From Haladaptatus sp. DJG-WS-42 (GTDB taxonomy: Archaea; Halobacteriota; Halobacteria; Halobacteriales; Halococcaceae): a stretch of DNA of 64,000 nt. Below are positions 1 through 64,000 of this stretch, piece by piece; the first letter of the stretch is position 1; each line of letters begins with the position of its first letter. The DNA lies in NCBI RefSeq assembly GCF_037198285.1, contig NZ_CP147243.1:186001-250000 (forward strand), given 5' to 3'. The translations under genes and the position numbers were made by a program. The notes below the pieces were generated by a model, which was not told the origin of the DNA, ran no database searches, and saw nothing but the letters and a program-made list of their open reading frames with translations.

Positions 1-1
1 C

Positions 2-643
2 TGGCTTTCTTCGGTCACCCGCGAACGCCTCGATGAGGGGGCAGACATCACGATGTACGACCTGCTTCGCTCCGCGCTGCGCCACCGTCCCGAGTACATC
101 ATCGTCGGCGAGGTGCGCGGTGAAGAGGCAATGACGCTGTTTCAGGCGATGAACACGGGTCACACCACCTACTCGACGATGCACGCAGACAGCGTCCAAA
201 CGGCCATCAACCGCCTCGAAAACGAACCCATCAACGTCCCACGCCAAATGGTCCAATCGCTCGACATCCTCTGCATCCAGTCGCTTGTCCGCGTCGAAGG
301 CGAACGTTCGCGGCGCAATCGGACGATCGCTGAAATCGAGGGTATCAACCAACGCACGGGCGAACTCGACTACTCGACTGCGTACACGTGGGACGCGAGC
401 ACGGACACCGTCTCAGAGGGGACCAGTACCGTGTTAGACGAAATCAGAGACGAACGTGGGTGGTCGCAGAGCCAACTGCTCAATGAGGTGCGCAATCGTC
501 GTCGCTTCCTCGAATATCTGCGCGAAGAAGGGATAAACGACTATCGGCAGTTCACCGCGATGGTAAACAAATACTACGCCGATACGGACGCGGTGATGGC
601 GCAGGTTGACGCACACCGCACACAGGGACACGCAGCAGAATAA
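2..643 (+). CDS. Type IV pilus / type II secretion ATPase, PilB-like (5' end outside window)
   Basis: This is the C-terminal part of a VirB11/GspE-type secretion ATPase that powers assembly of archaeal type IV pili from the cytoplasmic face of the membrane. The reading frame is open from base 2, so the gene begins left of the window. The visible part starts inside the ATPase core, with the Asp box (EGADITMYDLLRSALR), the Walker B region (YIIVGEVRGEEA) and the His box (GHTTYSTMHAD). The Walker A motif must lie upstream of the window. The stop TAA overlaps the ATG of the next gene (TAATG), so the ATPase and the membrane platform protein are translationally coupled, as in haloarchaeal pilB-pilC pairs. 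Which pilus paralogue this is cannot be told from a fragment. Confidence 0.93.
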   Translation, partial: WLSSVTRERLDEGADITMYDLLRSALRHRPEYIIVGEVRGEEAMTLFQAMNTGHTTYSTMHADSVQTAINRLENEPINVPRQMVQSLDILCIQSLVRVEGERSRRNRTIAEIEGINQRTGELDYSTAYTWDASTDTVSEGTSTVLDEIRDERGWSQSQLLNEVRNRRRFLEYLREEGINDYRQFTAMVNKYYADTDAVMAQVDAHRTQGHAAE

Positions 644-2727
644 TGGCTCAGATACCGCTTTCCGTGCTTCCGTTGGGTCTCGTCGCGATTGTTGTGGTGC
701 TCCTCGCCGCCACCCCGTACAGCGACCGCCTCGACCGAATATCCACGCGTCTCGCCCTCGCGTCGTTCGGAAATCAGGTCGATAAAACAGCCACGCGTTT
801 GGCGCGACGACGCACGCTCCAGCGCGCACACATCAACGTTCCGTACCGGGTGTACGCATCGAAATCGCTGCTGTACAGCGGGATTGTCGCCATCTGTGGA
901 GCCATCATCGGTGCGTATCTCGCCACTTCGTTGCTCCTCGCCGTTGCCGTATGGAACGCACAGCTCGTCACCCAGATTCCCGCGCTGTCAGCCCTTGGAC
1001 GGCTTCCCGGCGCACAGATTCCCGCGCTGCGACAGTTCCTATTCTTATTCTTCTCGGGCATCACCAGCGGTTTGCTCGCCGGGTACGCGACCTTCCGGCT
1101 TCGCTGGGGCGTTCCGAAAGCCTCCGCGGACGGGCGCGAACGCCGGATTGATGCGAGTCTCGCGCGGACAGTTGCGTTCATGTACGCCCTGTCGCGTGGC
1201 GGGATGGCGTTCCCGAAAATCATGCAGGCACTCCGCGACAACAGCGCCGTCTACGGCGAATCAGCGACGGAGTTCGCCGTCGCCGTCAGAGACATGGAGT
1301 TGCTCGGGGCAGACATCCTCACCGCCATTCAACGTGTCTCGCGGCGGACGCCGAGTCCGGAACTCAAAACCTTCCTCGAAAACCTCGCAAGCAACCTCCA
1401 GAGCGGCCAGAGCGTCTCCGTGTTTCTGCGAGAGGAGTACGACCGCCGAAAGCAAGAGGCAGAGGTTCGCCAGACATCGTTTCTCGAACTGCTCGGGGCG
1501 TTCGCGGAAGGCTACGTGTCGCTGCTCGTCGTCGGGCCGTTGTTCTTCATCACGGTGTTGCTCATCATCGGGCTCGTGAGCGGCGGGACGTTGGTCGCGC
1601 TCCAGGTGGTCGTCTATCTCGTGGTTCCCATCGCGACGCTCGCGTTCATCGTCTTTCTCGACCGCTATACGAATCCGACGGGCGGGTTTGCAAAGGAACG
1701 AACTGCAGTGTCATCACCGCTCGCCGTCACGGGTGTTCGCACGACCGACGCACCGGATGCGGCACGTGCACTCCCAGACGGCGGCTACGCCACGAATACG
1801 GAGCGTGAGGTGCAGGCGCAATTGAATCTGTACGAGCACTTTCGCACCATCGCGACGGTGCTCGAACGCCCGGTACAGACGCTAATCTCTCGACCGTTCG
1901 TGTTGCTCTACGTGACCGTCCCACTCGCCACGCTCTGGGTGATGGTTCATGCGTGGCCCGCGTTTATCCGCGGGACTGCGTCGATTCTGGTGCTTGACGA
2001 CATCCTCGTCCAAAGCGTCCTGTTTATCACAGCAACGTTCGCGCTTGTCTGGGAGATGCACACCCACAGACGCGACACCATCGAAGCCGCGATTCCCGAA
2101 TTGTTCGAACGTCTTGCGAGCCTCAACGAAGCTGGCATGTCAGTCGTTGGTGGTATCGAAAACATCCGATACAGCGACCTCGGGGCACTCGATACAGAGA
2201 TGGAGCGAATCTGGCAGGACATCACGTTCGGCGCGGACGTTGAGACGGCGCTCCACCGCTTTGACCAGCGCGTTCGGGCACCGGGCGTTTCCCGCGCAGT
2301 GACGCTCATCACGAACGCAATCCGGGCGAGCGGCGACATCGCACCCGTGCTCAGAATCGCCGCAGATGAATCGCGCTCGCTCCAGCAACTGAAAGAAAAG
2401 CGCGAACAGGAGATGGTGGTCTATCTCATCATCACGTACATTTCGTTTTTCGTCTTCCTCCTCATCGTCTACGTGATGGTGAACGTGTTCATCCCGAGCA
2501 TCCCATCGGGTGAACTCGTCGAATCGACCGGATTGACGGGACAAGTTGCGGGAATCACTGACGCAGGAAAACTCCAGTACACGACGGTTTTCTTCCACGC
2601 GGCGCTCATTCAGGGCTTTTTCTCCGGCCTCGTGGGCGGGCAGATGAGCGAAGGAACGATTCGAGCGGGCGCAAAGCACGCGACGGTGATGTTGCTCATC
2701 GCCTACGGGATGTTCCTCTTCGTCTGA
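643..2727 (+). CDS. Type IV pilus / type II secretion membrane platform protein, PilC/TadC-like
   Basis: A 694-residue polytopic membrane protein forming the inner-membrane platform on which the PilB-like ATPase assembles pilins. It has two T2SSF-type halves (about residues 170-320 and 480-620), each with a cytoplasmic helical domain followed by a hydrophobic hairpin. Extra transmembrane segments lie near residues 5-25, 70-95, 125-150 and 405-470. This doubled-F-domain layout is typical of haloarchaeal PilC, which is longer than bacterial PilC. Its ATG overlaps the stop codon of the ATPase gene by one base. No pilin or prepilin peptidase gene follows, so pilins are probably encoded elsewhere. 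Confidence 0.9.
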   Translation: MAQIPLSVLPLGLVAIVVVLLAATPYSDRLDRISTRLALASFGNQVDKTATRLARRRTLQRAHINVPYRVYASKSLLYSGIVAICGAIIGAYLATSLLLAVAVWNAQLVTQIPALSALGRLPGAQIPALRQFLFLFFSGITSGLLAGYATFRLRWGVPKASADGRERRIDASLARTVAFMYALSRGGMAFPKIMQALRDNSAVYGESATEFAVAVRDMELLGADILTAIQRVSRRTPSPELKTFLENLASNLQSGQSVSVFLREEYDRRKQEAEVRQTSFLELLGAFAEGYVSLLVVGPLFFITVLLIIGLVSGGTLVALQVVVYLVVPIATLAFIVFLDRYTNPTGGFAKERTAVSSPLAVTGVRTTDAPDAARALPDGGYATNTEREVQAQLNLYEHFRTIATVLERPVQTLISRPFVLLYVTVPLATLWVMVHAWPAFIRGTASILVLDDILVQSVLFITATFALVWEMHTHRRDTIEAAIPELFERLASLNEAGMSVVGGIENIRYSDLGALDTEMERIWQDITFGADVETALHRFDQRVRAPGVSRAVTLITNAIRASGDIAPVLRIAADESRSLQQLKEKREQEMVVYLIITYISFFVFLLIVYVMVNVFIPSIPSGELVESTGLTGQVAGITDAGKLQYTTVFFHAALIQGFFSGLVGGQMSEGTIRAGAKHATVMLLIAYGMFLFV

Positions 2728-2765
2728 GACAGAACTGAAAAGGCTTCAGAGCAAGTTGTGCGGGT

Positions 2766-3410
2766 ATGGAACGGTCACGACAGGCGGTCAAAGACACCTA
2801 CGACCGCATTGCGGCACATTTCTCGAAAACCCGTGAGTATGCGTGGCCAGAGATTGAGTCGTTTCTCGACAGCCAACAGCGCGTCCACACTGCCCTCGAC
2901 GTCGGCTGTGGAAACGGGAGACACACGGAACTGCTCGCGGGCAGAGCAGACCAAGCAATCGGCCTCGACGTGAGCACAGGGCTCCTTCACGAAGCCCGCA
3001 AGCGTGCCACTGAGCGCGAGTTTGAAGCCGATTTTGTCGCTGGTGACGCGGCTTCGCTCCCATTCACTCACGACAGCATCACCCTCGCCGTCTACGTGGC
3101 GACGCTCCACCACCTCCCCGAACGCGAGCTTCGCCAAGCAAGTCTGAATGAACTGGCTCGCGTGCTCACATCGGGGAGCCGCGCGCTCGTGAGCGCATGG
3201 TCAACCGCCCACGACAGCTTCGACCACGAGGGAGACGAAGGGTTCGACACGATGGTCGATTGGACGCTCCCCGGTGGCGAAACCGTCCCGCGATTCTACC
3301 ACATCTACGCGCCAGCAGAGTTCGAAGCCGACCTTGCAGCGAGTAATCTGCGCGTCGAGCAAACCGAAATTTCGAGCGGGAACTGTTATGCGGTCGTCAC
3401 GCCGGAATGA
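2766..3410 (+). CDS. Class I SAM-dependent methyltransferase, Trm9/ALKBH8-like
   Basis: A 214-residue Rossmann-fold methyltransferase. SAM-binding motif I is DVGCGNGRHTELL (about residues 45-57), with the acidic ribose-binding residue in GLDVST and a motif-IV-like segment YVATLHHL. The N-terminal YDRIAAHFSKTREYAWPEI and the C-terminal VDWTLPGGE...RFYHIY pattern resemble eukaryotic Trm9/ALKBH8 methyltransferases, which finish wobble-uridine modifications such as mcm5U in tRNA. The tRNA role here is inferred from that resemblance only. The ATG lies 38 bp after the pilC stop, so it may have its own promoter. The last 14 bp overlap tail-to-tail with the convergent universal stress gene. Confidence 0.85.
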   Translation: MERSRQAVKDTYDRIAAHFSKTREYAWPEIESFLDSQQRVHTALDVGCGNGRHTELLAGRADQAIGLDVSTGLLHEARKRATEREFEADFVAGDAASLPFTHDSITLAVYVATLHHLPERELRQASLNELARVLTSGSRALVSAWSTAHDSFDHEGDEGFDTMVDWTLPGGETVPRFYHIYAPAEFEADLAASNLRVEQTEISSGNCYAVVTPE

Positions 3411-3798
3411 CCGTCACGGGGACGGGCGCGTGCTTTACGATGGTTTCTGAGGTGCTCCCGAGCAGGAAGTCTTCGAGCCGCCCGCGTTCGCCGTGGCGGC
3501 CGATGACGACTTGGTCGTAGTCGTCGGCTTCGAGGAGCGAAACGATGTGCTCGCCAATTTTGACGGAGGCCTTCGGCGAGTCGAGGCCGAGGCTCGTCAC
3601 GAGTTCTGGCTCCGCGTCGATGCCAGCGGCTGAGAGCCTGTCTGTGGCTTTTTTGAGGAGTTCTTCGCTCGCGTCGGTCTCGTAGTCGGTGATGTGGATC
3701 ACGTGGAGGGTGACGCCGCCCATGTTGTAGAGGTCGAGTGCGTAATCTAAGGCGGCGAAGCTACAGTCAGAGCCGTCGATGGGAACCAGGACGCGCAT
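3397..3798 (-). CDS. Universal stress protein, UspA family
   Basis: A 133-residue single-domain UspA-fold protein. It begins MRVLVPIDGSDCSFAALDYAL, the usual first beta strand and helix, and carries the C-terminal nucleotide-binding loop VIGRHGERGRLEDFLLGST followed by VPVTVIPA. The G-x2-G-x9-G(S/T) spacing suggests an ATP-binding type. These cytoplasmic proteins are stress-linked and usually form dimers; the target is unknown. The gene is monocistronic and converges on the Trm9-like gene with a short 3' overlap. Confidence 0.92.
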   Translation of the reverse strand: MRVLVPIDGSDCSFAALDYALDLYNMGGVTLHVIHITDYETDASEELLKKATDRLSAAGIDAEPELVTSLGLDSPKASVKIGEHIVSLLEADDYDQVVIGRHGERGRLEDFLLGSTSETIVKHAPVPVTVIPA

Positions 3799-4013
3799 AC
3801 GCCTAGATGGCCACCGGGCTACAAAAGATTCGTGCCGAGAAAAAGAAACACCCTTAACGGGGCACGATTTACACCTACTTGCGACACACGATTACCACGT
3901 CTGGCCTGGGCGGGTCGGACACGGTGTGGAGTATCATATCGTCGCGTGCTCGGGTTCTTCTGACCCGATTGCGCAACTTTCGTGTGATCGGTCCCCTCGT
4001 CGGTGTTCAAACA

Positions 4014-4079
4014 GAGCGCCGGTGTCTCGCGGAACGAAGTGACGCGAGGCTCGGGGCGCGAATGAAACGAGCGCCGGTG
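4014..4079 (+). repeat. Direct repeat of the tRNA-Gly 5' end flanking a hairpin
   Basis: The 11-mer GAGCGCCGGTG occurs at 4014-4024 and again at 4069-4079, where it is the 5' edge of tRNA-Gly. Between them is a hairpin with CTCGCG/CGCGAG arms around GAACGAAGTGA, the same loop motif seen in the modules downstream of the tRNA. This looks like an upstream relative of those modules. It could also be chance plus the common haloarchaeal GAGCGAAGTGAGCG-type repeat. The rest of 3799-4013 shows only the divergent promoter region of the stress gene. Confidence 0.5.
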
Positions 4080-4141
4080 GTCTAACGGCATGACTTTGGC
4101 CTTCCAAGCCAACGATCCGGGTTCAATTCCCGGCCGGCGCA
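4071..4141 (+). tRNA. tRNA-Gly (anticodon UCC)
   Basis: A complete cloverleaf can be drawn. The acceptor is GCGCCGG paired with CCGGCGC (discriminator A at 4141). The D arm is GTC...GAC. The anticodon arm is TTGGC-CTTCCAA-GCCAA with anticodon TCC at 4103-4105. The T arm is CCGGG-TTCAATT-CCCGG. CCA is not encoded. The last 22 bases (4120-4141) are repeated exactly at 4242-4263, and the last 14 recur at 4367-4380. Confidence 0.96.
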
Positions 4142-4263
4142 TTCTGCGAGGAACAACGTGACGAGCGGATGCGCTACGGCGGGAATTGTGAACCCTGCAA
4201 GTCGCAGCGCGCGAGCGAAGTGAGCGCGACCGTCTTGCTCTGGTTCAATTCCCGGCCGGCGCA
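4142..4263 (+). repeat. tRNA-3'-end module G1 behind tRNA-Gly
   Basis: A 122-bp unit following the tRNA directly and ending in an exact 22-bp copy of its T-arm/acceptor end (4242-4263). Inside are an inverted copy of the T-arm (GGGAATTG-tg-AACC, 4181-4194) and a hairpin with arms GCAAG (4197-4201) and CTTGC (4234-4238) enclosing TCGC/GCGA and a GAGCGAAGTGAGCG loop. It begins TTCTGCGA, as does module A3 behind tRNA-Arg. No ORF with credible codon use lies here; translations are the familiar spurious product of tRNA-like sequence. Confidence 0.8.
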
Positions 4264-4380
4264 CTCCCTGCGGTCGTTTGCCGCCCGACGTTCACCTCGC
4301 TTCGCTCGGTGAACTCCCGGAGAGACGAGGTCTCTCCGGCGTTCGCACCACTGACGCGGTGCTCACTCCCGGCCGGCGCA
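4264..4380 (+). repeat. tRNA-3'-end module G2 behind tRNA-Gly
   Basis: A 117-bp unit ending in a 14-bp copy of the tRNA-Gly 3' end (4367-4380). It contains three hairpins in series: GTTCACC/GGTGAAC (4290-4314), CCGGAGAGA/TCTCTCCGG (4317-4339) and GCACC/GGTGC (4345-4362). Its last part, GTTCGCA-hairpin-TGCTCACTCCCG, is the same design as the end of module A1 behind tRNA-Arg, with different stem bases. After 4381 the base composition turns AT-rich and leads into the foreign-looking ATPase gene. Confidence 0.75.
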
Positions 4381-4498
4381 TACCACAACCTCCCCTTATA
4401 GCGGTTTTCAGCAGTCACTATCGTGTAGGTCGAGATGTAGTTGCGAGGTTCGAGGTGAAACGAGAGTTAGGCTGTGGTATTTCCCGAAATGATTAGAG

Positions 4499-6118
4499 CT
4501 ACGGTCGTCCTCTAATTACAAGTCCAATACCTTCCCGATATAGACGAGGAATTTCATAGATACGATTACCATTATCATCCCGATCTGTCCTGAAGAAACC
4601 AATATCGACCATTCGATCTATTGCGTTTTTTGGACTTGGATCAAGATCCTCAAACATTGTATATAAATCGTCGTATGAATATTCTGCTGTCTTTTTTGTG
4701 TCAAATCTGTCAAAATGTTCCTTCAAATCTGGGAATTCGCTAAGATACGTATTCACCCGCTGATTTGAAACTGTGTTATACGCATCCCGTACAGAATATC
4801 CCTCTATTAACCGATCTTTAGGATGTTCCTCTTTTCCAATTTCTTCTCTTACTGCTCCATTACAGAACGAGATGAGTTCACGAGGATATTTCCCACCGTG
4901 TCCGTCTTTAATTCGTGTAGTCATCCAATCGAAAAGCTCCGCCTCTCGTTCACCAGGATATACAGTGTCCTCGAATACAGAATAAAAAATCTCTTTTTGA
5001 GATCCCTGGTCGAAATTTTCAACTGTTCCTACATCAATTTCTGTCCCGATTGAATTTTCCACATACTCTTTGACGGAGTCGGATTGGAGCATCCGTTTAT
5101 TCGTCATCTTTAATAGTTGTGAATCATCCCAATTTAGCTCAACTCTTTTGTCAGATACATGACTTTTATTCACGAAATTCAGTTCACTCCAAATATCTGT
5201 TCTGAGGAATATTTTCAGACGTATATTATCAAATTTTCCTAAAAACGTGAGTTGTGTTCGGAATAGAGCTTCAATAAGCTCTTTTCGCTTTTCTGGCTCT
5301 TTGCTCTCTAATTCGTCAATACGATCCAACAGAAGCCAGACCGTTTCATCGTTTTCGCTGAGCAAAGATTGTTCATTTTCTAATAAAAGCTCGGTATCAA
5401 ATACCCCATTTGATGAACCGATTTCGATTGAAAAATTCCCATAAGAAAGTTTCCCACTTGAAGGCGGGTCACCAATACAATATTCCCAGACTGTTTTAAA
5501 CACCGGAAGCAACCGCCAATCCTTCTGTTCATCTAATGCTCTAAGAACATTCCCGAGTTCTCCATCAGAAGTATACCCTGCTTCTCCCAACTTTTCAGCA
5601 ATCTTGACTCCAATGTAGATCTCCCAGAAATCTTCATACGAGAATTCATCTTGATTTTTAATCTTTTGTAAATTTCTGTTATCCAGGCTTCGGAGATCGT
5701 TTCCTCCAGTAGCTTTTATTATATGTGTGTTTTTGGGAAGATCCTCTCCCAGAAAATTCTCTGCTTGGTCTTTAAAGTCTGTGAATAAACGGAACAGGGC
5801 ACTTTTTCCTGAACCTTTAGGACCCAGAATGATTAGTGTATCTCTGTCAGAAATTTTGCCAAACCCTTGAGTTCGGACGAATCGCTTCGCCAATTTCTCT
5901 TCAGACTCAGCATCAACATTACCAAAATCAAGATCGTATAAATATTTGTTGTGATCAATCATACTTGTCAAAGTCACTGGAGTTATTTCAATTTTTCTGC
6001 TATAAGGTGTTAAACAAACCTTATTACGATGCTCTGACGCCCCTTCATAAATTAGGAAGTCGTAGTGTTGATAGAGTAACTGTGCTATTACGTTAACCCA
6101 GCCGTTGATAATATCCAA
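4499..6118 (-). CDS. P-loop ATPase, probably Sll1717-like, horizontally acquired
   Basis: A 539-residue protein with a clear Walker A (GPKGSGKSALF) near residue 100 and Walker B (VWLLLDRIDELE) near residue 265, followed by an arginine-rich helical part resembling STAND/KAP-type ATPases. The segment DFGNVDAESEE just ahead of the P-loop region fits the Sll1717 family, which is common in defence and mobile-gene neighbourhoods; that assignment is from memory of the family and is tentative. Codon use is far more AT-rich than any neighbour. The gene stands alone beside tRNA-Gly and its 3'-end repeats, so lateral transfer is likely. The true start may be the Met at about residue 52 (MIDHNKYLYD), since the first 50 residues look less protein-like. 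No integrase or partner gene is visible. Confidence 0.72.
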   Translation of the reverse strand: MDIINGWVNVIAQLLYQHYDFLIYEGASEHRNKVCLTPYSRKIEITPVTLTSMIDHNKYLYDLDFGNVDAESEEKLAKRFVRTQGFGKISDRDTLIILGPKGSGKSALFRLFTDFKDQAENFLGEDLPKNTHIIKATGGNDLRSLDNRNLQKIKNQDEFSYEDFWEIYIGVKIAEKLGEAGYTSDGELGNVLRALDEQKDWRLLPVFKTVWEYCIGDPPSSGKLSYGNFSIEIGSSNGVFDTELLLENEQSLLSENDETVWLLLDRIDELESKEPEKRKELIEALFRTQLTFLGKFDNIRLKIFLRTDIWSELNFVNKSHVSDKRVELNWDDSQLLKMTNKRMLQSDSVKEYVENSIGTEIDVGTVENFDQGSQKEIFYSVFEDTVYPGEREAELFDWMTTRIKDGHGGKYPRELISFCNGAVREEIGKEEHPKDRLIEGYSVRDAYNTVSNQRVNTYLSEFPDLKEHFDRFDTKKTAEYSYDDLYTMFEDLDPSPKNAIDRMVDIGFFRTDRDDNGNRIYEIPRLYREGIGLVIRGRP

Positions 6119-6217
6119 TTGATACCTTTGGCTCCGATCGAAGCGGTCGTACCCTTCGTAGGTATACGATCCAATGCTGTCAGGTCAGCCTGAGCCATTT
6201 GGTTCGTCCGAGAACCT

Positions 6218-6430
6218 TTAGTCTTTCATAGAAGGCCCCGCGGTGCGTGGGCGTTTCAATACGAGAAATTTCGTCCCGCCGCCGACGTACTCGATTGTGT
6301 CGGTGAGTTCCCACCCGTCGGCCCCCAACTCGTTCAGGACGTCTCTTGGGTCTCTCGCTTCTTTTCTCGTCGGTTCGCGTTCTGGTCGAACCGTTAGATA
6401 CTCCCACCCGCTTCCAGACTCGTCGCTCAT
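6218..6430 (-). CDS. DUF4177-type small protein
   Basis: A 70-residue acidic protein with the pattern WEYLTV...VLNELGADGWELTDT...GGTKFLVLKRP, which is the core of DUF4177, a family of short cytoplasmic proteins of unknown function. Host-like codon use marks the end of the AT-rich segment. It is divergent from the PHP gene and probably monocistronic. Overlapping frames on both strands lack this conserved pattern. Confidence 0.75.
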   Translation of the reverse strand: MSDESGSGWEYLTVRPEREPTRKEARDPRDVLNELGADGWELTDTIEYVGGGTKFLVLKRPRTAGPSMKD

Positions 6431-6512
6431 AGTGCTGCTCTCATTCGAATTTTAGTAAGCGTGGTGGCCACCACACAGTTATCCCGAATGACTGGGAACA
6501 CAGTAATACGCA

Positions 6513-7283
6513 ATGCTCCACGATTATCACGTCCACTCGAATTACTCGGACGGGCGCTTTCTTTTCCAGATGTTGCAGGCCGCAGAGCAAGCCGGACTGA
6601 AGGGAATCGGGTTTGCAGACCACTGTAACGTCTCAGAGCGCGAGCGGATGCAGGACTTGAAACATCTTCTTGGATTCAACTTAGACCAGACGTACGACCG
6701 ACGGCTGCGAGCGATAGAGAGCCTCAACGACCGCTTTGACGTCGAAATCTACAACGCAGTCGAGATGGACTACGACCCACGCGACACGGACGCGATTCGC
6801 GGATTTTTCAACGAAACCGACTTCGATTACACCATCGGGAGCGTCCACCACTTAGAGGACGTAAACGTCCACGTCGAGAGCTACTTCGGGAAGAAGTCGG
6901 AGACAGAGCGAAAGGCGCTCGTCAACGAGTACTTCAAAAAGCTCGTCGCGCTCGCAGAGTCAGAGCTTTTCGACATCGCGGCGCACGTCGATTTACTCGA
7001 ACGCAACCCGGCATTCCGTGGGATGGGGACGGACGAACACTACCACGCCGTCGCACGGGCGTTCAAGCGCTCGCGGACGGTTCCAGAAATCAACGCCGGA
7101 CGGGTGCTCACGGACTATGGGAAATTCCACCCGGTTCCAGGCTTCCTCGAAGTGTTCTGCGAACACGAGGTGCGCTTCACTGTTGGCAGTGACTCACACC
7201 GCCCAGAGGAGCTTGGCCCACGAGTGAAGAAACTGCGCACCTATCTCGAAGAAGAGGAACTCTCGCCGGTCTATCTCGTCTAA
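6513..7283 (+). CDS. PHP-domain phosphoesterase, histidinol-phosphatase-like
   Basis: A 256-residue PHP-superfamily metal hydrolase. It opens with DYHVHSNYSDG (metal ligands HxH), then FADHCN, then a segment with VHH and HVDLLER, and ends with a GSDSH motif, together supplying the usual metal ligands. Family members hydrolyse phosphate esters such as histidinol phosphate, but many are uncharacterised phosphatases. No his genes are near, so histidine biosynthesis is not implied. The stop codon overlaps the stop of the convergent next gene by 3 bp. Confidence 0.85.
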   Translation: MLHDYHVHSNYSDGRFLFQMLQAAEQAGLKGIGFADHCNVSERERMQDLKHLLGFNLDQTYDRRLRAIESLNDRFDVEIYNAVEMDYDPRDTDAIRGFFNETDFDYTIGSVHHLEDVNVHVESYFGKKSETERKALVNEYFKKLVALAESELFDIAAHVDLLERNPAFRGMGTDEHYHAVARAFKRSRTVPEINAGRVLTDYGKFHPVPGFLEVFCEHEVRFTVGSDSHRPEELGPRVKKLRTYLEEEELSPVYLV

Positions 7284-7660
7284 GCCTCGCCGAGGACTTT
7301 GCGAATGGCGGTTGCGACGTTGTCGAACGCCTGAATCGTGAGGCCGTCGGTCGTTGCGAACACGCCTTCACGGTCGGTGGTCACGCGGAGCAGGAAGCCG
7401 TTTTCGAAGGTGCGAATCGTGTACTTGTAATCGCCGAGTTCGGAGCCGCGGTAGGCTTCGCGTGTCGTCTTGAAACTGCGCCACTCGTTGCCGATGAATC
7501 CCGTAAGGTCTGCATCTTGTTCGAGGTCGTCGCGCAGATAGAGCTGGTCGAAGTCGTCGCGTGTGAAGTAGGTGACCGACCGAAGGCTGTCTCCCATTGC
7601 GGTTCGGCACGTTCGAACGATGACGTCAGCCGTGTCGGCTGAAAGCAAAGTGTTCTGCAT
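7280..7660 (-). CDS. Conserved haloarchaeal protein of unknown function (DUF7522-like?)
   Basis: A 126-residue soluble protein with mixed alpha/beta character, containing DSLRSVTYFTRDDFDQLYLRDDL and a later YTIRTFENGFLLRVTTDREGVFATTD stretch. I recognise the pattern as a widespread haloarchaeal family with no known function; the DUF number is from memory and uncertain. No catalytic motif or transmembrane segment is seen. The gene overlaps the PHP gene tail-to-tail and lies apart from the cyclase gene, so it is probably transcribed alone. Confidence 0.7.
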   Translation of the reverse strand: MQNTLLSADTADVIVRTCRTAMGDSLRSVTYFTRDDFDQLYLRDDLEQDADLTGFIGNEWRSFKTTREAYRGSELGDYKYTIRTFENGFLLRVTTDREGVFATTDGLTIQAFDNVATAIRKVLGEA

Positions 7661-7735
7661 TGGCTATATCATCATGATTTACCCATATAAATACGGTGGT
7701 CGGTGTGTTCCCTTGCCGCCGTCTGTCGAATCTGG

Positions 7736-8389
7736 TCAGTCGAATCGGGCCACTGCCCTGACGGGCGCACCGTCTGCGTCGGCGAGCGAGAGCGGGAACG
7801 CATCGAGGTGAAATCGGTCAGGCACGCGGTCGAGTTTGCACAGATTCTCCACGATGAGACAGTCGTGGCCGAGCAATGCGTGGTGAGCCGGGCTGCCGGT
7901 TGGCTCGCCCGCAGCCTCGTTCTGACTCGGCGTCGGGTCGGGGCTGAAGGCGTCGATGCCGACGTGAAGATTGCGGGTCGCACACCACTCCGCGACGGTG
8001 ACATCGAGGTACGGGTGGTCGAGGTAGGCGTCCGTGCCCCAGTGCGCGTCCCAGCCGGTGTGAAACGCGAGCATGTCTGCGTCAGCGACATCGGTCTCGG
8101 CTGGTAAATCCGCGAGCCGAATCCGGTCTCGAGCGCCGCGGTGGCGACAATCGACGCATACCGCCTCGAACGAGAACGTCGAGATGGGGAAGGTATCGAG
8201 CGTCTTGCCGTTCTTCTCGGTGTGGCTTGGCGCGTCGATGTGGGTTCCGGTGTGACTCCCAAAAGACAGCCCAGTCACGCGATAGCCGTCGATTTGGTAG
8301 ATGGCGTGGCCGCGGAACGTCACGGGTGGGTCGCCCGGATAGACGGGCATGCCGCCCGCAACTGGGTGCGTGAGGTCGATGGAAGTCAT
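7736..8389 (-). CDS. Cyclase family protein (kynurenine-formamidase-like metal hydrolase)
   Basis: A 217-residue member of the cyclase/KynB fold. It shows the start pattern DLTHPVAGGMPVYPGDPP and the hallmark metal-binding motif SHTGTHIDAPSH near residues 45-56. Family members are Mn- or Zn-dependent hydrolases acting on N-formylkynurenine or related amides and lactones; the substrate here is unknown. Its ATG overlaps the stop of the upstream threonine synthase gene by 4 bp (ATGA), so the two are co-translated. Confidence 0.86.
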   Translation of the reverse strand: MTSIDLTHPVAGGMPVYPGDPPVTFRGHAIYQIDGYRVTGLSFGSHTGTHIDAPSHTEKNGKTLDTFPISTFSFEAVCVDCRHRGARDRIRLADLPAETDVADADMLAFHTGWDAHWGTDAYLDHPYLDVTVAEWCATRNLHVGIDAFSPDPTPSQNEAAGEPTGSPAHHALLGHDCLIVENLCKLDRVPDRFHLDAFPLSLADADGAPVRAVARFD

Positions 8390-9561
8390 GTGTCTCCGAG
8401 TACCGTGGCGAGGTGTTCGTCCAGCTTCGCAAGCGGGACGGAAGGCGCGTCTGTCGCCGCCCCATCGAGTTCTTTGAAACCGGTTCCAGTAAGGATGAGC
8501 GCGACGCGGTCAGTTGCATCTACCTCACCGCGTTCTGCGAGTTGCCGGAGTCCAGCGAGCGCAACCGCGGAGGACGGTTCGACGCACAATCCTGCTTTGG
8601 TGGCGAGGTTGCCGGTTGCGTCGTGGATGGCGGCTTCTGACACCGATACGACCGCACCGTCAGTTTCGGCTGCGGCGGCGAGCACGCGATTGCCACTCGG
8701 TGGGTTCGCGTTGGCGATAGAGTAGGCGGCGGTTGGTTCGGGGTCGATTGGGCGAACCTCGTGGCCCTCGCGGAAGGCTTCTGCAATCGGGTCGCAGTTG
8801 GCGGCTTGCACGAAGTAGAGCCGCGGCAGGGCGTCGATGAGGTTTGCTTCCTTGAGTTCTCGCAGAGCTTTCCAGACGCCGCTTGCCTGCCCGCCGCTGC
8901 TTACCGGAAGACAGATTGCGTCGGGGACACCGTCAAACTGTTCTATGAGTTCGAGAGCAACCGTCTTTTGTCCGGCGACGCGCAGGGGTACGTCCGAGTT
9001 GACGAACTCGATGCCAAGTTCCTCTCCCAGTTCGAGACTGTCGAAATAGAGTTTCCCGTAGTCACCAGCCACACGAATGATTTCAGGCTCGTACTGGGAA
9101 ATCGCGGCGAGACGCTTTTCGGAAATATCGTCGGGGACGAGCACGACGCAGGGAAGGCCTGTAGCCGCCGCGTGCGCTGCTGTACTCATCGCCATGTTCC
9201 CGTGCGAGACGGTTCCGACGGCGTTCACGTCCCGCGCTTCGGCCGCCGCCACCGCAACGGCGCTCCCGCGGTCTTTGAACGTCCCAGTTGGGTTTTCGGC
9301 TTCGTCTTTCACCCACAGGGTACAGCCCGCGTACTCGTCGAGTCGGGGCGTTCTGAGGAGCGGTGTGTTTCCTGCCGCCCAGCCAAGGCCGTCAGTCGGG
9401 GCTGCGGGCAGCAGCGACGCATAGCGCCAAACGCCGCGCACATCGTCGGTTGGCCACTCGAACGCTGTCGTATCGGTGTCGAACCAAACTGGTTCGCCAC
9501 AATCACACCGGATGCGCGTCGCGTCGGACACTTCGTCGCAGGAATAACAGCGTGTGTTCAT
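8386..9561 (-). CDS. thrC: Threonine synthase (PLP-dependent)
   Basis: A 391-residue fold-type II PLP enzyme converting O-phosphohomoserine to threonine. The N-terminal CYSCDE...CDCGEPVWF is the small zinc-ribbon-like segment common in archaeal ThrC. The PLP lysine sits in ENPTGTFKDRGS, the glycine-rich phosphate loop is SSGGQASGV, and GTGFKELDG lies near the C-terminus. The frame can be extended two codons to a TTG, but the ATG giving MNTRCYSC is preferred. The related cysteate and 2,3-diaminopropionate enzymes look similar, so the substrate is inferred. It forms an operon with the cyclase gene. Confidence 0.85.
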   Translation of the reverse strand: MNTRCYSCDEVSDATRIRCDCGEPVWFDTDTTAFEWPTDDVRGVWRYASLLPAAPTDGLGWAAGNTPLLRTPRLDEYAGCTLWVKDEAENPTGTFKDRGSAVAVAAAEARDVNAVGTVSHGNMAMSTAAHAAATGLPCVVLVPDDISEKRLAAISQYEPEIIRVAGDYGKLYFDSLELGEELGIEFVNSDVPLRVAGQKTVALELIEQFDGVPDAICLPVSSGGQASGVWKALRELKEANLIDALPRLYFVQAANCDPIAEAFREGHEVRPIDPEPTAAYSIANANPPSGNRVLAAAAETDGAVVSVSEAAIHDATGNLATKAGLCVEPSSAVALAGLRQLAERGEVDATDRVALILTGTGFKELDGAATDAPSVPLAKLDEHLATVLGDT

Positions 9562-9600
9562 TACCAACCTGTACGCGAACCCACAGTATATGGGTTGGCC

Positions 9601-10365
9601 TCAGTCGGCGAGACCGTACCCGCGTTTGAACAGTGCAATATCGAGGGCGAGCACCGCGACGGTTGCACCCGTGAGCACCGCGAGGGCGAGGTTCGGGTCA
9701 ACGTCGTAGTAGTCGAGGAAACCGTAGCGGACACCACTCACCATGTACACCATCGGATTCGCGAGCGAAATCGTGTACCACGGTTCCGGGAGCGCGTCCA
9801 AGGCGTAGAAGATGCCCCCGAAGAACACAAGCGGGCGGATGATGAACTGGTTCATCACGGTGAGGTAGTCAAAGTCGCGCGCCCAGAGGCCGCCAGCGAC
9901 GCCGAGGCTCGCAAACAGCGATGGAATGACGACCATGAAGGCAACGAGATAGAGCGGGTGCTCGATGCCAACCGGCGTGAAAAACGCTCCCACGACGGAG
10001 ATGATGATGCCAATGATGACACCGCGAAGCGCACTCGAGGCGACGTAGGCAAACACCATCTGCGGGTAGCTCATCGGTGAGGTGAGCGTTTCGTGAATAT
10101 ACTCGTTCCACCGGCCGTGGAAGATGGAGAACGAGGCGTTCTCGAACGCATTCGAAATCGTGCCCAACACGACGAGGCCGGGGAGGATGAACAGGACGTA
10201 GGAAAAGTCACTGGTCGGACCGATGCGCTCGCCGAGGATGACGCCGAACACCGAGAAATAGAGGACGTTCGTGATGAGCGGTGGCATAAACGTGTTACGA
10301 GGCCGACGGACGTATCGGAGAATCTCGCGGCGCACGAGCGTCAGGAAGCCAGTAAATCGGCTCAT
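9601..10365 (-). CDS. ABC-2 type transporter permease
   Basis: A 254-residue six-helix permease of the ABC-2 (DrrB/NodJ-like) group, with the family segment FENASFSIFHGRWNEYIHETLTSPMS and a C-terminal NPMVYMVSGVRYGFL motif. It pairs with the ATPase encoded upstream, whose stop overlaps its ATG by 4 bp. Together they form a two-component exporter, probably moving a drug-like, lipid or polysaccharide substrate outward. Nothing nearby reveals the substrate. Confidence 0.9.
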   Translation of the reverse strand: MSRFTGFLTLVRREILRYVRRPRNTFMPPLITNVLYFSVFGVILGERIGPTSDFSYVLFILPGLVVLGTISNAFENASFSIFHGRWNEYIHETLTSPMSYPQMVFAYVASSALRGVIIGIIISVVGAFFTPVGIEHPLYLVAFMVVIPSLFASLGVAGGLWARDFDYLTVMNQFIIRPLVFFGGIFYALDALPEPWYTISLANPMVYMVSGVRYGFLDYYDVDPNLALAVLTGATVAVLALDIALFKRGYGLAD

Positions 10366-11333
10366 CGCTGTGCCTCCTGTTTTGCGCCCGCCGGTGGACG
10401 GTCGCCGTTTGTCGACTCTTGTCCGTTAGTGAGCGAGACGAACACCTCTTCGAGCGAGGTGCGAGAGATGTCTAAGTCCACGACCTCGTGGCCTGCGTCA
10501 TCAAGCGCGAGGAGGACGTCGGGGGCGACGCTTCCCGCTCGGTGAGCGCGGACGACGAGCCGTCCCTGTTTCAGTTCGACCGACTGGACGCCGTCTACGG
10601 CCACGTCGGGGGCGGTGTTCGGCGGGTCGCGCAGCGTGATTGTGATATTGTCCACACCCTGGTCCATGAGGTCGTCGGGGCTTGCGACGGTCACTTTCTT
10701 GCCTTCGTTCATGATGGCGACCCGGTCACAGAGGCGCTCTGCTTCCTCGATGTAGTGGGTGGTGAGCAAAATTGTCGTGCCCTCCTCGTTCATCTCGGTG
10801 ATGATGTTCCAGAGGTCACGCCGGAGTTGGACGTCCACACCCGCCGTTGGCTCGTCGAGAATCAGGAGGTCTGGTTCGGTGACGATGGCGCGCGCAAGGA
10901 GGAGTCGGCGCTTCATCCCACCTGAGAGCCAGTCAAAGCGCGTGTCGCGCTTGTCGTAGATACCGACCTTCTTGAGCGCGGCGTCCGCGCGCCGGGAGGC
11001 TTCTTCTTTGCCAATGCCGTGATAGCCCGCCTTGTGCATCAGCACTTCTTTGATGGGGAAAAACCGGTCGACGTTGAACTCTTGGGGCGCGACGCCGATC
11101 GCGTCGCGGGCCTGTTGGTAGTCGGCTTCTACGTCGTAGCCGAACACGCTGGCTTCGCCGCCGGTTTTGCGCACGAGGCCGGTGAGAATGGAGATGAACG
11201 TCGTCTTCCCCGCACCGTTTGGCCCGAGCAGGCCGAAAAACTCGCCTTGCTCGACGGCGAGGTCGAGTCCCTGCAACGCGTCTACGTCGCCGTAGGACTT
11301 TCGTAAGTTGTCTGTCTCAATCGCGAGAACCAT
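10362..11333 (-). CDS. ABC transporter ATP-binding protein (DrrA-like)
   Basis: A 323-residue ABC ATPase. Walker A is GPNGAGKTT, the signature is LSGGMKRRLLLARA, Walker B is DLLILDEPTAGVD, and the H-loop is TTHYIEEAE. The long C-terminal extension (about residues 225-300) with the EEVFVSLT segment is typical of DrrA/CcmA-type exporters. It is the first gene of the two-gene exporter operon, overlapping the permease gene by 4 bp. The last 20 or so residues are rich in charged and proline residues and may be a flexible tail. Confidence 0.92.
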   Translation of the reverse strand: MVLAIETDNLRKSYGDVDALQGLDLAVEQGEFFGLLGPNGAGKTTFISILTGLVRKTGGEASVFGYDVEADYQQARDAIGVAPQEFNVDRFFPIKEVLMHKAGYHGIGKEEASRRADAALKKVGIYDKRDTRFDWLSGGMKRRLLLARAIVTEPDLLILDEPTAGVDVQLRRDLWNIITEMNEEGTTILLTTHYIEEAERLCDRVAIMNEGKKVTVASPDDLMDQGVDNITITLRDPPNTAPDVAVDGVQSVELKQGRLVVRAHRAGSVAPDVLLALDDAGHEVVDLDISRTSLEEVFVSLTNGQESTNGDRPPAGAKQEAQR

Positions 11334-11393
11334 CTACCGACACGAAAAAGCTGGGCACAGTTAACCCGCACTACTTGGGTTGGGCTTGCCGCC

Positions 11394-12212
11394 TTAGAGT
11401 TCGATGCGTTCGACGATTTGGTCGCCGTCCGTGTGCGTATTGAGCGCGACGATGCGGACGTAGCCTTCCAGCCCTGAGCCACGGAGTTTCGCCTTGAGGA
11501 GGTTATCGACCTGATAGACTCCTGCAGCGTTGGTCATCTCGATTTCGACGGTGACTGCAGTCTCGTCACCCTCTTGGAGCGTGACCTTTCGAATTGCCTG
11601 ACTGGAGACGGTATTGATACCGCGCCCACCGCTCTCGTACGGGATGCGCGAGCGACCGTGTTCCATGTCAAGGGCGTCTGCGACGCGGATGACGCCTGCT
11701 TCGACCGTGAGTGGGTCTTCGACGGTGTGGTGACAGAGAATGGCGTGGAGGACTTCCGCCTTCACCTTCACCTGCTCAGTGATGGTGTCGTAGAACTCGG
11801 GGAGAACGCGGTCGAGAATGTCTGAGGCGAGTGGAATCGAGTAGTAGACGTGGTCGTCACGGTGGACGATGTGCCCGATGTCGTGTAACGTGGCAGCGAA
11901 GGCGATAATCACGGATTCGTCTTCTTCGGCGAGGCCCTGGTCGCCCGCGCCGTTGAACGAGATGCCGCCGCGCTTTAAGAGGTCGTAGAGGGTGAGCGCG
12001 CGGTCGCGGACGATTTCGATGTGCTTTGCGCCGTGGTCGTTGTAGCGCTTTCTCGCGACAGCGTTCACGTTCTGGGCCCGCAAAAGCGCCTGAATCTCCT
12101 CGTCGGTTTTGATAAAGGAGAGAACGCGGTGCAGTTTCTCGTCGGGGAACGAGTGGGCTGCACCCTGGTCGTACGATAGGATGTCACTCTCGCCATCTGG
12201 AAGGTCACTCAT
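11394..12212 (-). CDS. HD-domain metal-dependent phosphohydrolase
   Basis: A 272-residue protein with an HD-type core. KHIEIVRDRALTLYDLL supplies the first His, the HD pair lies in FAATLHDIGHIVHRDDHVYYS, and a C-terminal helical domain follows. HD hydrolases act on phosphate esters, often nucleotides; the substrate is not evident. A longer open frame reaches upstream into the peroxiredoxin gene region, but the extra 40 residues are Arg/Ser-rich shadow sequence. The ATG giving MSDLPDGESD is preferred. It lies about 50 bp downstream of the peroxiredoxin gene, possibly in one transcript. Confidence 0.85.
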   Translation of the reverse strand: MSDLPDGESDILSYDQGAAHSFPDEKLHRVLSFIKTDEEIQALLRAQNVNAVARKRYNDHGAKHIEIVRDRALTLYDLLKRGGISFNGAGDQGLAEEDESVIIAFAATLHDIGHIVHRDDHVYYSIPLASDILDRVLPEFYDTITEQVKVKAEVLHAILCHHTVEDPLTVEAGVIRVADALDMEHGRSRIPYESGGRGINTVSSQAIRKVTLQEGDETAVTVEIEMTNAAGVYQVDNLLKAKLRGSGLEGYVRIVALNTHTDGDQIVERIEL

Positions 12213-12262
12213 AGTGTACTGAACGCGGCGGAGCGAGAAAAAAACCTCGGGCGAGTGCGCGA

Positions 12263-12736
12263 TTACGCGTCGGCTGCGGCCTGCGCGACTTCGTCGTAGT
12301 TTGGTTCGACGCCGGGATCGTCGCTGACCCACGAGTAGGTGACGTCGCCGTCTGCGTTGATGACGAACACGGAGCGCTTTGCGACGCCGTAGACGCCGAG
12401 GCCGTCGAAGTCCATCTCAACGTTGAACGCTTCGATGATCTCGCGGTTCAGGTCGGAGATGAGGCCGAAGTTGAGGTCGTTCTGGGCGCGGAACTCGTTG
12501 AGCGTAAACGGCGTGTCGCGGCTGACACCGAACACTTCTGCGCCGACATCCTCGAACTGGCTGAGGTTGTCGCGGAACGTACACATCTCGTTGGTGCAGA
12601 CGCTCGTGAACGCGCCCGGGAAGAATGCGAGCACGAGTGGGGCGTCGTTGAGGCGCTCAGAGAGGTCGAACTCCTCGATGTCGCCGTTTGCTACCGGTGC
12701 GCTGAAGTCTGGTGCGTCGTCGCCAGTGTTGACCAT
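12263..12736 (-). CDS. Peroxiredoxin (AhpC/TSA, BCP/AhpE-like)
   Basis: A 157-residue thioredoxin-fold peroxidase reducing H2O2 and organic peroxides. The peroxidatic cysteine is Cys47 in PGAFTSVCTNEMCTF, and Cys52 five residues later could act as resolving cysteine as in BCP-type enzymes. It starts TGDDAPDFSAPVANG, the usual peroxiredoxin opening. It is divergent from tatA. The thioredoxin-reductase-like gene at 18999-20039 might belong to the same redox network, but that is inference. Confidence 0.92.
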   Translation of the reverse strand: MVNTGDDAPDFSAPVANGDIEEFDLSERLNDAPLVLAFFPGAFTSVCTNEMCTFRDNLSQFEDVGAEVFGVSRDTPFTLNEFRAQNDLNFGLISDLNREIIEAFNVEMDFDGLGVYGVAKRSVFVINADGDVTYSWVSDDPGVEPNYDEVAQAAADA

Positions 12737-12870
12737 TGCGTCTGGGCCTTACGGAGACAGTCAAAAGACGTTTGCGCTCTCGGCCAATCGCCCCGTCACA
12801 GACCAGTCAATCACGGGAGGGCTGTCGATTGCCTCACTTCTGGGAGGGTCTTGCCGGATGAGCAAAAAGC

Positions 12871-12880
12871 CTATATTAAA
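12871..12880 (+). promoter_or_regulatory. TATA box of tatA
   Basis: CTATATTAAA lies 24-33 bp ahead of the tatA ATG. In haloarchaea this spacing puts the transcription start at or next to the ATG, so the mRNA is probably leaderless. No Shine-Dalgarno sequence is visible in the gap. Confidence 0.6.
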
Positions 12881-12903
12881 CAGTAGGCAACGATGGGGTA
12901 GAG

Positions 12904-13254
12904 ATGCTCGACACAATCACTCCGCTGTTCCCGGGAATCCCGGGCGGGCCGGAACTGCTCGTCATTCTGTTCATCGCCATCCTCCTGTTTGGCGCAAACA
13001 AGATTCCAAAGCTCGCCCGCTCTACCGGGCAAGCGATGGGTGAGTTCCAGAAAGGCCGCGAAGAAGTCGAAGGCGAACTTGAAGAGATGCGCAACAAAGG
13101 CAAAGACGAGGCAACCGACACCGAAGCGGCTGACGCAGACACCACGGACGCCGACGCAGACAAGGCAGAAACGCAGGCTGCCTCGGAAGAAGCCCAGCCA
13201 AACATCGGCGCAGACGACGAGGAAGACGACGTCGAAGCCGAGAAAGAAAAGTAA
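12904..13254 (+). CDS. tatA: Twin-arginine translocase subunit TatA
   Basis: A 116-residue protein with a short N-terminal transmembrane helix (ELLVILFIAILLFG), the hinge GANKIPKLARSTGQAMGEFQKG forming the amphipathic helix, and a long acidic tail (Asp, Glu, Ala and Thr rich) typical of haloarchaeal TatA. It forms the pore-like part of the Tat machinery that exports folded proteins. That fits the several Tat substrates in this window: halocyanin, multicopper oxidase, protease, TlpA, LVIVD and DUF3179 proteins. No tatC is adjacent. Confidence 0.93.
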   Translation: MLDTITPLFPGIPGGPELLVILFIAILLFGANKIPKLARSTGQAMGEFQKGREEVEGELEEMRNKGKDEATDTEAADADTTDADADKAETQAASEEAQPNIGADDEEDDVEAEKEK

Positions 13255-13318
13255 AAGAGTAATCGTTTTTCTCTCTCACCCTCGACCTATTAGCGGACGC
13301 GCCGTGTCTGTATTTCGA

Positions 13319-13391
13319 GGGCGTGTGGCCTAGTGGATAGGGCAAGCGGTTCCTAACCTCTTGATCGCGGGTTCAAATCCCGTCACGCCCG
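13319..13391 (+). tRNA. tRNA-Arg (anticodon CCU)
   Basis: The acceptor is GGGCGTG paired with CACGCCC (discriminator G at 13391). The D arm is GCC...GGC. The anticodon loop is TTCCTAA with CCT at 13352-13354. The T arm is GCGGG-TTCAAAT-CCCGT. One mismatch (C-T) is present in the middle of the anticodon stem. CCA is not encoded. Copies of the 3' end recur at 13461-13472, 13574-13595 and 13676-13697. Confidence 0.94.
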
Positions 13392-13472
13392 CTTCGACCT
13401 CGTTAGCACTCGGTCTCGCGGGCGTGACGACGTTCGCAAAAGCTCCGCTTTTGCTCACTCCCGCCACGCCCG
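13392..13472 (+). repeat. tRNA-3'-end module A1 behind tRNA-Arg
   Basis: An 81-bp unit directly after tRNA-Arg, ending TCACTCCCGCCACGCCCG, a near copy of the tRNA 3' end. It holds GGGCGTGACG at 13420-13429, the exact reverse complement of the last ten acceptor-side bases of the tRNA (13381-13390). It also has a perfect 8-bp hairpin GCAAAAGC-tcc-GCTTTTGC at 13436-13454. The GTTCGCA-hairpin-TGCTCACTCCCG end is shared with module G2 behind tRNA-Gly. Confidence 0.8.
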
Positions 13473-13595
13473 TAAACTGTGTTGCGAGCGATGCGAGCAA
13501 CCAGTTGAGAACCGTGTGGGATTTGCAACCCTGCCAGCCGCAGCGCGAACGAAGTGAGCGACCGTCTGGCTCTGGTTTGAATCCCGCCACGCCCG
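13473..13595 (+). repeat. tRNA-3'-end module A2 behind tRNA-Arg
   Basis: A 123-bp unit with nested stems AACTG/CAGTT and TTGC/GCAA (13475-13506), an inverted T-arm copy GGGATTTG-c-AACC (13518-13530), a hairpin with arms GCCAG (13533-13537) and CTGGC (13566-13570), and a direct T-arm/acceptor copy (13574-13595). It matches module G1 closely in its second half. The outer stem pair changes from A-T in G1 to C-G here, a compensatory change. Confidence 0.8.
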
Positions 13596-13697
13596 TTCTG
13601 CGACGAACGAAGGTGAGGAGCGAACGGGCCCGGAGATTCGTAACCCTACGAGACGAGCAAAGCGAGTCTCGGTCTGGTTCGAATCCCACCATGCCCG
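13596..13697 (+). repeat. tRNA-3'-end module A3 behind tRNA-Arg
   Basis: A 102-bp unit starting TTCTGCGACGAAC, like G1. It has the inverted T-arm copy GATTCG-t-AACC (13635-13645), a hairpin CGAGAC/GTCTCG (13649-13671), and a final copy GGTTCGAATCCC plus ACCATGCCCG (13676-13697). The direct and inverted copies match each other (GATTCG with CGAATC) though both differ from the resident tRNA. The tract ends here, and 13698-13733 holds the 3' flank of the cupin gene. Confidence 0.78.
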
Positions 13698-13733
13698 CTA
13701 TCTTCTGTGACGCAAGTATATAGAAAAACGCCG

Positions 13734-14234
13734 TCAGTCAGACCGCTCTATCGTAAACGTTGTCCCGCACTCGGTGCAGTCGAACTCGAAACCGCCGGTG
13801 TCGGTCAGGTCGAGGCCATGGGCTGTTTCTTCCTCGCATTTTCGGCAGAAGGTGAGCGATTCGATTTCGTCCCAGTCGTGGCTCCTGCCGGGTGCGCCAA
13901 AGGCGAAGCCGACGGCCGTTTCGTCTTCCTCGTTGATTCCCTGCTGGAACTCGCCGGGGGCAAAGCGGATGGCTTCGCCCGCTTCGACGGTGACGCTGTC
14001 GCGTTCGTCGTCAACCAACGTCTCGAAGGTCGCCGCTCCCTCTTGGACGTAGAACACTTCTTCTTGGTCGTGGTGGGTGTGCAGGCCGCCCGAGAACGAC
14101 TCGCCGGATTCGAGTTCGAAGTAGTTCATGGCGAAGTCTTCGGTGCCGAGCGCTCTCGAAACGGGGCGACGGACGCTGTGGACGTTCATCGGATTGGTCA
14201 GAATATCCACGTCGTCGATGGCGACTTTCTTCAT
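13734..14234 (-). CDS. Cupin-domain protein with C-terminal zinc ribbon
   Basis: A 166-residue protein. Residues about 35-115 form a cupin barrel with metal-ligand motif HTHHDQEEVFYVQEG and a second motif around FAPGEFQQG. The last 45 residues contain two CxxC pairs (CRKCEE and CTECG), a zinc ribbon that could bind metal or nucleic acid. Function is unknown; such cupins serve as small-molecule sensors or simple enzymes. The gene lies between the tRNA-Arg repeats and a regulator on the same strand. Confidence 0.8.
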   Translation of the reverse strand: MKKVAIDDVDILTNPMNVHSVRRPVSRALGTEDFAMNYFELESGESFSGGLHTHHDQEEVFYVQEGAATFETLVDDERDSVTVEAGEAIRFAPGEFQQGINEEDETAVGFAFGAPGRSHDWDEIESLTFCRKCEEETAHGLDLTDTGGFEFDCTECGTTFTIERSD

Positions 14235-14305
14235 AGCCTCACCTTTCTATTGGTCACCAAAAAGCGTGTGGCCAAAGCTGGAAGGGGCACTGACGAGGAT
14301 ACCGG

Positions 14306-15022
14306 CTACGGGTCGAGCAGTTTCGCTTCAGCTTTGCGCAAATGTTCTAAGAACGTCGTCTTCGACACGTCCATCTCTGCGGCCAGTTCCCGCGTCGAGA
14401 CGCCGCGGGGCCACTGGTAGTAGCCGCGGTCGCGCGCCAGATTGAACGCATCGCGCTGGCTCGCAGTCAGGGTGTCACCGCGCTTTTTTCGCTCCGAGTC
14501 GGCTGGCGGCGACGCAGAGATACGAGAGACGGACACATCCGCGCCGGCGTCCCTGCGGACGCCGTCGAGTTGGGATTCGATTTCGCTTCGTTCGCCCGCG
14601 AAAACGACTTGCCAGTACTCGCGGCCGTCCTCGATGCGCACCGGTGCGCTGTGGACGAAGCCGTATTTCAACAGCGTCGGGCACACCATGTCTTGGGGTT
14701 TGTACTCCACGAAGAACTCGCGGGCGACGTTGCCCGGCGCGCTCGCTGAGGTCTGTTTACCAAACCGTTCTTGCAGTTCGTGGACCTCGCCTGCGTGTGG
14801 CGAGTCGTGGATGGTTTCGAGCAACTCCTCTACGTGGTCGAGCGTGTCGCCGTAGGCCGTGAACAGCCCGTTTACGACGGTGTCGGTCGTCTTTGGCGAG
14901 CTGTAGACCGCGTGGCCAAGTACTCCGCCGCCAACCTGCTCGGTCGATTCGATAGCCCAGCAGTTCGGGTGCCAGAGATTGAGCGTCAATCGAGTGCCCG
15001 CGTGCTGTCTGGTCTGGCTCAT
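14306..15022 (-). CDS. HTH_10 / bat-type transcriptional regulator
   Basis: A 238-residue haloarchaeal regulator. The C-terminal HTH_10 domain reads TASQRDAFNLARDRGYYQWPRGVSTRELAAEMDVSKTTF within the last 60 residues. The N-terminal 150 residues form the variable input domain of bacterio-opsin-activator relatives. The frame extends 28 codons upstream, but the ATG giving MSQTRQHAG is the likely start. It is divergent from the aldehyde dehydrogenase gene with 82 bp between starts, so control of that gene is a natural guess. Confidence 0.87.
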   Translation of the reverse strand: MSQTRQHAGTRLTLNLWHPNCWAIESTEQVGGGVLGHAVYSSPKTTDTVVNGLFTAYGDTLDHVEELLETIHDSPHAGEVHELQERFGKQTSASAPGNVAREFFVEYKPQDMVCPTLLKYGFVHSAPVRIEDGREYWQVVFAGERSEIESQLDGVRRDAGADVSVSRISASPPADSERKKRGDTLTASQRDAFNLARDRGYYQWPRGVSTRELAAEMDVSKTTFLEHLRKAEAKLLDP

Positions 15023-15070
15023 TAGCAAGGCAAACGAGAAGAACACACTTGTACCCTTCCATGGACGGGT

Positions 15071-15080
15071 TGGGTTATAC
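15071..15080 (+). promoter_or_regulatory. Putative TATA element ahead of aldehyde dehydrogenase
   Basis: TGGGTTATAC ends 25 bp before the ATG at 15105, the usual distance for a haloarchaeal leaderless promoter. It lies in the 82-bp gap shared with the divergent HTH_10 regulator gene. Confidence 0.45.
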
Positions 15081-15104
15081 CGCTCTTTCGACCCTAGATG
15101 AGCC

Positions 15105-16634
15105 ATGGCTCAAGAGACGAACGTCTTTCAGCATTACATCAACGGTGAGTGGACGGATGGCGAAGGTGATGACACTTTCGTCAGTAAAAACCCGGCGACA
15201 GGAGCGGTGCTCGGCGAATTCCGCCGCGGCACCGAAGCCGACGTTGAGTCGGCCGTAGACATCGCAGAAGACTCGTTCGAGGAGTGGCGAAATCTCTCCC
15301 ACATCGACCGCGCAGAGTACCTCTGGGACATCTACCACGAGCTGCGCGAGCGCACCGACGAACTCGCAGAAATCGTCACCAAAGAGTGCGGCAAAGAAAT
15401 CTCCGAAGGCCGCGCCGACGTGGTCGAAGCCTACCACATGGTCGAATGGGCCGCCGCTGACGCCCGTCACCCGAAAGGCGACGTGATTCCGTCCGAGATT
15501 CCGAGTAAAGACGCCTATATGCGCCGTAAGCCACGCGGCGTCATCGGCTGCATCACGCCGTGGAACTTCCCGGTCGCCATCCCGTTCTGGCACATGGCCG
15601 TTGCGCTCGTTGAGGGCAACACCGTCGTCTGGAAGCCAGCTGAGCAGACGCCGTGGTGCGGACAGATCATCGCAGAAATGTTCGAGGACGCAGGCATCCC
15701 TGACGGGGTCTTTAACATGATTCAGGGCTTCGGAGACGCTGGCGCGGCCATCGTTGACGACCCAGCAATCGACACCGTACTCTTTACCGGCTCCGCCGAA
15801 GTCGGCCACGAAATCGCCTCCAAGGTCGGCGGCGAACCCGGCAAACTCGTCGCCGCGGAGATGGGTGGGAAGAACAACATCGTCATCACCGAGAACGCAG
15901 ACCTCGATATCGCGGTGCACTCGGCGCTCATGTCCTCGTTCAAGACGACCGGCCAGCGCTGTGTCTCCTCAGAGCGTCTCGTCGTCCACGAGGAGGTCTA
16001 CGACGAGTTCAAAGCGCGCTTCGTCGAACTCGCAGAGCAGGTGTCTGTGGGTAACCCACTTGACGAAAACACCTTCATGGGGCCGCTCATCGAGGACAGC
16101 CACAAAGAGAAGGTTCGCTCCTACGCAGAACTCGCCAAAAAAGAGGACGTGAACGTGCTCGTAGACCGCACGGAACTCGACGCAGACGAGATTCCAGACG
16201 GCCACGAAGACGGTCACTGGGTTGGCCCGTTCGTCTACGAAGCAGACCCGTACGAGCCGCTTCGTTGCACCCACGAAGAAGTGTTCGGCCCACACGTCGC
16301 CCTCCTCAAGTACTCGGGCGACATCGAGGAAGCCGTCTCCATCCAGAACGACACGGACTACGGCCTCGCAGGAGCCATCATCTCAGAGGACTACCGCCAA
16401 ATCAACTACTTCCGCGACCACGCTGAAGTCGGCCTTGCCTACGGCAACCTCCCGTGCATCGGCGCAGAAGTACACCTCCCGTTCGGCGGCGTGAAGAAGT
16501 CTGGCAACGGCTACCCATCCGCCCGCGAAATCATCGAAGCCGTCACCGAGCGCACCGCGTGGACGCTCAACAATTCGAAGGAAATCCGCATGGCACAGGG
16601 CCTCTCCGCGGACATCAAGACCCAAGACGACTGA
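15105..16634 (+). CDS. NAD(P)-dependent aldehyde dehydrogenase
   Basis: A 509-residue ALDH-superfamily enzyme oxidising an aldehyde to its acid. Visible landmarks are ITPWNFPVAIPFWHMA (substrate/cofactor region), the Rossmann turn FTGSAEVG, the general-base segment AAEMGGKNN, and the catalytic cysteine in TTGQRCVSSERL, with the C-terminal EEVFGPHVALL and LPFGGVKKSGNGY motifs. Length is normal for the family. The substrate cannot be read from sequence; semialdehyde dehydrogenases acting in sugar or amino-acid breakdown are close relatives. It is divergent from an HTH_10 regulator. Confidence 0.92.
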   Translation: MAQETNVFQHYINGEWTDGEGDDTFVSKNPATGAVLGEFRRGTEADVESAVDIAEDSFEEWRNLSHIDRAEYLWDIYHELRERTDELAEIVTKECGKEISEGRADVVEAYHMVEWAAADARHPKGDVIPSEIPSKDAYMRRKPRGVIGCITPWNFPVAIPFWHMAVALVEGNTVVWKPAEQTPWCGQIIAEMFEDAGIPDGVFNMIQGFGDAGAAIVDDPAIDTVLFTGSAEVGHEIASKVGGEPGKLVAAEMGGKNNIVITENADLDIAVHSALMSSFKTTGQRCVSSERLVVHEEVYDEFKARFVELAEQVSVGNPLDENTFMGPLIEDSHKEKVRSYAELAKKEDVNVLVDRTELDADEIPDGHEDGHWVGPFVYEADPYEPLRCTHEEVFGPHVALLKYSGDIEEAVSIQNDTDYGLAGAIISEDYRQINYFRDHAEVGLAYGNLPCIGAEVHLPFGGVKKSGNGYPSAREIIEAVTERTAWTLNNSKEIRMAQGLSADIKTQDD

Positions 16635-16721
16635 ACGGAGTCGTCGCTTCGATTTTTCTCTCTGTTTTCGGGTGAGTACTGGTCGGTCTCGAAAAACGAG
16701 CGACGGATGCGTTCGGGAGTC

Positions 16722-17192
16722 CTAGGTTCCCGTCGCTTCAGGCATCGCGCCGATTTGCTGGAGCACGCCGACGAGGTCGGCTTCGCTCCATCGTTCGACT
16801 ATCTTCCCGTCTTCGAACCGATAGACGACGATGCCGGACATGGTTACCTCCTTGCCCGTCGCTTCAACGCCCATGAAGGGCCCGTCGTGGGTTCCCATGA
16901 GGTCAAAACGCACCATCACTCGGTCGTCCTCTGCGAGCATGTCGTGAATATCGAAGCTGACGTCCGGGAAGGCGTGCGTGACAGATTCAGCGTGCGTTCT
17001 GAATGCGTCGATTCCACGTTGCTCACCCGGGGTGAGTTCGTCGCTCGATGCCGGCGTGTGATTAACCACGTCGTCAGCGACAAGCTCTTCTAACGTATCG
17101 ATGTGTCCGTCTGTATGGTTCTCTATCGCTTCGAGGTACTGTCGTGCGAGTTCTTTGTTTTGGTCTGTTGTCAGGCCGCTTGTTGCTGCCAT
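16722..17192 (-). CDS. SnoaL-like polyketide-cyclase/ester-cyclase family protein
   Basis: A 156-residue NTF2-fold protein with the typical order NKELARQYLEAIE, a variable loop, FPDVSFDIHDMLAEDDRVMVRF, and the core strand GVEATGKEVTMSGIVVYRFEDGKIVERW. This pattern marks the SnoaL-like ester cyclase group, most of whose members have unknown roles despite the name. It is monocistronic, with a convergent aldehyde dehydrogenase downstream. Confidence 0.85.
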   Translation of the reverse strand: MAATSGLTTDQNKELARQYLEAIENHTDGHIDTLEELVADDVVNHTPASSDELTPGEQRGIDAFRTHAESVTHAFPDVSFDIHDMLAEDDRVMVRFDLMGTHDGPFMGVEATGKEVTMSGIVVYRFEDGKIVERWSEADLVGVLQQIGAMPEATGT

Positions 17193-17395
17193 GTTTCCAC
17201 CCCAGTATGTACTTGGTTACACGGGGAGATAAGGATAGGTTGAGACGTACTGAACCACTGGAGAGAGTCGCGTTCGAACGACGGGTTCCCACCGTTTCTC
17301 GCGGACTCTACTCCGACCGTGCATCCGAGTCACATACTGGCAACGGTTGCGTCCAACATGAACGTTTATGATAGTTCGGTTCGCAGGAAGGAGTG

Positions 17396-17488
17396 ATGAC
17401 ACTTCATCACCACGCCGTAAGTCTTGCACGCAAACTCCGTCCGACCCAGCCTCGCTATCAAACAAATCGTAATCCACCCTCGACATGA
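17396..17488 (+). CDS. Possible 30-residue leader ORF
   Basis: A small frame starting MTLHHHAVSLARK, preceded by the purine-rich AGGAAGGAG (17385-17393) and ending in TGA that overlaps the next ATG (ATGA at 17485-17488). The coupled geometry is the main support; the product resembles nothing I know. The remaining gap 17193-17395 shows no convincing gene. It holds an AT-rich patch near 17365-17372 that could be a promoter. Confidence 0.25.
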   Translation: MTLHHHAVSLARKLRPTQPRYQTNRNPPST

Positions 17489-17667
17489 GCACGAACTCGA
17501 AGACATACACCTTCCCCGGCGACAAGTGGGCCTCGCCCGCAGAACCGACACCAGAACCAACCGAACCAGCCTGGACACAGGCACAGCGAACCTTCTCTAC
17601 GACGTGCAGAAGCCGTCTGCGGAACCTCGTTGACGCAGAAAATCAGAGTCAGCTCTCGACCAAGTGA
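17485..17667 (+). CDS. Hypothetical small protein, Pro/Thr/Glu-rich
   Basis: A 60-residue frame beginning MSTNSKTYTFPGDKWASPAEP, with host-like codon use in its first half and a basic segment (CRSRLRNLV) later. It shares a 4-bp start/stop overlap with the small ORF upstream. It has no transmembrane segment or recognised motif. It may be a real small protein or a chance frame; the overlap and codon bias favour real only weakly. Confidence 0.35.
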   Translation: MSTNSKTYTFPGDKWASPAEPTPEPTEPAWTQAQRTFSTTCRSRLRNLVDAENQSQLSTK

Positions 17668-17677
17668 GGAGAATCGA

Positions 17678-18679
17678 TTAAGCCAGTTCGACGGCTGGGA
17701 ACAGCTCGTCTAAGACTGGCTCGGAATCGAGTATCACGTAGCCGTCTTCGGTATTTTCAACCACGCCATCCGCTTCGAGATGCGAGAGGTGAGCGTACGC
17801 CTCGCCCGGGCCGTGGAGAATGTGAATCGAATGCAGGTCACCGAACAGGTGCGCACTCACCGTCCATGCGTCTGCAGGGCCGTGGTTGCGAAGGACATTG
17901 AGCACTTTTTCCGTGCGTTCGCGGTGGTGGTCGATGATGTACTTCGCGCGGCCTGCTGGGTCGTCGATGCGCTGGCGGTGACCGGGCCACGCGACGGTGT
18001 AGTCTGCGGCTACGATGTCCATCAGCGTATCGAGATATTTTTGCAGGGGTTTGTCTACGCGCACGTCAGCGCCGCCGACGTTTGGCGTGTATTTCGGAAG
18101 GAGTGCGTCGCCCGAGAGCAGTTCGTTGCCCTCGCCGCGGTCGACGACGAACCCACACTGACCGTCTGTGTGTCCGGGCATGTGGACGGTTTCGAACGTC
18201 AGGTCGCCCACCTCGAAGCGCGCACCCGCCTCGAATCGCGTAACGGTTGGCGCGCCATCTGACATCGTTTCAACGCCTTCGAGGAACGGGATGAGTTCTT
18301 CCTGTTTGTCCACAGGCATCCCCCACTCGTTCAACTTCGTTTTCTGGGCCTCGAACAACGACTCCCACGCGTCTACGTCGCGTTCGATGAGGTCTGCGTC
18401 CGCGTGGTGGGCGTAAATCGTCGCGTCGCTTTTTTCCTGAATGAATCCCGCCAATCCACTGTGGTCGCCGTGGAAGTGGGTCAGAAACACCGTTTCGATG
18501 TCCGCAAAGGAGAGGTTCTCGGAGGCGAGTGCTGACTGAAGTTGGTCGCGTACTTCTTCGACCGCAACGCCCGCGTCCACGAGCGTGACCGGTGTGTCCG
18601 GGTCGTCCGCACCGAAGAGGTACACGCTGTTTTCCCCCTCGAACACCGTACACTCAAGTTGAATCTGCTTCACACTCAC
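17678..18679 (-). CDS. MBL-fold metallo-hydrolase with C-terminal winged-helix part
   Basis: A roughly 333-residue metallo-beta-lactamase-fold enzyme. It carries the dinuclear metal motif THFHGDHSG, then VHMPGHTDGQCGF, SGDALLP and WPGH, all in family order. The last 80 residues (about from HHRERTEKVL) form the helical/winged extension seen in LACTB2-like hydrolases. Starts are non-ATG: several in-frame GTG codons lie between 18673 and 18724, and the GTG giving (M)SVKQIQLE at 18679 is preferred. The longest version overlaps the upstream MoaD-like gene by 7 bp, so the two are probably co-transcribed. Confidence 0.86.
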   Translation of the reverse strand: MSVKQIQLECTVFEGENSVYLFGADDPDTPVTLVDAGVAVEEVRDQLQSALASENLSFADIETVFLTHFHGDHSGLAGFIQEKSDATIYAHHADADLIERDVDAWESLFEAQKTKLNEWGMPVDKQEELIPFLEGVETMSDGAPTVTRFEAGARFEVGDLTFETVHMPGHTDGQCGFVVDRGEGNELLSGDALLPKYTPNVGGADVRVDKPLQKYLDTLMDIVAADYTVAWPGHRQRIDDPAGRAKYIIDHHRERTEKVLNVLRNHGPADAWTVSAHLFGDLHSIHILHGPGEAYAHLSHLEADGVVENTEDGYVILDSEPVLDELFPAVELA

Positions 18680-18717
18680 TCTCACGGCGCAGAACACATG
18701 ACTGTTTCTGGTGGGTG

Positions 18718-18993
18718 CTAACACCCAAGCGCTGGCTTGACCGTGAGCTCATCGCCCGCTCGAATCGCAGTTTCTGGCCCTCGTAACTCCTGTATTGCAG
18801 TGTCGTTCACGGAAACCTCGACGTGCCCGCGGAGTTGTCCGTTCGACCGAAACCAGAGTGCGTGAACGCTAGGATGTGTCTCCGCAATTTCCGAAAGCAG
18901 GGCAAACACGGTCGTCTCTGTCAAAACTGGTTCGGTGAGCGAAGCCTCGCCTATCGCGTCTGCGTAGGTCGAACCGAGGTGAACCGTGACCAT
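18718..18993 (-). CDS. MoaD/ThiS-like ubiquitin-fold protein ending in Gly-Cys
   Basis: A 91-residue beta-grasp protein similar to MoaD and to archaeal small modifiers (SAMPs). It has a VTVHLGSTYADAIG first strand, a central ALLSEIAETHPSV helix and the tail AGDELTVKPALGC. Functional MoaD/SAMP proteins end in Gly-Gly, which is adenylated by the E1-like UbaA enzyme and then thiocarboxylated or conjugated. This one ends ...Gly-Cys-stop, so activation should fail unless another chemistry is used. It sits in a minus-strand run with the thioredoxin-reductase-like gene upstream and the MBL hydrolase downstream. Confidence 0.75.
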   Translation of the reverse strand: MVTVHLGSTYADAIGEASLTEPVLTETTVFALLSEIAETHPSVHALWFRSNGQLRGHVEVSVNDTAIQELRGPETAIRAGDELTVKPALGC

Positions 18994-18998
18994 TTGCC

Positions 18999-20039
18999 TC
19001 AGTCGTCTGCAGCCGCTTCACCCGCATCGTGTTTCGCAGCTGCTTCACGGAGTTTTTCCGAGATTGCTGGCGCTTCTGTGAGGTCGATTTCGCCGCCTGC
19101 GGCCTCAATTTCGTCTAGCGACATCGGGAACTTGCGAGCGCTGTAGTGGATGGAGATTCCAGCTTTCGCGCCTTCGCCGAGGGCGACGGGAATTTGGTTG
19201 TGGCCAGGCGTCACGTCACCGACCGCATAGATGCCTTCAACATTCGTCTCGCCGTGGTCGCCTGCGGCAATCATCCCGTCGTCGGTGAGTTCCACGCCGA
19301 GCGACTCGGCGAGGTCGGTGTTGAACTCTGAGCCGTACATCGGGAAGCCACCCTTGTACTCGCGGCGGGTGCCGTCTTCGAAGACAAAGCCGCCGAGCCA
19401 CGTCGGGTCGTCTTCGTCTTGGAATTTTGACTCGATTTCCGCTTCGATGATCGTGACTGGGTGGGCGCGAAGGAGCTCGTCCGTTTCGTCAGACCACGTC
19501 GGCTCCTCACCGCGCAACAGCAGGTCAACGCGGTCGGTGAAGTTGAGCATAATCATCGCCACGTACGCGGCGCTGTTCGAGTGGCCCATCACGTACACCG
19601 GCTCGTCGACGAACATGTAGGCGTCACAGTGGAGACAGTAGTGGAGGCCACGACCCGTGCGCGGCAGTGGTGGGTCGGGTCGCTTGTCGTTGAAGCCCGT
19701 CGCCAACACGAGGAAGTCAGTGTAGACAGAGACGTTCCCGGCTTCGACGTGGTAGCGACGCGGCCCGTCCTCAGTCGCGGTAATCGAGGTGACGGTATCG
19801 CGGAAGTAGTCCGTGCCGTAGCCTTCTAACTGTTCGACTGCGGTTTGAAGGAATTCGTTGCCAGACACGTCTTCGGTGATGCCGATGACGTTGTGCGTCT
19901 CCATCATCATCGCCGCACGACCGCCGCCACGGTTGATGACCGCCGTGTCGTGGGACAGGCGGGTCGTGTACAGCGCGGCAGTCAATCCGGCGGGGCCACC
20001 GCCGACAACGGTCACATCGTACTCGGGCGTCTCACTCAT
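18999..20039 (-). CDS. FAD-dependent pyridine-nucleotide oxidoreductase, thioredoxin-reductase-like
   Basis: A 346-residue two-dinucleotide-fold flavoprotein. The FAD-binding motif is VVGGGPAGLTAAL at the N-terminus. A redox pair CLHC sits in HYCLHCDAYM, at the position of the TrxR CATC motif. The C-terminal FAD motif is IYAVGDVTPGHNQIPVALGEG. The NAD(P)-binding glycine motif is weak (VMGHSNSAAYVA), as in some ferredoxin- or dithiol-linked archaeal TrxB relatives. A nine-residue upstream extension exists, but MSETPEYDVTVV is the natural start. It lies 5 bp ahead of the MoaD-like gene in the same direction. Confidence 0.85.
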   Translation of the reverse strand: MSETPEYDVTVVGGGPAGLTAALYTTRLSHDTAVINRGGGRAAMMMETHNVIGITEDVSGNEFLQTAVEQLEGYGTDYFRDTVTSITATEDGPRRYHVEAGNVSVYTDFLVLATGFNDKRPDPPLPRTGRGLHYCLHCDAYMFVDEPVYVMGHSNSAAYVAMIMLNFTDRVDLLLRGEEPTWSDETDELLRAHPVTIIEAEIESKFQDEDDPTWLGGFVFEDGTRREYKGGFPMYGSEFNTDLAESLGVELTDDGMIAAGDHGETNVEGIYAVGDVTPGHNQIPVALGEGAKAGISIHYSARKFPMSLDEIEAAGGEIDLTEAPAISEKLREAAAKHDAGEAAADD

Positions 20040-20104
20040 GGCTCTGCATACAGGCGGGAGCCTCATAAGACGCTGGTAACCAGGCAGTAAGGGCGACAGT
20101 CGAG

Positions 20105-20737
20105 TCAGCCAATCATCGTTGCCACGCCTTTCGTCTGCCGGTAATCAGAGTTCAACAGCGCACGGAGGTTGGTTTCGAGGCGGTCTGCGTCGCCGCCGTC
20201 CCACTCGGTCGGGTCTCGAATCGGAAAGACGAGAAACCCGCCGCCGCGGATGTCGGTGGCGTGGAGGGCGGCCATGTCGAAATCGAGGTGACGCTCTTGA
20301 GTGGTGTACTCACGGACGACGTGGCGCGTGGCCTGCTCGCCGACCGGCAGCAAGATGTGGCCGTTGATGGCGCGCAGTTCGGCGTCGAAGAAGCGTTCGA
20401 GTGCTGCATACTGTTTTTCCGTGGGCGTTTTTCCGGCTGTGACGGCGCACATGTGGATGTACGACGCATACAGGTTGTCCGGCGTTGGTTCGTCTGCGTA
20501 GGTGGCATCGAGGAAGCCAAGCTCGTGGAAAATCGGCTGGAGGCGCTCTCCGGCCACGCTGTCGGTGAAGGGAACCCCGGTATCCGTTCCGCCGTGGACG
20601 CCCGGGTGGTCACCGATGAGGTGGAAATCAGCGTTTACGTCACCGTAGCCGAACGCCGTCTGCCCGGCGGTCTGTTCGTACTCTGCGGGCGTGCGCATTC
20701 CAAACGGGTTGCGCGTTCGGTCGGTAATCTTCTGCAC
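20105..20737 (-). CDS. Uracil-DNA-glycosylase-superfamily protein
   Basis: A 210-residue protein starting at GTG (20735-20737) with QKITDRTRNPFGMR. It has the UDG-like active-site segment HLIGDHPGVHGGTDTGVPFTDS near residues 37-58 and a hydrophobic GHILLPVGEQATRHVV region resembling the second UDG motif. The family removes uracil or related bases from DNA; this branch is common in haloarchaea and not well characterised, so activity is inferred. A much longer open frame on this strand runs on upstream to 21811, but that part is antisense shadow of the aspartoacylase-like gene. Confidence 0.8.
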   Translation of the reverse strand: MQKITDRTRNPFGMRTPAEYEQTAGQTAFGYGDVNADFHLIGDHPGVHGGTDTGVPFTDSVAGERLQPIFHELGFLDATYADEPTPDNLYASYIHMCAVTAGKTPTEKQYAALERFFDAELRAINGHILLPVGEQATRHVVREYTTQERHLDFDMAALHATDIRGGGFLVFPIRDPTEWDGGDADRLETNLRALLNSDYRQTKGVATMIG

Positions 20738-20842
20738 GCCACCCGATAGCGCATTCTCCGATAAAACGCCAACGGTCGAGAGAGCCTCCCTCGCCCAGTT
20801 TTTCACGGTTTGTAACAGCGGGGGAACGTACTTCCCCGTTCC

Positions 20843-21901
20843 ATGAGACAGTACGCTATGGCCGAATTTTCGAACACCTTTCACTACAACGGGGAAACGG
20901 TCGAGCCAGGGGAAGTGCGTACCCTCCGCCACGGAATCAGCGAGACGTATCTCGGTGACCCGGTCGAAATTCCCGTCACCATCATCAACGGTCGCCACCC
21001 CGGCCCGTCGGTGTTTCTCACCGCTGCCATCCACGGCGACGAACTGAACGGCGTCAAAGTCGTCCAAGAAGTCGCGTCGCGATACAGCCCAACCGAACTC
21101 CACGGCACCCTCGTTTGTGTCCACGTCGTGAACATCCCTGGCTACCTCGCTCAGCAGCGCTATCTCCCGATTTACGACCTCGACTTGAACCGGTCGTTCC
21201 CGGGGAGCGAACGATCGAACACCGCAGAACGCATGGCGAACGCCTTGTTTACGACGTTCATCAAGCAGTGCGACTTCGGCCTCGATTTCCACACCTCGAC
21301 GCGCAACCGGACGACGATGTTCCACGTTCGCGCCGACATGAACAACCCCAACGTTGCCCGACTTGCGCGCTCCTTCGGGGCGAACGTCATCCTCGGCGGT
21401 GGCGGGGATGGCGGGTCGCTGCGCGGTGCGGCGACGAGCGCTGGCACGCCAACCATCACCATCGAGATGGGACAGGCACACCGCTTCCAACAACGGCTCA
21501 TCAAACGGGCACTCGATGGGGTCGAAAGCGTTCTCGCGGAGTACGAACTGCTCCCCGACCGTGCCATTCACTGGCCTGGCTGGATAAAAGTGATAGACGA
21601 CAGCAGCGACAAACGCTGGCTCAGAGCAGACGTAGGTGGCCTCGTCGAGATGCACCACGGACGGCGCGAGTTGGTGTACGAAGGCGAGGTGATAGCGACC
21701 ATCAGCGACCACTTCAGAGACGAAGTACACGAGGTGACCGCGCCGTTTACAGGCTTGCTCGTGGGCTTGCTCCAAAACCCGGTTGCCGCGCCCGGCCACC
21801 CGCTCTGTCACCTCGTCTCGGTTGACGACCGAACCTTGGAAGTCATCGAATCAGAACAAGACCGGATACAACGGCGAAACGCGGTACTCGAAGGCTTTTA
21901 G
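20843..21901 (+). CDS. Succinylglutamate desuccinylase / aspartoacylase family zinc hydrolase
   Basis: A 352-residue M14-fold amidohydrolase. Zinc ligands appear in AAIHGDELNG and later in LDFHTSTRNR, the substrate-binding pair in DLNRSFPG, and the catalytic Glu in TITIEMGQAHRF. The C-terminal barrel (about residues 255-340) has the family's AFTG-like loop TAPFTGLLVG. Substrates of the family are N-acylated amino acids; none is indicated here. An inner ATG five codons down (MAEFSNTF) is an alternative start. Its 3' end overlaps the convergent LVIVD gene by 4 bp. Confidence 0.88.
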   Translation: MRQYAMAEFSNTFHYNGETVEPGEVRTLRHGISETYLGDPVEIPVTIINGRHPGPSVFLTAAIHGDELNGVKVVQEVASRYSPTELHGTLVCVHVVNIPGYLAQQRYLPIYDLDLNRSFPGSERSNTAERMANALFTTFIKQCDFGLDFHTSTRNRTTMFHVRADMNNPNVARLARSFGANVILGGGGDGGSLRGAATSAGTPTITIEMGQAHRFQQRLIKRALDGVESVLAEYELLPDRAIHWPGWIKVIDDSSDKRWLRADVGGLVEMHHGRRELVYEGEVIATISDHFRDEVHEVTAPFTGLLVGLLQNPVAAPGHPLCHLVSVDDRTLEVIESEQDRIQRRNAVLEGF

Positions 21902-23922
21902 TCCTCGAATAGCCCGCGAACCGCACTCAGTACTTTCTCGCGCTGGTGGTAGAACACGCCCGCCGTGCCGCCAATCGTGCCGAGGGTGAGCGTGTTCGTG
22001 TCCACGCCGCCCACGGTGTTTACTTCGGTCGTCGCTTTGATTTCGTGCCACGTCTCGCCGCCGTCGTGGCTGAACTCGACCGGGCCGAAAGTGTAGTCGC
22101 CGGTGGCTTCGACCCCCGTCGGCGCTTCTGCGAAGTAGTTGCGTACGCCGTCTGCTTCACTCACCGGCGTCGTGAATTCGACCATGCGCGCACCGCCTTC
22201 GAGGGAGGTGGTGTGGTCGTCGCCGTCCACCACTGACCACGACTCGGGGAGGCGGTCTCTGACGAGGACGGGTTCCCCCGCGTAATCAACCGAAAGCGTC
22301 ACGTGGTCGGTCTGCCCGCCGGTGAACACGGAGCCGTCGTCCGACCGCGAGAGCGCGACAACCGGCGTCGCGCCGCTGATGGGGATTTCTGCGTTGTAGA
22401 TGGCGTGGACGCCCTGATTGATGTCCGAGGCGAAGGTGACGCCGTTGCTCTCGTCTGCCCCCCAAATGTTCGGGGTGGTCGCATTCAGGCCGCCGAGCAT
22501 GGAGTCTTCCGGCACGTCGTACTGCGGGCGCGACCAGCCATCTTCTTTGAGCGTCCAGCTCGCTGGGTCGATGCGGAGATACCGCAAGCCGCCGTGGTAG
22601 TGGGCTTGATGCACCCAGAAGTTCTCGTCGCCCGTTTCAGGGTCAAGGTGTTTTTCGACCGTCGAGTTGTGGGGACTCAACGCGAAGTTGGTAAAGGAGA
22701 TGTCGTCTACGCCATCGATTGCGGCCGCGTTTTGCCACGTCCAGTTGTCGAGTTCGGGGAGTTCGGTGGTGCCAGCCTCCTCGTAAACCCCGTCTACATC
22801 CACCAGAAACACCGTTCCTGTGCTCTTTGGATTGGTCTTCTCTTCGACGCCCTCGTCGTAGTCGCCGGAGGGTTCTTCGTGGCTGGCGATGCAGACGCGC
22901 TTTCCGTCCACGAGGTCTGGCGCAGGCGTGGCGAAGTGTGCCTGTCGCATCTCGAACCTTCCGATCCGGGTGATGCTGGTCGGGTCGCTCACGTCTAACA
23001 CTTGGAGGCCCGCGTCCCAGTAGGACAGATACGCCGTCGGCGTGCCCGTCTTCGGGTCGTCTTGGACTTCCACGTCGTGACAGTAGAAGAAGGGGAACGG
23101 CGCAGCGTCCGTGTTCGGCTCTTCTGGAACGGTCCACCGGTTCACGAGTTCGAGCAGGCCGGTATCGCGGTGGAACTCGAAGACGTACATCCCGGCGTCG
23201 CCTGCGTACTCGATGTCCTTACACGCAAAGACGTAGTCAGCGCCGCCGATGCGGTGGTGAAACAGGTTGTGAATCCCGGTCGAGAAAGCGTCAAACGTGC
23301 CCACGACGGTTGGATTCCCTTTGTCGGTGATGTCCACGGCGATGAGCCCGCCGGTGTTCGTCCCCGAGGTGCTGTCTGCGTCAGAATCCGTGCCCGTCGT
23401 CACTTCGTTGTACAGCGCCGAAATGGGCTGGGTGCCGAGGAACAGGTAGTTGCCGTCGGCAGAGCCCTTCACGTCCATGATAGCCGTGCCCGGACTCTGA
23501 TTCCCGAAAAACGAGAGGACGGTCATCTCCGCCTGTTCTACGTCTGCCTGTGTCTCTGCGCGGTTGTAGTCGCTAATATCGACGATGGCTACGCCGCGCC
23601 CATCCGTCTCGGTGCGCGAGGAGAACAGCGAGACGAATGCATAGTCGCCGTGGGTGCGTATCTCGGTGACGCCGCCATAGTGGGGGTTTTCGGGGCGTCC
23701 AGCGGTGGACTCTCCGCCAATTCCGCCAAGACTGTGATAGCCGACGTTCGTGACGTTGTCGCTCGATTTGCCGACAGTCTCCGGCTTGAACGGGTCGTAC
23801 TCGTCGCTCCCGGCCGCGACTCCAGAGACGGCAGCGACGCCGAGTGCACCGGCGGTGGCCTTCAAAATCGTTCTGCGTGTGGGTTTCCCAAGGGGAGTGG
23901 GTGGCATGGCAACCCAATCCAT
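21898..23922 (-). CDS. Tat-exported LVIVD-repeat (beta-propeller-like) protein
   Basis: A 674-residue extracytoplasmic protein. The N-terminal TRRTILKATAGALGVAAVSG is a Tat signal. The body has repeated blades of the LVIVD type, for example GVAIVDISDYNRAE, GLIAVDITDKGNPTVVG and GLQVLDVSDPTSITRIG, which suggests a propeller. It has His-rich patches (HNLFHHR, HQAHYHGGLRY) that could bind metal. The last 180 residues look like an immunoglobulin-like domain (SFSHDGGETW type). It lies directly downstream of copA in the same direction. A role in surface metal or electron chemistry is only inferred. Confidence 0.8.
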   Translation of the reverse strand: MDWVAMPPTPLGKPTRRTILKATAGALGVAAVSGVAAGSDEYDPFKPETVGKSSDNVTNVGYHSLGGIGGESTAGRPENPHYGGVTEIRTHGDYAFVSLFSSRTETDGRGVAIVDISDYNRAETQADVEQAEMTVLSFFGNQSPGTAIMDVKGSADGNYLFLGTQPISALYNEVTTGTDSDADSTSGTNTGGLIAVDITDKGNPTVVGTFDAFSTGIHNLFHHRIGGADYVFACKDIEYAGDAGMYVFEFHRDTGLLELVNRWTVPEEPNTDAAPFPFFYCHDVEVQDDPKTGTPTAYLSYWDAGLQVLDVSDPTSITRIGRFEMRQAHFATPAPDLVDGKRVCIASHEEPSGDYDEGVEEKTNPKSTGTVFLVDVDGVYEEAGTTELPELDNWTWQNAAAIDGVDDISFTNFALSPHNSTVEKHLDPETGDENFWVHQAHYHGGLRYLRIDPASWTLKEDGWSRPQYDVPEDSMLGGLNATTPNIWGADESNGVTFASDINQGVHAIYNAEIPISGATPVVALSRSDDGSVFTGGQTDHVTLSVDYAGEPVLVRDRLPESWSVVDGDDHTTSLEGGARMVEFTTPVSEADGVRNYFAEAPTGVEATGDYTFGPVEFSHDGGETWHEIKATTEVNTVGGVDTNTLTLGTIGGTAGVFYHQREKVLSAVRGLFED

Positions 23923-24049
23923 ACAGTATCATTACGAATAGATTTTGGCAAAATCATCAAAATGTTCGCACAGTTGGCAGCAGAAAAGTGACAGCAGTGA
24001 GCGTTCAGTGGGCAGGGTTGTCCATCAGTGTATGGACGGTTACACCGTC

Positions 24050-26614
24050 TTACCGAAGCTTCCCGAGCAGCTCGTAGTCGTGGTCTGGCGTGTAGCGCCG
24101 GAACGCGAGACTGTTTGCGAGCACCGAAACGCTCGAAAACGCCATCGCAACCGCCGCGAGGACGGGTTGGAGCAGGCCAAGCGAGGCGAGCGGAATCATC
24201 GCGGTGTTGTACCCAAGCGCCCAGAACAGGTTCTGCTTGATTTTCTGGAGCGTGCCTTCGGAGATGCGAATGGCCTTGAGCACGTCCGCCGGGTCGTCGC
24301 GCATGAGCGTCACGTCTGCGGCTTCGATGGCCACGTCCGTCCCGCTCCCGAGTGCCGTCCCGACGTACGCGGCGGCGAGCGCGGGCGCGTCGTTCACGCC
24401 ATCACCGACCATCATCGCCTTGCGGCCATCGGCTTGAATCGACGCTACTGCGTCGGCTTTGTCCTCGGGGAGCACCGCTGCGCGGACGTTTGCGGGGTCG
24501 ATACCGACTTGTTCTGCGACCGCACGAGCCGTCCGCTCGTTGTCGCCCGTGATGAGCAACACCGAGAGGCCGCGCTCGCGGAGCGCTGAAACAGCGTCTG
24601 CCGCGTTCTCCTTGATGGTGTCTGCGGTGGCGACGACGCCGATGAGGGCCCCGTCAAGCGCGACGAGCATGGCGGTTTTCCCCTCGCGTTCGAGGCGCTC
24701 TAACGTCTCTTCGGCTGGCTCAGGGTCGATACCGTTGTCGGCCATGAGTTTGCGGTTACCGATGAGAACGGCCCCTTGACTCAGTTCGGCGCGGACGCCG
24801 TGGCCGGGGACGTTTTCGAACGAATCCGGGGTTTCGAGTGATAAGTCGCGTTCGTTTGCACCCTCCACGATGGCTTCGGCAAGCGGATGTTCGCTCCCGG
24901 ATTCTGCGCTCGCGGCCATCGAGAGGACGAACGCCTCGTCGCCGAGTTGAGACTGGAGTTGCCCGCCGTCGGCTGCGGTGAGCGCGACCACGTCGGTGAG
25001 ACGCATTTCGCCTTTCGTAAGCGTCCCCGTCTTGTCGAAGACGACGGTGTCAACGTCGCGGACGCGCTCTAAAATGTCGCCGCCTTTGAACAGGACGCCG
25101 TTTCGCGCGCCAATCGTCGTCCCGACCATGGTGGCCGCAGGTGTGGCGAGGCCGAGGGCGCACGGGCACGCGATGAGGACAGCCGAGGCGAACACGATGA
25201 CTGCGAACTCGAAGACCGAGACGCCGCCGCCAATCACCTGTGGGCCGCCTTCGACGAGGCCCCACAACGGCAGGCGCTGGACGAATCCAGCGAGCACCTC
25301 GGGGAAGGCGAACCAGACGAGACTCCAGAACAGCGCGTTTGCGATGACTGCAGGGACGAAGGAGGCACTGATGCGGTCTGCGAGGTTCTGAATCTCCGGT
25401 TGGCGGCTCTGAGCCTCAGAGACGAGCGCGACGATTTGTTGAATCGCCGTTTCCTCTCCGACTTTCGTTGCTTCCACGACGAGCACGCCGTTTTCGTTGA
25501 TGGTCGAGCCGACCACCTCGTCGCCGTCACCTTTTTCGACCGGGACAGACTCGCCGGTCACCATCGACTCGTCAACCGCGCTCTCTCCGGAGACGACGAC
25601 GCCGTCGGTCGGAATCTTCTCGCCGGGGCGCACCTTCATCCGGTCACCGACTTCCACGGCTTCGAGAGGGACTTCGCGTTCGTTCCCCGCGTCGTCAACG
25701 AGCGTCGCGGTGTCGGCTTCGAGTTCGAGCAGTTCGCGGAGCGCGTCGCCCGCCTGCCCTTTCGAGCGGGCTTCGAGGTAGTTCCCGAGCGTGATGAACA
25801 CGAGGATGAACGCGGCGGTGTCGAAGTAGACGGCTCCACCGACTAGCCCGAGCAGGACGGCGACCGAGTAGAAGTACGCTGTCGAAGAACCGAGGGCGAT
25901 GAGCACGTCCATGTTCGCCCGCTGATTCTTCACGAGCGCGGTGTAGGAGTTCTCGTAGAACTCCTTGCCGAGGACGTACTGCACCGGCGTGGCAAAGAGG
26001 AATCCAATCCACCCAATCGGCAGGCCTAAGACGTTTTCTGGAAGGAGCACAGGGGCGAAGAGGTGGGCGAGAAGTATACCGAGCAGCGGGAGCGAGAGGG
26101 CTGCACCAAACATCACTAGTTTGCGCTGGCGGTCGATTTCCGCGTGACGAGCGGCGTCGCGACGCTCGCGCTCTGTGCCAGTGTCGCCCGTATCGTCGCG
26201 GACGGGCGTGTAGCCGGCTTCCTCGATAGCGTCGTAGAGCTGTGACCGCGTGACCTGTGCTGGGTTGTACGCGACGCGGGCTTCGTCGGTGGCGAAGTTG
26301 GCTTCGACGCTGATGACGCCGGGAACCCGCATGAGCGCCTGTTCATTGGTCGCCGCGCAGTTGGCGCAGGTCATGTCCGTAATGCCAATCGTAACCGTCT
26401 CGCGGGCCGCCTCGTAGCCCGCATGCTCGATGGCGTCGTAAATCGCACCGAGGTGTACCGTCTCGGGGTCGAACTCGACTGTCCCCTCGTCCGTGGCGTA
26501 GTTGATACTCGCCTCGGTGACGCCGTTGAGCTTCGTGACGGCCGTCTCGATGGTTTTCGAGCAGTTCGCACAGCTCATCCCCGTGATGGCGAACTGAACC
26601 CGTTGGGTAGTCAT
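24050..26614 (-). CDS. copA: Copper-exporting P1B-type ATPase
   Basis: An 854-residue heavy-metal ATPase pumping Cu+ out of the cell. It has two N-terminal metal-binding domains with CxxC motifs (Cys15/18 in GMSCANC, Cys83/86 in DMTCANC) and then eight membrane helices. Other landmarks are the actuator loop [11 protein letters not shown], the transmembrane metal site [12 protein letters not shown] (CPC, so Cu+/Ag+ class), the phosphorylation site [11 protein letters not shown], the HP motif SEHPLAEA and the hinge [13 protein letters not shown]. Its promoter region has no obvious symmetric operator. The AsnC-TRASH regulator gene 1.7 kb upstream is a likely controller by analogy to other haloarchaea. 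Confidence 0.95.
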
Positions 26615-26744
26615 TGCCCAATAGTACGCACTGTAGATTGAAGCGGTTTGTCCCTCAGAAACCAGCGTAATTCGACCCCGCTAGCCTTTGATTCAAACAT
26701 AAACTGTGGTGATTGGATGCGAAATCGAAATTGTCAACCGCAAA

Positions 26745-26945
26745 ATGACCGCACATTCTAAGCCGCGTATGCCTCGTCCCGCCCGCGACCCAGATTCCTT
26801 GTTCGAGAGCGCGGTGGTGTACCCCAACGCCTTCGGTCCAGAGCACGTCGAGGAGGCACTCGACTGGTTGGCCGATTTCAACCGTGAAGCGTTCACAGAA
26901 TACGTGGAAGTGACGATAATCACGGAACGAAAGCCGTGGGCGTGA
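26745..26945 (+). CDS. Small acidic hypothetical protein
   Basis: A 66-residue frame (MTAHSKPRMPRPARDPDSLFES...) with an acidic, helix-prone middle (GPEHVEEALDWLADFNREAF) and host-like codon use. It is divergent from copA and ends 9 bp before the convergent membrane gene. A later ATG (MPRPARDP) is possible. I recognise no family; its position beside copA is the only functional hint. An overlapping minus-strand frame of similar size has poorer composition. Confidence 0.5.
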   Translation: MTAHSKPRMPRPARDPDSLFESAVVYPNAFGPEHVEEALDWLADFNREAFTEYVEVTIITERKPWA

Positions 26946-26953
26946 GCGGAGAC

Positions 26954-27223
26954 TTACTCGCTGTTTCTGAGTCGTGTAACGATGAGCGAGATGCCAATCC
27001 CGGTGAGCAGGAGGATGATGAGGTTGAACACCGCCTGAAATACCGGTTGGTAGTCACGGGCCACCCAAATCGAGATGATGCGGCCAACACTGAAGTAGAA
27101 TTGAAGCGTCGCAATCGCCGCGAGCAGGGCGAGGCCGACGAGCGCACCCCAGTAGAGATAGGTCGGCAGGTCGTCTACGGAGGCGGTTCGAACAGCGGTC
27201 GTTGATTGGTCTGCGTCACTCAT
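26954..27223 (-). CDS. Small haloarchaeal membrane protein
   Basis: An 89-residue protein with a polar N-terminus and two hydrophobic helices (about residues 24-44 and 60-82), the second ending in basic residues. It looks like a haloarchaeal conserved small membrane family without known function. Its ATG overlaps the stop of the upstream surface-protein gene by 4 bp, so they form one unit. Confidence 0.75.
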   Translation of the reverse strand: MSDADQSTTAVRTASVDDLPTYLYWGALVGLALLAAIATLQFYFSVGRIISIWVARDYQPVFQAVFNLIILLLTGIGISLIVTRLRNSE

Positions 27224-28221
27224 TTGTGGGGTCCTCGTTTGATTAGCGCGAGCGTTGCGATGGCCACGAGCGCGGCGAGGATGCCAAAGCCAGGGCCGGA
27301 TTCTTCTGTTTGTGTCTCGGTGCCGGTCGGATTCTCGCGACCCCCTGAATCAGTCACAAAGTCGCCCGACTGGAGGCCCGTGTCGCGTTCGGTCGTGTTC
27401 ACGGACACCGTCTCGTTCGGGTTCAGATTCGCCGCGGAACGGGTGTTGCCGACGATGACGCCATCTTTCCAGAGTGTGGCGTCGAGGTAGTAATTGTAGC
27501 CGTCTGGAACGTCGAGTGTGACCGACGGCGCTGCGGTGCGGCCGGGGGCGATTTCACCGACTTGCACCGACGCTTCGTCTGCGACGATGTTCGAATCAGC
27601 CTGTCGGGCCGTCACGACCAGTCTGAGGTCATCGTCTGCCTCGTCGCCGGTGTTCGTCAGGTAGGTCGAAACGTTGAGCATCGCGCGGTTCTCAGAGACC
27701 GATTGAATGCGATATTCGAGCGACGGCCGGTCTGGGAACTCGTGAAACTGCGTTGCGGTGCGTGCGTAGGCGGGGGTCAGGGTTTCGACGCCGCGAACCT
27801 CTTTCGTGCCGCGTTCGATGCGCCGGTCGTTGACGTAGGCGATGGACTCGATGCGGTAGCCGCCGGTTCGCGCGACGGTGAGCGAGCCAACTGCGGAAAC
27901 CTCCTTCTCTGACTCGATAGTACCGACGGTGAGTGTGGTTTCCGTTTCGACCAGCCCTGTATCGAGGTCGATGGCTCGGAGCAGGATAGTCACGTTTTCG
28001 GAGGGGCCACCGCGGTGACTGAGGCGGGTATCAACAGAGAGGGTTGCAGAGCCGCCGGTGACGTTGGTGGAGGTAATCGTCATCTCTTCTAAGCCGAGGC
28101 GGCCCGCAGGTTCCCGGTCTAATTCCGGGTCTGCGAGCGTTCCGGGGACGAGGAACGCCGTGAGGAGGGAGACAACCACGAGAAGCCCCACACCCCCAGC
28201 GAGCAGTACTTCCTTTCGCAT
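27220..28221 (-). CDS. Secreted surface protein with PGF-CTERM-like anchor (DUF7490-like)
   Basis: A 333-residue protein with an N-terminal signal/transmembrane segment (LLAGGVGLLVVVSLLTAFL), two beta-rich extracellular domains (about residues 45-155 and 155-270) and a Thr/Glu-rich linker. The tail is ESGPGFGILAALVAIATLALI followed by basic residues. That tail is the PGF-CTERM signal, processed by archaeosortase ArtA with lipid attachment. The repeat of CARDB-like domains suggests a cell-surface role. The DUF assignment is tentative. Its start lies 57 bp beyond the stop of the AsnC-TRASH gene upstream. Confidence 0.75.
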   Translation of the reverse strand: MRKEVLLAGGVGLLVVVSLLTAFLVPGTLADPELDREPAGRLGLEEMTITSTNVTGGSATLSVDTRLSHRGGPSENVTILLRAIDLDTGLVETETTLTVGTIESEKEVSAVGSLTVARTGGYRIESIAYVNDRRIERGTKEVRGVETLTPAYARTATQFHEFPDRPSLEYRIQSVSENRAMLNVSTYLTNTGDEADDDLRLVVTARQADSNIVADEASVQVGEIAPGRTAAPSVTLDVPDGYNYYLDATLWKDGVIVGNTRSAANLNPNETVSVNTTERDTGLQSGDFVTDSGGRENPTGTETQTEESGPGFGILAALVAIATLALIKRGPHK

Positions 28222-28278
28222 ACGAAACGCTCAAGCAAATAACACATAAGTTTTGTGTGGCTGACAGCTGTTCGCGGC

Positions 28279-28869
28279 TCAGACACCCTGTTTCAGTTCC
28301 TCGTAGCGGTCGGTAAAGCGCGCCTCACACGACGAACAACAGAAGTGATAGCGGTCGCCGTCGAGGACGACGGACGTCCCTTCGGCGGTGACGGTGTTTC
28401 CACATTCGGCGCACTCGGGCGCAAACGCCGCCTCGCCAACGGCGGGTTGCCACGACACGTCTGAAAGGAGGTCTACGGAGTACGACTGGATGTCGTCGAG
28501 CGAGATGGCTTCGGAGAGGAGTGCTTCGACGTTTGGCTCACCGAGATGGCCCTGAAACACGACGTGTCCCTCGGCGGTGGTGAAGACGTGTTCGACTCCA
28601 TCTATGTCGAGCACACCGGCTTTGACGCGTTCTGTGGCACCTGGTTTGACGGCGAGGTCTACCAACATTGGAAGCCCCTCGCTGAGCCGCGAGCGGTCGA
28701 GTGCGACGGTGAATCGCTTGATGAGGCCGAGGTCTTGGAGGCGTTCGACGCGGTCTGCAACGGTTGGCGGCGAGCGGTCTACTTCCTCTGCGATGTCGCT
28801 GTAGGGACGGCGGGCGTCTTCGACCAGCAGGCGCAAAATCGTGCGGTCGATGTCGTCGAGTGAAGTCAT
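28279..28869 (-). CDS. Lrp/AsnC-type regulator with C-terminal TRASH metal-binding domain
   Basis: A 196-residue regulator. The N-terminal HTH reads DDIDRTILRLLVEDARRPYSDIAEEVDRSPPTV, followed by an AsnC-like central domain. The last 45 residues are a TRASH domain with CAECG and HFCCSSCEARF, giving Cys ligands for copper or another soft metal. TRASH-containing Lrp proteins control copA-type genes in archaea. Placement between copA and the halocyanin/oxidase genes fits a metal-responsive role for this block. Confidence 0.9.
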   Translation of the reverse strand: MTSLDDIDRTILRLLVEDARRPYSDIAEEVDRSPPTVADRVERLQDLGLIKRFTVALDRSRLSEGLPMLVDLAVKPGATERVKAGVLDIDGVEHVFTTAEGHVVFQGHLGEPNVEALLSEAISLDDIQSYSVDLLSDVSWQPAVGEAAFAPECAECGNTVTAEGTSVVLDGDRYHFCCSSCEARFTDRYEELKQGV

Positions 28870-28910
28870 GGTTCAGTTCACGCGAACCACGAAAAAACCA
28901 GTTTCGGCAG

Positions 28911-29315
28911 TTATTCGGCCGAAATCGTCCCTTTCATTCCCGTGCCTTCGTGAGGAATACAGAAGTATTCGTACCGCCCCGGCACCTCGAAGGTGTGGGT
29001 GTACGTCTCGCCGGGTTCGATGAGGCCGCCGTTTACGTCGTTGCGGGCGGCCTTCTCGCTCGCGAACTCGCCGCTTGCGAAGTAGGCCGCGTCGCCCGGA
29101 ATTCTCTGTTCGTAGGCCGTGACGGTGTGGCCGACTTCGCTGTCGTTGTCGAAGGTGACGGTCGTTCCCATATCCACGGTGAGCGTTTTCGGGTTGAATT
29201 TGAAATCTTTCATCCCAACGGTGTCGCCACCGGTTTCACTGCCGCTGCCGGTACACCCGGCGAGGGTGGTGGCGAGTGCCGCGCCACTGAGTGTGAGGAA
29301 GTCGCGTCGATTCAT
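28911..29315 (-). CDS. Halocyanin-like blue copper lipoprotein
   Basis: A 134-residue cupredoxin on the outer face of the membrane. The N-terminus NRRDFLTLSGAALATTLAGCTGS combines a Tat motif with a lipobox whose Cys carries the lipid. Type 1 copper ligands are His in VGHTVTAYE and Cys, His and Met in YFCIPHEGTGMKG. It would shuttle electrons as a small membrane-attached copper protein. It is the last gene of the regulator-oxidase-ZIP-halocyanin run, 3 bp after the ZIP stop. Confidence 0.92.
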   Translation of the reverse strand: MNRRDFLTLSGAALATTLAGCTGSGSETGGDTVGMKDFKFNPKTLTVDMGTTVTFDNDSEVGHTVTAYEQRIPGDAAYFASGEFASEKAARNDVNGGLIEPGETYTHTFEVPGRYEYFCIPHEGTGMKGTISAE

Positions 29316-29318
29316 CCG

Positions 29319-30530
29319 TTAGAGTACCACCAGCAGGTCAGTCGCATACATGAGTACGAGTCCGGCAAGGAACCCGAGCAAGTTAAGCGAACTGCCTAGC
29401 TGTCCATTGCGCGAGATGAGGCCGCCAATCTCCCAGACGACTTGTAGGATTGCGCCCACGCCGATGGCGAGGAACAGCGCACCGAGCGTTGGCGAGAAGG
29501 CGAAGCTGCCAATCCAACCGCCGAAGATAACCGGAACCCCAGCGAGTGCGCCCATGGCCATGAAGTGCCCGAGCGACGGCCGCGACCCGCGCGTGACGGG
29601 AGCGACGACGGCGGGGCCTTCGGTCACGTTGTGGAGCATGAAGCCAATCACGAGGAACGCGCCGAGTGAGACGCGCCCGATGGCGAACGCGCTCCCAATG
29701 GCGAGCCCTTCTGCGAGGTTGTGGAGGCCGATGCCGAGCGCCACCATGTAGGCAATCCAGAGGCCAGAGGGTGTGCCCGTCTCTGAGGAGCGCCATTTCG
29801 TCACGGCTTGGACGATGAGGAGCGCGCCGAGAATGCCGAGGACGACGAGGAGTTGGCCCTCGAACGCCCCGGGAACTTGTTCAGCGATCTCGAATGCCTC
29901 GAAGCCCGCGTCGAACGCGAGGAAGACGAGGATCCCCACCGAGAAGGCGAGGATGGCGTGGAGCGCCCGGTCGCTCATCGACTGCATGAACGGGAACCAG
30001 AGCATCCCGAGGGCGACAGGAATAACGCCCACGAACAGGCCGATAATGGCGAGCGTCCAGAGGACGTCACCGCTTACGCCCGGACTCTGTTCGGGGGCCA
30101 CGATGGTGTGGTGGATGGTCGTCCCGTCGTTCAAGACGAGCGCGGTCTCCAAGTCCCAACCGGGATTCCAGTGGTACGGTACCACCACTTGCGCAGATTC
30201 GCGCGCCCCAATAGTCCGCACCTCTTCGCCACCTTGCATCACCTGATGATTCCAGTAGGCGTCACCAACGAGCACCTGTGAGATAGTCACGTCCTCGGGG
30301 CCGTTGTTCACCACGTGTAAGACGATGGTATCATCGTTCGGAATCGTGTGGTGGGTGACGGATACGTCGGGAAGTGGCGCACCGGAGCCTTGGAGGCCCG
30401 CGAACGGCGTCGCCACGAAGAAGCCCGCGATGACGAGTGCGAGCAGCGCAATCGGGAGGATTGCAGCTAGCCAGCGTGGCAGGCCAAACGGCTTGTTGAC
30501 GGTGTTCGTTCCGCCGTCACTTCTCGCCAT
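29319..30530 (-). CDS. ZIP-family metal transporter with extracytoplasmic beta domain
   Basis: A 403-residue membrane protein. One helix (about residues 17-40) is followed by an outside domain of about 110 residues with beta-strand character (SVTHHTIPNDDTIVLHVVNN...), then a ZIP core of about eight helices. The core holds the metal-site motifs LHNLAEGLAIG and MLHNVTEGPAVVAPV, which define ZIP helices 4 and 5. ZIP proteins import divalent metals such as Zn, Fe or Mn. The extra domain is not part of the usual ZIP and may receive metal from the neighbouring multicopper oxidase. It starts immediately after the oxidase stop. Confidence 0.88.
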   Translation of the reverse strand: MARSDGGTNTVNKPFGLPRWLAAILPIALLALVIAGFFVATPFAGLQGSGAPLPDVSVTHHTIPNDDTIVLHVVNNGPEDVTISQVLVGDAYWNHQVMQGGEEVRTIGARESAQVVVPYHWNPGWDLETALVLNDGTTIHHTIVAPEQSPGVSGDVLWTLAIIGLFVGVIPVALGMLWFPFMQSMSDRALHAILAFSVGILVFLAFDAGFEAFEIAEQVPGAFEGQLLVVLGILGALLIVQAVTKWRSSETGTPSGLWIAYMVALGIGLHNLAEGLAIGSAFAIGRVSLGAFLVIGFMLHNVTEGPAVVAPVTRGSRPSLGHFMAMGALAGVPVIFGGWIGSFAFSPTLGALFLAIGVGAILQVVWEIGGLISRNGQLGSSLNLLGFLAGLVLMYATDLLVVL

Positions 30531-31787
30531 TTAGACCACCTCGAAGAAGCTCATCCAGCCAAGTTCAGCGAACTCTGACTGGTGGGCGTGGAACATGTAC
30601 AAGCCGGGTTCGTGGTCCGAGTAGTCGATTTCCAGAATCCCGCGCTGTGCCTGACACTGCATCACTGTGTCCACCGTCTTCAGGGTGGGCGTGAGCGTCG
30701 TTCCGTGGTCGTAGTAGTCGAAGAAGTTCGAGTGGGTGTGGAACGAGTTGATGGCGTCGAACTCAATGGCGTTCACGAGGTAGACGCGTTGGAGCTGCTG
30801 GCCATCGACCTGAATCGGGCGCTTCGTTTCGCCCGGTTCCCAGTTACCCTTCCCGTCGGTGTCGCCAACGCCGTAGGCGAACGCGCGGGTGTTCGCGGCG
30901 TACACTTCGTTGTCGCCGTCGAAGTTGGTGTCGAAGCCGTTCATGACCATCACCATCTCGTTTACGTCTTCGCCTTCGTCGTACTCGTGATTCCGACTCT
31001 CGGCTTTTGTGACGAGCTGGGAAACGAGGTCGTCGGTCATCGGTCCGTCGTAGTTGATGTAGTCGCGCGGATTCTCCCGCACCTGCTCTGGGTCGGGGTC
31101 GACGATGATGACGCCGTAGAGCCCCCGGTGGATGTGCTCTTTGAGCGGCAGCGAGTGGCAGTGGTAGAACTGCACGCCACACGGCTGGGCTTTCCAGCGA
31201 TACGTGTAGGATTCGCCCGTTTCGAGGACACCCGGCCCATTCGTCGGGATGCCGTCCATCGCCGGATTGATGTTTTTCACGTGCGGGTGGATGGTGTGGG
31301 CGTGGCGGCCCCGGTTCGTGAACTCGACTTCGATAATGTCGCCTTCGGTCACCCGGAGCGTTGGCCCCGGAACCTGTCCGTTGTAGGCCCACGCGGAGAA
31401 CGTGATACCGGGTGCGATTTCAATCTCCGTGTCCACAGCATTGAGTTCAAACCGACGGACACGCTGATCGCCTTCGAAGTAAACCTCTTGTTCGACTGAC
31501 TCTTGACCGTCGTAGCCCGTGTTGAACTGATAGAGGTATTCGTGGGGGTCGAACTGGGTGCTCGAATACTCGCCCACGGCTCCGAAATTACCGTGGTGTT
31601 TCGTATCATCGTGGTCGCCTGCGGCTGCAACATCGTTGCTGAACCCGGCGATACCCGCCGCCCCGGCGAGTCCAAGCCCGCCAAGAACCGTGCGTCTGTC
31701 AATCGATTCGCCCTTGAGTGCTCCGACGAGCCGTTCTTCTAACGTCTTCGTCATCGCACCCGCTGTCTTGTAATCGTGGGATGGCAT
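30531..31787 (-). CDS. Tat-exported multicopper oxidase domain protein
   Basis: A 418-residue exported cupredoxin-repeat protein. A Tat signal (DRRTVLGGLGLAGAAG) follows a short cytoplasmic extension. The first cupredoxin domain has RHAHTIHPH and the type 1 site FYHCHSLPLKEHIHRGLYG. The C-terminal domain has SFHTHSNFFDYYDH and MFHAHQSEFAELGW, so copper ligands are present in both halves. It may oxidise metal ions or organic reductants outside the cell; nitrite reductase relatives share the layout, but key NirK motifs are not obvious. The ATG at 31787 directly follows the regulator stop (TGAATG), which supports this start; MTKTLEER at 31754 is an alternative. Confidence 0.86.
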   Translation of the reverse strand: MPSHDYKTAGAMTKTLEERLVGALKGESIDRRTVLGGLGLAGAAGIAGFSNDVAAAGDHDDTKHHGNFGAVGEYSSTQFDPHEYLYQFNTGYDGQESVEQEVYFEGDQRVRRFELNAVDTEIEIAPGITFSAWAYNGQVPGPTLRVTEGDIIEVEFTNRGRHAHTIHPHVKNINPAMDGIPTNGPGVLETGESYTYRWKAQPCGVQFYHCHSLPLKEHIHRGLYGVIIVDPDPEQVRENPRDYINYDGPMTDDLVSQLVTKAESRNHEYDEGEDVNEMVMVMNGFDTNFDGDNEVYAANTRAFAYGVGDTDGKGNWEPGETKRPIQVDGQQLQRVYLVNAIEFDAINSFHTHSNFFDYYDHGTTLTPTLKTVDTVMQCQAQRGILEIDYSDHEPGLYMFHAHQSEFAELGWMSFFEVV

Positions 31788-32480
31788 TCACGCCACCTCC
31801 GTTGCACTTTCTGACATAGTATCACTGTCACTGACGCGGATTACCTCCGCGATGCGCTCTGAGAGCGCGACTTCGGTGCCATCGGGGAGGCGAACTGTCA
31901 CCAACCCGATTGGCGCGACTTCAACCACTTCGACCGGCGTACCGGGCAGAATCCCGGCGTCTGCGAGATACTCCAACTCGGCGGCACTGCCATCACGAAC
32001 CCGTCGGATGACGACGGAATCACCGGCTGTGTGGGCAGTCAGCGCTGCCCCCATCGCATCCTCGATTGGGTCGAGGTTCGCGTTTGGAATTGGTGCGCCG
32101 TGAGGGTCGACTGTGGGGTTGCCGAGCATCTCGGCTACCCGGCGCTCGAACTCCTCGCTGATGTGGTGTTCTAAGCGGTCGGCTTCGTCGTGGACTTCCG
32201 CCCAGTCGTAGCCGAGGTGTTCTGCGAGATACGTTTCGAGCAAGCGGTGGTGGCGAAGCACTTCGAGTGCGACTGTCTCGCCTTCCGGGGTGAGACGGAC
32301 GCCTTTGTACTCCTCGCGCTCGACGAGTTCGCGCGTTTCGAGTTTCTTCGCCATGCTCGTGACCGTCGGCGGTTTTACACCGAGGGTCTCGGCAATCGCG
32401 GAGGTTGAAATGGGACCATCAGTCTCTCGTTGGAGACTGTAGATGACCTTGAGATAATCCTCCATTTTGGCGCTTAGCAT
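31788..32480 (-). CDS. DtxR/SirR-family metal-dependent repressor
   Basis: A 230-residue regulator with three domains. The N-terminal winged helix is MEDYLKVIYSLQRETDGPISTSAIAETLGVKPPTVTSMAKKL. The metal-binding and dimer domain has HHRLLETYLAEHLGYDW...EADRLEHHIS. A C-terminal SH3-like FeoA domain lies around residues 150-220. Such proteins bind DNA when loaded with Fe or Mn. It heads the run that continues with the oxidase, ZIP and halocyanin genes. A perfect palindrome next to its promoter suggests autoregulation. Confidence 0.93.
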   Translation of the reverse strand: MLSAKMEDYLKVIYSLQRETDGPISTSAIAETLGVKPPTVTSMAKKLETRELVEREEYKGVRLTPEGETVALEVLRHHRLLETYLAEHLGYDWAEVHDEADRLEHHISEEFERRVAEMLGNPTVDPHGAPIPNANLDPIEDAMGAALTAHTAGDSVVIRRVRDGSAAELEYLADAGILPGTPVEVVEVAPIGLVTVRLPDGTEVALSERIAEVIRVSDSDTMSESATEVA

Positions 32481-32487
32481 GAGGGAT

Positions 32488-32503
32488 TTTAGACGCGTCT
32501 AAA
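32488..32503 (-). promoter_or_regulatory. 16-bp palindromic operator of the DtxR-type gene
   Basis: TTTAGACGCGTCTAAA is a perfect palindrome placed between the likely TATA region (ATATTTAG on the minus strand, about 32504-32511) and the ATG at 32480. A bound repressor would cover the transcription start of this probably leaderless gene. DtxR-family operators in haloarchaea are palindromes of similar size, so self-regulation by the encoded protein is likely but inferred. Confidence 0.75.
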
Positions 32504-32582
32504 CTAAATATGTGTCGGAGGTATCTCGACAGCCACGATGCACTTACGGTGCTTGAGATAGCAGAAAACGAGTGACTGATGC

Positions 32583-33149
32583 CTACCGTCCCATCGTGTG
32601 GAACTCGTCGTTCGGGCGCATATCGGCGAAGTGAGCTAGCCGGTTCGAGAGGTTGAAAAATGCCGTGACGCTGCCGATGTCCCAAATTGCTTTGTCAGAG
32701 AAGCCCGCCTCGCGGAGTTTTTCGAAATCAGACTCATTGATTTCGGCCTGTCGTTCGGTGAGTTTCACTGCCACGCCGAGCATGGCCATGTGCTTTTCTG
32801 AAATCTCTGCGTTGCGGTAGTTCGAGGCGACTTGGTCTGCGAGCAGGGGTTGGTCGCTGAACAGCCGCAACAGCGCGCCGTGGGCGACGATGCAGTAATA
32901 ACAATCGTTCGCGCCGCTCGCGGCGACGATTATCATCTCAATCTCTTCACGGGTGAGGTCAGTGTCCGAAACGAGCGCGTCGTAGTAGGCGAAAAACGCC
33001 CGGAAATGGGAGGGGCGGTAGGCGTAGGCCATGAACACGTTCGGCGTGAATCCGGCCTTCTCGGTCTCTTCTTCGATGCGCTCTCTGAGGTCAGCTGGCA
33101 GGTCCTCGAGGTCGGGCACGGGAAACCGCGTCATGGGTTCTTGTGGCAT
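32583..33149 (-). CDS. Peroxidase-related AhpD/carboxymuconolactone-decarboxylase-fold protein
   Basis: A 188-residue all-helical protein with the AhpD-type redox centre in GANDCYYCIVAHGALL, where CxxC and the downstream His form the alkylhydroperoxidase site. The C-terminal AGFSDKAIWDIGSVTAFFNLSNRLAHFADMRPN is typical of the peroxidase-related (uncharacterised) subgroup. It would remove peroxides using a dithiol partner; the partner is unknown. It stands alone after the DtxR promoter region. Confidence 0.88.
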   Translation of the reverse strand: MPQEPMTRFPVPDLEDLPADLRERIEEETEKAGFTPNVFMAYAYRPSHFRAFFAYYDALVSDTDLTREEIEMIIVAASGANDCYYCIVAHGALLRLFSDQPLLADQVASNYRNAEISEKHMAMLGVAVKLTERQAEINESDFEKLREAGFSDKAIWDIGSVTAFFNLSNRLAHFADMRPNDEFHTMGR

Positions 33150-33173
33150 AGCCTACATGCCACTCGCCCGCGC

Positions 33174-33302
33174 TTAGCCCTTCCCCCGAACGCGATTGAG
33201 CGCGAGAAGCGCGCCGTAGATGAGAACGCCGCCGACGAACAGGGCGGCGGCAATCGCAAAGGGGCCAAACGTTGCGACAATCGTGTCGAGGAGACCGGCC
33301 AT
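33174..33302 (-). CDS. 42-residue small membrane protein
   Basis: A short gene with host-like codon use: MAGLLDTIVATFG, one strong transmembrane helix (FAIAAALFVGGVLIYGALLAL) and a basic end (NRVRGKG). It resembles a family of tiny haloarchaeal membrane proteins of unknown function. It starts 71 bp from the divergent membrane hydrolase gene and ends 25 bp before the AhpD-like gene, so it may be co-transcribed with the latter. Confidence 0.65.
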   Translation of the reverse strand: MAGLLDTIVATFGPFAIAAALFVGGVLIYGALLALNRVRGKG

Positions 33303-33372
33303 ACCGTGCCTTTGGGTTCCAATGGCAAAGCCAGCCCGGAAGTTTATCTGTGAGAACGCAAATACGCCGGGT

Positions 33373-33834
33373 ATGTACGCGACTGGCCACTACGGCGCGG
33401 CACTCCTCGTCTACGCGCCCCTCGGCGTCGCGCTGGCGCTGAGTGGACAGTTCGAACTCGCGGTTCTCGGTGGGGCGGGGATGCTTGCCTTCGCTACGCT
33501 CCCCGACATCGACATCAGAACACCGCTCATCCCGCATCGTGGCCCGACCCACACTATCCTGTTCGCTCTGCTCGTCGGAGCTGGGCTTGGCTGGGTTACG
33601 CTCCGACTCACCAACCCCACGCTCGCCATCTTCGGGTTCCTCATCGGCGCCCTCTCTATCACCGCCCACCTGCTCGCAGACTGGATTACGCCAATGGGCA
33701 TCAAACCGTTCTGGCCGCTCTCACGACGCAACTACTCGCTCGACCTGACGACGGCAAAAAATCCCGTGGCCAACTACCTGCTGTTCGGGCTTGGCGTGTT
33801 CGTCACGGTCGTCGCATTGCTGGTCATACTCTAA
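33373..33834 (+). CDS. Membrane-bound metal-dependent hydrolase, YdjM/DUF457 family
   Basis: A 153-residue protein with four membrane helices and conserved polar motifs HYGAAL, LPDIDIRTPLIPHRGPTH and HLLADWITPMGIKPFWPLS. These His/Asp patterns match the YdjM family of predicted membrane metal hydrolases. The substrate is unknown. An open frame continues 51 codons upstream, but the ATG giving MYATGHYG is the likely start. Confidence 0.85.
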   Translation: MYATGHYGAALLVYAPLGVALALSGQFELAVLGGAGMLAFATLPDIDIRTPLIPHRGPTHTILFALLVGAGLGWVTLRLTNPTLAIFGFLIGALSITAHLLADWITPMGIKPFWPLSRRNYSLDLTTAKNPVANYLLFGLGVFVTVVALLVIL

Positions 33835-33873
33835 GAACGGAGCGAATCAGCGACCAGACGCGCGTCTGTATGG

Positions 33874-34125
33874 TTAGATGTAGTCGTTTGCTTCGAGCTT
33901 GCCAAGGATGTCGTCGACGAAGGCTTCCGGGCTGTCGTACGGGAAGTCTCCGCCGCTGATTTTCGTGTTGAGCTCCATCGCCGTCATGGAGAAGTCACCA
34001 GACTCGAACTTCGTCGCTGGGCCGTTCGGGAGCGCTGGAACGAGGTCCATCGGGCTGGAAATTGGGTAGTTTGCACCTTCGAAGGCGTCAATCATCTGCT
34101 GGCGAAGTTCTGCTTTGTCTGCCAT
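33874..34125 (-). CDS. MTH865-like family protein
   Basis: An 83-residue helical protein matching the MTH865-like family: ELRQQMIDAFEGANYPISSPMDLVPALPNGPATKFESGDF and then FPYDSPEAFVDDILGKL. The family is archaeal, compact and of unknown function. It is divergent from the AidB-like gene across a 187-bp gap. Confidence 0.85.
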   Translation of the reverse strand: MADKAELRQQMIDAFEGANYPISSPMDLVPALPNGPATKFESGDFSMTAMELNTKISGGDFPYDSPEAFVDDILGKLEANDYI

Positions 34126-34232
34126 AACAAGCTATCACTGGTCCTCCGCAATGAAAAAACATTCGAGAACACCAGTCTTACCCGTTGTTAGGAGTTGTTT
34201 TCACGGCGACGCACTCCCGCAGCCCGCAGCTA

Positions 34233-34261
34233 TTGTTTCGGACGATTTACTGTTGAAACAA
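34233..34261. promoter_or_regulatory. Inverted repeat in the MTH865/AidB-like intergenic gap
   Basis: TTGTTTC (34233-34239) and GAAACAA (34255-34261) form an inverted repeat with a 15-bp spacer, so the arm centres are about two helical turns apart. This suits a dimeric repressor. It lies 52-80 bp upstream of the acyl-CoA dehydrogenase ATG. No regulator gene is adjacent. Confidence 0.4.
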
Positions 34262-34312
34262 CACGAGAAACGGCCACAATGATTTTTGGTAACACACCGA
34301 GAAGAGTCAACC

Positions 34313-36085
34313 ATGTCACATGACTCCGTGGACTACACTCAGTTCGAGGAAGGCCGCCACCTGAACTACTGGGAGCTAGACGAAACCCTCCAGTTCGAGG
34401 CTCGCCGGACGTATCCCGCAGACGAGTTTGAATGGGCAGAACCTCGACTTGGCGAGTTTGGCCACGTCGTTGGCCACACCATCGCGGACAACGCAGACAC
34501 CATCGACAAACACGGTCCTGAACTCAGCACGTACTCGAAACACGGCGAGGTGATAAACGAAGTCGAGTATCACCCGAAACAGGCAGAAAACGAACGGCTC
34601 GCCTACGAGGCGGGCATCGTCGCAGATTCCTTCGAAGCACCCGAGGGTCGCACCTCGCCGCTCTGTCTCACGCACAATCTGACGATGGACCTCCTGCTCT
34701 CGTATGCGGACCCCGGCTTCACCTGTCCGGTAGCGATGACCGCAGGCGTCGCCCTCGTCCTCCAGAAGTTCGGCGACGGCACGACCGAGCAGTTCTACGA
34801 AGGCCTCACGAGCAAGAACCACGATTCGTTGCAGGAGGGCGCGATGTTCCTCACCGAAAAACAGGGCGGAAGCGACGTGGGCGCAAACGAAACCATCGCC
34901 GAGAAAGCGCCGGACGGCACCTACCGGCTCACCGGCGAGAAGTGGTTCTGTTCGAACATCGACGCCCAAGCCACGCTCGCCCTCGCGCGCAGACCTGGCG
35001 CGCCCGAAGGCACGAAAGGGCTTTCGCTGTTTCTCGTCCCCCACCGCCTCGAAAACGGCGACCTGAACGCCGCCATCTACCGCCGCCTGAAGGACAAACT
35101 CGGAACGACGAGCGTTCCCACGGGCGAAGTCGAGTTCCACGGCGCGACGGCCTACCTCATCGGAAAACCCGAACACGGCTTCCGATATATGACCGAGATG
35201 CTCAATTTAGAACGGCTTTCGAACGCCTTTGCCTCGGTGGGCGTGATGGGTCGCTGTCTCCTCGAAAGCAAGATTCACGCCGCAAACCGCGAAGCGTTCG
35301 GCAAACCAATCGACGAGTACCCGCTCATGCGCCGCGATCTCGTGGACATGGCCGTCGATTACGAAGCCGCCGCTGCATTTTCGTTCGAGGCTGCCCGCCA
35401 ACTCGACGTTCGTGAGCGAAATGAGGGCGAGAGAGCCGAGGCCGCGTTCAAAGCCATGCGCGTGCTCGTCCCGATTGCGAAGTACAAAACCGGGCGCATG
35501 GCCGTCGATACAGCCTCCTACGCCTGCGAGATACTCGGCGGCAACGGCTACGTCGAAGCGTTCGTCACCCCACGCCTGCTCCGGGACGCGCAAGTGCTCC
35601 CCATCTGGGAGGGCACCTCAAACATTCTCTCACTCGACGTGCTCCGGGGGATGGCCCGCGAACAGTCCCACGAAAGCGTGATTGCGCTCGTAGAGGGGTG
35701 GCTCGGCAACACCGAACACGCCCATCTCGAACACCTCAAAGCGACCGTCGAAGCCGAGTTCGAATCACTCAGAGCGGCGTTTGCCACCCTCGCCACCGAG
35801 GACGATGAGTACGCCCAGCTGCACGCAAAGCAGCTCGCAGACTACATCTTCGACGTGGTGACCGCCGCGCTCTTGCTCGCGGAGGCGCAGGCGCAACTCG
35901 ATACAGAAGACAACGCGCGCAAAGCCCTCGTCGCAGAACGGTTCATCGAAACTCGATTCGACACCCGCTCGGCGCGTGGACTTACTTCAGGGAGCCGCTT
36001 TGCTGTCGAACACTTTGCTGCAATCGTCCGTTACGCCGCGGTCGAACCCGACGCGCTCGTCGAATCGACGCCAGCAGACGACTAA
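34313..36085 (+). CDS. Acyl-CoA dehydrogenase, AidB-like
   Basis: A 590-residue flavoenzyme. The FAD/substrate regions are MFLTEKQGGSDVGANET, YRLTGEKWFCSNID and LNLERLSNAFASVGVMGR, and the C-terminal ILGGNGYVE...LPIWEGTSNILSLDVLRGM resembles E. coli AidB, an alkylation-response protein. It is longer than ordinary acyl-CoA dehydrogenases and lacks visible beta-oxidation neighbours, which also fits AidB relatives. The reaction is oxidation of acyl-CoA or a similar substrate, and a DNA-protection role is inference. The frame extends nine codons upstream, but MSHDSVDYTQ is preferred. Confidence 0.87.
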   Translation: MSHDSVDYTQFEEGRHLNYWELDETLQFEARRTYPADEFEWAEPRLGEFGHVVGHTIADNADTIDKHGPELSTYSKHGEVINEVEYHPKQAENERLAYEAGIVADSFEAPEGRTSPLCLTHNLTMDLLLSYADPGFTCPVAMTAGVALVLQKFGDGTTEQFYEGLTSKNHDSLQEGAMFLTEKQGGSDVGANETIAEKAPDGTYRLTGEKWFCSNIDAQATLALARRPGAPEGTKGLSLFLVPHRLENGDLNAAIYRRLKDKLGTTSVPTGEVEFHGATAYLIGKPEHGFRYMTEMLNLERLSNAFASVGVMGRCLLESKIHAANREAFGKPIDEYPLMRRDLVDMAVDYEAAAAFSFEAARQLDVRERNEGERAEAAFKAMRVLVPIAKYKTGRMAVDTASYACEILGGNGYVEAFVTPRLLRDAQVLPIWEGTSNILSLDVLRGMAREQSHESVIALVEGWLGNTEHAHLEHLKATVEAEFESLRAAFATLATEDDEYAQLHAKQLADYIFDVVTAALLLAEAQAQLDTEDNARKALVAERFIETRFDTRSARGLTSGSRFAVEHFAAIVRYAAVEPDALVESTPADD

Positions 36086-37285
36086 TCAGGTCGAAAGCGA
36101 CGCGCCTGCACCCAGAATTAGCAAGCCACCAACGGTCAGCAGGGCGAGGCCGGGGACGAACGAATCGGTTGTGGTTTCGAGCGAGCCGATGAGAAATGGA
36201 CCCAGAAACCCACCGATTTCGCCGACAGTGAACACGAGGCCGACCGCCGTCCCCGTAAGCTCCGGGCCGACGCCGTCTAACTCGACTGGGATGGCGCGTA
36301 CGAGCGGCGATAGCGCGCCGATGCCGATGCCGATGACGAGTGCTCCGGCAACCGCAGCCGTGCCACCGAGCCCGGGAATCCACATGCCGAGCGAGCCTGC
36401 GGTCGTGACCACACCAATAGCTAACACGATTTTGCGATACGAAAGCCGTGACACGAACAGCGGGATGGCGAGTGCGCCGAGGATTTGTGCGCCGACCATG
36501 CCGCTCGTGATCGTCGCCGCGAGCGTCGGGGCAATGCCTCGATATTCGAGAATCGTCGCGAGCCAGCCCTGAATCCCGTGGAGGATGAACAGGTACATCG
36601 TCCCGATGACGATAACGCTCAGCATCCCCGGCGTGGTGAGCACCGCGCGAACGTTGGTGCGCGCAGAGTTGTGTTCGTCTGCGGGAGGCGCGTCGAGGTC
36701 GGCCCCGTTCGTTCCGCGCGTGACGAGAAACCAGCCGACGGAGAAAGCGATGCAGGCGACGCCACCCCAGAAAAAGACGGGGCGCCAGCCGCCGAGAAGT
36801 GGGCCGAGCACCCCGCGGCCGAGCGAGAACGCCGCCGCGACGCCGAGATACGACCCAATCATGTAGACCGAGGAGGCAACGCCGACGCGCTCTGCGGTAT
36901 AGATTTTCGAGACGAGTTTTGGGAGGCCAAAGGTGATGCCCGTCCCGCCGACACCGAGCAACAGCGTGGGGAGCAACAGCGTCCAAAAGTCGGTCGCATA
37001 GCCACGGAAAATCTGGGCAACTCCGAAAATTACGAGCGCGAGGCCGACGCTCCGGCGCGGGCCGATGCGGTCTACGATGACGCCGCTCATCACCGAGAGC
37101 GGGATGTAGGAGAGTGGAATCGCACCGGCCAGAAACCCAGCTTCAGCAGACGTGAGCGTAAGCTCGGTCGAAATCGGGACGAGAAACGCGGGCAACGAAA
37201 ACCAGACGAACATCAACGCGAGGTACGCGAGACTCCCGAGCGCGAGGAGCCCAGCAGAGCGTCGCGAAGCCATAGACTGTGCCAT
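36086..37285 (-). CDS. Major facilitator superfamily transporter
   Basis: A roughly 399-residue twelve-helix transporter. The helix 2-3 loop GVIVDRIGPRRSVG is the MFS motif A, and AGFLAGAIPLSYIPLSV belongs to helix 2. It is most like oxalate/formate-type or nitrate-type uptake MFS proteins by general pattern, but the substrate cannot be assigned. A TTG eleven codons upstream exists; the ATG giving MAQSMASRR is preferred, with another ATG four codons later. It converges on the AidB-like gene with no gap. Confidence 0.87.
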   Translation of the reverse strand: MAQSMASRRSAGLLALGSLAYLALMFVWFSLPAFLVPISTELTLTSAEAGFLAGAIPLSYIPLSVMSGVIVDRIGPRRSVGLALVIFGVAQIFRGYATDFWTLLLPTLLLGVGGTGITFGLPKLVSKIYTAERVGVASSVYMIGSYLGVAAAFSLGRGVLGPLLGGWRPVFFWGGVACIAFSVGWFLVTRGTNGADLDAPPADEHNSARTNVRAVLTTPGMLSVIVIGTMYLFILHGIQGWLATILEYRGIAPTLAATITSGMVGAQILGALAIPLFVSRLSYRKIVLAIGVVTTAGSLGMWIPGLGGTAAVAGALVIGIGIGALSPLVRAIPVELDGVGPELTGTAVGLVFTVGEIGGFLGPFLIGSLETTTDSFVPGLALLTVGGLLILGAGASLST

Positions 37286-37345
37286 CAATACCCACTCGTC
37301 GGAGTCGTCCCTAATCAAACAGCGGGTGGCGGCAGACCCGACGAC

Positions 37346-38593
37346 TTAGCGGGGGGTTTGGGTGCCCCACTTGTCGAGAGCGACTTTCAGCTCGGGGTGC
37401 GTTTCTGCGTACTCGGCGAGCGAGATGCCCTCCATCGAGGCATCGACCGACTGTCGGAACGCCTTCGCGCCCGCGGCGGTGCCGTCCGGGTGGCCGTGGA
37501 TGCCGCCACCGGCTTGGATGATGAGATTCGAACCGAGACGGTTGATGAGTTCGTCCACGATGCCGGGGTGCAGACCGCCTGAGGCCACCGGCAACACGTC
37601 GTTCATGCCGTAGAGATCTGACTGGAGCCAGTCGTTGATGCCTGCGGTGTCTTCGTTTTCGAGCTTGCCCAAGTCCGCGGTTCCCGTGTGGATGTGGTCG
37701 ACGCCGACGAGCCGCGAGATTTGTGCGAGGACGCGCATCGAGACGCCTTGGTCTGGGTGGCGGTCGAACGCGGCGTGCATCGCGCGGTGGGCGTGGATGG
37801 CGAGGCCCAAGTCCTCACAGCGTCGGCGCACGGTCTGGACGCTCGCCCAGCCCGCGGTCACGACGTCGACCATGACGAACTTCCCGCCGTGGTCTGCGAC
37901 GAACTCGGCGCGTCGGAGCATCTCGTCGGTCTCTGCGGTGATATTCACGAGATAGTCTTTGCGCTCTCCGGTCTCTTCTTGGGCTTTGTCGCGGAGTTCG
38001 AGCGACCGCGCGACGCGTTCTTCGAACGGGTTGAACACTTGGTCGGTGAGGTTCTCGTCGTCTTTAAGCAAATCAACGCCACCCATCCACGCGTCGTAGC
38101 CGATTTGCGCGTGCGATTCGGTGTGGAGGCCGACTTTCGGCTTCGGGACGGTCGCCGTGACGGGACGGCCGTGAGCCGACAAGAGCTCCGTGGCGACCGA
38201 CGAGCCGAACTGCGGCCCTGCGAAGCCTTCGACGATGGCTTCCGGCCACTCACAGTCTTCGAGGCGGATGGAATCGACCGCCTTCATCCCCATGATGTTC
38301 CCCGCGATACAGGAGAGAATCTGTGGCATGTTCCCCGGCTCGAACAGCGCCTCGGGGTAGGCGACGCGAACCGTGTTCCCTGAGAGGTCAAAGGCGGTGG
38401 CGCTGAGTTCGGTCACGCCGGCTTCGACCTGTAACTCGGCCCACGTCCCGTTCGAACTCTCGGAGGCGACCCGCGCGGCGGCGTCCTCCATGCTCATCCC
38501 CTCGCCGGGGCGGAGCGTGAAGGTGCAGACAAGGTCAGTGTCTACGGGTTCGTAGTCGAGGTCGAGGAAGTCTGAATACTCAATCCCTGTCAT
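37346..38593 (-). CDS. rbcL: Ribulose-bisphosphate carboxylase, archaeal form III
   Basis: A 415-residue RuBisCO large subunit without a small-subunit gene. Active-site pieces are all present: KPKVGLHTE (Lys151), the carbamylated lysine and Mg ligands in GGVDLLKDDEN (Lys177, Asp179, Glu180), HAHRAMHAAF, the loop-6 lysine in GTADLGKLE, and the phosphate site SGGLHPG. Form III enzymes use ribulose bisphosphate from nucleoside breakdown (AMP or pentose-bisphosphate pathway) and feed 3-phosphoglycerate to central metabolism. The partner AMP phosphorylase and ribose-1,5-bisphosphate isomerase genes are not in this window. Confidence 0.94.
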   Translation of the reverse strand: MTGIEYSDFLDLDYEPVDTDLVCTFTLRPGEGMSMEDAAARVASESSNGTWAELQVEAGVTELSATAFDLSGNTVRVAYPEALFEPGNMPQILSCIAGNIMGMKAVDSIRLEDCEWPEAIVEGFAGPQFGSSVATELLSAHGRPVTATVPKPKVGLHTESHAQIGYDAWMGGVDLLKDDENLTDQVFNPFEERVARSLELRDKAQEETGERKDYLVNITAETDEMLRRAEFVADHGGKFVMVDVVTAGWASVQTVRRRCEDLGLAIHAHRAMHAAFDRHPDQGVSMRVLAQISRLVGVDHIHTGTADLGKLENEDTAGINDWLQSDLYGMNDVLPVASGGLHPGIVDELINRLGSNLIIQAGGGIHGHPDGTAAGAKAFRQSVDASMEGISLAEYAETHPELKVALDKWGTQTPR

Positions 38594-38615
38594 ACCCCTA
38601 ACATTCTACCCCCGA

Positions 38616-38623
38616 GTGTATAG
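38616..38623 (-). promoter_or_regulatory. TATA box of the form III RuBisCO gene
   Basis: On the minus strand CTATACAC lies 22-30 bp ahead of the ATG at 38593, fitting a leaderless haloarchaeal promoter. The rest of the gap to 38783 is AT-rich near 38720-38770 and serves the protease gene; no further gene is seen in it. Confidence 0.45.
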
Positions 38624-38783
38624 CGTTTGTTGCGACTCAGGTCGCGTTATTCTCCAACGAACCGCTGCGGAGGAAAGTGTGGTCGTGACGTGAACACACC
38701 AATCCTGACTCCGCTGACAACGAAAGGAGAAAACTCCAACAAAACAGAACATTCAAAAATGACGATATGAAAATGGTTGGCAG

Positions 38784-39599
38784 ATGGCAAACAAGCAACA
38801 CCGCAGGCAGTTTCTCCGCACCGCGGGGCTCACAACTCTTGGCCTCCTCGCAGGATGTACTGGAAGCTCACCTTCTACTCAACAGACACAATCCACAGTC
38901 ACAACCTCGCAAACACAAACTAAATCCACATCGAAAGAATCCGTCGAACACGACCATCAGAACAGCAATACCGTTGACTTCTCGGACGAAACGCTCGAAC
39001 AAGCACGAGCCATCGGGAAGACCGTCCAGAAATCCGTGGTCAAACTCACGAATGGCAGTACCGGTGGGACGGGATGGATCATCGAAGACGGATACATCAT
39101 GACCAACTCTCACGTCGTCCTCAATTCGGAAACGATGGCTGTCGAAACGTTCGATGGCAACACCGGAACTGCAACTCGTGTTGGCTACCATCAGAACATG
39201 GTTCCTGACATCGCATTGATGAAGACGGAGATAGAGACGCCAGCGCCACTGCCGGTGAAAACCGATGTCGATGTGTCGAAAGGCGACCCGGTTTTGATGG
39301 TCGGCCATCCGGGAAGCGTTGGCGACTGGGTGATTAGCGTGGGTCGATACGACTCATACCAGCAAGGGATCAATTGGGTGCTTTCTGACATTCCAACGAA
39401 AAGCGGAAACAGCGGCTCACCGCTGGTGACACTGGACGGCGTCGTGATTGGCTGCGTTAGTGGGGAATCGAAGGTGGGTGGCCAGAGCGGTGGTGTCGAT
39501 CGGCCAGAGAAAGTGTACACCGAGTTCCCAGAGCCTGAAACGAAGACCACCGCCACACCGTCAGAAACGATCCAGAGGTGGGTTGGCGAGTGGAAATAG
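38784..39599 (+). CDS. Tat-exported lipoprotein, HtrA-like trypsin-fold serine protease
   Basis: A 271-residue protease on the outer membrane face. The signal HRRQFLRTAGLTTLGLLAGCTGS has a Tat motif and a lipobox Cys25, followed by a Ser/Thr/Gln-rich linker. The S1 catalytic triad is His110 (MTNSHVV), Asp142 (PDIALM) and Ser210 (KSGNSGSPL). No PDZ domain follows, unlike classic HtrA. Base composition is a little more AT-rich than its neighbours at the 5' end. It is probably a surface quality-control or processing enzyme. Confidence 0.88.
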   Translation: MANKQHRRQFLRTAGLTTLGLLAGCTGSSPSTQQTQSTVTTSQTQTKSTSKESVEHDHQNSNTVDFSDETLEQARAIGKTVQKSVVKLTNGSTGGTGWIIEDGYIMTNSHVVLNSETMAVETFDGNTGTATRVGYHQNMVPDIALMKTEIETPAPLPVKTDVDVSKGDPVLMVGHPGSVGDWVISVGRYDSYQQGINWVLSDIPTKSGNSGSPLVTLDGVVIGCVSGESKVGGQSGGVDRPEKVYTEFPEPETKTTATPSETIQRWVGEWK

Positions 39600-39671
39600 G
39601 TCGTTCCCGAAACGCCCCCCGAACGCTCTGTGGCCCGGTGTTTCCGAGTCGGCGTGTTTGGTAGGACGGAA

Positions 39672-39887
39672 TCAGTACGTCGGTTCTTGCAGCTGTCGCA
39701 GCCCCCACGCCATGAGCACGTTGCTCGCAATTGCGGCGAGGGCGACGACGGGAACCGCTTGGACGAGATACGACGTGTCCCATAGCACGATTGAGACGGC
39801 GATGAGCAACGCAAGCTAGATGATGACGTTTACTGTCAACAGGTCGGTTCCACCTTCTCCGACGAATCGTGCAACTCGGTGTTCCAT
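39672..39887 (-). pseudogene. Small membrane-protein gene interrupted by an amber codon
   Basis: A 71-codon frame from ATG at 39887 to TGA at 39672 would encode MEHRVARFVGEGGTDLLTVN, a hydrophobic helix (LALLIAVSIVLWDTSYLV), a second helix (VPVVALAAIASNVLMAWGL) and a polar tail. Codon 24 is TAG (39816-39818). Codon use is host-like on both sides, so this looks like a recent nonsense mutation. Restart after the stop at an internal GTG or ATG would give only a truncated product. Haloarchaea are not known to use pyrrolysine. Confidence 0.6.
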
Positions 39888-39979
39888 AATCCGTAGACGG
39901 GAGCAGACAGCATAATACGTGCTGACGAGTAGTGGAAGGTGGGCCGAAAAATTGCGGAAACTGAATCAACCGAGCCGAC

Positions 39980-40564
39980 TCAGTCGTCTGCGGCCGCTGT
40001 CTCTTTGTGCTCGATGGTCGTTCCCAGTACGTCTAAGAACTGGGCGAGCCATTCCTGGTGATCTGGCCACGCTTGGCCCGTGACGAGGTTCCCATCGGTC
40101 GTCACGCTGTCTTCCCATTCCCCGCCCGCAGCGAGTACGTCCGGTTTCACGGCGGGATACGAGGTGCAGTGTTTCCCAGAGAGGACGTCCGCGGCGGCGA
40201 GAATCTGCGGGCCGTGACAGAGCGCGGCGATTGGTTTGTTCGCCGTGGCGAAGTGCCGGACGATGTCGAGGACATCCTCGTTCAGCCGCAGATACTCGGG
40301 CGCGCGCCCGCCGGGGATGACGAGCGCGTCGTAATCGGCCGGGTCGACGTCCGCAAACGTCGCGTTCAGCGCGAAATTGTGGCCGGGCTTTTCGGTGTAC
40401 GTTTGGTCGCCTTCGAAGTCGTGAATGGCCGTCTTCACGGTGTCGCCGTCTGCCTTCTCTGGGCAGACCGCGTGAACCTCGTGGCCCACCATCTGGAGGG
40501 CCTGGAACGGCACCATCACTTCGTAGTCTTCGACAAAATCGCCGGTGAGTTCGAGAATGTTCAT
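39980..40564 (-). CDS. DJ-1/PfpI family protein
   Basis: A 194-residue class-I glutamine-amidotransferase-like protein. The nucleophile elbow is [12 protein letters not shown] with the reactive Cys, and an upstream Glu lies in [12 protein letters not shown]. Family members include proteases, glyoxalases and deglycases; here a stress-related protein-repair role is possible, not shown. An upstream ATG adds ten Cys-containing residues, but [10 protein letters not shown] is the likely start. The gene is probably monocistronic. Confidence 0.88.
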
Positions 40565-40632
40565 GTTCTCCACCGTGCACCCCTCTGTGCACACCTACTG
40601 TATGTGCATCGCTCCCAATAAACGTAAACGTC

Positions 40633-41412
40633 TCAGAGAACTTCGTCGATGTCCGCGAGCGAGTCGATGACGTAATCGGGTTCGACCGCTACTGCATCTC
40701 GGTTTTCGGCCGTCGTCACGCCCGAGCGCACGAGCACCGTCGTCATCCCGACGCGAGCGCCCATGGTGATGTCCGTGTGGAGGCTGTCACCGATGACGAG
40801 ACACTCTTCTGGTTCGACGCCAAGGCGCGACAGTGCTAACTCGGCGGCTTCCTCGGAAGGCTTGCCGAGAACGTGGTCGACCGGGCGTTCTGCGACGCCT
40901 TCGATGGCGTGAATGATGGCTCCAGAGCCGGGAATCAGTCGCCCATCGCCGATAGGAACTCGCCGGTCTGGGTCGGTGCCAATGAACGCCGCGCCCGCCT
41001 GAATCGCCCAGAGCGCACTGGTGAGTTTTCGGTAGTCGAACGCCTTGTCCCACGACCCGACCAGCACGTCTGCGGCCTGCGGGTCGTCGGTGAGCGTGAC
41101 TCCGGCAGCTTCGAACTGGGCGATGAGCCCGGGGTCGCCGATGACGAACACCTCGCCGTCTGCGTAGTTCGCGGTGAGATACGACGCGGTGACGGTCGCC
41201 GAGGACGCAATCTCGGCTTCGGCGACCGAGAGGCCGTGACCAGCAAGTCGCGTTTTGTATTCCGCTGGCGATTTCGTGGGGTTGTTCGAGAAAAAGACGA
41301 GGTTCAACCCTTCGCGTCGGAGGTGGTCGATACCGCCGCCAACGCCGGGAATCAGGTCGTCGCCTCGGTACACTGTCCCGTCCAAGTCTACGACGGCCCC
41401 GCGATAGGTCAT
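40633..41412 (-). CDS. HAD-IIA family hydrolase (phosphatase)
   Basis: A 259-residue HAD phosphatase of the NagD/phosphoglycolate type. Motif I is VVDLDGTVYRG (nucleophile Asp and acid/base Asp), motif II is FFSNNPTKS, the lysine motif is around GKPSEEA, and motif IV is CLVIGDSLHTDI. The C2 cap sits between residues about 80 and 180. It removes phosphate from a small metabolite of unknown identity. The frame is open 28 codons upstream; MTYRGAVVDL is preferred. Confidence 0.9.
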   Translation of the reverse strand: MTYRGAVVDLDGTVYRGDDLIPGVGGGIDHLRREGLNLVFFSNNPTKSPAEYKTRLAGHGLSVAEAEIASSATVTASYLTANYADGEVFVIGDPGLIAQFEAAGVTLTDDPQAADVLVGSWDKAFDYRKLTSALWAIQAGAAFIGTDPDRRVPIGDGRLIPGSGAIIHAIEGVAERPVDHVLGKPSEEAAELALSRLGVEPEECLVIGDSLHTDITMGARVGMTTVLVRSGVTTAENRDAVAVEPDYVIDSLADIDEVL

Positions 41413-41458
41413 TACCCGTCGTAGGCACGCCGGATGATTAACTCCAAGGGTCACACCA

Positions 41459-41872
41459 TTATTCGAACCAACAGCGCGCGTGAAGGTCTTTTTCAAGCAT
41501 GAACGAATCCGCCCGATAGAACAGGAAAGCGTACTCCTTTACGAACCCATCCGAGGTCGGCCCAGAGTAGATGACGCCTTCGAGGACGACCTGTGAATCG
41601 GGTTCCGTGGGAGCGATGACGCGACCGTGTGCGGACATCGCGCCTTCGCGTTCAGGGTCGGCCTCAGCGTAGCGTTCCATGAACGCAACCATTTCTTCCA
41701 TCGCCGGTGACCGACCGCTTCGTTCGTCAGGATTCATGTAGCGCTGGTTGAGGAGGGCACGGGCGTCTGCGGGCGACAGCCCCTCGAATTTCACCTCGGG
41801 GGTGGTGGCGCTCCAGTCGATTTCGTGGCCGAAGATGATGCGTTCGCGGCCAGCATCCGTCGCGAGGTTCAC
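41459..41872 (-). CDS. Conserved haloarchaeal protein of unknown function
   Basis: A 137-residue acidic protein starting at GTG (VNLATDAGRERIIFG) with host-like codon use. It has a central FEGLSPADARALLNQRYMNPDERSG segment and a beta-rich C-terminal half ending FYRADSFMLEKDLHARCWFE. I do not recognise the family. The longer open frame upstream is shadow of the methyltransferase. It is divergent from the methyltransferase across about 80 bp. Confidence 0.65.
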   Translation of the reverse strand: MNLATDAGRERIIFGHEIDWSATTPEVKFEGLSPADARALLNQRYMNPDERSGRSPAMEEMVAFMERYAEADPEREGAMSAHGRVIAPTEPDSQVVLEGVIYSGPTSDGFVKEYAFLFYRADSFMLEKDLHARCWFE

Positions 41873-41951
41873 ACGACTGGTTGGGCGCGAGAGGAAATGG
41901 CGGTTTCCCGGTCGCCCAAATCTAGATAATCTCGCTCTGCGAAGTCTGCCC

Positions 41952-42710
41952 ATGCGAGGGGGAGACTCAAAGCAGGATGTGGCATCAGCGTTTGGTCGAG
42001 CCAGCACGGGGTATCGGGACAGCCCAGTGCATCGCGGGGGCCGCGACTTGCGCTTGTTGAGCGAGTGGGCAAGTGAGGCTTCGCTCGCCCTTGACGTTGC
42101 AACGGGCGCGGGACACACCGCGAACGCGCTGATGAGAGCTGGCGTCGAAGAAGTGCTCGTCGTTGACCTCACCCGCGAGATGGTTGAGATGGCGCAGTCG
42201 TCGTTCCCGCTGCTCCGTGGCGTCGTCGGCGACGCAGAAGCCCTCCCGTTTGCCGACAACACCTTCGGTGCCGTCTCCTGTCGCATCGCCGCCCATCACT
42301 TTCCCGACCCCGAAGCGTTCGTCGCAGAAGTCGCCCGCATTCTCGCACCGAGCGGGGTGTTCGTCCTCGAAGACAACGTCGCCCCCGAAGACGAAGCGCT
42401 CGCAGCGTTCCTGAACACGGTCGAATCCATCCGCGACCCGACTCACGTCGAAAGCTACCCCGAACAGACGTGGCGTGACTGGCTGGATGATGCCGGATTC
42501 GTCGTCGAAGAAACCGCGTGGGTGCGCCGCACCCTCGAGTTCGACAGTTGGGTTGACCGGATGAACGTCCCCGAGGCTCGCCTCTCAGAACTCCAAACCA
42601 TCTTCGACAAAGCCCCGAACGCTGCCCGCCGCTACTTCGACATCTGGTATGCAGAAAACGGCGTGGCGTCGTTCACGACGCCGAAACTGCTCGTCCGCGC
42701 TCGGGTCTGA
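41952..42710 (+). CDS. Class I SAM-dependent methyltransferase (UbiE/COQ5-like)
   Basis: A 252-residue methyltransferase. Motif I is LALDVATGAGHTANAL, the acidic ribose contact is VVDLTREM, and the later steps GDAEALPFADNTFGAVSCRIAAHHF and LAPSGVFVLEDNV follow the Ubie_methyltran/Methyltransf_11 order. The substrate is unknown, possibly a quinone or small molecule. The start MRGGDSKQDV is chosen; an open upstream extension has shadow composition. It converges on the ABC membrane gene. Confidence 0.87.
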   Translation: MRGGDSKQDVASAFGRASTGYRDSPVHRGGRDLRLLSEWASEASLALDVATGAGHTANALMRAGVEEVLVVDLTREMVEMAQSSFPLLRGVVGDAEALPFADNTFGAVSCRIAAHHFPDPEAFVAEVARILAPSGVFVLEDNVAPEDEALAAFLNTVESIRDPTHVESYPEQTWRDWLDDAGFVVEETAWVRRTLEFDSWVDRMNVPEARLSELQTIFDKAPNAARRYFDIWYAENGVASFTTPKLLVRARV

Positions 42711-42716
42711 GTCTAC

Positions 42717-44123
42717 CTACTTTTCTTGGCGCAACTGTCGCTCCCAGCGCGGGCCAGCGCGATTGAGGAGGACCCAACCGCCGCCAGCCGCGAGCACGGA
42801 AAGGCCCACCGAGCTACCAGTCGTAAACAGCGGCGAGACGCTGTGGGCGAGCGAGGCGACGAGCAGCGGGACGGCGACAAGCGCGATGGCGACGCCGAAC
42901 AGCACGAATCGCGGCGTGTCGAACAGCAGGTCGTTCGGGGCGAGACCAGTGAGCCACGCCGAGACACCAAATACGTAGACCGAAACGAGCGGGAAGATGA
43001 CAAATCCGGAGACGACGCTCGTCACGTTGAATGCGAGCTCCGCGCCGATGAGGAACGCGAGCGAGACGGGAATTGTGAGGATGAGAAAGGCGTAGAACTT
43101 CGCGCGAAACACCCGCGAAAACGTAATCGGGTAGTGGAGATACTCGCTTGCGTCATCGAATTGGGTCACCCATGCGTAGGTGGTGAACGACCCAAGCCCG
43201 AGAAGTGTCCCGAGAGCGATTCCCGCACCCGGTCGGATGGCCGTGGCCTCTGCGACTTTATCGAGCAGGAAGCCAGTCGTGCCGAAGATGATGGCCGCGG
43301 AAATGATGACCTTCCAGAACGACCCACTGGAGCGTCCCACGTCGGTAATCGCCCGCGAGATGAGGTGCGGGTCGCGCCCCGGCAGCCGGTTTTTCAGCCC
43401 GGCGAGTCGTGAGGAGGGTTTTCGATGCGTGCGTTCTGCCCGCGGTTTGAACAGCGCAAGGCCGACGCCGCCAAGCGCGAGGAGGAGAACGAGTCCAACG
43501 CCAGCGCTCGTGAGCGTGGCCTGCTCGGTCAGCCCGAGGCTAAAGAGCGCGTAAATCGCGTTTCGAGCACCCACGATGAGCGCGCCAGCGCCGAGGAGGA
43601 ACGTGGTGAGAACGAGTTTGCCGCGCGTCGAAACAGCGGCGGCGGCAAAGGAGAGCGCGACGCCGACGCCGAACACTTCCGCGACGGTTACCCACAGCAG
43701 CGCAATGCGCAGGGGCGACTGGCCCGCCTGCAGCGCAAACGGTGCGTAAGCGAGCACGACGGGCGTGATGTACAAGAAAACGTAGTAGACAAGGTCTTTT
43801 GCGAGAAACGTTGCGAGCAGGCGGCGTTGTGAGAGCGGGAGGGTGCGGGCAGAGAAGACGAGGAAGGTGATATCACCGAGCAAGTTTTCGAGCGCATCAC
43901 GGCCGACGAAGCCAATCGTGCCGACCTGCAAGCCGAGGAAGAACACGATGGCGTGAAGCCCGAGTGCGATGCTTTCGACCGGGGTTCCGGTGAGGGTCAA
44001 AAACCAGTAGCTTACCCCGCAGATGAGACCGATAAACAGCGGAAACAAGGCAAAGCGCCCGGAGCCAAACAATCGGCTATGGAGCCGCCACTCCTCTTTG
44101 AGCATTCGGTAGAACAGGCTCAT
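42717..44123 (-). CDS. Large membrane subunit of an ABC-type exporter
   Basis: A 468-residue integral membrane protein with roughly ten to twelve hydrophobic helices, starting MSLFYRMLKEEWRLHSRLFGSGRF. Its ATG overlaps the stop of the ABC ATPase gene by 4 bp, so it is that ATPase's membrane partner. It resembles the two-fold ABC-2 or EcsB-like permeases in general pattern, but I cannot place it in a named family. Substrate unknown. Confidence 0.8.
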   Translation of the reverse strand: MSLFYRMLKEEWRLHSRLFGSGRFALFPLFIGLICGVSYWFLTLTGTPVESIALGLHAIVFFLGLQVGTIGFVGRDALENLLGDITFLVFSARTLPLSQRRLLATFLAKDLVYYVFLYITPVVLAYAPFALQAGQSPLRIALLWVTVAEVFGVGVALSFAAAAVSTRGKLVLTTFLLGAGALIVGARNAIYALFSLGLTEQATLTSAGVGLVLLLALGGVGLALFKPRAERTHRKPSSRLAGLKNRLPGRDPHLISRAITDVGRSSGSFWKVIISAAIIFGTTGFLLDKVAEATAIRPGAGIALGTLLGLGSFTTYAWVTQFDDASEYLHYPITFSRVFRAKFYAFLILTIPVSLAFLIGAELAFNVTSVVSGFVIFPLVSVYVFGVSAWLTGLAPNDLLFDTPRFVLFGVAIALVAVPLLVASLAHSVSPLFTTGSSVGLSVLAAGGGWVLLNRAGPRWERQLRQEK

Positions 44124-44848
44124 TGCAGCGCCTCTGCCTTCGCGGCGTCCACCTCAGAGAGAAAGTAGTCGAGCAGGCCAACGCCGCTATCGAGCGTCCG
44201 CGGGTCGCACTCTGCGGTGAGTTCGCCTTCTGTGAGGATGCCAACGTCCGTACAAATTTCTTCTGCGACGCTGATGAAGTGCGTCGAGAGAAAGAGTGTG
44301 TTGCCCACGTCGCAGTAATCGACGAACAGGCGTTTGACGCGCTCTTGCATAATCGGGTCTAAGTTCACGAGTGGTTCGTCGATGAACACGACCTGCGGGT
44401 CGTGGACGAACGCTTGGGCGAGCATGACGCGCTGGCGTTCGCCCTCAGAGAGGTCTGTCGTGAGCGTGTCGAGGCGGTCTTCGAACCCGAGGCGGTCGGC
44501 CCACCGCGCAATCTGGTACTCTGGGTCGTCTAAGTTACGCACTTCTGAGACGAAGGTCAGATACTCCCGCGGTGTCATGAAACTCGGCGGGTCCTCGCGC
44601 TCGGGGAGGATGCCAACATTCTCGCGCACCGCGACGGGTGCTTCGACAGGGTCGATGTCGAGGACGCGCGCAGACCCCGCGGTGGGGACGAGTTGGCCGG
44701 TGAGAATAGAGAGCGTCGTAGTCTTTCCCGAGCCGTTTGGCCCGAGCAGGCCGTAGAGCGAGCCGTGGTCGACCGAAAGTGAGAGGTCTCTGAGTGCCGC
44801 AAAGCCGTCGTACTCCTTCGTAAGGGAGGTCGTTTCGATGGCGGGCAT
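44120..44848 (-). CDS. ABC transporter ATP-binding protein
   Basis: A 242-residue ABC ATPase. Walker A is GPNGSGKTT, the signature is LSEGERQRVMLAQA, Walker B is VVFIDEPLVNLD, and the H-loop is STHFISVAEE. The signature motif has SEG instead of SGG, a common variant. Two ATGs are possible; MPAIETTSLTKEY at 44848 is preferred over one four codons upstream. It forms a two-gene operon with the following membrane subunit. Confidence 0.9.
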   Translation of the reverse strand: MPAIETTSLTKEYDGFAALRDLSLSVDHGSLYGLLGPNGSGKTTTLSILTGQLVPTAGSARVLDIDPVEAPVAVRENVGILPEREDPPSFMTPREYLTFVSEVRNLDDPEYQIARWADRLGFEDRLDTLTTDLSEGERQRVMLAQAFVHDPQVVFIDEPLVNLDPIMQERVKRLFVDYCDVGNTLFLSTHFISVAEEICTDVGILTEGELTAECDPRTLDSGVGLLDYFLSEVDAAKAEALQ

Positions 44849-45021
44849 TATTGGCGACATGAGCGCCGCTGAACATAACTATACTGTCGATAGAATAACA
44901 TGTTTATCGGTCGGGAAGGTGGCCGTGGTATGGCTGGTACTCACCATGCAAGCCGACAGTAGCAAATCACCGACTGTGACCCGAATTGTTTTACGCCACT
45001 CCGCGCGAAACAGAGACACGG

Positions 45022-46689
45022 ATGGTATTTCGGCGCGTCGTCAGCTCCGGGCTGTTCAGCAGAGAAAGCGGCCGCCGCAGACTCTTTATTGTCTATCTCC
45101 TCACGTTTCTGGGTGTTCTCATCGCGTTCACCGTGGCCTACAACACTGGAATGCGCGTGCTCGAAAACGACCCACAACCCATCTCGGATTCGCTCGTCGT
45201 AGTCGTTGAAACGTTTACGACGACTGGGTACGGTGAAGATGCGCCGTGGCAGACACTTCCAATGAAGGCGCTCGTCGTGTTCATGCAGTTTACGGGCATC
45301 TTCTTCGTATTTCTCGCCTTGCCCCTGTTCGTCGTGCCATGGATTGAAACCCGCCTGTCGATGCGCGCACCGAATTCGGTCGAAGAGCTCACAGACCACG
45401 TCATCATCTGTGGCTACACGCCGCGCGGCGAAACGCTGATCGACGAACTCGAACAGCGCAACATCCCGTCGGTGGTCATCGCTGCAAACCGTGAAGAAGC
45501 GAACGCCCTCTTCGAAAATGGTGTGCCGGTCATCTACGGCGACCCCGAGACGAACGAGACGCTGGAGGCCGCGAACATCGCCAAAGCGCGCGCAGTCGTC
45601 GCAGACGAAGACGACGAGACGAACGCGAGCATCGCACTCACGGCAAAAGACGTCTGTGACACCCAGGTCATCACGTTCGTCGAGTCGCACGATGTCGCCC
45701 GGTATCACCGCTATGCGGGGGCCGATTTCGTCTTTTCGCCGCGCAGACTCGTCGGTGAGAGCCTCGCGAACAAGGTGACGACGACGCTCAGCGCGGAACT
45801 CAGGGACACGGTCGAAATCGCGGACGATTTCGAGATTGTCGAATTCTCGGTTCAAGAAAACAGCCCGCTCGATGGTGTCTCCATCATGGAGAGCCAAATT
45901 GCAGAGAAAACCGGCGCGAACATCATTGGCGCGTGGCTCTCGGGTGAGTTTGTCAGCCCGCCGCCGCCGGAGACGGTCATCGACGAACACACCATGTTGC
46001 TCGTCGCCGGTCACGAGGAGCAACTCGAACAGGTAAAAGGCCTCACGCTCTCAGAAACCCGTCGCCATCGCCGAGGGGCGGTCGTCATCATCGGCTTTGG
46101 CGAAGTGGGCACCGAAGTCGCTCGCGCGCTCGATACGGCTGGCCACCCGCACACGGTGGTCGATATCGTGGAAAAAGACGGCGTCGATATCGTCGGAGAT
46201 GCCACGGACGAAAAGACGTTGCGGCGGGCGAACATCGACGACGCGAGCGCAGTAATTCTCGCGCTCCCGGACGACACTGTGTCCGTGTTCTGTCTGCTCA
46301 TCTTGCGCGAGCACTTCCCCGATATCGAGATTTTAGCCCGCGCAGAGGAGACCGACAGCGTACGGAAGATGTACCGCGCCGGGGCGGACTACGTCCTTGG
46401 GCTTGCCACCGTGAGCGGACGGATGCTCGCGTCGACCATCTTAGAAGAGGAAGTGATGACGTTCGACAAGCAAATCGAAATCGTTCGGATGAGCGCGCAG
46501 AATCTCGCAGGCCAGACAATTGCAGAGGCGGACATCCGCCAGCGCACGGGCTGTACTATCATTGCCGTTGAACGAAACGGCAGCGTGCTCACCGAAATCG
46601 GGCCATCGTTCGTCATCCAGCGAGACGACGAACTCATCGTGACCGGCCTCGACGACGACATCAACCAGTTTTCTACGCTTGCGGGTTAG
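45022..46689 (+). CDS. Two-helix potassium channel with tandem RCK (TrkA-N/TrkA-C) domains
   Basis: A 555-residue K+ channel. Two transmembrane helices flank a pore loop ETFTTTGYGED, a K+ filter variant of TVGYGD. Two RCK units follow: TrkA-N1 at about 120-250 with a degenerate nucleotide loop (ICGYTPRG), TrkA-C1 to about 335, TrkA-N2 at about 350-470 with an intact GFGEVG, and TrkA-C2 at the end. The layout is like MthK/GsuK- or BK-type gated channels, with gating by nucleotide or ions. The frame is open twelve codons upstream, starting at TTG. It is divergent from the ABC ATPase gene. Confidence 0.9.
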   Translation: MVFRRVVSSGLFSRESGRRRLFIVYLLTFLGVLIAFTVAYNTGMRVLENDPQPISDSLVVVVETFTTTGYGEDAPWQTLPMKALVVFMQFTGIFFVFLALPLFVVPWIETRLSMRAPNSVEELTDHVIICGYTPRGETLIDELEQRNIPSVVIAANREEANALFENGVPVIYGDPETNETLEAANIAKARAVVADEDDETNASIALTAKDVCDTQVITFVESHDVARYHRYAGADFVFSPRRLVGESLANKVTTTLSAELRDTVEIADDFEIVEFSVQENSPLDGVSIMESQIAEKTGANIIGAWLSGEFVSPPPPETVIDEHTMLLVAGHEEQLEQVKGLTLSETRRHRRGAVVIIGFGEVGTEVARALDTAGHPHTVVDIVEKDGVDIVGDATDEKTLRRANIDDASAVILALPDDTVSVFCLLILREHFPDIEILARAEETDSVRKMYRAGADYVLGLATVSGRMLASTILEEEVMTFDKQIEIVRMSAQNLAGQTIAEADIRQRTGCTIIAVERNGSVLTEIGPSFVIQRDDELIVTGLDDDINQFSTLAG

Positions 46690-47258
46690 GCGAGCAGGCG
46701 ACGGGAAGCGAGGACCATCCAACTGGCGAACACGCACGCGCCGATGAACTCGGGGACAGCAAGCCCGCCGCGGGTAAGTGGACCCTGCGCAATCCAGACG
46801 AGCCACGTCATGATGTTCGTGATGCCGAGCCAGATGCTCACCAGCCCGGTTCGAGGTGCGCCCGCAAGCACCGACCCGGAGCCGTGAATCCAGAGGGCGA
46901 CGGTAGTAAACAGGTAAAACGAGAGCGCCGCAGGGAAGTGATAGGTCGTTCCCATCGGGAACACGCCAACGAGAAACAGCCCGACGAGCGCGAGCGAGAG
47001 GAGGACAACGCCAATGCGCTGAAGGAGCTGTTCGCTCGCACGAAAGAACGCAACGAGAAACGGAACAGCGACGAGGCTTCCGAGCAGCAGGCCGCCGTTG
47101 AACAGCCATGCAGTTGCTGCGCCCACCGCACCGAGGTTTGAAAGGGCACTTTCGGTCCACGTGAACGTCGGAGAGAGGAGCGTTCCAAGAAGGATTGCCC
47201 CGAGAGTGAGCGTCGGGGCGAGAACGCCAGCCCACCCACCGACTCGCGCTGTTTGCAT
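46686..47258 (-). CDS. DUF998 family membrane protein
   Basis: A 190-residue protein with six predicted helices. It has the DUF998-like start (GWAGVLAPTLTLGAILLGTLLSPTFTWTESALSNLG) and the PMGTTYHFPAALSFY segment in the middle. The family has unknown function. The stop codon overlaps the end of the channel gene by 4 bp (convergent). The gene is single. Confidence 0.85.
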   Translation of the reverse strand: MQTARVGGWAGVLAPTLTLGAILLGTLLSPTFTWTESALSNLGAVGAATAWLFNGGLLLGSLVAVPFLVAFFRASEQLLQRIGVVLLSLALVGLFLVGVFPMGTTYHFPAALSFYLFTTVALWIHGSGSVLAGAPRTGLVSIWLGITNIMTWLVWIAQGPLTRGGLAVPEFIGACVFASWMVLASRRLLA

Positions 47259-47298
47259 AACGTGGTTGAGATGACGATTCGAGAAAAAGCTGCTGGTG

Positions 47299-48432
47299 TC
47301 AACCGGTGTATATGTCCGTCTGTGGGTTAAATTTCGCCCACGCGAACCAGAACAGCGGCGAGACGTCGTTCGCCCGGGTCAGTTGGGTTCCGGCGTGGGG
47401 GCCGTCGAAGGCGACGCCGGTCGTCAGGTTCCACGTGGAATCGCCACCCGCCATCTCGTCTGGAGCGCCTGGTGCAAACGTTAAGACGTCGTCGCCAACC
47501 GTTCGGTCGTAGGCGACCAGCGACCCGTCGGTGAGCGCGGCGACAACAACGGGTCGCGAGCCGACCGTGTCGTTCACAACGCCAGCGCCATCAAGTTCGG
47601 GGAACGGATAGGCGCGCGCGGTGGCCCCATCGGTGACGCCGATGACGAGCGTTTTCGGGTGCAAGCGGTCGTCTTCGAACTCGGTGAAGCCAATTCCGAT
47701 TTGGTCTGAGTTACCATACGAGGCGTAGGGGTTGGAAGAATAATCGCGCGAGGTTTCTCCGACGACGGTGCCCGACAACGGCGGTGGGAGGAGGACGACC
47801 GTGTCCGGGTGATTCGCCTGCCACGCGCCCCACGTCGTGAGCGATGATGGCGTGAGGGTGAGCGTATCACCGGTTCGGTCTCCTGAAATGGCCGTTGCGA
47901 GCAATTGACTCCAGAGGCTGTTCGTTTTCTCGTCGTACATCACGAGGTCTGCGTTCCAGAGCAGGCCCGAGACCCCGAAGTTCGTCACCTCGCCATCGAC
48001 GGTGCGCTCTGCGGTGAGGCCGCTTCCACACAGCGGGCAGTAGGTCACGAGCAACGGGCCCTCGAACTCGTCGTTGACGATTTCGTGCCAGTTCAGGATT
48101 TTGAGCGGATACGCTCGCGCCTCGCCGTTTCGCTCGACACCGATGACACGGTCGTCCGGGGTGAGGCGCGGTCTTTCGGTGTACTCGCCGACGATGGAGT
48201 TTCTGCGGATCACTTCAATATTGTCCCAGTTCTCGCCAAACGCGGGGTCTACAATCGCTGGAATGGCGTCTTTCGGCGCGCCGCGATTCAACTCTTCGTC
48301 CGGAACTGGCAGTGTGAGTCCTTCGGGCGTTGGCGAGGATGTCGGTGTCTGAGAGCCGCCACCACCGCTTACACACCCAGCAAGCCCGATGAGACCGGCT
48401 GTGGCAACCGCGAGATACCGCCGTCGGTTCAT
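47299..48432 (-). CDS. DUF3179-family Tat lipoprotein
   Basis: A 377-residue exported protein. The N-terminus NRRRYLAVATAGLIGLAGCVSGG is a Tat/lipobox signal. The DUF3179 core includes AYPLKILNWHEIVNDEFEG, VTYCPLCGSGL and NADLVMYDEKTNSLWSQ, with a conserved CPLC pair. The family is of unknown function. It is divergent from the TlpA-CcdA thiol-redox genes, which may keep its CxxC in the proper state; that link is inference. Confidence 0.88.
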   Translation of the reverse strand: MNRRRYLAVATAGLIGLAGCVSGGGGSQTPTSSPTPEGLTLPVPDEELNRGAPKDAIPAIVDPAFGENWDNIEVIRRNSIVGEYTERPRLTPDDRVIGVERNGEARAYPLKILNWHEIVNDEFEGPLLVTYCPLCGSGLTAERTVDGEVTNFGVSGLLWNADLVMYDEKTNSLWSQLLATAISGDRTGDTLTLTPSSLTTWGAWQANHPDTVVLLPPPLSGTVVGETSRDYSSNPYASYGNSDQIGIGFTEFEDDRLHPKTLVIGVTDGATARAYPFPELDGAGVVNDTVGSRPVVVAALTDGSLVAYDRTVGDDVLTFAPGAPDEMAGGDSTWNLTTGVAFDGPHAGTQLTRANDVSPLFWFAWAKFNPQTDIYTG

Positions 48433-48531
48433 GGTCTCTGTTGGCGCGCGCCCGATTAAGCCCCGGCGGGGTTGTGTGACTCCTGCTCACAAACGGCATA
48501 TCCACTTCCTTCCTGGCGCCAACATTCAAAT

Positions 48532-49032
48532 ATGCAGTACACCCGGAGACGATTCCTCGGTGCGTCCGCACTCGCTGTTGGCAGTGGGCTCGCCGGGTGT
48601 ACGAACGCGGCGAACCAACAGGAGCTGACCGTCGAAACGCTCGCCGTAGGTGGACTGAGAGGCGGGCCGCTCGTCGTCCAACCAACCGACCGACCGGTGT
48701 TACTCGACTTTTTCGCGACGTGGTGTGCGCCGTGCAAGCCCCAGATGAGCGACTTAGGAGAGATTCGCGCCCGCTACGGCCCCGACCAACTTCACATGCT
48801 GTCGGTCACCTGGGAGCGCGATGAAGCGGTCGTCCGCGGCTTCTGGGAGGAGTATCGTGGGTCGTGGCCGGTGGCGATGGACCCGGAGGTGACGACGGGC
48901 GAGCGTTACGGCGTCCAGAACCTTCCGACGCTGCTCGTGTTCACGCCAGAGGGTAAAGAGGTGTGGCGGCACGTCGGTCTCGCAGGACTGTCGTCAATCG
49001 AAGCTGCCCTCGCTCGCGCCGGAGTCGAGTGA
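48532..49032 (+). CDS. TlpA-like thioredoxin lipoprotein
   Basis: A 166-residue thiol-disulfide oxidoreductase on the outer face. TRRRFLGASALAVGSGLAGCTNA is a Tat signal with lipobox, followed by a thioredoxin domain with active site FFATWCAPCKPQM and the cis-proline region QNLPTLLVF. It reduces or forms disulfides of exported proteins. Its stop overlaps the start of ccdA (TGATG), so electrons probably reach it via the CcdA membrane protein. An open extension upstream is discarded in favour of MQYTRRR. Confidence 0.9.
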   Translation: MQYTRRRFLGASALAVGSGLAGCTNAANQQELTVETLAVGGLRGGPLVVQPTDRPVLLDFFATWCAPCKPQMSDLGEIRARYGPDQLHMLSVTWERDEAVVRGFWEEYRGSWPVAMDPEVTTGERYGVQNLPTLLVFTPEGKEVWRHVGLAGLSSIEAALARAGVE

Positions 49033-49736
49033 TGCTCGATGACCTCCGTCTCGGCTTTGCGTTCACCGCAGGCGTGCTCACCTTCTTTGCGCCGTGTTCG
49101 TACCCACTGCTGCCGGGCTACGTCGCGTACTATCTCGGGACGGCTTCGGATGACGAGCGAGCCGTCTCGAATCGGCTGTCTCAGGCGATTTTCGTCGGGT
49201 TGCTCGTGAGTGTTGGCTTCTTTCTCGTCTACGCCGCGCTCGTCGGCCTCGTCCTCGCTGTCGGGACGCGCGCGTTCGCCAACATCAGCGTCCTCGAACT
49301 GGTCGTTGGCACGCTGTTGATTCTCCTCGGTGGCGTGATGGCGCTTGACAAGACGCCGTCGTTTCTCCATCGCACCATCCAACTGCCCGAACGAAACCGG
49401 TCGAGTACGGGCTTCGTCCTCTTTGGCGTGGTGTACGCCGCCGCGGCCGCAGGGTGTACCGCCCCGTTGTTCATCGCAGTTGCGTTGTCTGCGCTCGCCG
49501 CTGGGCCGACGACGGCGTTCGCGACCCTCGGCGCGTACGCCGCGGGCATGAGTCTGCTTATGATTCTCGTCACCGCAGTCGCGGCGCTCGGGCGACACAC
49601 GCTCCTCACAAAATTGTCGCAGAACACGGGGCGAGTCACGCGCGCTGCGGGTGTCTTGCTCGTGCTTGCCGGACTCGTCCAGATTTACCTGTTCCTCGTC
49701 GCTTTCGATGGGCTTCGATTACTCGGTCTTGGATGA
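49032..49736 (+). CDS. ccdA: Cytochrome c biogenesis / thiol-transfer protein CcdA
   Basis: A 234-residue six-helix protein of the CcdA/DsbD-gamma family. It has the two redox cysteines in FFAPCSYPLLPGY (helix 1) and AAAAGCTAPLFIA (helix 4), each followed by a proline motif. It passes electrons from cytoplasmic thioredoxin across the membrane to exported thioredoxins, here the coupled TlpA-like protein. The ATG giving MLDDLRLGFAF overlaps the upstream stop codon. Confidence 0.93.
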   Translation: MLDDLRLGFAFTAGVLTFFAPCSYPLLPGYVAYYLGTASDDERAVSNRLSQAIFVGLLVSVGFFLVYAALVGLVLAVGTRAFANISVLELVVGTLLILLGGVMALDKTPSFLHRTIQLPERNRSSTGFVLFGVVYAAAAAGCTAPLFIAVALSALAAGPTTAFATLGAYAAGMSLLMILVTAVAALGRHTLLTKLSQNTGRVTRAAGVLLVLAGLVQIYLFLVAFDGLRLLGLG

Positions 49737-51188
49737 CTATCGAACCGACCGCCGCGCCACGAGCGATTGCTGGAGACGGTCTGCAACGGCATCCCTGAGC
49801 GTCGTCGCGGTCTGTTCGTCGATGTCTACCGCGCGCGCGTTCGCGCCGATAATGCTCCGCGCACCTGCTGTATCGACGCTCAACGTGGCAAGGTCGCGTC
49901 TTTGCTGGAAAACCGTCTCACTCGTCGCGACCGTTTGGACGCGGTAGTACGGCACGACCTTCGTGGTTCGCACCCAGAAGCCAGCCCGCGTTATCACGTA
50001 GTCGTCGGTGAGGGCGTACCCCAGATTCTTCCACTGGTAGTGTGCCGCGACAGGCGTGAGTACCACGCCGACCAGCGGCACCCACCACGCGATGTCGAAG
50101 GCGAAAACCTGTACGACGGCGTACAATAGTCCGGTTGCCACGAGGAGCACGAGCGTGTAGCGCACCGCATAGCGTTCACGGGCGCGTTTTGGGGGGCGCT
50201 CGAAGCTGAGCGTGCCGAACGGTTCGATGGTCTGTGCGAGCGAGAGGACACGCTCTGTTGGCGCGAGGGGAACCGCCGCCTCGGAGCCGCCGCGCCCGCC
50301 CTGTCCGGGAGCGTAGCCCGCCGTCTCGACACCAAGGCTCGCGTGGGAGACGAATCGTTGGAGGACGTTTTCACGTATCGTGAGCGCCTGCACCTTATCG
50401 AGCGGAATCGTGCCGTTGTACCGTTGGAGCAGCCCGCGTTCGTAGCGCAGGTCGCCGTTCGCTCGGGTGAGCCGGAAGCCGTAGTAGTTGGCAACCGCCG
50501 CTGCGCCGCTCGTCACGACGGAGAGGAGGATGAGCGCGACGACCCAGAGCGGGGCAGCGAGAATGAAGCCCGTAACCGGGTCTGCGAGCATGAAGCGCGA
50601 CACGGTCGGCGCGACGACCGGGACCGCGAGGCTGAGCAAAGGGACGAATCGCAAGTCAAGCGAGACCAACGCGAGCAGGGCGAGTTCTCTGGTTGTGATT
50701 TCGTAGAGGAGCGTCGTGTCCTCGGCTGGTTCGTCTGCGGCCGTCTCACCGCGTTTGAGCCGGGCAACGTCATCGACGAGCTGTCCCGCCGCGGTCGTGC
50801 TCACGTACTGGAGGGCCGCTTCGGTCGAACTCCCTCCAGCAGTTTCGACACGGACTTCGGCGATGTCGAGTGCGCGCTGGAACAGATTTTGGTGGACATC
50901 GACGTTCTGGATGCGCCGAAGCGGGATTTCGCGATTCGTCCGCGAGAACACCCCGGAGGTGATGTCGAGTGAGTCTGCGGTGAGCGTGTACTCGAATCGC
51001 TGGTAGTAGCGCACCTGATACCCGACAAGGAGGGCACCGACGACCAACAGAAGGCCGCCAAGCGTGGCGACGCCAACTTCCATACCGAACATCGACGCAG
51101 AGCCAAAGCCAGCGAAGATGAGCACCCAAACGAGGCCGCCTGCGAAGCGAGCGAGTCGGTAGGGAATCGAAAGCGGACTGAGCTTCAT
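49737..51188 (-). CDS. PH-domain (bPH2) membrane protein, YdbT-like
   Basis: A 483-residue protein with paired N-terminal helices, a bPH2 domain (RYYQRFEYTLTADSLDITSGVFSRTNREIPLRRIQNVDVHQNLFQ), more helices, and further bPH2 copies (including DLRYERGLLQRYNGTIPLDKVQALTIRENVLQ). This three-domain layout is that of YdbT. Its ATG overlaps the stop of the upstream YdbS-like gene by 4 bp. The pair probably acts at the membrane in stress or antimicrobial resistance, by analogy to Bacillus. Confidence 0.9.
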   Translation of the reverse strand: MKLSPLSIPYRLARFAGGLVWVLIFAGFGSASMFGMEVGVATLGGLLLVVGALLVGYQVRYYQRFEYTLTADSLDITSGVFSRTNREIPLRRIQNVDVHQNLFQRALDIAEVRVETAGGSSTEAALQYVSTTAAGQLVDDVARLKRGETAADEPAEDTTLLYEITTRELALLALVSLDLRFVPLLSLAVPVVAPTVSRFMLADPVTGFILAAPLWVVALILLSVVTSGAAAVANYYGFRLTRANGDLRYERGLLQRYNGTIPLDKVQALTIRENVLQRFVSHASLGVETAGYAPGQGGRGGSEAAVPLAPTERVLSLAQTIEPFGTLSFERPPKRARERYAVRYTLVLLVATGLLYAVVQVFAFDIAWWVPLVGVVLTPVAAHYQWKNLGYALTDDYVITRAGFWVRTTKVVPYYRVQTVATSETVFQQRRDLATLSVDTAGARSIIGANARAVDIDEQTATTLRDAVADRLQQSLVARRSVR

Positions 51189-51700
51189 ACGGCGTCCTCG
51201 GGCTCTGCGTCGATGGCGAGTTCTTTGAGTTGGTTTTGGAGGTTATCTGCGCCGTCGGGGGTGAGGCCGGGGATGGTCACGTCTGCGCCGCGCGACCCGG
51301 CGGTGTACACCACCGCAGTTGCAAGTCCAACGAGGCGTTCGAGCGGGCCACGACGGGCGTCTACGTGCTGGACGCGGACGAACGGTACCACGGTGTTCAC
51401 CCGGGTGAACACGCCGCGTTCTAAGTAGAGATAGTCCTCGTAGAGCGCAAAGCGCCAGCGTCGGTAGCGCGCAACCGCGAGCAGGCTTCCGACGAGCGCG
51501 AGAAAGCCGAACACGCCGCCTCCAAGGAGGAGGGTTTGCGTCGAAAAGCCATTTAGAAACGTCGCTGCGGCGGTGGCGACCGCGCCGAAAAAGAGGGCAC
51601 CGACGACCGCCTGCCCAATCCAGAGTACCTGAACGCGCGCGTGGAGGCGGTGAAGCGTTCCTGCCGTGTCAGATTCCATTGGTGCTGTGTGGGCCGTCAC
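51185..51700 (-). CDS. PH-domain membrane protein, YdbS-like
   Basis: A 171-residue partner with two hydrophobic helices (about residues 30-75) and one bPH2 domain (RWRFALYEDYLYLERGVFTRVNTVVPFVRVQHVDARRGPLERL). It is encoded directly upstream of the larger YdbT-like protein with a 4-bp overlap, as in Bacillus ydbST. The last twenty residues are acidic. Confidence 0.88.
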   Translation of the reverse strand: MTAHTAPMESDTAGTLHRLHARVQVLWIGQAVVGALFFGAVATAAATFLNGFSTQTLLLGGGVFGFLALVGSLLAVARYRRWRFALYEDYLYLERGVFTRVNTVVPFVRVQHVDARRGPLERLVGLATAVVYTAGSRGADVTIPGLTPDGADNLQNQLKELAIDAEPEDAV

Positions 51701-51845
51701 AGGTCATAAACGTGTGTCCGAGAGCGATTCTCACTCGCACGCAGTCGTCCGTAGCGCTCCTCGAATCCCCACCGCTGGTGGTTGGGGGCGTGTGACTGGC
51801 GGATGAGGGGCAACACTGAAATTCGTTCATGCCTATTGGTAGCGT

Positions 51846-52310
51846 ATGGCATTGGGGGCTGAGTCACCAGAGACGCGCGTCACCTATGCGCGGGTAGACT
51901 ACCTCTTTCGTATCGGAATCGTCGTCGTCGGGGTCGCCGTCGTCGCGGCGACAATCGTGAGAGGGCTCGCAGGGATATTCGGCGTCATCCCCCCAGCGTT
52001 TGCCCCGCTCTCGTGGTCACAGGTGACTGGCGTGAGCGTCGTTGGCTCCGCAGGGGGCGTGTTCACCTACGCGCTCCTTGACCGGTATACGGCGCATCCA
52101 CGGCGGAATTTTATGGCCGTCGCGGCAGTGATACTCCTTCTTTCGACTGCGCCACTGTGGGTTGCTGGGCGGATGGAAGGCGCCACCGTCCAGAGCATCT
52201 TCGTGCTTGCGCTGTTACACCTCGTCGTCGCAGTCGTGACGGTGGGATTGCTCGTCCGAATGGACCGCGGAACCGGGCGAGTCAACCCAGCAACCGCTAG
52301 CGATTCCTGA
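51846..52310 (+). CDS. Four-helix membrane protein (DUF6069-like)
   Basis: A 154-residue protein with four hydrophobic helices and short loops, starting MALGAESPETRVTYARVDYLFRIG. The pattern resembles DUF6069, a family of unknown function; the call is tentative. A regulator gene follows after 36 bp in the same direction, which may be a coupled pair. Confidence 0.7.
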   Translation: MALGAESPETRVTYARVDYLFRIGIVVVGVAVVAATIVRGLAGIFGVIPPAFAPLSWSQVTGVSVVGSAGGVFTYALLDRYTAHPRRNFMAVAAVILLLSTAPLWVAGRMEGATVQSIFVLALLHLVVAVVTVGLLVRMDRGTGRVNPATASDS

Positions 52311-52346
52311 GAAAGTTATTTTCTATATCCCCGCGATAGACACGTT

Positions 52347-52994
52347 GTGAGTGTTATTGCCGAGTTTACCATCCCGTCGTCAGAATTTAATCTTGGGCGA
52401 GTGCTGCACACCGACTCAACGGTTCAAATCGACTTAGAACGGGTCGTCCCTACGTCAGAGGAGATTATGCCCTTTTTCTGGGCTTCTGGGGGTGATTTAG
52501 ACGAGTTCGAGAGAATCGTCAGAGACAGCCCGGTTGTTAAAGAGCTGTCCCGGCTCGATGAGGTGGGCGACTCTGTACTCTATCGCGTCGAGTGGACGGA
52601 GTCAATCGAGAGTCTGGTATACGGCATCGCGGAGTCACAGGCGACAATTCTCAAAGCCCACGGCAACAAGACGTGGGCGTTCCACCTCCGCTTTGGCGAC
52701 CACGCACACCTCTCTCAGTTTCACGAGTACTGTCTCGAACACGACATCACGTTCGACCTGACCAGAGTGTACACCCTCGCAGAAACCGAAGATGCCTTTG
52801 AATTTGGATTGACACCCGAACAACGCGACACGCTCATACTCGCTCTCCAACACGGCTATTTCGATGTCCCTCGGGAGTCGACGCTCAAAGACATTGCAAC
52901 CGAGCTCGAGATAACCCAACAGGCGGTTTCAGAACGGGTTCGACGTGGGACGAAAGCCGTCCTCGAGGCGGTGTTGTTAGAAGAGCGTACATAA
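52347..52994 (+). CDS. HTH_10 / bat-type transcriptional regulator
   Basis: A 215-residue regulator starting at GTG (SVIAEFTIPSSEFNLGRVL). The N-terminal input domain is a BAT-like module, with FELGLTPEQRDTLILALQHGYFDVPRESTLKDIATELEITQQAVSERVRRG-like sequence forming the C-terminal HTH_10. A TATA-like TTCTATATCC sits 18-27 bp upstream. It may control the small membrane gene before it. The input signal is unknown. Confidence 0.87.
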   Translation: MSVIAEFTIPSSEFNLGRVLHTDSTVQIDLERVVPTSEEIMPFFWASGGDLDEFERIVRDSPVVKELSRLDEVGDSVLYRVEWTESIESLVYGIAESQATILKAHGNKTWAFHLRFGDHAHLSQFHEYCLEHDITFDLTRVYTLAETEDAFEFGLTPEQRDTLILALQHGYFDVPRESTLKDIATELEITQQAVSERVRRGTKAVLEAVLLEERT

Positions 52995-53048
52995 ACGCCC
53001 TGAAATAACAAGCAACGGTGCGATAGTTCCTCCCTCAAATCTACAGAT

Positions 53049-53180
53049 GTCGGGTTCGGTTGTGGCGAACTCGCCACGCTAGGGGTAGCGTACACCCGAC
53101 GAGTTTGGGGAAAAGGGGCCGCTGTCCGGGGGTCTCCGGGGTCTCAATCCGCGGGGACCCGCGCCTAACCTTTCGGCGAT
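53049..53180 (+). other. Structured intergenic element (three-way junction plus hairpins), candidate ncRNA
   Basis: GTCGGGT (53049-53055) pairs with ACCCGAC (53094-53100), enclosing GTGGCG-AACT-CGCCAC (53062-53077) and GCTA-GGGG-TAGC (53078-53089). That makes a clean three-way junction. A GC-rich tail follows with CCGG/CCGG, GGTCTC/GGGACC and CGCC/GGCG pairings. No ORF with good codon use covers it. It may be a small RNA or a terminator complex for the two convergent genes. The strand is arbitrary and no promoter is evident. Confidence 0.4.
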
Positions 53181-53193
53181 GGGATTTTTGTGC

Positions 53194-54168
53194 TTATTCG
53201 TGTCCGGCAACGCGCACTGGTTGGTACGGCTCTTCGAGGTACGTCATGTCGCTTTCTGACAACGAAATGTCGAGCGCAGCGACGGCCTGCTCTAAGTGTT
53301 CGATGCTCGTCGTGCCGATAATCGGCGCGTCAACCCAGTCTTTGTGCAACAACCACGCGAGCGATAGCTGTGCCATCGTGACACCTTTGTCTGCTGCTAC
53401 CTCCGCTACGCGCTCGTTGATGGTGCGTCCGCCGCCCTCAAGATACGGGTGTTTGCGGGCAAAGGTATCGGACTTCCCGCGCGTGGTGGCCTCTGATTCT
53501 TCGTGTGGCCGGGAGAGATAGCCACGCGCGAGCGGGCTCCACGGAATCACGCCGATATCCTTTTTCTCACAGAGTGGGAGCATCTCGCGTTCCTCCTCGC
53601 GGTAAAGCAGATTGTAGTGGTTTTGCATCGTCACGAAGCGCTCAATCCCGAGCGCCTCGCTCGTGTGAAGCGACTCTGCAAACTGGTGGGTCCACATCGA
53701 ACTCGCACCGATGTATCTCACTTTTTCTCTTCGAACCGCATCCGACAGCGCGGAAAGCGTCACGTCGATTGGCGTGTTGTAATCCCAGCGATGGGTCTGA
53801 TAGAGGTCGATGGTGTCCATGCCGAGCCGGTCTAGGCTCGCGTTCAACTCTTGTTCGATGCCCTTCCGCGAGAGGCCACTCGAATTGCGGTTTGCGTCGT
53901 CCATCTCGAAAAAGACCTTCGTGGCGACGACGTTCTCCTCGCGACGGCCTTCGAGGGCGGTGCCGAGGATGCGCTCTGATTCACCGACCGAATACATGTT
54001 CGCTGTGTCGAAGAAGTTGATGCCGAGGTCGATTGCCCGTTCGATGATGGGCAGGCTTTCTTCTTCCTCAAGCACCCAATCGCGCCATTTCGGGGTGCCA
54101 AAACTCATGCAACCAAGACACAGCCGACTGACCTCCATGCCAGTCGAACCGAGGGTGGTATACTCCAT
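53194..54168 (-). CDS. Aldo/keto reductase
   Basis: A 324-residue TIM-barrel NADPH-dependent oxidoreductase. The start MEYTTLGSTGMEVSRLCLGCMSFG is typical, and the catalytic tetrad members are Asp in FFDTANMYSVGESE (with Tyr), Lys in VVATKVF and His in YQTHRWD. The C-terminal AQLSLAWLLHKDWVDAPIIGTTSIEHLEQ binds the cofactor phosphate. It belongs to the YajO/general-stress group by pattern; the substrate is unknown. Confidence 0.93.
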   Translation of the reverse strand: MEYTTLGSTGMEVSRLCLGCMSFGTPKWRDWVLEEEESLPIIERAIDLGINFFDTANMYSVGESERILGTALEGRREENVVATKVFFEMDDANRNSSGLSRKGIEQELNASLDRLGMDTIDLYQTHRWDYNTPIDVTLSALSDAVRREKVRYIGASSMWTHQFAESLHTSEALGIERFVTMQNHYNLLYREEEREMLPLCEKKDIGVIPWSPLARGYLSRPHEESEATTRGKSDTFARKHPYLEGGGRTINERVAEVAADKGVTMAQLSLAWLLHKDWVDAPIIGTTSIEHLEQAVAALDISLSESDMTYLEEPYQPVRVAGHE

Positions 54169-54198
54169 GCCAACAGGACACAGACCAGTACCAAAAAG

Positions 54199-55254
54199 CT
54201 ACAGTTGGTCTTTGCCAGTTCGCCGCGCGAACTCGCGAAGCAAACCGAGACAGAGCGCACCAACGACGAGCGCCCCGGCCACGCTGATGAAGGAAATCGG
54301 AGCCGCGCTGTCGATGGCGAGACGCGCAATCGTCGAAGACGGGTGTTCTGGGAGGAACACCAGACTGGCGAAGAACAACAGCAGCCCTGTCGAATAGGCG
54401 AGTTGCGACCGCTGGCGGTCACCAAAGAACAGGGCAATTGCGGCCCCGCCACTCACGACCACCAGCGTGAGCGCGGTCACGAACACGAGGAGCAACCCAA
54501 CATCGGAAATCGAGATGCCGTTGAGCGTAAGCAACACCAGCCACAGCGCCACCTGCGCGGGCGCAAGGACAACGGCGGCAAACAGTTTGCCATCGACGAT
54601 ATCGACCAGCGTGATGGGCGCAACTCGCAGGAGTTCGAACGTTCCGCGCTCGCGCTCTTCGGTGATGGAATCGACGATGAGCGACCCGCTGATGAACACC
54701 GGTAACAGACAGAGCAACGGGAGCAAGATGGTGTACGTAAAGCCGAAATACGGACTCGCAGACACCTCTCGTGGGAGAGTCACTGGCGTGGCCGAAAGCT
54801 CGTTCTGGCGCGCGACGCGCTCGTCGCGTTCGAGCGTTTCGAGCACCTCACGAACCTGTGTGACGACGAGCGTCGTGCGGAGGCTGCCTTTCGGCACGAC
54901 TGTTTGGACCCCGATGCGGCCGTCGTCCCGATGGTTCGCAAGTAAGAGCGCATCGACACCCCCGTTCTCGAAGGCGCGTTCTGCTTGCTCGCGGCTGTCG
55001 AAAAAGCGGGCGCGGCTTCCAGATACCGGCCGAACGGCGTCTTCGACCGACTCGCTCGCATCGCCCGCGACGCCGACGGTGACGATTTGGCCGTCAGAGA
55101 CGCTGCCGGGGTCATACAGCGAGACCAGCCCAACCACTAAAAACGACGAGAACGCCGCGATGAACAGTTGGATGAGCAGGGCGAGGACAATGGTCTTCTC
55201 GCTCGATATCGCCCCCAACTCACGCCGGGTGATGGCGAGACGTGGGTCACCCAA
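54199..55254 (-). CDS. ABC transporter permease, NatB/ABC-2 type
   Basis: A 351-residue permease. The first helix is followed by a large external domain (residues about 45-165) and then five helices, including LLPLLCLLPVFISGSLIVDSITEERERGTFELLRVAPI, the ABC-2 motif of NatB-like proteins. Its start overlaps the end of the fused permease/PrsW gene by 8 bp. It is the third gene of the minus-strand operon ATPase > permease-PrsW > permease. Confidence 0.88.
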   Translation of the reverse strand: MGDPRLAITRRELGAISSEKTIVLALLIQLFIAAFSSFLVVGLVSLYDPGSVSDGQIVTVGVAGDASESVEDAVRPVSGSRARFFDSREQAERAFENGGVDALLLANHRDDGRIGVQTVVPKGSLRTTLVVTQVREVLETLERDERVARQNELSATPVTLPREVSASPYFGFTYTILLPLLCLLPVFISGSLIVDSITEERERGTFELLRVAPITLVDIVDGKLFAAVVLAPAQVALWLVLLTLNGISISDVGLLLVFVTALTLVVVSGGAAIALFFGDRQRSQLAYSTGLLLFFASLVFLPEHPSSTIARLAIDSAAPISFISVAGALVVGALCLGLLREFARRTGKDQL

Positions 55255-57010
55255 ACTGCGTCACCACCGTTAGGTTGTACATCGTGTGAACGAAGATGGC
55301 CACGCCGAGGGCAACCGCGTAGGAACGCGCGCCGCGGGCGGCTCCAATCGCAGAGATGGTCGCGGTTACGACGTGGAGCGCAAGCGGCGCCAACAGGAGA
55401 CCGAGGAGAGCGAGCCCGCTCGTTTCGATGCCCGTGAAGGCGACACTTCCCAACTGTAGCTCGGGAAGCCCGACAATCTGACTGATGAGCGTGAGCTTCT
55501 CTCCGAGGAAAAAGCCGAGTCCAGAAAGCGCCCCGAGAATGAGCGAAAGGGAGATGCGTCGGTCGAATTTCGCCGTCTCGAATCCGGCATAGATGTGGAT
55601 GCTTTTTGCGATTTCTTCGACGAGCGCAATCAAAACCAGCAACACGGGTATCGAAAACGTCATCGGGAGCGCGAACAGTGTCGCAATCGCCATGAGTTCT
55701 GCGACGAACACGAACGGGATGAACAGTATCGAGAGGAACGCAATACTCCGCCGTCCGCGGATGCGACTCGAAACGGCGTCGAGCGCCTTCAGGTGAACCG
55801 CCCGCTGGGTGAACATGTCCTCCTCGCGGTAGACGCCGACGCCGAGGGTGAACAGGACCCCCGCAGTGAGATAAAGCGGCAGCGTTGCGAAAGCGTACTC
55901 ACCCACGGTGATGGCTTGGGACTGGAGGTCGCGCACGACGAGCGTGAGCGGCGAGATGAGCGCAATCGCGTTCAGGTCGGTGAAGATGGCCGGGACGAAG
56001 GCGTAGGTCGTGAGAAACACGCTGATGGCAACGGTAACGAACGTGAGTTCCTTGAACGATCGGGCGAACATGCCCGCGAGAAACGACGCCGCGAGGAACA
56101 CGAGTGCGAGCGGGATGACGGCCGTTATCGAGACGAGGCCGCCGCCGATGGCAAGTGCAATAATCGTCGTAATGGTGAGCGCTGCGGCGAAGTACGGGAG
56201 CGTTTTTCCGGCGACGATGTCGTAGCGAGACACCGGCGTGACGAGCAACAACACGCCTCGGCGGTTGATGCGTTCTTTGAGAATCGAGCCACCGTAGGCC
56301 TGAATCACGAAGTTCATCGGGAGGACGAACAGGAACGCAAGCGCGAGCGACTCGAAGGGGAACGGCGGCGTGATGTCGCTCGGCGTGTCGCCCGTGCCCC
56401 CGCCAAACAGCGCGTCGCTCACGGACCGGTCATTCTGTGGAAGCGGCGTACGGTCTCTGCCTCCGCCGTCGGTTTCACCGCCTGCCTCAGTCCTTTGTGC
56501 AGGCGTCTCTCCGCCCGCGGGTTGCGCCTGCGTCGTTGGTTGTGACTGCCCGACGTCACCCGGCACGACCACATCTCCCCCGCCGCGGTTGACGTAGGTG
56601 ATGGAGACTGCGACCGGGAACGCCGCAGATTGGTTCTGCTCTGTCGCCATGACGCGGTCGTTGTAGCTCGCAACGGCGCGCCTAAGTTCGGTGAACGCGG
56701 CACGACCTTTTGGTGAATTGTTCACCCGGAATCGTCCGTCTTCGATGGCGATTTCAACGTCTTGCGTCCCCGGCTCGCGGATGGCGAACGTCGGGTCTGT
56801 AGCCACGGGGCCGTAGTACGGACTCGACTCATCGACGCTCACGCGGTAGATGCCGCGATCCAAGGTGACGCCGTGGCCAACGGCAGCCGACGAGACGAGG
56901 ATGAGCAGCGCAATCGCGGCGATGCCCGCGACGAGGGTTTTGCGGTCTATCCCACCCGCGCCTTTGGTCACTTCCCAGCGGGCGATGCGCAGAATCTTCC
57001 GCGAGTTCAC
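55247..57010 (-). CDS. ABC-2 permease fused to PrsW-type intramembrane glutamic protease domain
   Basis: A 587-residue protein. Residues about 1-400 are an ABC-2/NatB-like permease with one large external loop (residues 50-215, Thr/Gln/Gly-rich in part) and six helices. The C-terminal 170 residues carry the PrsW family signature: ALVEEIAK (Glu465, Glu466), FFLGEK (Glu504), LALHVV (His546) and VHTMYN (His575, Asn579). PrsW proteases cut membrane proteins inside the bilayer. It sits between an ABC ATPase gene (4-bp overlap) and a second permease gene, so the fusion probably couples transport or surface stress to proteolysis. Confidence 0.82.
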   Translation of the reverse strand: MNSRKILRIARWEVTKGAGGIDRKTLVAGIAAIALLILVSSAAVGHGVTLDRGIYRVSVDESSPYYGPVATDPTFAIREPGTQDVEIAIEDGRFRVNNSPKGRAAFTELRRAVASYNDRVMATEQNQSAAFPVAVSITYVNRGGGDVVVPGDVGQSQPTTQAQPAGGETPAQRTEAGGETDGGGRDRTPLPQNDRSVSDALFGGGTGDTPSDITPPFPFESLALAFLFVLPMNFVIQAYGGSILKERINRRGVLLLVTPVSRYDIVAGKTLPYFAAALTITTIIALAIGGGLVSITAVIPLALVFLAASFLAGMFARSFKELTFVTVAISVFLTTYAFVPAIFTDLNAIALISPLTLVVRDLQSQAITVGEYAFATLPLYLTAGVLFTLGVGVYREEDMFTQRAVHLKALDAVSSRIRGRRSIAFLSILFIPFVFVAELMAIATLFALPMTFSIPVLLVLIALVEEIAKSIHIYAGFETAKFDRRISLSLILGALSGLGFFLGEKLTLISQIVGLPELQLGSVAFTGIETSGLALLGLLLAPLALHVVTATISAIGAARGARSYAVALGVAIFVHTMYNLTVVTQFG

Positions 57011-57882
57011 GCCGTCGTCGCTCCCTTCGCAAGGTCAAGGAAGATGTCTTCGAGGCTCGGTTCGTCGGTTCTGAGGTCTACCACGTCGCCGCCCGCCTCG
57101 CGCGCGGCCTCTCGAATCGAATCCACCTCGGCCATGCTCTCGACGACGATTTTGTGACGGCCGCCGTCGGGCGTCGTTTCGGGCAGAGGAACCGAAGTAA
57201 ACACATGGTAGGCCGTCCGGCCGTGTTTTGCTCGAATCTCCTCGACCGTTCCGCGCGCCACGATCTCACCCTTGTTCATGATGACGAGGTGGTCGCAGAT
57301 GCTCTCGACGTGATAGAGGTTGTGCGCGCTGAAGACGACCGTCTTGCCCTGCTCGCTCAACTCACGGGTGAATTCGAGGACGTAGTTCGTCGTGAGCGGG
57401 TCTAAGCCGCTCGCGGGTTCGTCGTAGATGAGCACGTCGGGGTCGTTGACGAGCGACCGGGCGATGGCGACCTTCCGGCGCATCCCCTTCGACATGTCCC
57501 CGAGTCGCCGGTCTCGGTAGGCGAGGTCTAAGGCGTCCAACGTCTCCTTGATGCGTTCGTTTGCCACGTCACGGGGCACGTCGTAGAGGTCTGCGAAAAA
57601 GCGAAGGTAGGAGTGGGGCGTCATCTCCTCGTAGAGCGGCGATTCTTCGGGCAGATAGCCGAGTTTTGTCCGCATTTGTGGGTCGTCTGCGGGGAGGCCA
57701 GCGACGGTCGCCGTGCCGTTCGTCGGCGTGAGCAGTCCGGCGAGCATCTTGAGCGTCGTCGTTTTTCCCGCGCCGTTCGGCCCGATGATGCCGAACACGT
57801 CACCGGGTTCGACAGAAAAGCTGCTATCCGAGACGGCGACGAATCCGCTGTATTCTTTCCTGAGGTTCCGAACCCGTATCAT
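57007..57882 (-). CDS. ABC transporter ATP-binding protein, NatA-like
   Basis: A 291-residue ABC ATPase. Walker A is GPNGAGKTT, the signature is MSKGMRRKVAIARSL (SKG variant), Walker B is VLIYDEPASGLD, and the H-loop is SAHNLYHVE. The C-terminal extension with the DIFLDLA tail is typical of Na+ or drug export systems. It leads the operon with both permeases; substrates could be Na+ or a peptide-like stressor. Confidence 0.92.
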   Translation of the reverse strand: MIRVRNLRKEYSGFVAVSDSSFSVEPGDVFGIIGPNGAGKTTTLKMLAGLLTPTNGTATVAGLPADDPQMRTKLGYLPEESPLYEEMTPHSYLRFFADLYDVPRDVANERIKETLDALDLAYRDRRLGDMSKGMRRKVAIARSLVNDPDVLIYDEPASGLDPLTTNYVLEFTRELSEQGKTVVFSAHNLYHVESICDHLVIMNKGEIVARGTVEEIRAKHGRTAYHVFTSVPLPETTPDGGRHKIVVESMAEVDSIREAAREAGGDVVDLRTDEPSLEDIFLDLAKGATTA

Positions 57883-57974
57883 TCATCAGAACTGTATGAA
57901 CGCAAAGACAATGTAGTTTTGCTACAGGAAATCCGCCCGAAAAACACGTGCCAGACCGCGAACCGCGTTGTTAG

Positions 57975-58208
57975 TTATCGTACGACCATCATGTCAGAGA
58001 CGTAGTGGAGATCCTCACCAATCTCCTGTCCCTCACAGTCCTCTGTCGGACATCGATAGTACCACCCATCTCGTGTTGCCCGTCGTTCTGCAAATCGCTC
58101 ACCACACTGGGAGCAAAACAACTGCGCGTCAGAGCAGTTGTCCTGGTGGAGCTGTAAGTCCAGTTTGCTGGTGAACGCCCGTTTGCAGTTTCGGCACGTG
58201 TGAACCAT
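57975..58208 (-). CDS. Small zinc-finger protein
   Basis: A 77-residue protein with a C2H2-like start (CRNCKRAFTSKLDLQLHQDNC) and a second Cys set (FCSQCGERF...CPTEDCEG), enough for two zinc sites. It resembles a haloarchaeal zinc-finger family that includes HVO_2901-type proteins; that assignment is from memory and tentative. It might bind nucleic acid or protein. The gap 58209-58399 shows AT-rich promoter-like sequence but no gene. Confidence 0.8.
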   Translation of the reverse strand: MVHTCRNCKRAFTSKLDLQLHQDNCSDAQLFCSQCGERFAERRATRDGWYYRCPTEDCEGQEIGEDLHYVSDMMVVR

Positions 58209-58399
58209 GCCTTACCCATACGCCTCCGAGGTAATAGAAACTCCGTTCTGTAATCCGACACAGTATGTCTAGTCCTAACATACGCTAGTATCGACACACA
58301 GAGAGAGCGTGCACTGGGAACGTGGATTTCTTCAAAACCAACATATCATAGAAAATAAAATTCTCACCGTGCCGTGAATACGCCGTTCCTGCCGCGTCG

Positions 58400-59740
58400 T
58401 TAAGCTGCGTTGATAGCTTCGAGCAGAAGGTCCGCACCGAGCGCCATCTCGCGCTCGGTCACGTCGAGCGGTGGGAGAAGGCGAACCGTCTTGTAGCCAC
58501 AGCCGAGGATGAGCAAGCCGCGCTTCAACGCTTCGTTAATTACCGCATCGCGGCGTTCGCGCGAATCGAGTTCAACGGCGAGCATCAAGCCAAGCCCACG
58601 AACGTCTACGACCTTGCCGTTCGCGGCGTCGGCGAATTGTTCTTTCAACTGTTCACCGCGTGCGGTGGCGTTCGAAAGCAGGTCGTACTGCTCGATGGCG
58701 TCGAGCGTGAGCGTCCCCTGCATCGCGCCGAGGATGTCGCCCGCACCCCACGTCGAGGAAATGCGACCTTTCTCCGCCGGGAAGATGTCCGACCGTGAAA
58801 CGGTCGCACCAACGCGAAGCCCCTTCGCGCAGGTGATGACGTCCGGCGTGATTGGGTAGTGGTCTGACGCCCACAGCTTCCCGGTGCGGCCGATGCCGGA
58901 CTGGATTTCGTCCGCGATGAGCGTGATGTTGTACTCCGAACAGATGTCTGCGACTTCCTGCATGAACGCCTCGCTCGGGATGTTGTACCCGCCCTCGCCT
59001 TGGACGGGTTCCATGATGAGGTAGGCGACTTCTTCGGGGTTGATGTGGCCTTTCTTTGGATGCAGACGCTTTCGCAGCGAGGAGGTGTCGCCGGTGAAAA
59101 AGCCACAGTCACACGAATCGGGTGTGCAGCTGCGCTCGGCGCAGAATGGCGTGTCGTGAATCCCTGCGATTTCGGGGTAGTGGCGACGGTACACCTCTTT
59201 CGAGCGGTTGAGCGAGAGCGCGCCAAGGGTGCGTCCGTGAAACGCGCCTTGGAAGGTCAGCCCGTACTTTGCGCCGCCGCTGTTGTCGTAGCAAATTTTG
59301 ATCGCGTTTTCGACGGCTTCTGCGCCGCTGTTCGAGAGGAACACGGTGTCCATGTCGTAGTGGGCGGTGATGTCCGTCAGTCGGTCCATCAGGACGGCCG
59401 GGCCGGGGATTTGTGGGTCGTCGGGGGTGCCCGCGCCCGCGACGTAGAAGTCTTGACCCGCAATCTTCATCGGGTCGACGAGGTCAAATCGTCGGAGTTT
59501 GTCCATGATTTTCGGGTTGTTGTACCCGAGCGGGGCGGCCCCCACGTGGCTCGTAAAGTCCATGAGCACGTTGCCGTCAACGTCGGTACAAAACGGGCCT
59601 TCTGCGTCCGCAGTGATATCCCAGACAAAATCGTAGACATAGGTGCTCGGCGCCGCGGTTTGCTGGTGGTATGACACCCATTTCTGAGCGCGTTTCCCGG
59701 GCAACTCGCGGACCTGTGGTCGAGCAGTCTCTCGGTCCAT
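58400..59740 (-). CDS. Class III aminotransferase (4-aminobutyrate/ornithine-type)
   Basis: A 446-residue fold-type I PLP enzyme. Landmarks are FLSNSGAEAVENAIK, FHGRTLGALSLNRSKE, LIADEIQSGIGRTG (PLP Asp) and the Schiff-base Lys in TCAKGLRVGAT. A Cys-rich insertion CAERSCTPDSCDCGFF after the HxGRT region is unusual and may bind metal or be structural. It transfers an omega-amino group from GABA, ornithine or a similar substrate, with 2-oxoglutarate as probable acceptor; the substrate is not decided. Confidence 0.9.
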   Translation of the reverse strand: MDRETARPQVRELPGKRAQKWVSYHQQTAAPSTYVYDFVWDITADAEGPFCTDVDGNVLMDFTSHVGAAPLGYNNPKIMDKLRRFDLVDPMKIAGQDFYVAGAGTPDDPQIPGPAVLMDRLTDITAHYDMDTVFLSNSGAEAVENAIKICYDNSGGAKYGLTFQGAFHGRTLGALSLNRSKEVYRRHYPEIAGIHDTPFCAERSCTPDSCDCGFFTGDTSSLRKRLHPKKGHINPEEVAYLIMEPVQGEGGYNIPSEAFMQEVADICSEYNITLIADEIQSGIGRTGKLWASDHYPITPDVITCAKGLRVGATVSRSDIFPAEKGRISSTWGAGDILGAMQGTLTLDAIEQYDLLSNATARGEQLKEQFADAANGKVVDVRGLGLMLAVELDSRERRDAVINEALKRGLLILGCGYKTVRLLPPLDVTEREMALGADLLLEAINAA

Positions 59741-59792
59741 GCATAAAGTGCGCTACTAACCGTGATAAACTTGGTTGCGATACCGGCGAAAT

Positions 59793-61082
59793 TTAGAACG
59801 TGACGACCACAGTCATCGCAGTCGCGGCAATGAGTAAAATGGCACTCCAAAACCCAACGCGAAGCGCGAACTTCCTGCTTGGTCCAAACGCGACGAGCGC
59901 GGCCTTCACGAGGATGCTCGATGCCGTGGCGATGAGAATGCCAACGATAGCTGTGTCGTACGGTAGCCCACCGGTTCGGTAGAGCACGACGGTGGAAGTG
60001 GTGACCCCGGCACTGGAGACGAGCCCCGAGAGAATCGCGGTCACGTAAAACCCAATCGTGCCGAATTGGGCTTCGGCGAGGCCCCCCGCGATAATGATGA
60101 CGAGAAACATTGCGCCGAACCCGAGGGCGTTTCTGAGCGAGAAGGGGTTGTCGAGTTTCATCTCGACTTGCTCAGACCAGTCTGCGGTGTACGCCGCGAC
60201 GAGCAAACTACAGAGGATGACCGCACCGAGCGGCGCGGCCGCCCCGACCAAGATGCGCTCAGCCGAAAGCGTAAATCCGATTGCGATGAGCAGATTGCGA
60301 AGCGCCATCGCCGCGTCCGCGAGGAGGATGGCGGCGACCGCATACGAGGTGGCGTCGGGGCGCTGGCGGACATGGTCCATCATCGTTCCGACGACCGCCG
60401 TCGAGGACGCGAGCCCACCGAAAAAGCCGGTGACGGCAATCCCACGGCCGCCGTAGCTCTTGACGATGGCGTAGTTCGCGATGCCGATGCCGGCGACCGT
60501 GACGACCATCAACCAGACGACCTGTGGCTCTGCGGCGACGCGAATCCCGTTTACGACAAAGCCAATTGGCTCACTCGGAAGCAACGGGAAGATGACGAAC
60601 GCGAGGATGGCGAACTCGGTGGTCGAACGCACCTCTTCGCGCGACAGCCCCCATGCGAAACTGTGGAGTTCGCGTTTCAACACGAGCAACAGCGACGAGA
60701 GCATGGCAACCGCCACGCCCTCGATGATGAGGCCGCTTGCGACCAGCGAGCCAACGCCGTAGGCGACGAGCATCGACGTCGAAGTCGTAAGCGAGAGCCC
60801 CTTTTCTTCGTCTTTGAGCCCCTGAAATGCGAGGAGGACGCCCTGCACGATGATGAGGAGGCCACCCACCACGAGCAAGAGGTCGGTGTCAAGAATCGTG
60901 AACACCGCACCGAGCAGGCTCGTGAGCGAAAACGTGCGAATCCCCGCAGATTTCTGCGACCACTCGCGTTCGAGCCCAAGAAAGAGGCCGAGCGCGCCGG
61001 CGAGTGCGATGCGAACCACCATGCTATCGAGTGGTGCGAGCGCGATTTGGGCAACGAAATCAGTCACTTCGGGAACATTCAC
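59793..61082 (-). CDS. MgtC/SapB-family and DUF4010 membrane protein
   Basis: A 429-residue membrane protein with about twelve helices. The N-terminal third has the MgtC pattern (ALAGALGLFLGLEREWSQKSAGIRTFSLTSLLGAVF), and the remainder is a DUF4010 region. Proteins of this kind are linked to Mg2+ stress or to unknown transport. It stands alone and is divergent from the AI-2E-type transporter gene. Confidence 0.85.
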   Translation of the reverse strand: MNVPEVTDFVAQIALAPLDSMVVRIALAGALGLFLGLEREWSQKSAGIRTFSLTSLLGAVFTILDTDLLLVVGGLLIIVQGVLLAFQGLKDEEKGLSLTTSTSMLVAYGVGSLVASGLIIEGVAVAMLSSLLLVLKRELHSFAWGLSREEVRSTTEFAILAFVIFPLLPSEPIGFVVNGIRVAAEPQVVWLMVVTVAGIGIANYAIVKSYGGRGIAVTGFFGGLASSTAVVGTMMDHVRQRPDATSYAVAAILLADAAMALRNLLIAIGFTLSAERILVGAAAPLGAVILCSLLVAAYTADWSEQVEMKLDNPFSLRNALGFGAMFLVIIIAGGLAEAQFGTIGFYVTAILSGLVSSAGVTTSTVVLYRTGGLPYDTAIVGILIATASSILVKAALVAFGPSRKFALRVGFWSAILLIAATAMTVVVTF

Positions 61083-61156
61083 TGCCGATGACTATATAGC
61101 TCTCTCATCTTCCCACCCCACGAACGTTTATCCACTACGCACACAAACCGAGGGCC

Positions 61157-62317
61157 ATGGTTGGTACGGACTTAGACCGCTCCCGCCTCGGTTGGTGGGC
61201 TGTCGGCGCAGTTCTCGGGATTTCCCTCCTGTTTGTCTTTTACTCGTTTATCGGCACGTTCGTCTTTGGCGTGTTCATCTACTACGCGACCCGGCCTATC
61301 TACGACCGGCTCAAAACGCGCATCTATCCGCGCTCGCTCGCCGCGTTCGTCGCGCTATTTACCCTTGCCCTGCCCGCGCTGGTGTTGCTTGCGTACTCCA
61401 TCGCAATCGCCCTCCAAGAGCTGAACACCGTCCAGAACACGGTCGAACTCGGTCCGATCTCGTCTGCCGTTCAGCCGTATCTCAACGTCTCGACCATCGT
61501 CGATGATCCCGTCTCGTATCTCGAAACGGACACCGGCATCGAAACGCTCCAAGAGATTCTGAATCAGGGGCTCAACTATGCAGGATTCATCGGCAATCTC
61601 CTCTTACACCTGTTCGTCATGATTGCCCTCGCGTTCTATTTGCTGCGCGACGGCCACAAGATTACGCGGTGGTTCCAGAGTCGGTTCGGTGACGAACGCG
61701 GCGTGCTCGAAACCTACCTGAAAAACGTCGATGAGGACTTCCACAACATCTTCTTCGGCAACATCCTGAACGCCGTGTTGACCGCGATTATCGCCGTCCT
61801 CTCGTACTCGGTGCTCGACTTCATGAGTCCACCCGGCCTCGCCATCCCGTACGCCGCACTCATTGGCCTGCTCGCGGGGGTGGCGAGTCTCATCCCGGTC
61901 GTTGGCATGAAACTCGTCTACTTCCCCGTGACCGCGTATCTTGGCGTCGTCACAGTACTCTCTGACGAGCCGCAGTTCTGGTTCGTCATCGTGTTCGCCG
62001 CCGTCTCGTTCATCATCGTGGACACACTCCCCGACTTCGTGCTTCGCCCCTACGTTTCGGGGCGGAACCTCCACGTGGGTGCCGTGATGTTCGCCTACAT
62101 CTTCGGGCCATTATTGTTCAGCTGGTACGGCATCTTCCTCGGCCCAATCTTGCTCGTGCTCATCGTCCACTTCGCCCGGGTTATCCTCCCGGAGCTCATT
62201 GCTGGCACGCAAATCCAACCGTATGCGGTTGACCCGACGTACTTAACAGAGCCACCCGAACCAGCAGCGAGTGTGGATGCGACGACCGACGGTGGCGAGA
62301 GCCAGTCGGCTGAGTAA
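61157..62317 (+). CDS. AI-2E family transporter (UPF0118)
   Basis: A 386-residue protein with about eight helices. An external domain of about 100 residues lies in the first half. The pattern GLLAGVASLIPVVGMKLVYFPVTAYL and the late YIFGPLLFSWYGIFLGPILLVLIVHFAR match the family. Members export signals or exchange Na+/H+; the role here is unknown. The C-terminal 25 residues are acidic and disordered-looking. A possible TATA at about 61127-61134 precedes the gene. Confidence 0.9.
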   Translation: MVGTDLDRSRLGWWAVGAVLGISLLFVFYSFIGTFVFGVFIYYATRPIYDRLKTRIYPRSLAAFVALFTLALPALVLLAYSIAIALQELNTVQNTVELGPISSAVQPYLNVSTIVDDPVSYLETDTGIETLQEILNQGLNYAGFIGNLLLHLFVMIALAFYLLRDGHKITRWFQSRFGDERGVLETYLKNVDEDFHNIFFGNILNAVLTAIIAVLSYSVLDFMSPPGLAIPYAALIGLLAGVASLIPVVGMKLVYFPVTAYLGVVTVLSDEPQFWFVIVFAAVSFIIVDTLPDFVLRPYVSGRNLHVGAVMFAYIFGPLLFSWYGIFLGPILLVLIVHFARVILPELIAGTQIQPYAVDPTYLTEPPEPAASVDATTDGGESQSAE

Positions 62318-62356
62318 CAGTCTGTTTTGGGAGAACCGCAGAAAGCAGAAGACGGG

Positions 62357-62641
62357 CTATTCGATATAGCGCGCTTCCCAGTCGTTGCGCGCGTCGATTT
62401 CGCGGCGGCCACGACGGGTGAGCGTGTAGAAGTTCGTCCGGCGGTCGCGCTGTCCCTTTTCGACGAGGCCCTTGTCAACGAGGGTGTCGAGGTTCGGGTA
62501 GAGCCGCCCGTGGTGAATTTCTTTTTCGTAGTACTCTTCGAGTTCTTCTTTGATAGCGAGCCCGTGGGGGTCTTCGCTCCCAGCGATGACGTAAAGGAGG
62601 TCTCGCTGGAATCCTGTCAGGTCGTACATCTTTGCTTTCAT
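62357..62641 (-). CDS. PadR family transcriptional regulator
   Basis: A 94-residue winged-helix protein matching PadR: LTGFQRDLLYVIAGSEDPHGLAIKEELEEYYEKEIHHGRLYPNLDTLVDKGLVEKG. It is single-domain, lacking the C-terminal helical arm of longer PadR proteins. A second ATG four codons in (MYDLTGF) may be the start. A TATA-like TTTATCC about 28 bp upstream suggests a leaderless mRNA. The gap 62642-62876 shows no gene. Confidence 0.87.
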   Translation of the reverse strand: MKAKMYDLTGFQRDLLYVIAGSEDPHGLAIKEELEEYYEKEIHHGRLYPNLDTLVDKGLVEKGQRDRRTNFYTLTRRGRREIDARNDWEARYIE

Positions 62642-62876
62642 TCAGACATATTAACCCGAATAGGATAAACATATCGGGCGGCAAAAGTGGTGGATAGATG
62701 GTTCTCCTTCTTGTGTTTTGCCACATATCTAGAAACTATTTGATTCTTGATGCGTGGGAGAAAGAGTGTGAATTTGATACTGACAGTTCGAACAGAATGT
62801 TATCCACGGTGTAATGAGAAAAACTCGGTGGCGAGAGCCTCGTAACTTATCCGTTCCGCTCTCGTAGAAGAGGGCG

Positions 62877-63158
62877 ATGCCAGAAGAAGTATTATTCAAA
62901 TCAGAGCAGTCACAGACACGCACAGAGGTTGCGACCTACCTACGCACGATTGCGGACAAGCTCGATGCAGGGGGTGAATTCACGCTTGAATCAGGTGGCG
63001 AGTCGGTCAGCATGAACCCACCCGCACGGGTCACCTTCGAGGTGAAAGCAGAGCGCGAAACGTCACGAGGTGCGAGTCAAGGTGAACTCAGCTTGGAGTT
63101 AGAACTCGAATGGGATGAGGGTGCAAGCGACGAAGACTCGTCGCTCTCAATTTCGTAG
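62877..63158 (+). CDS. amphi-Trp domain protein
   Basis: A 93-residue acidic protein with the amphi-Trp pattern: LFKSEQSQTRTEVATYLRTIADKLDAGGEFTLESGGESVSMNPP followed by a beta-rich acidic half. The family is common in haloarchaea and has no known function. The gene is single, with three hairpins following its stop. Confidence 0.82.
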   Translation: MPEEVLFKSEQSQTRTEVATYLRTIADKLDAGGEFTLESGGESVSMNPPARVTFEVKAERETSRGASQGELSLELELEWDEGASDEDSSLSIS

Positions 63159-63180
63159 TGGTTATCAAAAGGTAAGCAAC

Positions 63181-63279
63181 GCCTGAGGGAGCGGCCCCCA
63201 GGCATGCTTGCCGCCCTGAATTGGTCCCCGCTGACGCTTCGGCCCTCCAATCGAAGCGTCAACTGGATAAATTCCAGTA
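63181..63279. other. Cluster of three hairpins between convergent genes
   Basis: GCCTG/CAGGC (63181-63203), TGACGCTTCG/CGAAGCGTCA (63232-63261, ten perfect pairs) and ACTGGA/TCCAGT (63262-63279) follow one another. They lie between the amphi-Trp stop and the stop of the next minus-strand gene, so they may act as terminators on both sides or be a small structured RNA. No T-run follows the strongest hairpin on the plus strand. Confidence 0.4.
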
Positions 63280-63314
63280 TGATACATAAAAGTACCGAAT
63301 GCGGTCTGAATCGC

Positions 63315-63461
63315 CTATATGTACTCTTCTTCGAGCACCCAACCGAGCGCTCGTTTATAATAGGTGAACATCTGTTTGACTCCCTTGTGGTTCATGTCCT
63401 CGTCTTCGAGTTCTTCTGCGAGAAATTCGTACTGTGCGCGAATTTCTTCTTCAGAGCGCAT
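63315..63461 (-). CDS. 48-residue conserved-looking small protein
   Basis: A short acidic, helix-rich protein (MRSEEEIRAQYEFLAEELEDEDMNHKGVKQMFTYY...). It has host-like codon use and many Glu and Tyr residues but no motif I recognise. A longer frame upstream exists, but the start at 63461 is preferred because the extension is shadow sequence of the next gene's flank. It may share a transcript with the DUF1028 gene upstream. Confidence 0.6.
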   Translation of the reverse strand: MRSEEEIRAQYEFLAEELEDEDMNHKGVKQMFTYYKRALGWVLEEEYI

Positions 63462-63499
63462 ACGAATCGCTACACGTGCGGGCCAGAAGAACCTGTTCC

Positions 63500-64000
63500 C
63501 TACAGCCGGTCGAGTCGTGAAAGGCCATGCCAAAGCGCGTTCACGAGTCGCTCCTCGCCGGACCCACTTGCTGCGTCCCAGCCACGGGCGATGGCGTCTT
63601 CGATGACGGCGAGGTCGTGGTTCTCGAAGTTGTTGAGGCCGCGAAACTGTTCGAGTGCCTCTCGTTCTGCGTCTCCAAATGTCTCGTCGGCCGTCCCTTC
63701 GTAAAGTCCCAGTTTGGCGAGCGTCTCTGACACTTCCTGCGCCGACTCGCCAGCCAGTTCCCGCGTTTCCTCGGGGGCGGCCCGCGAAAGGAGCGTGATG
63801 TCGTAGCGCCGAAACACCCGTTCAAGTTCGGCAATTGGACTCTCGTGGTCGTCTACGCGCACGTCCACCCACCGGTCGTTTCCGCCGTCGTAGCCACCCT
63901 CTGGTTTGGCGATGTACATGGCCGCGCTCTGCTCACCGCGCTTGTCGCCGCCCGCGTCGTTTCCGGCGTGAAGCGCGGCCAGCAGCTTTTCGGGCAGGCC
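63500..64000 (-). CDS. DUF1028 family Ntn-hydrolase-like protein (5' end outside window)
   Basis: The C-terminal 166 codons of a DUF1028 protein whose start lies right of the window; the frame is open to base 64000. The visible part begins GLPEKLLAALHAGNDAGGDKRGEQSAAMYIAK, the family's glycine-rich region, followed by DVRVDDHESPIAELERVFRRYD and an acidic helical extension. DUF1028 proteins have an Ntn-hydrolase fold of unknown substrate. The C-terminal helical extension is common in the family. Confidence 0.85.
   Translation of the reverse strand, partial: GLPEKLLAALHAGNDAGGDKRGEQSAAMYIAKPEGGYDGGNDRWVDVRVDDHESPIAELERVFRRYDITLLSRAAPEETRELAGESAQEVSETLAKLGLYEGTADETFGDAEREALEQFRGLNNFENHDLAVIEDAIARGWDAASGSGEERLVNALWHGLSRLDRL

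Follow-up and report, generated by a model that had tools for sequence, protein, structure and literature searches.

Within a 64,000-nucleotide window of the Haladaptatus sp. DJG-WS-42 genome (the whole stretch of DNA analysed here), two tRNA genes, tRNA-Gly(TCC) and tRNA-Arg(CCT), are each followed by an array of short units, G1 and G2 behind the former and A1 to A3 behind the latter (Table 1). The units follow one plan: each begins at the tRNA 3′ end, contains at least one hairpin with a core that is independent of the tRNA, and terminates in a copy of the 3′ strand of the T-arm and acceptor, while an inverted copy of the T-arm or acceptor closes the fold. Compared with dinucleotide shuffles, four of the five folded more stably (z −2.9 to −3.7), G2 alone being weak (z −1.6). 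In A3, the distal unit, the tRNA-end copy is the most diverged (3 mismatches in 13). Apart from the tRNA itself, no Rfam family matched at threshold.

Table 1. Host tRNA genes and downstream units, in window positions unless marked as contig positions
Feature	Position	Strand	Parts	Basis
tRNA-Gly(TCC), host of first array	4071..4141	+		ARAGORN, Rfam
G1, class T	4142..4263	+	5′ hairpin region; T-arm, inverted, at 4180-4194; core at 4191-4245; tRNA 3′ end repeated directly at 4242-4263	sequence; fold z −2.9; core match at contig 190191-190245
G2, class S	4264..4380	+	hairpins 4290-4314 and 4338-4367; terminal copy of tRNA 3′ end	match to class S model (R2) at contig 190338-190367
tRNA-Arg(CCT), host of second array	13319..13391	+		ARAGORN, Rfam
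A1, class S	13392..13472	+	acceptor strand, inverted; S hairpin at 13429-13459; tRNA 3′ end repeated	top match to class S model (R2), E 8e-11
A2, class T	13473..13595	+	core 13527-13577	
A3, class T	13596..13697	+	core 13642-13679	

The original prediction had proposed at least two module classes, and these are real (T and S). The motifs on which it drew are all present: the start TTCTGCGA-GAAC in G1 and A3; the frame AACCCT(G/A)C...TCTGGTT in G1, A2, and A3, with arms GCAAG/CTTGC, GCCAG/CTGGC, and CGAGAC/GTCTCG; and GTTCGCA...TGCTCACTCCCG, common to G2 and A1. Two loci had been described; by inspection, the same genome holds about 31.

Distribution and structure of the two classes

The units are 60–250 bp long, gene-free, too small for an integrase gene, and placed directly behind tRNA genes, although several tRNAs of the genome have none. 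Defining an own-end copy as the tRNA’s own 3′ 13-mer with at most one mismatch, no more than 400 nt downstream, we found one behind 22 of the 43 tRNA genes of this genome, with copies up to ~22 nt long, versus 1 of 43 upstream, 0 of 1752 in the flanks of other tRNAs, and none in shuffles. Most copies (139 of ~152) lie within 400 nt of the tRNA. Between one and five copies per tRNA occur at 142 of 198 loci, some of the single copies by chance. Mismatches to the tRNA were 0.60 in the proximal copy versus 1.37 in the distal one (31 arrays versus 8).

A covariance search, which the original prediction had named as a check, gave matches almost only at tRNA 3′ flanks. The class T model (R1), representing the hairpin class of G1, A2, and A3, matches in 229 of 242 haloarchaeal genomes and 70 of 74 genera, and outside the haloarchaeal class there was one weak match only. 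In this genome all 29 matches with E<0.1 are tRNA 3′ trailers, including those of the intron-bearing tRNA-Trp and tRNA-Pro(CGG) and one displaced by an integrated element; the 29 best loci inspected across the haloarchaeal class likewise all adjoin a tRNA, downstream of it. This model revealed no T unit in this genome other than at tRNA genes, nor any on viral contigs, so that a free mobile form is unseen. A phage search returned essentially tRNA matches only, and one match on an 828-kb Natronorubrum replicon lies downstream of a tRNA-Gly there.

The T core (GGAGC...GCGACY) is independent of the tRNA, lies on a fixed strand, covaries, and carries a sheared tandem-GA loop, which is a strong signature. 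Common cores occur at different tRNAs, and one stands behind two Gly tRNAs whose units have unrelated 5′ halves. The tandem GA is on the plus strand in class T and on the minus strand in class S. A K-turn was considered for the loop and dropped, as there is no adjacent 3-nt bulge. Tandem-GA hairpins are also seen in 5′ leaders, always in sense orientation (9:0 and 13:0).

Class S (A1 and G2) behaves like class T, its model matching almost only in tRNA 3′ flanks. A single viral match to the S pattern was judged to be chance. Five haloarchaeal S-pattern matches have no ARAGORN tRNA (L035, L036, L095, L097, and L104); two of these (L097, L104) resemble unit arrays with a tRNA that went undetected or was truncated.

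Tracking of the local tRNA, gain, and loss

It had been proposed that the tRNA-derived ends are adapted to the local tRNA, and the arms do follow their own tRNA. Compared with same-anticodon tRNAs of other species, agreement with the own tRNA was 153 versus 14 for the acceptor, 101 versus 13 for the T-stem, and 56 versus 9 for the inverted arm, these counts not being independent. Across haloarchaea, the inverted arm matches the local T-stem at 2.71 of 5 pairs versus 2.06 when permuted (maximum of 2000 permutations, 2.37). The acceptor-strand copy follows its own tRNA even though it is unpaired within class T units.

The covariation test that had been suggested alongside the search gave, for both classes, a score that none of 500 shuffles reached and that also exceeded slid controls, relatedness partly remaining in both controls. 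As a test of which strand carries the structure, G-U pairs were compared with A-C mismatches: among targeted stems they weakly outnumbered them in hairpin I (23 versus 12) and in the T stem (16 versus 9), the controls showing a similar tendency; class S gave 2 versus 5, and in an open search chance stems dominate. G-U pairs are nearly absent from class S stems (2 of 276 cells), where changes are almost strictly from one Watson-Crick pair to another. The original prediction is supported overall, neither of the two outcomes that it named as refuting having occurred. Its further proposal that the modules are kept by a pairing constraint is not separable from correction at the DNA level (gene conversion, template switching): acceptor bases without a partner in the unit follow the tRNA as well, and G-U is hardly used in class S stems.

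Sister species differ in whole units, with clean junctions where one was gained or lost; insertion and deletion are indistinguishable at most loci. In the sister species, A1 is absent at a clean junction, the orthologue of A2 is present, and A3 is absent. At tRNA-Ser(GGA) there is a clean empty site for a 203-bp unit with a 19-bp direct repeat, and at tRNA-Lys(CTT) the trailer has been lost to an integrated element carrying an integrase-like gene. No enzyme that would mobilise the units was found. Behind tRNA-Ser(CGA), a cargo gene is inserted at a unit.

Known systems and the origin of the units

The original prediction knew of no description of such modules. In part this holds, as we found no earlier description of haloarchaeal tRNA trailer units in the literature searched; the general arrangement, however, is known in E. 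coli as tRNA-linked repeats (TLRs; PMC8144298). TLRs have been known since 1978, with no settled function or origin in the literature surveyed; their RNAs are processed, and those of the rrn loci bind CsrA (PMC8144298). We compared the 178-bp tyrT/tyrV repeats (RttR) and the arg and rrn loci. Like TLRs, the haloarchaeal units stand directly behind tRNA genes in one to five copies per locus, and their ends repeat the 3′ terminus of the gene before them (18–19 bp in E. coli). As in the tyr and arg TLRs, a common core is flanked on one side by an inverted T-arm that largely matches the locus (in E. coli GGGGAAGGAT, GGGAGGAT) and on the other by a direct copy; the E. coli inverted arms match the local T-stem at 8–10 of 13 positions, which is weak to modest for each taken singly. 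At rrfB the scan showed no own-end copy, the published repeat probably being offset from the annotated end. The R1 model has no match at tyrT/tyrV and the core sequences are unrelated, so the likeness is one of architecture, descent not being demonstrated. In E. coli there are 22 TLRs at ten loci, whereas this one genome carries units at about 31 tRNA genes, and they occur in nearly the whole haloarchaeal class. The tandem-GA signature and the 5′ hairpin are peculiar to the haloarchaeal units, as are class S modules and composite units.

Other small repeats are less close. The MITEs, PATEs, and SMRs of Haloquadratum (PMC3119063) are likewise short, gene-free, palindromic, haloarchaeal, and gained or lost at strain level, yet they enter other mobile elements or dispersed sites and have fixed ends, whereas the units are found only behind tRNAs. 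We rejected a MITE assignment because there are no element-specific terminal inverted repeats with a short target duplication, and the ends of the units differ according to the tRNA they stand behind. REP/BIME palindromes are also small hairpin repeats outside genes; they are dispersed through intergenic space, and were rejected as the units are confined to tRNA trailers. Tyrosine-integrase att sites at tRNAs also have the tRNA 3′ end directly repeated, but a unit has neither integrase nor cargo and is too short for the usual circular intermediate.

On balance, we lean towards the view that the units are haloarchaeal TLRs, arising by tRNA-directed insertion or duplication, undergoing concerted evolution, and forming structured trailers that are probably dispensable passengers. 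Insertion or duplication would be directed at the tRNA 3′ end and leave the tRNA intact, and units would be lost through recombination between direct copies. Gene conversion may keep the direct copy in register with the tRNA, while the inverted copy may be kept by pairing constraint or by palindrome-correcting template switching. Read-through transcription would yield structured trailers, perhaps released as small RNAs; in Haloferax volcanii, trailer-derived RNAs are reported (PMC3544259 and PMC3432209, citing Heyer 2012). We propose that units are retained since an insertion behind a tRNA does no harm. That they are probably passengers rather than essential to tRNA maturation is suggested by the several tRNAs without a unit and by the trailer lost at tRNA-Lys(CTT).

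With an archaeal counterpart that spans a whole class and hundreds of loci, the TLRs turn from an isolated E. coli curiosity into something testable by comparative genomics and haloarchaeal genetics, and it is the gain/loss polymorphism, the defined fold, and the tRNA-tracking arms that make the haloarchaeal units testable. They are relevant to the coexistence of tRNA genes with integrating DNA, to concerted evolution, and to the identity of the Haloferax trailer-derived small RNAs. To a specialist, so regular a feature of haloarchaeal tRNA genes lacking a description in the literature searched would be surprising.

It is also possible, if on the unlikely side, that the trailer hairpin is a selected cis-acting pre-tRNA element (serving in processing or termination, or as a regulatory small RNA), in which the T-arm copy would mimic a tRNA end and thereby lead processing enzymes to free the unit. 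The fixed-strand core with its covariation and sheared loop, its presence throughout the haloarchaeal class, the sense-strand bias of the leader hairpins, and the processing and CsrA binding of E. coli TLR RNAs (PMC8144298) are all consistent with this. However, units are missing at several tRNAs, displaced at tRNA-Lys(CTT), and quickly gained and lost; the acceptor copy of class T tracks the tRNA despite being unpaired, and in class S the tandem GA is antisense and G-U pairs are almost absent. Arms that stay matched, unpaired bases included, and the nearly strict Watson-Crick swaps of class S would suit a mutational by-product of slippage and template switching at the T-arm, itself near-palindromic, with neither an insertion mechanism nor a function. 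We find this very doubtful, as a tRNA-unrelated core is common to different tRNAs and families, even to two Gly tRNAs with unrelated 5′ halves, and the tandem-GA mismatch, instead of being corrected, has been kept. Decayed att-site remnants of ordinary integrative elements seem highly improbable: archaeal integrases do favour tRNA 3′ ends (PMC8371274), and the element at tRNA-Lys(CTT) carries an integrase-like gene, but remnants would be expected to be heterogeneous with gene debris, whereas the units are small, intact, and of similar shape, both at the roughly 31 loci here and across the haloarchaeal class.

Beyond the haloarchaeal TLR reading that we favour, bacterial and haloarchaeal TLRs might, by analogy, be one kind, hairpin cassettes inserted at tRNA 3′ ends by a tyrosine recombinase or HUH enzyme, which we regard as quite unlikely. 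The single-stranded fold would then rebuild a double-stranded T-arm site, as integron attC hairpins do, and the inverted arm would be the recombination site. Such a role for the inverted arm would explain its match to the local tRNA, the freshest copies being proximal, and the cargo gene at tRNA-Ser(CGA).

Anatomy of the tRNA-linked units

The host genome (G000) is haloarchaeal and 2.78 Mb in size, and the window corresponds to G000:C1:186001-250000. Repeat units had been described behind two tRNA genes of the window, and all five are present precisely as the original prediction gave them, with fold stability above shuffles for four of the five. Class T units (G1, A2, A3) typically run from a 5' hairpin that begins where the tRNA ends, through an inverted copy of the T-arm (GGGATTTGAA), then a core (nCARGGAGC-[stem-loop]-GCGACYGnGG) and a direct T-arm (TTCAAATCCC), to an acceptor 3' strand that stops at the discriminator base. 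In class S units (A1, G2) an inverted acceptor strand precedes the hairpin GTTCGCAAAC..GTTTGCTCAC, after which come TCCCG and the acceptor strand; S modules may nest inside a T unit between T-stem and acceptor part, sometimes three consecutively. A third array of G000, at tRNA-Gly(CCC), holds both classes: its T core is identical to that of G1 at 53/55 positions, the 5' half is unrelated to G1, and the tRNA-derived parts match tRNA-Gly(CCC) itself. Some direct copies carry a one-base T-loop insertion (TTCAcAATC, TTCAtAATC; trailers of loci L223 and L224), as if T-loop likeness were gone.

Tandem GA/GA internal loops recur in every hairpin type. Within their tRNA 3' flanks, three sister genomes have 25 on the plus strand and 21 on the minus strand, compared with 0–2 for each other symmetric dinucleotide mismatch, and the signal declines at 400–700 nt from the tRNA (in a sample partly selected for S). 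Tandem-GA hairpins are also present in tRNA 5' leaders, where all lie on the sense strand (9:0 and 13:0).

Features of the window and of host genome G000 (C1)
Feature	Position	Strand	Description
Tandem-GA hairpin, tRNA 5' leader	window about 4025-4050	sense	one of several
tRNA-Gly(TCC)	window 4071-4141		units G1 and G2 downstream
AT-rich gene	window 4499-6118	-	directly 3' of the Gly array
tRNA-Arg(CCT)	window 13319-13391		units A1, A2 and A3 downstream
tRNA-Lys(CTT) locus (L224)	G000:C1:110400-113000		integrated element
tRNA-Ser(CGA) locus (L247 60-1700)	G000:C1:2020109-2021749		T unit with insert of ~1.2 kb

Distribution across haloarchaea

Among all 43 distinct tRNA genes recovered in G000, 22 have their own last 13 bases repeated, with no more than one mismatch, in the 400 nt that follow the gene; the same criterion gives 1/43 on the upstream side, 0/1752 for flanks of other tRNAs and none in shuffles. 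Across 200 tRNA loci of many genomes, nearly all such copies lie within 400 nt of the tRNA. With model matches included, about 31 tRNA genes in G000 carry units, as counted by inspection.

The covariance search that had been proposed found T and S matches concentrated in tRNA trailers. The T model (R1) draws on 31 simple T hairpins taken from three sister species, hand-chosen and not exhaustive of T cores, and copy numbers from genome searches are lower bounds, as a limited number of candidates was scored. All 29 matches of R1 in G000 at E<0.1 lie in tRNA trailers; on reading, those that first seemed orphans belong to the intron-bearing tRNA-Trp, to tRNA-Pro(CGG), to the second Asp unit and to the displaced trailer of tRNA-Lys(CTT). 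At the last, the old trailer units are displaced by about 4 kb through the integration of an element that carries a tyrosine-recombinase-like gene. The best 29 R1 loci of other genomes are also all in trailers (26 by ARAGORN, three intron-bearing tRNAs by Rfam). Within the class, R1 matches 229/242 genomes and 70/74 genera; elsewhere in the phylum it matches a single genome, weakly (E 0.008).

For class S, the model (R2) was constructed without the TCCCG end. Its best 17 matches in G000 are in tRNA trailers, and two sites among the weaker ones are unexplained; a match 1.4 kb from tRNA-Ser(CGA) is the displaced array of that tRNA. The S pattern was found in named genomes of Halobacterium, Halorussus, Halorhabdus, Halosimplex, Natronomonas, Haloarcula, Salinibaculum and Haloprofundus, in most cases with a tRNA directly upstream, and none of the chance bacterial matches adjoins a tRNA.

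Matching to the local tRNA, turnover and origin

In both classes the observed covariation score was attained by 0/500 shuffles and weakens in slid registers, controls that leave some shared ancestry in the scores. Pair 16-40 of the T core is G-C in 17/31 and A-U in 11/31, and a T-loop pair (U-A or C-G), which follows A or G in the tRNA T-loop, is kept in 54/54. Between the inverted arm and the local T-stem, 2.71 of five positions are paired, compared with 2.06 under permutation (sd 0.086; highest value in 2000 permutations 2.37). Where the two differ, unit bases follow their own tRNA rather than the same-anticodon tRNA of another species in the acceptor (153 to 14), in the T-stem (101 to 13) and in the inverted arm (56 to 9), although these comparisons are not independent. 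In tRNA-Val(CAC), the T-stem, the unit's direct copy and the inverted arm are altered jointly between G000 and genome G002, including an acceptor base of the direct copy that is unpaired within the unit, and the 5' hairpin is nearly identical. Selection on pairing is by itself insufficient for the unpaired acceptor base, and we infer that its tracking of the tRNA requires gene conversion, or that the copy is formed anew from the tRNA.

Sister species differ in the presence of whole units, with clean junctions. A1 is absent from the sister species G001, where the tRNA directly adjoins what lies downstream of A1 in G000; at tRNA-Ser(GGA), a composite unit of 203 bp with a 19-bp direct repeat at its borders is found in G000 and not in G001. 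Divergence is lowest in the tRNA-proximal copies (0.60 mismatches, against 1.37 in distal ones; 31 arrays vs 8), and at tRNA-Gly(GCC) one 5' hairpin is found with different cores in different sister species. An origin of the units at the tRNA 3' end is favoured by the junctions of gain and loss, by a copy that is exact as far as the discriminator base, by the polarity and by cores common to several tRNAs. An essential role in tRNA maturation is disfavoured by the several tRNAs without units and by the trailer loss at tRNA-Lys(CTT). A role as RNA is possible, given the conserved, strand-fixed core and the stable RNAs derived from tRNA trailers that are reported for H. volcanii (PMC3544259, PMC3432209).

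Likeness to E. coli repeats and neighbouring elements

The tRNA-linked repeats (TLRs) of E. coli comprise 22 units at ten loci, have no settled function, and end in 18–19 bp that exactly repeat the end of the upstream tRNA or rRNA (PMC8144298). In MG1655 tyrT/tyrV and argQ/Z/Y/V (L237, L243), a core common to the units (CGTTGC..GCAACGrCCCGAAGGGCGA..GAGT) is placed between an inverted arm and a direct copy of the 3' end. This inverted arm is complementary to the local T-stem (GGGGAAGGAT at tyrV, GGGAGGAT at argV) and pairs at 8–10/13 over all units, each singly being weak to modest evidence. The haloarchaeal units resemble these TLRs in architecture, which is alike in the two domains; since relatedness of the cores was not detected at the sensitivity used, we claim likeness and not descent. 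Partial literature coverage yielded no earlier description of the haloarchaeal units.

The insert at tRNA-Ser(CGA) has a single 377-aa ORF, of no assigned family, and is bounded by 26-bp direct repeats equal to the unit's own 3' half (AGCGACTGAGGTTCAAATCTC..GCA), so that it lies inserted in the unit and not in the tRNA, as if the unit's copy served as an attachment site. The AT-rich gene beside the Gly array encodes an ATPase of 539 aa that shows ORC-CDC6-like/NACHT similarity and has a PADLOC match to the candidate defence family PDC-M28C (E 8e-19).
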